Position numbers and translations under genes: made by a program. Shown piece after piece: positions 1-10,432 of a stretch of 10,432 nt of DNA. Within the stretch, counting starts at the first letter, position 1; the number at the start of each line of letters is the position of its first letter. This DNA comes from Methyloprofundus sp. GTDB lineage: Bacteria; Pseudomonadota; Gammaproteobacteria; Methylococcales; Methylomonadaceae. Below the pieces are notes generated by a model. That model was not told where the DNA came from. It saw only the letters and a program-made list of their open reading frames with translations, and did no database searches. The stretch lies in NCBI GenBank assembly GCA_030619185.1, contig JAUXBW010000050.1:1-10432 (forward strand), written 5' to 3'.

Positions 1-363
1 ATAATAGTCAGGACTATTATTTCATTTGAAAAATTTGAAAGCATCGTATTAACTCGTATTCCAGGCTATGAAATTGTTTCTAATGTGGCCAAAGGAGTCT
101 TTAATAAAGAGACAGCCTACCAACCTGCCTTAGTACAGTTATATGGACCAGGTACTAGGGTTTACGCTTTTGTTATGGAGGAGCATAAAAATGGCCTGGT
201 CACAGTTTTTGTTCCTTCTTCTCCTGCTTTGACTATCGGCAGCGTACATGTCATTAAGAAAGAGTTACTTACCCTACTAGATGCAAGCGCTGGTGATATG
301 ACGGGGTGCATTTCTAACTGGGGAACTGGTTCAGATGCACTTGCTGGAAAATTACCTCAGTAA
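1..363 (+). CDS. DUF502-family membrane protein, C-terminal part (5' end outside window)
   Basis: The reading frame is open from the first base of the window, so this is the 3' part of a longer gene and the GTG at 85 is probably not its start. The visible part, beginning IIVRTIISFEKFES, resembles the soluble C-terminal part of DUF502 proteins: an R-I-P-G-Y segment, then a strand-rich core with VYAFVMEEH, and the characteristic VFVPSSPALTIGSVHVI, which matches the family's FVPT(S)-P-x-P-x-S(T)-G pattern. DUF502 proteins normally have two N-terminal membrane helices, which would lie upstream. The family has no assigned biochemical function. The end GTGSDALAGKLPQ also fits the family's tail. Family recognition is from memory of the pattern; exact membership needs a profile search. 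Confidence 0.72.
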   Translation: MIVRTIISFEKFESIVLTRIPGYEIVSNVAKGVFNKETAYQPALVQLYGPGTRVYAFVMEEHKNGLVTVFVPSSPALTIGSVHVIKKELLTLLDASAGDMTGCISNWGTGSDALAGKLPQ

Positions 364-387
364 AACACCACATTTTATATTTCTAGT

Positions 388-550
388 TTAAGAGCGATGG
401 AAACAAACAATCACCCAATATTGCGGTTTTTTTATCCATCTTTAGTGGTATAGTAGCACTTACATAGCTTGCTATGCGCCTGCTATTGCACCACTAAAGA
501 CAAACAAAAACCCCACCCAATACCGGACGGTTATTTATTTCCAGCTCCCT
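388..550 (+). repeat. Palindromic interspersed repeat, copy 1 (MITE- or ERIC-like)
   Basis: A ~163-bp element between the DUF502 gene and the small gene at 664. It is an imperfect palindrome centred at about 469.5. Nested arms are CATAGC (463-468) with GCTATG (471-476), TAGTAGCA (451-458) with TGCTATTG (481-488), and CTTTAGTGG (440-448) with CCACTAAAG (491-499). The outer ends also match imperfectly, including TGGAAA near 398 and TTTCCA near 538. A second copy, inverted, lies at 6784-6947; by eye the two are about 85% identical with one small indel. It has no open frame of useful length. An RNA through it could fold into one long hairpin. Confidence 0.85.
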
Positions 551-663
551 CAGCTTGATAATTTAGCCTATCATTTGCAAGCTATTTTAATCACGCATTA
601 AAAACAATAATATAGTAATTTTTAAATAAATTGCTTCCAGCATACAAACAAACACCCTCCCCT

Positions 664-1053
664 ATGTCAGACGAAAACATTACTCTGGAAGAAAGTACCG
701 CAATAGCCTTCAGTAAACTACGTGAGAATATGCCTTCCATCGGCATTTTTAGCCGCAAAAAGAGAATTAAAGGCTATATACAACTCACCGAAATAGCACA
801 GTATATGATTAGTAGTAAGGAAATAACCGAGGAAGCTGCTATGCTTATTTTATCTGTCATGATGCGCAAATGTGCTGACTTTCAAAAAGCAGCGATGATG
901 ACAGCACTTAGCCTAAACACTATTGGAAAAAATATTCTCCCCCCCCTCGGTTTAAAATTTATTTTAGAAGTACGCAAAAACCTGAATTTGCCTACCACTC
1001 ATCATAGTAACAGTGAACCCTTAGCTGCCGAGGAAAAGGATGTACAAGATTAA
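664..1053 (+). CDS. Hypothetical protein, 129 aa, family not recognised
   Basis: I do not recognise this protein. From the ATG at 664 it begins MSDENITLEESTAIAF and runs 129 residues. An in-frame TTG at 631 would add 11 residues (LPAYKQTPSP...), but neither start has a purine-rich Shine-Dalgarno, so the ATG is preferred by codon type only. The N-terminal third is acidic, then comes a basic patch (SRKKRIKG, about residues 32-39), then a predicted mostly helical stretch rich in Met, Ala and Leu (about residues 46-108). The tail is polar and acidic (EEKDVQD). There is no signal peptide or clear membrane helix. Amino-acid composition and absence of stops suggest a real gene. It lies 147 bp before fabI in the same direction, and nothing in it suggests a fatty-acid role. 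Confidence 0.6.
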   Translation: MSDENITLEESTAIAFSKLRENMPSIGIFSRKKRIKGYIQLTEIAQYMISSKEITEEAAMLILSVMMRKCADFQKAAMMTALSLNTIGKNILPPLGLKFILEVRKNLNLPTTHHSNSEPLAAEEKDVQD

Positions 1054-1088
1054 GCTTGATAAGGAGAGTACCCAAATAATTTATTAAT

Positions 1089-1100
1089 GGACTAAAGTCC
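1089..1100. repeat. Short palindrome GGACTAAAGTCC, likely repeat relic
   Basis: A perfect 12-bp palindrome (GGACT-AA-AGTCC) followed by GTCCTAC, in the 147-bp gap between the hypothetical gene and fabI. It resembles the short GTAGG...-type hairpin repeats scattered through many gammaproteobacterial genomes. It has no T-tract, so it is not a convincing terminator. Confidence 0.4.
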
Positions 1101-1200
1101 GTCCTACGGCGTAAATCGGCCTGATTAAAACTGGACTTCTGAATACAGCTCGTAGATACTAAACATATCAGTTTTATAACACTCACTGGAGACATAAAAA

Positions 1201-1983
1201 ATGGGATTTATGCAAGGCAAACGCGTTTTAATCGTAGGTTTAGCCAGTAATCGTTCGATTGCCTGGGGTATCGCTCAAGCAATGCACCGCGAAGGTGCTG
1301 AACTCGCCTTTACTTTTCAAAATGAAAAACTGCAAGGTCGCGTGGAAAAAATGGCGGCAGAATGTGGCTCAAATATTACCATTGAATGTGATGTCAGTAG
1401 CGACGAGCAAATTGATCATGTCTTTTCCGAACTGGGTAAACAATGGGATGGATTGGATTGTATCGTACACTCAGTTGCTTTTGCGCCAAGAGAAGCACTG
1501 GACGGTGATTTTGTCGCTGCGACGACCCGCGAAAACTTTAAAGTTGCCCACGATATTAGTTCATACAGTTTCACAGCCTTAGCTAGTGCAGGGCGCGAAA
1601 TGATGGCTGGACGTAATGGCTCATTACTGACCTTAACCTATCTAGGTGCTGAGCGTGCCATCCCTAACTATAATGTTATGGGGGTTGCCAAAGCAAGCCT
1701 GGAAGCTAATGTACGTTATATGGCTGTTGCCTTGGGTGCCGAAGGAACTCGCGTCAATGCAGTTTCTGCTGGCCCAATTAAAACACTGGCATCTGCAGGC
1801 ATTAACAACTTCAAGTCTATGCTCAGCAAGGCCGCTGACACTGCTCCTCTGAAGAAAAATGTCACTATTGGAGAAGTCGGTAATGTAGCCGCTTTTCTAT
1901 GCTCCGATTTGGCCTCCGGTGTCACAGGTGAAATCACTTATGTAGACTGTGGTTACAATATAGCCGGAATTGCAGCATCCTGA
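1201..1983 (+). CDS. fabI: Enoyl-[acyl-carrier-protein] reductase [NADH] FabI
   Basis: FabI reduces trans-2-enoyl-ACP to acyl-ACP with NADH, the last step of each cytosolic type II fatty-acid elongation cycle. The 260-residue length matches the family (E. coli 262). The fold is a short-chain dehydrogenase: nucleotide-binding loop [11 protein letters not shown] at residues 13-23, the CDV turn at 63-65, and the catalytic segment [19 protein letters not shown] with Y147, Y157 and K164, the FabI-specific Y-x6-Y-x6-K spacing. SAGPIKTLA (189-197) is the conserved loop near the substrate. Residue 93 is Ala where E. coli has Gly93, a position linked to triclosan sensitivity in E. coli. The ATG follows a good GGAG (1188-1191) at 9 nt. 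It converges on mrp with a 71-bp gap. Confidence 0.97.
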
Positions 1984-2001
1984 TAAACCTCTGGTTAAAA
2001 T

Positions 2002-2044
2002 GTCGGGTTACGTTTTTTCGATAAGTTCAAAAATCTAACCCGAC
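2002..2044. terminator. Hairpin GTCGGGTTA/TAACCCGAC between convergent fabI and mrp
   Basis: Arms GTCGGGTTA (2002-2010) and TAACCCGAC (2036-2044) form a perfect 9-bp stem with a 25-nt loop, placed between the ends of the convergent genes fabI and mrp. It could stop transcription from both sides, but it has no clean T-tract on either strand. Its sequence also resembles the TGTCGGGTTACG...AACCCGACCTAC dispersed repeat common in gammaproteobacteria, so it may be a repeat serving as an incidental terminator. Confidence 0.5.
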
Positions 2045-2054
2045 CTACCCGCTA

Positions 2055-3146
2055 TTAGGTATCCTGCACCACAATATTAGGAAATTTACTACTGTAATCC
2101 TTACTCTTTAACGCCAATTTGGCGGACATTTTACGCGCAATTTCTTTATAGATTTCAGTGGGTCGTCCTTCAGGATCTGATACCACAGTTGGCCTTCCGC
2201 AATCGGCAAACTGACGTATATGTATATCCAGGGGTAAAGAGCCTAACAGCTCAATATTGTTTTTCTCAGCCATTGCCACCCCACCGCCTGATCCAAAGAT
2301 CGCTTCTTCATGACCACATTCGCTACAGATATGCATGCTCATATTTTCTACCACACCCAGGACCGGCACGTTCACTTTTTCAAACATACCTAAACCCCGC
2401 TGTGCATCAATTAATGCAATATCTTGAGGTGTGGTAACAATAACCGCGCCACTCACTGGAATTTGCTGCGATAAAGTTAGCTGAATATCTCCTGTTCCCG
2501 GAGGCAGGTCAACTATCAGGTAGTCCACATTCGACCAGTTAGTATCGTTTAATAACTGCTGCAAGGCATTTGTGACCATCGGGCCACGCCAGATCATAGG
2601 CTGATCAGGCTCTATTAAATAACCAATGGAGATAGTCTGGATGCCGTAAGATACTTTAGGCATCATGGTCTTATTGTCCTGGCTTTCGGGATACCCCGAC
2701 AAACCCAGCATCGTAGGAATACTGGGACCATAAATATCGGCATCCAGAATACCTACAGTGGCTCCTTCCGCTACCAAAGCCAAAGCCAGGTTAACTGAGG
2801 TGGTTGATTTCCCTACCCCTCCTTTACCCGATGCCACAGCAATAATATTTTTGATATTTTCGATTGGCTTCAGTGAGTTTTGCACCCCATGCGCGACAAT
2901 ATTAACGCTAATATTCACATCAACTGAACTAACGCCTTCTAATTCAGCCAGTTTAGCGGTAATTTGTTGTTTAAAACCCTCAATAAAACTTTTAGCCGGA
3001 TAACCCAGTTCTATATTTACAACAACATGCCCAGCTTCAACATCAATTGATTTGACTGAACGCGCACTCACTAAATCCGTTTCTACATTTGGATCTATAA
3101 TGTTCTTTAACTGATTTTCTATCTCAATTTTTTCTATAAGGGGCAT
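2055..3146 (-). CDS. mrp: Iron-sulfur cluster carrier protein Mrp/ApbC
   Basis: A MinD/ParA-type P-loop ATPase that binds and delivers [4Fe-4S] clusters to apoproteins in the cytoplasm (ApbC/Mrp/NBP35 family). Starting at the ATG at 3146 gives 363 residues beginning MPLIEKIEIENQL. An upstream TTG at 3185 would add 13 residues but has no Shine-Dalgarno and the extra residues do not look like the family; the ATG has a weak GGAAT upstream. Numbered from this ATG: N-terminal DUF59/MIP18-like domain at about 1-85, deviant Walker A GKGGVGKST at 107-115, the DADIYGPS segment after it, DLPPGTGD at 213-220, and the cluster-binding CxxC (C274, C277) in HICSECGHEE. All key residues are present. The gene is divergent from metG, the same arrangement as in E. 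coli. Confidence 0.95.
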   Translation of the reverse strand: MPLIEKIEIENQLKNIIDPNVETDLVSARSVKSIDVEAGHVVVNIELGYPAKSFIEGFKQQITAKLAELEGVSSVDVNISVNIVAHGVQNSLKPIENIKNIIAVASGKGGVGKSTTSVNLALALVAEGATVGILDADIYGPSIPTMLGLSGYPESQDNKTMMPKVSYGIQTISIGYLIEPDQPMIWRGPMVTNALQQLLNDTNWSNVDYLIVDLPPGTGDIQLTLSQQIPVSGAVIVTTPQDIALIDAQRGLGMFEKVNVPVLGVVENMSMHICSECGHEEAIFGSGGGVAMAEKNNIELLGSLPLDIHIRQFADCGRPTVVSDPEGRPTEIYKEIARKMSAKLALKSKDYSSKFPNIVVQDT

Positions 3147-3182
3147 ACAAATAATTCCGTAGTCATTAGATATAAAACAAAC

Positions 3183-3211
3183 CAATAACCAAGTATTTTA
3201 CTGGGTTATTG
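3183..3211. promoter_or_regulatory. Inverted repeat in the mrp-metG divergent intergenic region
   Basis: CAATAACC (3183-3190) and GGTTATTG (3204-3211) form a perfect 8-bp inverted repeat with a 13-nt spacer, about 40 bp upstream of the mrp start. On the minus strand a possible -35 TTGTCA (3235-3230) and a weak -10 AACAAT (3213-3208) with a 16-nt spacer overlap its outer arm, so it could be an operator for mrp or a leader hairpin. The sequence gives no regulator identity. The assignment is tentative. Confidence 0.25.
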
Positions 3212-3325
3212 TTAAGTATTCTAGTTTCCTGACAAATCAACTCTATTCTGTCAAATTAAACCGTTATTTTATGCCATAATAACTGATTATTTTAGCCCTA
3301 ATTTTTCATTTACCCTCTCACCTTT

Positions 3326-5344
3326 ATGTCAGATAGAAAAATCCTGATCACTAGTGCTCTTCCCTATGCTAATGGCCCTATTCATTTAGGCCATTTAGTC
3401 GAATACATACAAACAGACATCTGGTCTCGCTTCCAGAAGCAACGGGGTAATCAATGCTATTTTGTTTGTGCCGACGATACGCATGGCACACCCATTATGC
3501 TAAAAGCTGACCGTGAGGGAATTAAGCCTGAAGAATTAATTGCCCAAGTGGGTAAAGAACACTTAGCCGATTTTACTGAATTTGGCATTCAATTTGATAA
3601 TTACCACAGTACGCATTCAGCAGAAAATAAACAATTTTCCAGCCTGATTTATGAGCGGCTGAGAGATGATGGGCACATTACTTCGCGCAGCATTACTCAG
3701 GCCTACGATCCAGTAAAGGAAATGTTTCTACCTGATCGCTTTATTAAAGGCGACTGCCCAAAATGTAATACCAAAGACCAATATGGTGATAACTGCGAGG
3801 CCTGTGGTGCCACCTACTCTACTACAGAATTAAAAAATGCTGTTTCTACTGTATCAGGCGAAAAGCCCATAGAAAAAGACTCCTTACACTACTTTTTCAA
3901 GCTTGCTGATTTTAATGACATGCTTAAAACATGGACCACAACTGATGGCCATTTGCAAAGTGAAGTCAGTAATAAATTAGCTGAATGGCTGGAAGACGGT
4001 CTGCAAGAATGGGATATTTCCCGTGATGCACCCTATTTCGGATTTGAGATTCCCGATGCGCCGGGTAAATATTTTTATGTCTGGCTAGATGCACCTATCG
4101 GGTATATGGCGAGCTTTAAAAACCTGTGTACCCAACAGAATCTTGATTTTGATGAATTCTGGGCCAAAGATAGCAGTACCGAACTGTATCATTTTATCGG
4201 TAAGGACATTATTTACTTCCATGCTTTATTCTGGCCTGCCATGTTAAATGGCGCGGGTTTTAGAACACCCAGTGCAGTTTTTGCGCATGGATTCTTAACC
4301 GTCAATGGCGAAAAAATGTCCAAATCGCGTGGTACTTTTATTAAAGCACGTACTTATCTGGATCATTTAAACCCGGAATACCTGCGTTATTACTTTGCTG
4401 CCAAACTCAGTGCGGGCATTGATGATATAGACTTGAGTTTTGAAGATTTCACTCAGCGAGTCAATTCTGACTTAGTGGGGAAAGTGGTTAATATTGCCAG
4501 CCGCTGTAGTGGTTTTATTAAAAAACGCTTTGCAGGCCAATTATCTGCACATTGCTCAGAGCCTGAGTTGTTCCAGCAATTCACTCTAGCAAGTGAAGAG
4601 ATTGCTGCTTTATATGAGTCTCGCGAATACGGCAAGGCCATGCGCGAAATTATGGCACTCGCGGATAAGGCGAATCAATACATTGATGAGAAAAAGCCTT
4701 GGTTGCTTGCCAAAGAAGAGGGTAAAGACCAAGAATTACACGATATATGCTCTATGGGTATTAATCTGTTTCGCTTATTAGTTGCCTATTTAAAGCCGGT
4801 ATTACCGATATTGGCGACAGAAAGTGAAGATTTCCTGAATATTACTGAGCAAACTTGGCCAGGTTCGGCAAAGCCTTTACTTAGCCATGAAATTAAGCCA
4901 TTTAAAGCCCTGATGACGCGCGTAGACGAAACTAAAATAGCTGCTATTGTAGAAGACTCCAAAGAAAATCTGGAAAAAATAGTCGCGCCTGTGAGCAGAA
5001 AGTTTGATCCTATCGCCGATGAAATTGAGTTTGATGACTTCGCTAAAATTGACTTACGCATTGCAAAAATCATTAAAGCGGAGCATGTAAAAGGCGCAGA
5101 TAAATTATTGCAATTAACGGTCGATATTGGCGATGAAACACGCAATATCCTTGCGGGCATTAAATCGGCTTACAAGCCAGAAGACCTGGAAGGTAAATTA
5201 ACGGTGGTAGTCGCTAATTTAAAACCACGTAAAATGAAGTTTGGGCTGTCTGAAGGCATGGTCCTTGCTGCAGGGCCTGGTGGTGAAGATTTATGGATAT
5301 TGCACCCGGATGATGGTGCGCACGCCGGAATGCGGGTTAAATAA
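3326..5344 (+). CDS. metG: Methionyl-tRNA synthetase
   Basis: MetRS charges tRNA-Met with methionine using ATP in the cytoplasm. At 672 residues it is the long, dimeric form (E. coli 677). Domains in order: Rossmann catalytic core with the HIGH motif as HLGH (20-23); the connective domain with a zinc knuckle CPKC...CEAC (C144, C147, C157, C160); the KMSKS loop (330-334); the helical anticodon-binding domain, with the WxxxK-type region around 390-500; and a C-terminal EMAP-II/Trbp111-like tRNA-binding domain (about 570-672, [14 protein letters not shown]... to GMVLAA) that mediates dimerisation. The start is the ATG at 3326. The bases before it (CTCACCTTT) contain no Shine-Dalgarno, which is unusual for a highly used gene, but [23 protein letters not shown] aligns with the family N-terminus and fixes the start. 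Confidence 0.97.
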
Positions 5345-5392
5345 CACTATATCAGTGGAGAGCAGGGTTTAGCTCAACTAAAGTAGCATTGT

Positions 5393-5408
5393 GTAGGCTA
5401 AAGCCTAC
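5393..5408. repeat. Hairpin GTAGGC-TAAA-GCCTAC downstream of metG
   Basis: A perfect 6-bp stem with a TAAA loop, 48 bp after the metG stop. Flanking AGGGTTT (5364-5370) and AAACCCT (5427-5433) form an outer inverted pair, so the region could fold as a longer stem. No T-run follows, so it is a weak terminator; the sequence resembles the GTAGG-type dispersed hairpins of gammaproteobacteria. Confidence 0.4.
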
Positions 5409-5510
5409 TTGCCCCGCTCAGTAAACAAACCCTATTTAGGTCACGCAACTATCGGCGAAAACCACAACGGTGACCGTTAAAGTATATTTACTATAATATT
5501 TATTTCACGC

Positions 5511-5538
5511 AAAAAAAGGCCTACAAAGTAGGCCTTTT
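5511..5538 (-). terminator. Rho-independent terminator of tal (bidirectional form)
   Basis: Arms AAAAGGCCTAC (5514-5524) and GTAGGCCTTTT (5528-5538) pair perfectly over 11 bp around an AAA loop. Read on the minus strand the hairpin starts 14 bp after the tal stop and ends in a run of seven T, a textbook intrinsic terminator. The plus-strand reading ends in only TTTT and could also stop metG read-through. Confidence 0.92.
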
Positions 5539-5552
5539 CCTTAACAAGCGTA

Positions 5553-6536
5553 TTACGCTTCTATTTCAGCAAGACGACCTGCTAATAACTCTTCTAATAC
5601 TACCAATGCTTTTTCAAAGCCTTTGATACCTTCTTCTAGCTTTTCATTTGCCATGCGGTTCTCAGTATGCATTTTATCAAATGTTGCTTTATCAACATTA
5701 ATTTCAGCTATATCCATAGATTGTGCTTTAGCAGCATCTAGCTTAATAGGCAGATTACCTTCTGTTGATTGTAATTCATCTAATAGTGCAGGAGAAATTG
5801 TAAGTAAATCACATCCTGCTAATTCAGTAATTTCACCGATGTTACGGAAGCTGGCACCCATAACTTCAGTTTTAAAACCAAATTTTTTGTAGTAATTGAA
5901 AATTTCAGTGACGGATACAACACCTGGATCTTCAGCTGGCTCATAAGCATCACGACCTGTGTCTTTTTTATACCAGTCTAAAATACGTCCGACAAAAGGA
6001 GAAATCAGAGTAATACCGTTTTCAGCACAGGCAATGGCTTGATGCTTGCCAAATACTAAAGTCAAGTTAGTGTGAATACCTTCTTGTTCAAGAACTTTAG
6101 CTGCCTGAATTCCTTCCCATGTCGCTGCAACTTTAATCAATATACGCTTACGATCTACACCTGCAGCTTCATATTGAGCGATTAAGTCACGTCCTTTAGC
6201 AATCGTTGCGTCAGTATCATAAGATAAACGTGCATCAACTTCTGTAGAAACACGGCCTGGTACGATTTCAAGAATTTTTAAACCGAATGATACGGCTAAA
6301 CGGTCAAAAGCCAGACCAACAACCTCAGGTGCTGCAGCAGACGCGCCTACTGTGTCACGTGCGCCTTTTAATGTATCATCAACAATAGATTGGTATTGCG
6401 GCATTTGCGCTGCTGCGGTGATCAACGAAGGATTAGTCGTTGCATCTCTTGGTGTAAATTTTTCAATTGCGCCAATATCGCCCGTGTCAGAAACTGCTAC
6501 TGTTACTGCTTTAAGTTGGTCTAAAAAATTAGCCAT
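5553..6536 (-). CDS. tal: Transaldolase (TalB type)
   Basis: Transaldolase moves a dihydroxyacetone unit between sedoheptulose-7-phosphate and glyceraldehyde-3-phosphate, giving erythrose-4-phosphate and fructose-6-phosphate, in the non-oxidative pentose phosphate pathway (and the RuMP cycle where present). The 327-residue length and sequence match class I TalB (E. coli 317). Visible active-site residues: D17 (VSDTGD), N35 (DATTNPSL), E99 ([12 protein letters not shown]), the Schiff-base lysine K135 in [12 protein letters not shown]159 (TNLTL) and S179 (ISPF). The C-terminus is about 10 residues longer than E. coli's, ending [12 protein letters not shown]. The ATG at 6536 follows AAAGG at a normal distance. 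It lies in the same direction as tkt and the two repeat-protein genes upstream, but about 0.45 kb from the nearest of them, so it probably has its own promoter. Confidence 0.96.
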
Positions 6537-6672
6537 AGTTAGATACCTTTTATATTAAATTTAAAAAAGTCAGCACATTCAACCAACGTGCCGGATAGTA
6601 TTGATAAGGTCTGAAAATATTAACTGTCTATTAAACTATACAATCAATCAATTAGTGAGTTTCAGAAAGATA

Positions 6673-6718
6673 AAATCTGTTTTCCTTAATTTACACTAAA
6701 ATTAAGGAAAACAGATTT
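6673..6718. terminator. Perfect 20-bp inverted repeat with 6-nt loop
   Basis: Arms at 6673-6692 (AAATCTGTTTTCC...) and 6699-6718 (...GGAAAACAGATTT) are exact reverse complements around ACACTA. On the minus strand the stem is followed by the T-rich TATCTTTCTG, so it may terminate transcripts of the repeat-protein genes before tal. The stem is AT-rich with a GG/CC core, less stable than a classical terminator, and perfect symmetry over 20 bp could equally mean a protein-binding site upstream of tal. Confidence 0.55.
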
Positions 6719-6756
6719 AAATAAGGTGTATTTTGAATACCCTAGACTTATCATTA

Positions 6757-6778
6757 CTTTCGGCTAAAAAGCCGAAAG
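6757..6778. repeat. Hairpin CTTTCGGCT/AGCCGAAAG
   Basis: A perfect 9-bp stem (6757-6765 with 6770-6778) around AAAA, just beside copy 2 of the palindromic repeat. Neither strand has a following T-tract. It could be a transcript-end hairpin for the minus-strand repeat-protein genes. Confidence 0.45.
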
Positions 6779-6783
6779 AAATT

Positions 6784-6947
6784 AGGGAGCTAGAAATAAA
6801 TAACCGTCCGGTATTGGGTAGGATTTTTGTTTGTCTTTAGTGGTGTAGCAGCTGGCACATAGCAAGCTACGTAACTGTTGCTACATCGCTAAAAACGGAT
6901 AAAAAGACCCGCAATACTGGATGATTATTTGTTTCCATCTCTCTTAA
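6784..6947 (-). repeat. Palindromic interspersed repeat, copy 2 (MITE- or ERIC-like)
   Basis: The reverse complement of this stretch aligns end to end with 388-550, from TTAAGAG to CTAGCTCCCT. The best conserved part is the side carrying CCACTAAAGACAAACAAAAA and the CCGGACGG block. The centre is CATAGCAAGCTACG (6858-6871). Internal symmetry is more decayed than in copy 1: CTTTAGTGG at 6835-6843 now faces TCGCTAAAAA. It starts 35 bp after the stop of the soluble repeat-protein gene. No flanking target duplication is obvious. Confidence 0.85.
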
Positions 6948-6981
6948 TACATTGAAAAATACTTCACAGCTGAAATATTTT

Positions 6982-7656
6982 TTATGCCGCTGTTAAATTA
7001 GCTGCCTGTCTTGCTGCAACACCTTGCTTAGCAATATATTTTGCAACACTACTAGTCAACAATGTAGGTCTATTCTCTAAATATTTATCAACGCCACTAG
7101 GTTCAACAATGCAAATCTCTGGCTTATTTTTGTCCGCAAGTGATTTTTGAATCACATACCTATCAACACTACTGACTGTTGCGTCGACACGGTTCTTCAA
7201 ATATTTTGCAACGCCTGTTGTAACAGGTTTGGTTTCGATAATATTTGCTAAGTATTTTGCCACACCTGTCTCAACTAGCTCTTCTTCCTGAGCCGCTATA
7301 ATAGCCTGCTCCTGGCTTTCAACATATCTAGCTACACCACTTAGTTTTTCATTTTCAGCACTCATCAAGCTCTCCTCTGTTTTTCTTAGTTCTATGGTTG
7401 CTTTAACACGGGCATTTATCGCATCCTTCTCAACATCTGTCAGATCTATTGCTGTAGCATTACGAGTTTGTATATACTCACCAACACTACTTAACTTCTT
7501 TGTATAGCGACTTATTTCAACAGGCTTATCACTTTGCTCATGAATATATTTGGCGACTCCCGTTAGGCTTTCACCTAAAGAGTCTACAGGCACATCTTCA
7601 CGATAGATATCCTGACTAGTTTGTTTGCTGGAAAAAATACCCGATAAAAAACCCAT
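6982..7656 (-). CDS. Soluble protein with eight [S/T][G/S]VxxY[L/I/V] repeats, function unknown
   Basis: I do not recognise a named family. The 224-residue product carries a short repeated motif, best seen as TGVAKYL: TGVAKYIHEQ (32-41), SSVGEYIQTR (56-65), SGVARYVESQ (106-115), TGVAKYLANI (130-139), TGVAKYLKNR (147-156), SSVDRYVIQK (162-171), SGVDKYLENR (187-196) and SSVAKYIAKQ (202-211), with a decayed one near 47-54 (EISRYTKK). Val and Tyr are invariant in the eight. A charged, probably helical stretch without motifs spans about 70-105. There is no membrane helix or signal peptide, though MGFLSGIF at the start is hydrophobic and might touch a membrane. The Shine-Dalgarno AAAGGG lies inside the end of the upstream gene and only 4 nt separate that stop from this ATG, so translation is probably coupled. 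A cytoplasmic scaffold or binding partner is an inference. Confidence 0.85.
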   Translation of the reverse strand: MGFLSGIFSSKQTSQDIYREDVPVDSLGESLTGVAKYIHEQSDKPVEISRYTKKLSSVGEYIQTRNATAIDLTDVEKDAINARVKATIELRKTEESLMSAENEKLSGVARYVESQEQAIIAAQEEELVETGVAKYLANIIETKPVTTGVAKYLKNRVDATVSSVDRYVIQKSLADKNKPEICIVEPSGVDKYLENRPTLLTSSVAKYIAKQGVAARQAANLTAA

Positions 7657-7660
7657 TTAG

Positions 7661-8368
7661 TTACCCTTTATTACGTACGTATTTTTCTACGCCAGTCGTT
7701 TTCTCAGAGGCTGCCTGTTTAGCTGCTACAACTTTTTTAGCAACATATTTTGCAACGCCAGACTTTGGAGCAGATTGATTTGCTTGTAAGTATTTATCAA
7801 CCCCAGAAAGCTTAGGTATTTTGTTCTGTAAATATTTAGCAACACCGCTTACCCCTTCGGCATTACGAAAGTTGGCTGCAGGAGCTACCGAGCGTCTTGC
7901 TCTGACGCTTGCTTTAGGCTTCGCAGCAGTCCCTTTAGAATTCTTAAGGAAGAGAAAGCCAGCTACCGCTAATACTAGTACTGCGAATAAGGGGTTCATT
8001 GAAGACCCTTCACCATCAGCATCAGCATACTTCTCTTCAATAGCTGCATCAATTTTTTCTTCCCACATTGCTAAAGGAATCGACTTACTTGATGCTGCAC
8101 CGCTATTATGCTTGTAATCTTTGTCTTGATATACAACTTTGGGCTGAAAAGTCGCTGCAGGATAATTAGCATCGGCCGCTGCTTTTTCACCCGAAGATGC
8201 GCTAGCACTTGAACTTGAAGATTGAGATCCTTCATGCTGATAATCTTTATCCTGATAAACAACTTTGGGTTGAAAATCAGATGCCGGATATTGAGTACCT
8301 GCCGTCACGAAAGGACTTGCAAGTAATAAGGCAGCAAATATGCCTTTTTGTACATTATTTTTTTTCAC
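7661..8368 (-). CDS. Membrane-anchored protein with two FQPKVVYQDKDY and four [S/T]GVxKY[L/V] repeats, function unknown
   Basis: No named family recognised. The GTG at 8368 (235 aa, MKKNNVQKGIFAALLL) is preferred over a GTG three codons earlier (8377) because the Shine-Dalgarno AGGTGA sits at the right distance for it and would overlap the earlier one. Numbered from 8368: signal peptide about 1-23 with a likely cut after VTA; two copies of a 19-residue motif YPA-x2-FQPKVVYQDKDY-x-H at 27-45 and 69-87, joined by a Ser-rich linker; an amphipathic stretch (MWEEKIDAAIEEKYADAD); one membrane helix at about 125-143 (NPLFAVLVLAVAGFLFL); then a basic tail with SGVAKYLQNK (174-183), SGVDKYLQAN (188-197), SGVAKYVAKK (203-212) and TGVEKYVRNK (225-234). 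Positive charge after the helix predicts a cytoplasmic tail. It is first of a two-gene unit 108 bp after tkt. Joint action with its neighbour is inferred from the shared motif. Confidence 0.85.
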   Translation of the reverse strand: MKKNNVQKGIFAALLLASPFVTAGTQYPASDFQPKVVYQDKDYQHEGSQSSSSSASASSGEKAAADANYPAATFQPKVVYQDKDYKHNSGAASSKSIPLAMWEEKIDAAIEEKYADADGEGSSMNPLFAVLVLAVAGFLFLKNSKGTAAKPKASVRARRSVAPAANFRNAEGVSGVAKYLQNKIPKLSGVDKYLQANQSAPKSGVAKYVAKKVVAAKQAASEKTTGVEKYVRNKG

Positions 8369-8401
8369 GCAATTCACCTATATGTCGTAAGAAACGGACT
8401 A

Positions 8402-8439
8402 AACCACTGACTCAGTATAACGAATCAGTGGTTATTCGT
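8402..8439 (-). promoter_or_regulatory. Overlapping alternative hairpins in the tkt to repeat-gene leader
   Basis: Two stems compete in the gap upstream of the gene at 8368. On the minus strand ACGAAT (8439-8434) pairs with ATTCGT (8425-8420) around an 8-nt loop AACCACTG. That loop is fully complementary to CAGTGGTT (8409-8402), giving the second, 9-bp stem AACCACTGA/TCAGTGGTT. The second form is followed by TTTAGTCCGTTTC and could end tkt transcripts. Whether this is a terminator, an attenuator or a pseudoknot cannot be decided from sequence alone. Confidence 0.4.
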
Positions 8440-8443
8440 AAAC

Positions 8444-8460
8444 GAGGACCTATGATCCTC
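8444..8460. repeat. Small hairpin GAGGA/TCCTC after tkt
   Basis: A 5-bp stem with a 7-nt loop, 17 bp after the tkt stop. It is short and could be part of the tkt transcript end together with the larger structures at 8402-8439. Confidence 0.25.
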
Positions 8461-8476
8461 CTAACTGTACCTTAGA

Positions 8477-10432
8477 CTACAATACTTCTTTAACAGTCTT
8501 AACAACGTTATCAACTGTGAAGCCGAAGTGTTCCATCAATACACCACCTGGTGCAGATTCACCAAAAGTGTCAATACCAACTACACCACCTTCTAAGCCT
8601 ACATATTTACGCCAAAAGTCTGTCACACCTGCTTCAACAGCAATGCGTTTCACACCTGGAGTCAATACGCTATCTTTGTATGCTTGATCCTGACGATCAA
8701 AAACATTAGTAGAAGGCATAGAAACAACGCTAACATTAACGCCATCAGCAGCTAATGCCTCCTGGGCTTTCATGGCTAGATCCAGTTCAGAACCTGTTGC
8801 AATGATAATAGCAGCTGCATCACCTTTTGCTGCTGATAAAATATATGCACCTTTACGAATGCCGTCAAAATCAGCTGTATCGTGCTTACGTCCAGGCATG
8901 CCTTGACGACTGAATACCAAGCTAGAAGGCCCGTCCATACGCTCAACAGCGGCAGTCCATGCAACCGCCACTTCAGTTGAATCTCCAGGACGCCAAACAT
9001 CCATATTTGGGATCAAACGCATTGCCGATGTATTTTCAATTGGCTGATGCGTTGGGCCATCTTCACCCTGACCGATAGAGTCATGAGTTAATACGGCAAT
9101 GGTGCGAATCTTCATTAATGCAGCCATGCGGAAGGCACTTTTTGCATAATCAGAGAACATATGGAATGTGCCACCGAATGGAATTAACCCACCGTGTAAG
9201 GACATACCATTCATGATTGCATACATACCAAATTCACGAACACCATAAGAGATGTAGTTACCTGGTTTTTTGCCATCAACGTGTGTGAAACTGTCACAAC
9301 TGGTTAAGTTAGAACCTGTTAAATCCGCAGAACCACCCAAGAATTCAGGTAGTACAGGTGCTAAAGCTGCAATTGTTTTTTGTGATGCCTGACGAGATGC
9401 TAATTTAGCTGCAGCTTCGTTAGTTTCAGCAATCATTGCATCCGTTGCTGCTTTCCAGTTAGCTGGTAAGTCACCCGCCATACGACGTGTAAACTCTGCT
9501 GCTAATTCAGGGAAGTCTTTCGCATAAGCTGCAAATTTCTCATCCCAGCTTTTTTCTGCTGCCGAACCTTTTTCTTTGCCATCCCAACCCGCATAGACTT
9601 CAGCAGGAATTTCGAATGGAGCAGGCTCCCATCCTAACTCTTTACGCGTTAGTGCAACTTCTTCGTCACCCAATGCCGCGCCATGACAGTCATGGCTACC
9701 GCTTTTGTTAGGTGAACCAAAGCCGATAATTGTTTTACAACAAATTAAAGAAGGCTTATCAGTTACTTTTTTAGCTTCTGCTATCGCTGCATTGATTGCA
9801 TCCGCATCATGACCGTCTACAGAAATAACATGCCACTGATAAGCTTCAAAACGCTTAACAGTATCATCTGTATACCAGGCATCAATATGACCATCAATTG
9901 AGATGTTATTATCATCCCAGAATGCGATTAATTTACCTAGACCCCATGTACCCGCTAAAGAACAAGCTTCATGAGAAACACCTTCCATCAAACAACCATC
10001 ACCTAAAAATACATAAGTATTATGGTCTACGATGTCATGCCCTGGCTTATTGAATTGGTCTGCCATTAGCTTTTCAGCCATTGCGAAACCAACACCATTT
10101 GTGATGCCTTGACCTAGAGGACCTGTTGTTGTTTCAATACCAGGTGCATAGCCATATTCAGGGTGACCCGCACATTGTGAATGTAGTTGACGGAATGACT
10201 TTAATTGATCCATAGCCAGGTCGTAACCTGTCAAATGCAATAATGAATAAATTAACATTGACCCGTGACCATTAGATAAAACAAAACGGTCACGATCAGC
10301 CCATTTAGGGTTCGTTGGGTTATGTTTTAAGTGGTCATTCCACAATACTTCGGCGATATCCGCCATGCCCATAGGTGCACCAGGATGACCTGATTTTGCT
10401 TTTTGAACAGCATCCATGCTTAAAGCGCGTAT
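8477..10432 (-). CDS. tkt: Transketolase, 5' end cut by window edge
   Basis: Transketolase moves two-carbon ketol units between sugar phosphates using thiamine diphosphate and a divalent metal, in the pentose phosphate pathway and in the RuMP or Calvin cycles. The frame stays open to the window end (IRALSMDAV...), matching E. coli TktA from about residue 11, so only about ten codons are missing and the Met at 10417 is internal. Numbered from that Met: KSGHPG with active-site H11; the thiamine-diphosphate motif GDGCLMEG (139-146) ending in DDNN (168-171); [10 protein letters not shown] (95-104); the pyrimidine-domain catalytic glutamate E395 in [24 protein letters not shown] (444-459); and the C-terminal domain with IATGSE and FGESAP. 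No key residue is missing. It is followed in the same direction by the two repeat-protein genes and then tal. Confidence 0.97.

Follow-up and report, generated by a model that had tools for sequence, protein, structure and literature searches.

The window analyzed here is one entire contig of 10,432 nucleotides from a draft genome of a Methyloprofundus species that is 66% complete. On its reverse strand, the window contains two adjacent genes, of which the products are referred to as protein B and protein A. Protein B (7661..8368, −) starts with GTG, counts 235 aa and has one membrane helix and four copies of a short motif that are predicted to be cytoplasmic. Protein A (6982..7656, −) counts 224 aa, starts with MGFLSGIFSSK and carries eight copies of the same motif, [S/T][G/S]VxxY[L/I/V]. 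A sequence-only reading of this DNA had stated that the genes are 4 nt apart, with the ribosome site of the second gene inside the first. The sequence bears this out, as 4 nt separate the stop of B from the start of A and a ribosome-site-like AAAGGG for A lies within the final codons of B. The pair is flanked by two genes of the ribulose-monophosphate (RuMP) operon, upstream by tkt for transketolase (8477..10432, −; TIGR00232), which is cut by the contig end, and downstream by tal for transaldolase (5553..6536, −; TIGR00874). In relatives, hps and phi are found beyond tkt, the gene inside which the window contig stops. Judged by the homolog matches of A and B, the closest named relatives are Methyloprofundus and the methanotroph symbionts of Bathymodiolus.

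All motif copies lie on the reverse strand and were located by pattern, with a predicted helix at each of them. In A, they are TGVAKYI (7543..7563, helix from residue 33), SSVGEYI (7471..7491, from 57), SGVARYV (7321..7341, from 107), TGVAKYL (7249..7269, from 131), a second TGVAKYL (7198..7218, from 148), SSVDRYV (7153..7173, from 163), SGVDKYL (7078..7098, from 188) and SSVAKYI (7033..7053, from 203). In B, they are SGVAKYL (7829..7849), where the predicted helix begins one residue on, SGVDKYL (7787..7807), SGVAKYV (7742..7762) and TGVEKYV (7676..7696). The count of eight and four copies had been made before and lies far above chance, since shuffled A and B sequences contain a mean of about 0.005 copies, with a maximum of one (A) or two (B) in 20,000 shuffles. 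The observation that mostly Lys or Arg precedes the Tyr holds as well, for 11 of the 12 copies, SVGEYI in A being the exception.

Homolog searches yielded 156 sequences for A and 817 for B. In an alignment of 21 A homologs picked for diversity, there are 19 invariant columns and all 19 fall inside motif copies. In the B alignment (21 homologs), invariance is seen in the motifs, in two periplasmic repeats and at some isolated positions, for example G9, A23, D66 and L133. Across 2174 copies from 359 proteins, each having at least two copies by a scan that required S/T, V and Y but not the K/R position, the consensus reads S/T, then G (71%) or S, V, A/E/S/D, K (70%) or R (22%), Y and L/I/V/M, position +4 being K or R in 92% of the copies. 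The number of copies per protein reaches 19 in the named HPS loci. With many conserved short copies amid variable sequence, these proteins resemble a multivalent linear-motif scaffold. Chance or low-complexity repeats are ruled out by the shuffles and by the invariant columns of both alignments. Elsewhere in the same genome, the pattern occurs five times as a lone match; these are taken as chance because they lie in tiny frames of 12–67 codons and a backward-pattern control gave a similar number, three.

AlphaFold2 models, made of single chains only, place the start of a helix one residue past the S/T in all eight copies of A and all four of B. Neither protein is given a global fold: A is modeled with low confidence as a string of helices (pTM 0.20, mean pLDDT 64.6), and confidence is low for B too (pTM 0.16, mean pLDDT 57.3). 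In these models, the motif suits a helix cap formed by S/T, after which Val, Tyr and Leu line one side of a short helix. The predicted motif helices have one hydrophobic face, with a moment of 0.41–0.48. Residues 74–101 of A (window 7354–7437), between motifs 2 and 3, are modeled as a single long helix, which is the best-confidence part of the A model; the five Methyloprofundus-type sequences at the top of the alignment have it, and the other 16 show a gap there.

Protein B is built of modules. After a signal peptide (residues 1–23; 8300..8368, −; assigned by eye, A23 being invariant in the B alignment) come two YPAxxFQPKVVYxD repeats on the predicted periplasmic side, then a single membrane helix and the four cytoplasmic motifs. 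The first periplasmic repeat is YPASDFQPKVVYQDKDYQH (8234..8290, −; invariant Y27, P28, A29, F32, P34, Y43 and H45) and the second is YPAATFQPKVVYQDKDYKH (8108..8164, −; invariant P70, A71, A72, P76, V78, D82, Y85 and H87). In its longer form, YPAxxFQPKVVYxDxxYKH, this twice-occurring conserved repeat was absent from the sequence-only reading. That reading had called B a membrane anchor, in agreement with the predicted signal-peptide-like N-terminus and single hydrophobic segment. The membrane helix, recognized in the sequence and predicted at residues 126–143, and the K/R-rich stretch after it lie at 7931..7993 (−). Because B thus has a signal-peptide-like start, one hydrophobic segment and then a K/R-rich stretch, its four motifs are predicted to be cytoplasmic, which gives this membrane-anchored protein separate conserved repeats on either side of the membrane.

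The periplasmic repeat also occurs as a stand-alone module. Small secreted proteins of 84–95 aa consist of two such repeats plus a linker and lack a membrane helix (L124 8967–9239, +; L125 9186–9440, −; L054 8932–9219, +). Moreover, genomes of family f6 and genome G009 encode membrane proteins that have the two periplasmic repeats but a different cytoplasmic tail, without the motif (L127 9223–9867; L128 9031–9654; L129 9317–10054; L126 1004–1648). In G009, where the B-type match is the periplasmic half only, a pmoA match is present and HPS is not above the cut-off. Since the periplasmic repeat exists on its own, B seems to join two docking systems, one on each side of the membrane. Protein A is without a periplasmic half. 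It had been described as soluble, which is doubtful, since its relatives bear hydrophobic or amphipathic N-terminal stretches, such as LFFPAVAGLFFFMKRP and GFFSSICGLLKGIFSS; judging from these starts, A itself might contact the membrane. For the N-terminus of A in the window, amphipathicity is low (moment 0.09).

The genes of A and B belong to the RuMP formaldehyde-assimilation operon. The order hps-phi-tkt-B-A-tal is found in most of the Methylococcales loci examined. In Methylococcaceae (f4), a B-type gene lies directly ahead of hps-phi in most motif-bearing loci, with tkt and tal near or away, and in Methylophaga the order is hps-A-tal. A set of 76 named HPS loci was taken from the 80 best of 486 when ranked by similarity of HPS, which biases the sample to close relatives. 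Within this set, a motif protein is present in 70 loci, and all six misses are contigs that end short of the expected place. The arrangements are hps-A-tal (31), tkt-B-A-tal (29), tkt-B-tal (3) and tkt-A-tal (1), A and B being sorted by the pattern of the periplasmic repeat, by which L203 is possibly mislabelled. A check on the co-occurrence of anchor and partner thus finds B followed by A in 29 of the 33 named loci in which the stretch from tkt to tal can be read. No B-type gene is seen in the 31 Methylophaga-type loci, as judged by reading the loci and not by applying the B profile to those genomes. In every fully read arrangement, hps and phi lie inside the cluster. The direct neighbor of the motif genes is hps in Methylophaga and Methylococcaceae, and tkt and tal in Methyloprofundus and kin, so that no single enzyme gene directly adjoins the motif genes in all arrangements read. 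The identity of hps (TIGR03128) and phi (TIGR03127) was established at two loci, that of tkt and tal also by NCBIfam, and fba, encoding a class-II aldolase, was recognized in the cluster by Pfam. Altogether, the motif genes hold a conserved position in the RuMP operons of many species, which belong to two bacterial orders.

Where operon units are duplicated, each copy has its scaffold gene. The Methylotuvimicrobium buryatense-type genome G008 has three identical tandem hps-phi-tkt units; A stands behind two of them and B behind the third. In this genome, at L055 (5199–19501), the hps-phi-tkt-A unit is repeated base for base (4885/4885). Genomes of genus g30 have two B-hps-phi units. For M. capsulatus, an earlier report describes a 5,267-bp repeat (PMC517821), and the two units of g30, a genus taken for Methylococcus, fit this repeat. 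In a 2026 CRISPRi screen of M. capsulatus, guides on both RuMP operons, MCA3040-45 and MCA3046-50, had negative fitness according to the accessible text of the study, which does not single out B (PMC13108547).

In the Methylococcales and other gammaproteobacterial genomes sampled, the distribution of the motif follows that of HPS. Of 251 genomes of Methylococcales, 217 match the B profile and 213 have HPS over the cut-off. Both are found in 205 genomes, HPS alone in 8, the B profile alone in 12 and neither in 26 (Fisher p 2e-19, kinship ignored; hand tally from two listings, the 14 unlisted misses being deduced from the genome numbering). The 12 genomes with the B profile alone are G009, with the periplasmic half only, G046 (f6), without an HPS match, and 10 drafts in which the match to HPS is partial or weak. 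A motif protein does not stand alongside every HPS, as 8 of the 213 HPS-bearing Methylococcales are without a B match. In family f6, the B match was the periplasmic half alone in the four genomes read, and no motif gene is present at any of the nine hps-phi loci. The B-profile matches of f6 and G009 are therefore excluded from the motif carriers (periplasmic half only, five genomes read). By this count, approximately 17 of the 213 HPS-bearing Methylococcales, i.e., 8 Methylococcaceae and 9 of f6, are without the cytoplasmic motif, which indicates that it is not indispensable to the pathway. As a separate observation, contig C1 of the f6 genome G018 (L136) has motif genes, and its B is identical to that of G002:C285 (L082) over 217 of 217 letters including the stop; as the two contigs are filed under different families, one of them may be a contaminant.

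Across Gammaproteobacteria, A-type proteins were found in 6 and HPS (E below 1e-40) in 5 of a sample of 369 gammaproteobacterial genomes, the six carriers being the five HPS genomes and the genome of the window itself (G000). Beyond Methylococcales, the carriers in this sample belong to one family, Methylophagaceae (f10). Of the 57 Methylophagaceae genomes, 53 match the motif model; 46 of these have a short operon-type gene, and in the other 7 the match is only a long ChpA-like frame. Methylophagaceae are methanol users without methane monooxygenase. Since they nevertheless carry the motif, it follows RuMP and not methane oxidation. Methane monooxygenase was considered as the primary driver, and the data speak against it: Methylophaga has the motif, while family f7, of which 12 of the 18 genomes have a pmoA-family match, is without a B match and without HPS in all 18.

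Taken together, one or two undescribed proteins made of short helix repeats and encoded in the cluster for converting formaldehyde to sugar, one of them membrane-anchored, probably hold formaldehyde-fixing enzymes together at the membrane in many methane- and methanol-eating bacteria. More specifically, we propose that A and B form the scaffold of a membrane-associated assembly of RuMP enzymes, a reading to which we give an even chance. It builds on the observed conservation of the motif, the operon context, the co-distribution with HPS and the modular build of B. Each motif copy would start a helix of approximately 10 residues that docks on a folded client. As the copies are spaced by flexible linkers, one scaffold could hold many client subunits, and a multivalent scaffold combined with a multimeric client would give rise to a cluster or condensate. 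Displaying four motifs towards the cytoplasm and two repeats towards the periplasm, B would pin this cluster to the (intracytoplasmic) membrane, the site where formaldehyde is formed from methanol, which would benefit formaldehyde capture. As no B-type gene is seen in the 31 Methylophaga-type loci, anchoring in these bacteria would depend solely on the N-terminus of A. The sequence-only reading had already pictured a scaffold by which a cytoplasmic enzyme or assembly is tethered at the inner membrane. This picture fits the RuMP operon context, and the putative client pathway can now be named as the RuMP cycle; the motif is not confined to the pair, as it also occurs in ChpA (see below).

HPS would be the likeliest client, with PHI next. 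HPS is a dimer, and the enzyme of M. capsulatus was reportedly once found, in 1974, to be large and particulate. In Methylococcaceae, motif-bearing genomes have an HPS with a median identity of 74.9% to that of Methyloprofundus (n = 29) vs. 67.8% for motif-less ones (n = 11; p 8e-6), in a comparison from which G003 and G011b were dropped, in which the rows G111 and G058 count as motif-bearing although no motif gene was seen, and in which some genomes are counted twice. The same comparison for PHI shows no difference (28 vs. 3 sequences, p 0.45), with only three motif-less PHI. In the HPS tree, the motif-less Methylococcaceae are spread over three positions, of which two lie on long branches within the motif-bearing side. 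Family f6, G033 and G061 are set apart from Methylophaga and the motif-bearing Methylococcales (support 94/88, midpoint root). Between HPS with and without the motif, only three columns discriminate, and these show no obvious interface. The divergence of HPS in the absence of the motif is suggestive of HPS as the client, although it is confounded by kinship. PHI, which is encoded in the same clusters, is a possible client as well.

The motif is not restricted to RuMP operons. In Methylophagaceae, the type IV pilus chemosensory kinase ChpA has it too, in copies that precede the kinase core and number four in G409 (L098 5745–11852, −), three in G611 (L135 6601–12207, −) and six in G252 (L099 3–2549, −). 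The proteins of G409 and G611 have the ChpA-type domains Hpt, HATPase, CheW and receiver, and that of G252 is an Hpt piece cut by the contig end. One Methylococcales genome additionally encodes a 277-aa protein that has four copies of the motif and a C-terminus rich in Cys and His (L051 8338–9171, +), near HD-GAF and protein-kinase genes and apart from the RuMP operon of that genome. Either the motif has a partner beyond the RuMP pathway, or ChpA binds the client to which A and B would bind. Given ChpA and the Cys-rich protein, the partner may be a general hub. The motif would then bind a hub or polar protein instead of a RuMP enzyme and gather both RuMP scaffolds and the ChpA of Methylophaga, coupling one-carbon status to type IV pilus behavior. 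The motif-bearing ChpA-type proteins of the three genomes, together with matches of the motif model to frames of 1819–2065 aa in 27 of 57 Methylophagaceae genomes, speak for such a hub. However, such a hub would need to be restricted to lineages with HPS, as no motif protein without HPS is found in the 369 genomes save in the incomplete genome of the window, and there is no motif-bearing ChpA in Methylococcales among the matches listed. We therefore regard it as rather unlikely.

Two other explanations keep A and B close to the membrane or to the enzymes without a scaffold. The repeats could be amphipathic helices that bind or bend membranes, which would make A and B structural proteins of intracytoplasmic membranes. 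Methylococcales possess such membranes, B is a membrane protein, relatives of A have hydrophobic N-termini, and short helices with one hydrophobic face (moment 0.41–0.48, as above) are what this explanation predicts. Yet the strict Val and Tyr are better suited to a protein groove than to a lipid face, and the f7 genomes have no B in spite of their pmoA-family matches. Methylophaga is a methanol user without intracytoplasmic membranes, but it keeps A in its RuMP operon. On balance, we regard a role in binding or bending membranes as improbable. Alternatively, A and B could be regulators or chaperones of a RuMP enzyme, involved for example in the assembly or inhibition of HPS, with no larger cluster being formed. 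The operon context and the divergence of HPS where the motif is missing would be the same in that case. Up to 19 copies per protein and the co-duplication with the enzymes, however, fit a stoichiometric and multivalent role better, and the chance that A and B act in this manner appears small. The scaffold of RuMP enzymes, our preferred reading, can also be extended to a transmembrane bridge, in which the YPAxxFQPKVVYxD repeats of B would hold the periplasmic methanol-oxidising machinery, while its SGVAKYL repeats, together with A, would hold a cytoplasmic condensate of HPS with its partners in the pathway, so that toxic formaldehyde would be caught on entry into the cytoplasm. A periplasmic module that exists on its own is expected of such a second, independent docking system, but we consider the full bridge unlikely.

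Methanotrophs make toxic formaldehyde in the periplasm and fix it in the cytoplasm; how they keep it from escaping in between is an unsolved problem, which is also a bottleneck in the engineering of methylotrophy. If the proposal is true, a conserved scaffold encoded in the RuMP operon would provide a physical answer to formaldehyde capture as well as a ready-made engineering part.

The sequence-only reading could not assign the pair to any described system, and this still holds for Pfam, NCBIfam, PHROGs and PDB, none of which gives a significant match. Against Pfam, NCBIfam and PHROGs, the best hits of the A and B proteins of the window have an E of 0.017 or worse and stay below any cut-off that is set, and a single-sequence search of PDB gives no match. 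Profile searches of A and B reach an E of 0.035 or worse, and the Methylophaga members a best E of 0.0065 in NCBIfam, far under the cut-off. The Pfam labels PF19809 and PF12220 are precomputed on some A homologs. A phage or mobile origin was rejected, given the stable operon position and PHROGs matches of only E 0.035 or worse. No published description of A or B was found in the literature searched, which did not include most subscription journals or any supplements.

Repeat scaffolds are already known as a kind, CsoS2 and EPYC1 being examples; a RuMP-pathway scaffold with a membrane-spanning member has, as far as seen, not been described before. CsoS2 from alpha-carboxysomes resembles A and B in that it is disordered, has many copies of a short motif and has its gene in one operon with a carbon-fixing enzyme, which it probably binds multivalently, as is proposed for A and B. 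A and B differ from it by another motif, by their membrane-anchored member and by the absence of any CsoS2 match at E up to 1 in Pfam and NCBIfam. A Pfam scan of nine neighbors at one locus (L050) shows no shell-protein or Rubisco family, the other loci having been scanned for RuMP genes only. EPYC1, the Rubisco linker of the algal pyrenoid, likewise consists of repeated short helices and linkers and condenses a multimeric enzyme. It is eukaryotic, however, has another client pathway and is not known to have a membrane-spanning member. Encapsulation peptides of bacterial microcompartment enzymes are, like the motif, short amphipathic helices serving as docking tags, but they are usually single, terminal and located on the cargo, whereas A and B carry many copies on dedicated scaffolds. 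Finally, HPS-PHI fusions and engineered Mdh-Hps-Phi assemblies gather the same enzymes for formaldehyde capture, as is proposed for A and B, and an engineered fusion system is reported to have increased methanol conversion (PMC8879981). In these systems the linking is covalent or artificial, while A and B are encoded by separate, natural scaffold genes.
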